Positions 1 through 6,826 of a DNA stretch of 6,826 nucleotides are shown in pieces (position 1 is the stretch's first letter; each line of letters opens with the position of its first letter). A program made the position numbers and the translations under genes. Source of the stretch: Candidatus Rokuibacteriota bacterium (GTDB lineage Bacteria > Methylomirabilota > Methylomirabilia > Rokubacteriales > JACPHL01); assembly GCA_016188625.1 (NCBI GenBank), contig JACPHL010000197.1, positions 1 through 6,826 of the forward strand. Reading direction: 5' to 3'. Under the pieces are notes generated by a model, which saw only the letters and a program-made list of their open reading frames with translations, had not been told where the DNA came from and did not search any database.

Positions 1-926
1 CGGATGATCCCGTGGACGCAGAGCTGGGTGTCCCAGTTCCCCCACCGCTCGCGGATGACGCCCTCGCGGCCGTAGAGGGGGAGGGAGCACTCGAGCTGGC
101 GGCTCACCCCGTGGACCTGGGAGTACTCGAGGAAGGTCCCCTGCCCCGAGACGGTGTCGCGCCAGTAGAGGGCGGACAGGATCTGGAGCGCCCCCATCAT
201 CCCGCCCCAGTAGTCGGCGAGCCAGATGGTGTGCTTCGAGGGGGAGCCGCCGAGCTCCTCCGGGATCCCGGTGATGGCGAAGGCCCCGCCCTGGGCCTGA
301 CCGAGGATGTCGTAGGAGGCCCGGACGCGCCCCGGCCCCCAGCCGCCGAAGCCGCCGAGCCACATGTAGACCAGGCGCGGGTTGATCTTCGAGAGCTGGC
401 GGTAGCCGATCCCCCAGCGGTCGAAGGTTCCGGGCCGGAAGTTCTCCACCACCACGTCCACCTTGGCGGCGAGCTTGTACATCAGCTCCCGGGCCTCGGG
501 GCGATGGAAGTCCATGGAGATGAAGGACTCGTTGAAGTTGGCCCCGAAGAAGCCGAGCCCGGTGCCGGAGCCCGGGACCCACCGGGAGAGCGGGTAGAGG
601 AACCCCTCGTTGCCGGGGGTGGAGTGGCGCATCGGCTCGCCCCGGCGCGGGGCCTCGATCTTGATCACCTCGGCCCCCAGCTCGCCGAGGTAGGAGGCGC
701 AGGAGGGGCCCAGGATGTACTGGGTGCAGGAGAGCACCCGGTAGCCCTTGAGCACCTCGGGCTTCGCGAAGACGGCCGCCGGGGCGAAGGTCTCCCGGCA
801 GTAGCGCTCGAAGTCGGCGTTCCCGGCGCCGTTCCGGCCGGTCGCGGGGCGGCCGGTCGCCTTCCCGCGGGCCGCAGGTCGCGGGCGGGTCCGGGCCTTG
901 GCGGTCGCGCGCTTCCTGGCAGCCAT
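1..926 (-). CDS. Family III (CaiB/BaiF) CoA-transferase, C-terminus off window
   Basis: Probable cytosolic enzyme moving CoA between an acyl-CoA and a free carboxylate through an aspartyl-CoA thioester intermediate (family knowledge). The window holds the first 308 residues; the family usually runs about 400-450, so the C-terminus is beyond base 1. Visible family features are the N-terminal Rossmann-type start (YRVLSCTQYILGP, then LGELGAEVIKIEAP), VDVVVENFRPGTFDRWGIGY, and the catalytic Asp, D238, in IWLADYWGG, followed by VSGQGTFLE. The ATG at 926-924 shares one base with the upstream gene's stop (TGATG) and has an AGGGGGTGA ribosome site about 5 bases before it, so it is probably translationally coupled. 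The first 32 residues are oddly Ala/Arg/Lys-rich (11 basic, none acidic). It is clearly paralogous to the upstream gene. Substrate unknown. Confidence 0.93.
   Translation of the reverse strand, partial: MAARKRATAKARTRPRPAARGKATGRPATGRNGAGNADFERYCRETFAPAAVFAKPEVLKGYRVLSCTQYILGPSCASYLGELGAEVIKIEAPRRGEPMRHSTPGNEGFLYPLSRWVPGSGTGLGFFGANFNESFISMDFHRPEARELMYKLAAKVDVVVENFRPGTFDRWGIGYRQLSKINPRLVYMWLGGFGGWGPGRVRASYDILGQAQGGAFAITGIPEELGGSPSKHTIWLADYWGGMMGALQILSALYWRDTVSGQGTFLEYSQVHGVSRQLECSLPLYGREGVIRERWGNWDTQLCVHGII
391..425. repeat. 35-bp perfect direct repeat, copy 1 (inside CoA-transferase 1)
   Basis: These 35 bases recur without mismatch at 1818-1852 at the matching place in the paralogous gene. 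They encode the FDRWGIGYRQLS segment in both. This reflects gene duplication with strong constraint or local gene conversion, not a mobile element. Confidence 0.85.
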
Positions 927-2347
927 CAGATCACCCCCTGCTTGGCGAGCCGCTCGAGCTCCTCGCGGGTGTAGCCGAGCAGCCGCCGGTAGACCTCCTC
1001 GTTGTCGTAGCCGACCGGGCGGCCGAGCCACTTGAGCCGCGCCGGGGTCTTCTCGGCGAGCATGGGGCTCGTCGCGACCAGGACCGGGCCGTAGAGCCGG
1101 TCCACGAACTCGGCGACCTGCCCCCGGTACTTGAAGTGCGGGTACTCGGCGACCTCGTGGACCGCCTGGACGCCGCCCGAGGCCACCTCCTGGCGGATGA
1201 GCTTCCGCTCCGCCTGGGCGCGGGTGTTCTCCTTCAGCCACTCGCAGAGGAGGGTGTAGGTCTTCACCTGGCGGGTGTGGGGGAGCCGCTCGGAGACGTT
1301 CCGGAGGTTGGGATCGGCGATGATCTCCTCCTCCGCCTCCGGGACCTCGTCGCCCACGGTCCGCCAGATCCGGTACCAGAGCCGGTCGTGGCCGCCGCCG
1401 ACCATCATGTAGCCGTCCTTGCACGGGTTGACGGCGTAGATGTTGATGGCCAGGTCCCAGTTGCCGTAGCGGGGGCGGATGGAGCCGTCCATCCCGTGCC
1501 AGACCCAGTTGTAGTCCAGGATCCGGATGACCCCTTCGGCGGCCGTCGCCTCGATGAACTGCCCCTTTCCCGAGACCTTTTCGCGGTGGAGGAGGGCGGC
1601 CACGATCCCCATGGCCGCGGCGGTCCCGCCGACGTGGTCGGCCATCCACATCCCGGAGCGGGTGGGGCGCCCCCCGAACTCCTTGGGGTCCCCGGTGCCG
1701 TGGACGAAGCCGCACGCCGCCTGGGCGACGGGGTCGCGCATCCCCGGCCTGTCCTTGAGCGGGCCCCACTGCCCCCGCTGGCCGACCCAGCAGTAGACGA
1801 GCCGGGGGTTGATCCGGGAGAGCTGGCGGTAGCCGATCCCCCAGCGGTCGAACCGCCCCGGGGGTCCGTTCTCGATCAGGACATCCACGTGCGGGAGCAG
1901 CCGCTTGAGGACCTCGCGTCCCTTGGGCTTCTCGAGGTTCAGGGTGACGGCGAGCTTGTTGCGCATCTCGTGGAGGAAGTGGAGCCCCACCGGCTCGCCG
2001 CGCTCGGCGTCCTCGACCATGTACGCCTTGCGCCCGAAGGGAGTGAGCCGGCGGAGGGGGTCCCCGCCCGGGGGCTCGAGCTGGATCGCCTCGGCCCCCA
2101 GCTCGGCGAGCTGGGAGGAGCACCAGTGCCCGATGATCATCCCGGTGGTGCAGTCGAGGACGCGGATCCGCCCCAGGGCCTCGGGCTTCTCGAAGGTCTT
2201 CCGGGGGTGGACGATGGATTCGAGGAAGCCGGGGTACTCGCGGGCGGGCTCGGCGAGCCCGCTGTAGACCTCCTCGGGCGTGGGGACGGGGGTGGCGGGC
2301 CAGGGGGGCCGCCCGCGCTTGCCGCCGGTCAGTCGATCGTCAGTCAC
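926..2347 (-). CDS. Family III (CaiB/BaiF) CoA-transferase
   Basis: Complete 473-residue CoA-transferase of the CaiB/BaiF (formyl-CoA transferase-like) family. Motifs in order are IRVLDCTTGMIIGHW, LAELGAEAIQLEPPGGDP, VDVLIENGPPGRFDRWGIGY, the catalytic Asp D237 in MWMADHVGG, VSGKGQFIE, a DGYMMVGGGHDRLW segment, and a typical C-terminus (GYDNEEVYRRLLGYTREELERL...GVI). I chose the GTG at 2347-2345 because a perfect AGGAGGTG Shine-Dalgarno lies just before it. The in-frame ATG at 2362-2360 (five residues longer) has that SD inside its own codons and only a poor site upstream. A longer open frame to 2596 crosses the promoter and is not plausible. It is first gene of the leftward unit and overlaps the next paralogue by one base. 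The pair recalls two-subunit BbsEF (benzylsuccinate CoA-transferase), but the substrate cannot be inferred. Confidence 0.93.
   Translation of the reverse strand: MTDDRLTGGKRGRPPWPATPVPTPEEVYSGLAEPAREYPGFLESIVHPRKTFEKPEALGRIRVLDCTTGMIIGHWCSSQLAELGAEAIQLEPPGGDPLRRLTPFGRKAYMVEDAERGEPVGLHFLHEMRNKLAVTLNLEKPKGREVLKRLLPHVDVLIENGPPGRFDRWGIGYRQLSRINPRLVYCWVGQRGQWGPLKDRPGMRDPVAQAACGFVHGTGDPKEFGGRPTRSGMWMADHVGGTAAAMGIVAALLHREKVSGKGQFIEATAAEGVIRILDYNWVWHGMDGSIRPRYGNWDLAINIYAVNPCKDGYMMVGGGHDRLWYRIWRTVGDEVPEAEEEIIADPNLRNVSERLPHTRQVKTYTLLCEWLKENTRAQAERKLIRQEVASGGVQAVHEVAEYPHFKYRGQVAEFVDRLYGPVLVATSPMLAEKTPARLKWLGRPVGYDNEEVYRRLLGYTREELERLAKQGVI
1818..1852. repeat. 35-bp perfect direct repeat, copy 2 (inside CoA-transferase 2)
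   Basis: Second copy of the repeat at 391-425, in the same orientation and reading frame within the second family III CoA-transferase. Flanking sequence diverges quickly, although the proteins remain alignable. Confidence 0.85.
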
Positions 2348-2351
2348 GTCC

Positions 2352-2360
2352 ACCTCCTCC
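2352..2360 (-). promoter_or_regulatory. Perfect Shine-Dalgarno deciding a GTG start
   Basis: On the minus strand GGAGGAGGT is followed by GGAC and GTG. The contained AGGAGGTG is a full complement of the 16S anti-SD, about 5 bases from the GTG at 2347. It overlaps the G of the alternative ATG at 2362-2360, so it supports GTG as the start. A CCTCC run just upstream (plus-strand GGAGG at 2374-2378) could pair with it around a GC-rich loop, which might mask the site. Confidence 0.7.
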
Positions 2361-2464
2361 ATCGCCCCGCGGGGGAGGGATCGACGCCCGCGGGCGGGGG
2401 GCCGGGAGTGTCCCGTCAGGGGTGATGTCAGACGGCGCGCTCCGAGCGATGGCGCACGAGGCTC

Positions 2465-2494
2465 ACTATAGCAAACGGGCTTTCGGCTGTTCAA
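2465..2494 (-). promoter_or_regulatory. Sigma-70-like promoter for the CoA-transferase pair
   Basis: Reading the minus strand, TTGAAC (2494-2489) is followed by an 18-base spacer and TATAGT (2470-2465). These match the -35 and -10 consensus at 4/6 and 5/6. This is one of the few AT-rich patches in the window. The predicted transcript start is near 2458, giving a leader of about 110 bases before the GTG. That leader contains two perfect GC palindromes (12 bp at 2385-2396, 10 bp at 2365-2374). Confidence 0.6.
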
Positions 2495-2531
2495 GGGGCT
2501 CCTGCCCCGGGCGCCTCGGCCATTCTCGCGA

Positions 2532-2561
2532 TTGAGCGCCCTCGGCCCGAAGTGGTATGGT
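2532..2561 (+). promoter_or_regulatory. Sigma-70-like promoter for the rightward operon
   Basis: TTGAGC (2532-2537), an 18-base spacer and TATGGT (2556-2561) match the sigma-70 consensus at 4/6 each. The predicted start near 2568 leaves only about 12 bases before the ATG at 2580. The message would be nearly leaderless, or translation may start at the second ATG (2601). The -35 elements of this and the divergent promoter are about 37 bp apart, close enough for one regulator to affect both. Confidence 0.45.
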
Positions 2562-2579
2562 AGAGGCGAGGACGACCCG

Positions 2580-2915
2580 ATGGGGCGCGGCCGCACGCGG
2601 ATGGAGGCACGGCTCGGGGCCCTGGGGACGGGGGGCCGGTCCCTGGTGGTGGGCGAGCGGGTCTACACCCTGGCCGAGCTGCTCGACACCCTGGGGCTCG
2701 GCTTCGAGGGGTGCCGCGCCATCGACGCCCATGCGCTGGGGGAGGGGCAGTTCGCGGTCCGCTACTACGACCCGGAGGAGCAGCGGGTGGTGGCCGTCGA
2801 GTTCGACGCCGGGTTCCGCTACCTCCGGGAGAGCCGCGTGCCCCTGGCTGAGTGGGCTGGCGAGGCGGGGCTCGCCTCCCCGCTGATCGAGGACGGACCG
2901 TGGACCTGGAGCTGA
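2580..2915 (+). CDS. Small hypothetical protein, first gene of the apgM operon
   Basis: A 111-residue protein I do not recognise. It looks genuinely coding: nearly all codons end in G or C, as in its neighbours, and it runs directly into the phosphoglycerate mutase gene, overlapping its start by 16 bases. No signal peptide, membrane segment or cysteine cluster is visible. The middle has a probable helix (YTLAELLDTLGLGF) followed by a likely beta-hairpin (QFAVRYYDPEEQRVVAVEFD), suggesting a small soluble alpha/beta fold. The chosen ATG at 2580 has CGAGGA 7 bases upstream. An ATG at 2601 is the alternative, and a TTG at 2532 would lie inside the predicted promoter. Its position and overlap imply co-translation with the mutase; function unknown. 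Confidence 0.72.
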   Translation: MGRGRTRMEARLGALGTGGRSLVVGERVYTLAELLDTLGLGFEGCRAIDAHALGEGQFAVRYYDPEEQRVVAVEFDAGFRYLRESRVPLAEWAGEAGLASPLIEDGPWTWS

Positions 2916-4102
2916 TCCGGACGCTGGTCGTCCCCAACACGACCAGGATCGTCCTCCTCTCGGCCGACGGGCTCGGGGGGCTCCCGGACCCCGCCACCGG
3001 GCGCTCCGAGCTGGAGACCGCCCGCCTGCCGCACCTCGACGAGCTGGCCGCCCGCTCCGCCTGCGGCCTGATCCGCCACGTCGGGCCGGGGATCACGCCC
3101 GGGAGCGGCCCCGGGCACCTCGGCCTCTTCGGCTACGACCCCCTCCGCTACCAGGTGGGGCGCGGCATCCTGGAGGCCCTCGGGATCGACTTCCCGCTCC
3201 AGCCCGGGGACGTGGCGGCTCGGGGCAACTTCTGCACGGTGGACGGCGAGGGCCGGATCACCGACCGGCGGGCCGGGCGGATCGGGACGGAGCTCTGCGC
3301 GACCCTGGCCCGGCGCCTCCGCGCGATCCGCCTCCCGGGCGTCGAGACCTTCGTCGAGCCGGTCAAGGAGCACCGCTTCGTCCTCGTCCTGCGCGGGTCC
3401 GGCCTCTCGGGCCGTCTCTCCGAGACCGATCCCCAACTCCTGGGCACGCCGCCCCGGCCGGCCGAGCCCCTGGTCCCCGAGGCCGAGCGGACCGCCGGCC
3501 TGATCAACCGCTTCGTCGCGGAGGCCCGGGTCCTCCTGGCCGACGCCGCACCCGCCAACATGCTCCTCCTCCGCGGGTTCGATCAGCTCCCCACCCTGCC
3601 CGCCTTCCCCGAGGCGTTCGGCCTCCGGGCCGCGGCGATCGCGGCCTACCCCATGTACCGGGGGCTGGCGCGGCTGGTGGGGATGGAGGTGCTCAAGACC
3701 GGGGCCGCCTTCGCCGAGGAGGTCCAGACCCTGGCCGCGCACCGGGAGGGGTACGACTTCTTCTTCCTCCACTACAAGGACACCGACACGGCCGGGGAGG
3801 ACGGGGATTTCGCCGGCAAGGTGCGGGCCCTGGAGGCCCTGGACGCCCAGATCCCGGCGATCCTGGCCACCCGGCCCGATGTCCTGGCGGTCACCGGGGA
3901 CCACGCGAGCCCGGCGATCCTCAAGGGGCACAGCTGGCACCCCGTCCCGCTCCTCATCCACGGCCCCTACGCGGCCCCGGATGGGGTCGGGGCGTTCACC
4001 GAGCGGGGCTGCGCGGGCGGCTCCCTCGGGGTCATCCCCTCCCACCACCTGATGCCGCTCCTCCTGGCCAACGCCCTGCGCCTCACCAAGTTCGGCGCCT
4101 GA
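2900..4102 (+). CDS. apgM: 2,3-bisphosphoglycerate-independent phosphoglycerate mutase, archaeal type
   Basis: A 400-residue cytosolic enzyme interconverting 3- and 2-phosphoglycerate in glycolysis/gluconeogenesis without a bisphosphoglycerate cofactor. It belongs to the alkaline phosphatase superfamily. Visible motifs are D23 in LLSADGLGG (metal), S69 in GITPGSGPGHLGLFGYDP (phospho-serine nucleophile), D296 in HYKDTDTAGEDGDF, D334-H335 in VTGDHASP, and H344 in HSWHPVPLLIHGP. Length fits the ApgM family, not the about 510-residue GpmI type. One oddity is E300 at the position where classical iPGMs have a metal-binding His (D-x-x-x-H). I recall similar Glu variants in bacterial ApgM relatives, so this may be a subfamily trait. 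The GTG at 2900 is chosen for GAGG 7 bases upstream; a GTG at 2852 would overlap the previous gene far more. It is followed after 12 bases by the kinase gene. Confidence 0.92.
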   Translation: MDLELIRTLVVPNTTRIVLLSADGLGGLPDPATGRSELETARLPHLDELAARSACGLIRHVGPGITPGSGPGHLGLFGYDPLRYQVGRGILEALGIDFPLQPGDVAARGNFCTVDGEGRITDRRAGRIGTELCATLARRLRAIRLPGVETFVEPVKEHRFVLVLRGSGLSGRLSETDPQLLGTPPRPAEPLVPEAERTAGLINRFVAEARVLLADAAPANMLLLRGFDQLPTLPAFPEAFGLRAAAIAAYPMYRGLARLVGMEVLKTGAAFAEEVQTLAAHREGYDFFFLHYKDTDTAGEDGDFAGKVRALEALDAQIPAILATRPDVLAVTGDHASPAILKGHSWHPVPLLIHGPYAAPDGVGAFTERGCAGGSLGVIPSHHLMPLLLANALRLTKFGA

Positions 4103-4114
4103 GCCCCGGGCCCG

Positions 4115-5599
4115 ATGGGTCTCCGCGGTCGCCTGATCATCGTCCTCCTCATCCCCCTGAGCCTCGTCATGGCCCTCTACGGCTTCCTCCGCGTCCGCCA
4201 GGAGGAGGCCCAGCTCCTCGAGGAGGAGCGGCGGCGGATGGCGGTCACGACCAAGGTGATCCAGATCGCGGTGGAGAACGCCCTCCGCGACCGGCAGATC
4301 TCCGACATCAAACGCCTCCTGGGGGAGCTGGCCGACTTCCAGAACGAGGTGGACCGGATCCGCCTGTTCGACCTCACTTTGACCCCGATCCTCGCCGGGC
4401 GCCCCGCGAGCGCCGAGCCGGAGATCCCGGCGGACGACCTCCGGCGGGTGATCCGGGAGGGGCGGGGGCTGGACTTCTACCAGGAGCGGGACGGCCAGGT
4501 GGTGCTCTCCTACCTCAAGCCCCTCCGGAACCGGGACGGCTCGGTCCGGGGGGTCATCGAGATCGTCCGCCGCGCCGGGGTCGGGACGAAGGTCAGGGCC
4601 GCCCGCGACGAGGTGATCCTCCGGATCGGGCTGGTGAGCCTGGTCCTGGTCCTCCTCATCCTCACGGTCGTCCACCGGAACGTCCTCACCCCGATCCGCC
4701 GCCTGATGGCCGGGGTCCGGGACTTCGCCGCCGGGCACCCGGAGCCGATCCCGGCGCGGGGGCGCGACGAGCTGGCCGAGCTGGCCCGGGCCTTCAACCA
4801 GATGGCCCAGGGGCTCGAGGAGGCCCAGCGGCAGGTCCAGGCCGAGACCGAGGCCAAGCTCGACCTGGCCCGCCAGGTGCGCCAGGCCGAGAAGCTCGCG
4901 GTCGTGGGCCGGCTGGCCTCGGGGCTCGCCCACGAGATCGGCACGCCGCTCAACATCATCTCCGGCCGGGCCGAGTACCTCCTCCAGACCCTCCCGCCCG
5001 ACGACCCCCAGGCCGCCCACCTCCGAACCATCGTGACCCAGATCGACCGGATCAGCGCCATCATCCGCTCGCTCCTCGACGCGGTCAGGCCCCAGAAGCC
5101 GGAGATCCAGGCCACGGACGCGGTCGCGCTCCTCAGGCAGGTCCTCACCCTCGTCGAGCCGATGGCGCGGAAGAAGGGCCTCCGCCTCCGGACGGAGCTC
5201 GACCCCCTCGGCCCGATCCCCGCGGACCCCAACCAGCTCCAGCAGGTGATCATCAACCTGCTCGTGAACGCCATCGAGGCGACGCCCCCCGGCGGGAGCA
5301 TCCTCCTGGCGGCCCGGGAGGCCCCGCGGGACGGCGCCGGGCCGGGGGTGGAGATCCGGGTGGCGGACTCGGGGCCGGGGATCCGCGCCGAGGACCTGCC
5401 CCGGATCTTCGACCCCTTCTTCACCACCAAGCCGCCCGGCCAGGGGACCGGGCTCGGGCTCGCCATCAGCCGCGACATCGCCCGGGAGCACGGCGGGAGC
5501 CTGAGCGTGGAGAGCCGGGAGGGCGAGGGGACCACGATGGTCGTCTGGCTCCCCCGCCCGGCCGAGGAGCCCGCGGCGACGGAGGCAGCCTCCCCGTGA
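4115..5599 (+). CDS. Membrane sensor histidine kinase, NtrB/ZraS-like
   Basis: A 494-residue inner-membrane kinase. It has TM1 at about residues 7-27, an extracytoplasmic sensing region at about 28-165 (mixed alpha/beta, ending in a VLSYLKPLRNRDGSVRGVIE strand pair like PAS/Cache-type folds), TM2 at about 167-186, HAMP at about 188-238, a short coiled coil, then HisKA with phospho-acceptor H273 (GLAHEIGTPLNII). The HATPase_c domain has N-box N385 (LLVNAIEA), G1 D418 (VADSGPGI), F-box IFDPFFTTK, and G2 GQGTGLGLAIS from residue 442. All catalytic motifs are intact. It should autophosphorylate and pass phosphate to the regulator encoded next, whose GTG overlaps this gene's stop (GTGA). The ATG lies 12 bases after apgM with no clear Shine-Dalgarno, suggesting coupled translation. 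The ligand is unknown. Confidence 0.95.
   Translation: MGLRGRLIIVLLIPLSLVMALYGFLRVRQEEAQLLEEERRRMAVTTKVIQIAVENALRDRQISDIKRLLGELADFQNEVDRIRLFDLTLTPILAGRPASAEPEIPADDLRRVIREGRGLDFYQERDGQVVLSYLKPLRNRDGSVRGVIEIVRRAGVGTKVRAARDEVILRIGLVSLVLVLLILTVVHRNVLTPIRRLMAGVRDFAAGHPEPIPARGRDELAELARAFNQMAQGLEEAQRQVQAETEAKLDLARQVRQAEKLAVVGRLASGLAHEIGTPLNIISGRAEYLLQTLPPDDPQAAHLRTIVTQIDRISAIIRSLLDAVRPQKPEIQATDAVALLRQVLTLVEPMARKKGLRLRTELDPLGPIPADPNQLQQVIINLLVNAIEATPPGGSILLAAREAPRDGAGPGVEIRVADSGPGIRAEDLPRIFDPFFTTKPPGQGTGLGLAISRDIAREHGGSLSVESREGEGTTMVVWLPRPAEEPAATEAASP
5581..5598 (+). promoter_or_regulatory. Ribosome site inside a small hairpin at the kinase/regulator junction
   Basis: GGAGG (5581-5585) lies 10 bases before the regulator's GTG at 5596 and is part of a perfect inverted repeat, GGAGGCAGCCTCC (5581-5593). 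The SD could therefore be paired in the mRNA until ribosomes finishing the kinase gene melt it. That would tie regulator output to kinase translation. Confidence 0.4.
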
Positions 5600-6826
5600 C
5601 CGGCCCCGCGAAGGACGCGCTGATCCTGGTCGTGGACAACGACGCCGAGATGGTCGCCCTCCTCGCCGGCCACCTCGAGCGGGAGGGGTATCCGCTCGTC
5701 ACCGCCACCGAGGGGGCCGCCGCGCTCCAGGCCCTCGAGCAGGAGGAGTACGCCGTCGTCCTCACGGACCTCCGGATGGAGGGGGTGGACGGCATGGCCC
5801 TCCTCCGGACGATCCGGGAGCGGACCCCCTTCACCCGGGTCATCCTCATGACCGCCTTCGGGAGCCTCGAGTCGGCGATCGAGGCGATGCGGGAGGGGGC
5901 CTTCGACTACCTCACCAAGCCCTTCAAGCTCCAGGAGGTCTCCCTGGCGGTCCAGCGCGCCCTGGACGACCGGCGCCTGCGGGAGGAGAACCAGCGGCTC
6001 CGCCGCGCGGTGGAGGAGCGGTACGGGCTCGAGGCCCTCCTCGGGCGCTCCGCGGCCATGGAGCAGGTCCGCGAGCTGATCCGGGCCGTGGCGCCCGGCG
6101 AGGCGAACGTCCTCCTGGTGGGGGAGTCGGGGACCGGGAAGGAGCTGGTCGCCCGGGCGATCCACTACGCCAGCCCCCGCGCCCCGGGGCCGTTCGTCCC
6201 GGTCAACTGCGCGGCGATCCCGGAAGGGCTCCTCGAGGCCGAGCTGTTCGGCCACGAGCGGGGCGCCTTCACCGGGGCCGACCGCTCGAGGCCCGGCCTC
6301 CTCGCCGAGGCCCACGTTGGGAGCCTCTTCTTCGACGAGGTCTCCGACATGCCGCTCGCGCTGCAGGCCAAGGTCCTCCGGGCCATCCAGGAGAAGACGG
6401 TCCGGCGGGTCGGCGGGCGCGGGCTGGTCCAGCTCGACTTCCGGATCATCGCCGCGACCAACCGCGACCTCGCCGAGCTGGTCCGCGAGGGGAGGTTCCG
6501 CGAGGACCTCTACTACCGGGACATCCCGCTCCTGGCCGAGCACTTCCTCCGGCGCACCGCGGCCGAGGCCGGGAAGCGGATCGAGGGGTTCGCCGAGGCC
6601 GCCCGGGCCTGGCTCCTCGAGCACCGCTGGCCGGGCAACGTCCGGGAGCTGGAGAACACGATCGAGCGGGCGGTGACGTTGGCGAAGGGGTCCCGGATCA
6701 CGCTGGACGAGATCCGGCCCGTCCAGGTCCCGGACCTCGGGGGCGGCGGCTCGCGCGCGGGGGTAAATGGCGATCGGCCCGCGGCTGGGAAGGCGGCGGG
6801 CGACGGAGGAAACCATGACGCGGCGA
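5596..6826 (+). CDS. Sigma-54-dependent response regulator (NtrC family), 3' end off window
   Basis: Likely partner of the preceding kinase; phosphorylation would trigger AAA+ assembly and sigma-54 promoter opening (family knowledge). 410 residues are visible. The receiver (about 8-125) has D14/D16 with N15 where an acidic residue is common, phospho-acceptor D58, T86 and K108. The AAA+ domain (about 150-360) has Walker A GESGTGKE (176-183), sigma-54 contact loop GAFTGA (223-228), Walker B LFFDEVSD (244-251), sensor I IIAATNRD, and arginine-finger region FREDLYYR (301-308). The next residues are DIPLLAEHF: the roughly 16 residues usually between, including LPPLRER, are missing in frame. WPGNVRELENTIERAV follows. 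After residue 375 comes a Gly/Ala-rich linker; no Fis-type HTH is reached. The GTG overlaps the kinase stop by 4 bases. Confidence 0.92.
   Translation, partial: MTGPAKDALILVVDNDAEMVALLAGHLEREGYPLVTATEGAAALQALEQEEYAVVLTDLRMEGVDGMALLRTIRERTPFTRVILMTAFGSLESAIEAMREGAFDYLTKPFKLQEVSLAVQRALDDRRLREENQRLRRAVEERYGLEALLGRSAAMEQVRELIRAVAPGEANVLLVGESGTGKELVARAIHYASPRAPGPFVPVNCAAIPEGLLEAELFGHERGAFTGADRSRPGLLAEAHVGSLFFDEVSDMPLALQAKVLRAIQEKTVRRVGGRGLVQLDFRIIAATNRDLAELVREGRFREDLYYRDIPLLAEHFLRRTAAEAGKRIEGFAEAARAWLLEHRWPGNVRELENTIERAVTLAKGSRITLDEIRPVQVPDLGGGGSRAGVNGDRPAAGKAAGDGGNHDAA
6805..6817 (+). promoter_or_regulatory. Strong ribosome site and ATG of a possible next gene
   Basis: GGAGGA (6805-6810), four bases and an ATG (6815-6817, reading M-T-R-R to the edge) form a convincing translation start in a different frame from the response regulator, which is still open here. 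It could be the start of a fifth operon gene overlapping the regulator's 3' end, or chance in a G-rich linker. Only four codons are visible. Confidence 0.35.

Follow-up and report, generated by a model that had tools for sequence, protein, structure and literature searches.

An NtrC-type response regulator gene at the end of its contig lacks, as assembled, 48 bp encoding 16 residues of the AAA+ domain. The most likely cause, with a probability of roughly two in three, is that these bases were lost in assembling the MAG contig, the cell itself most likely carrying an ordinary NtrC-type regulator with a complete AAA+ domain. Short pieces adjoining sequence shared with paralogues would have been joined during assembly and the intervening bases dropped. 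Regulators of the NtrC family are phosphorylated, form hexamers and hydrolyse ATP to remodel their polymerase target, and the intact protein would be expected to act in the normal way, from phosphorylation by its kinase through hexamer formation and ATP hydrolysis to remodelling of the sigma-54 RNA polymerase.

The regulator and its 48-bp gap

The window, that is the whole stretch of DNA analysed, is the entire contig C323 (6,826 bp) of a draft genome of 344 contigs, 2.6 Mb in total and 84% complete, the closest named relatives being MAGs of Candidatus Rokuibacteriota. Its features are the following.

3-923, minus strand: family III CoA-transferase gene
929-2340, minus strand: family III CoA-transferase gene
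2852-4102, plus strand: phosphoglycerate-mutase-like metalloenzyme gene, adjoining the two-component system
4115-5599, plus strand: partner histidine kinase with HAMP, HisKA and HATPase_c (Pfam)
5596-6825, plus strand: NtrC-type response regulator gene with a GTG start, last on the contig and open at its end (ORF list, translation, Pfam)
5623-5952, plus strand: receiver domain, residues 10-119 (Pfam PF00072)
6040-6519, plus strand: AAA+ alpha/beta subdomain through the arginine fingers, residues 149-308 (Pfam PF00158, ending at profile position 161/168)
6496-6519, plus strand: arginine-finger block FREDLYYR (translation, NtrC1 alignment)
6519/6520, plus strand: junction at which 48 bp (16 residues, LxVxxIxLPxLRERxE) are missing (translation, alignments, profile matches)
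6520-6720, plus strand: AAA+ lid with sensor II (GNVRELEN), residues 309-375 (Pfam PF25601)
6756-6826, plus strand: terminal 71 bp in which the coding signature is lost, with GGAGG and then ATG at 6815 (third-position GC, frame search)

The regulator presents the receiver, with its phospho-acceptor D58 in an invariant alignment column, Walker A (GESGTGKE), Walker B, the GAFTGA loop, the arginine fingers and the lid with sensor II, all of which mark membership of the NtrC-type sigma-54 activators. Absent from the protein as assembled is the last core strand with its hinge (LxVxxIxLPPLRERxE), which is present in 18 of 18 close relatives. The first-pass annotation had stated that the arginine fingers and GAFTGA remain, and the alignments, which place the fingers at R302 and R308 by comparison with NtrC1, agree.

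Translation across the junction gives ...VREGRFREDLYYRDIPLLAEHFLRR..., in which FREDLYYR runs without a spacer into DIPLLAEHF, as that annotation had read it. Position 6519 ends the codon CGG (R308) and 6520 opens GAC (D309), and the gap is thus in frame and on a codon boundary. The earlier estimate of about 16 residues, or 48 bases, turned out to be exact: in the alignment with NtrC1 (1ny5) precisely 16 residues are absent from the window protein, with no compensating insertion, and across the receiver-AAA+ region the 18 closest relatives have no gap of 4 or more whereas the window protein has a single one, of 16. In relatives the segment at the junction site has the form LAVIPIRLPSLRERxE. 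The alignment with PF00158 that had been proposed as a check cuts the Sigma54_activat match at 161/168, the AAA_lid_14 match starting at residue 308. A relocation of the segment to another part of the protein is ruled out, since the alignments contain no compensating insertion.

An automatic motif-spacing test over all fetched loci returned a spacing of 16 residues in 87 cases and of 0 only in two copies of the window locus; a further 37 cases that the regular expression could not score were inspected as printed and carry the segment too. The segment is present in all 12 remaining uncut activators of this MAG and in all 29 uncut ones retrieved from two related MAGs, and its absence from this contig only, among the activators of the MAG and its relatives, favours an assembly error. 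Among 95 genomes of the class, a degenerate form of the junction pattern occurred in the window genome only, and neither this pattern nor a copy of the window region was found in the IMG/VR viral contigs; a clade-wide variant is thereby ruled out. Chance is excluded as the source of the observed 16-residue gap, and the observation is confirmed.

The best solved match to the window protein is NtrC1 of Aquifex aeolicus (PDB 1ny5 and 4l4u, E around 1e-91), with which it shares the receiver, the linker helix, an AAA+ domain with GAFTGA and arginine fingers, and a lid with sensor II. R308 of the window protein aligns with R299 of NtrC1, an arginine finger (PMC7175178), directly after which NtrC1 carries LGVIEIEIPPLRERKE and the window protein has nothing. 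PspF of Escherichia coli, whose arginine fingers are R162 and R168 (PMC4132715, PMC7175178), shares the AAA+ core with these fingers but has no receiver, and is 17 residues longer than the window protein across the matched AAA+ stretch. Closer at hand, the orthologues of other Rokubacteria (L027-L041 and L056) are 58-69% identical to the window regulator and all have the 16 residues; those complete at the C-terminus also have a Fis-type HTH. In L056, as in the window, the kinase gene lies directly upstream of the regulator.

Consequences for the protein and age of the loss

The 16 missing residues comprise the last core strand and the hinge that leads to the lid, and without them the protein, taken as assembled, is not expected to function as a sigma-54 ATPase. 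In domains of the PspF type the nucleotide lies between the alpha/beta subdomain and the lid (PMC7175178), the two parts that the missing piece connects. Two AlphaFold models built from the same 19 sequences, one of the window protein and one of the intact relative L056, point in the same direction. In this region the L056 control is predicted to form a helix (298-304) and a strand (307-311); the window model lacks the strand, has a helix of three residues and falls to a confidence of 63-74 around the junction, with a moderate overall confidence in both models (pTM of 0.46 and 0.52). The models thus support a loss of function without proving it, and they are consistent with the first-pass view that a core strand and the link to the lid would be gone.

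A real and very recent deletion, giving a loss-of-function allele in the sampled population or in one strain, ranks second and is a tentative explanation. A protein without the last core strand and hinge would be unable to use ATP hydrolysis for the remodelling of sigma-54, and may be inert or a mild hexamer poison. The preserved frame, the clean flanks and the modelled loss of strand and confidence at the junction all fit such a deletion, and the frame also counts against the assembly reading, under which an in-frame gap on a codon boundary would be kept by chance only.

The state of the gene around the gap bears on both explanations. The other 18 sequences share 87 invariant residues, of which the window protein retains 85; its two changes are mild (T243S and L246F), and their number is comparable to that of its peers, whose changes at invariant residues range from 0 to 7. 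The third-position GC is 95-100% in each 20-codon block up to 6735, gap included. With its otherwise textbook AAA+ domain, the protein conforms to the precise in-frame loss described at first pass. Outside the gap, and apart from the tail at the contig end, the sequence of the gene gives no sign of decay. An old pseudogene is ruled out by the intact conserved residues and codon bias, which indicate that the gene is still fully constrained, or was so until very recently, and that the loss is either very recent or not real. The lack of decay speaks for an assembly error, and the lack of further substitutions at conserved sites, beyond the two mild changes, counts against a real deletion.

Two further readings accept the deletion as real and grant the protein a function. 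The first, which we consider very improbable, is a functional hinge-less variant, for instance an ATPase-dead regulator acting through mixed hexamers or as a phosphorylation sink; the retention of the receiver, Walker motifs, GAFTGA, arginine fingers and sensor II is in line with it. Were such a variant of some age, it would be expected to be shared or to show compensating changes, neither of which was found, and the junction is missing from the 94 other genomes of the class and from the IMG/VR contigs. Less probable still is a deletion fixed in the lineage, with a hinge-less or ATPase-dead activator, perhaps without a DNA-binding domain of its own, that would modulate other activators through mixed hexamers. 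The dominant-negative or altered-ATPase function put forward in the first-pass annotation would be permitted by the sequence evidence and gains no support from it. A real deletion in an active protein would challenge the indispensability of the last core strand and hinge in sigma-54 AAA+ domains.

Replication slippage between direct repeats might be thought of as the cause of the 48-bp loss in a region that is very GC-rich. However, no direct repeat was found flanking the junction, and taking the bases of relatives in place of the lost ones gives a microhomology of 0-1 bp, so that slippage appears hardly credible here. Among the causes offered at first pass, slippage is accordingly disfavoured by this lack of a repeat, and the assembly error gains from the further lesions in the same MAG described below. 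The assembly reading has its own difficulty with the junction, which lacks a repeat of the kind that causes a k-mer assembler to skip bases. The exact runs common to paralogues stop at the junction, as they must given the deletion, and this was not counted as evidence.

The contig end and similar lesions elsewhere in the MAG

From the gap to the end of the contig there are 307 bp, the last 71 of which look suspect too, and this is a further point in favour of an assembly error. Third-position GC drops from 99% to 65% in 6756-6826, while it is at least 96% in the remainder of the gene (23-codon windows). Since other genes of the same genome dip locally to 70-78%, this drop is a strong hint, not proof. 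The GGAGG and the ATG at 6815 look like a ribosome-binding site and start codon, and may open another gene. A search of every frame up to the contig end at 6826 revealed no Fis-type HTH, although the close relatives that are complete at their C-terminus have one. Such a C-terminal domain is usual, but not universal, in NtrC-type activators. A search of the other contigs for the C-terminal half returned the ends of other activators, none of them an evident continuation. The gene may run past the contig end or be misassembled; taken together, the low GC, the missing HTH and the GGAGG with ATG make the contig end suspect on a second count. Two other sigma-54 genes of the MAG that are cut by a contig end stay coding to the final base, which weighs against the assembly reading. 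For its part, a real recent deletion could accommodate the seeming loss of the HTH as the mark of a gene at the onset of decay.

An assembly error is favoured because further clean losses occur in conserved multi-copy genes of the same MAG. With a profile of the AAA+/lid region, 2 of 13 uncut activators of this MAG were found to be lesioned, vs 0 of 29 in two control MAGs. The second case, a receiver-AAA+ activator on C41 (L012), resembles the window regulator in that bases are cleanly missing from within its AAA+ region, at locus position ~2136. Unlike the window gap, this loss is of 73 bp, breaks the frame and removes WPGNVRELEN rather than LPPLRER, the correct C-terminus with its HTH resuming in another frame.

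Four ABC genes are affected as well. In an ABC ATPase on C13 (L250, G000:C13:2200-5000), of the kind encoded beside BMP-family substrate-binding proteins, a clean in-frame loss of 25 residues (75 bp), defined by comparison with plasmid records, lies before LSVGEQQR. The lesion in the ABC ATPase gene on C99 (L247, G000:C99:7800-10500), at ~9044-9134, combines a loss of ~180 bp with an exact 40-bp Walker B segment that occurs twice, 50 bp apart, a duplication that, judged from the sequence, would be hard to explain other than by a misjoin. The ABC ATPase on C292 (L244) shows a small loss at Walker A that breaks the frame, and that on C252 (L252) a frameshift, with an apparent extra base in a G run at the signature motif. 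No such lesion was seen in any ABC match uncut by a contig end in the control MAG G037; each of its 94 matches is complete, truncated by a contig end or from a subfamily that is shorter by nature.

Clean losses that recur in a fragmented MAG, at sizes from 48 to ~180 bp and in one case with a duplication, make an assembly error the most likely explanation. A lineage rich in young pseudogenes would cover these other lesions under a real deletion too, but the misjoin on C99 with its 40-bp duplication points toward assembly. Pooled, the lesions amount to 6 of 69 in this MAG vs 0 of 122 in the controls (Fisher p ~0.002), a figure that is indicative only, as the count includes the window case that prompted the survey and inflates the contrast, the two sets were screened in not exactly the same way, and the contrast is weak by family (p of 0.09 for sigma-54 activators and 0.02 for ABC genes). 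The practical value of these findings is a warning: the losses in this MAG are clean, of read-length scale and located in conserved multi-copy genes, and its apparent motif losses and pseudogenes should be checked against the reads before they are interpreted.

Neighbouring genes

The conserved motifs of the histidine kinase (4115-5599) were checked and no unusual gap was found in them; its stop overlaps the start of the regulator at 5596. The gene adjoining the kinase, phosphoglycerate-mutase-like in the window, is not the same in L056. The two CoA-transferase genes (3-923 and 929-2340) are further neighbours. Sigma-54 is encoded in the same genome, with a PF04552 match on C106.
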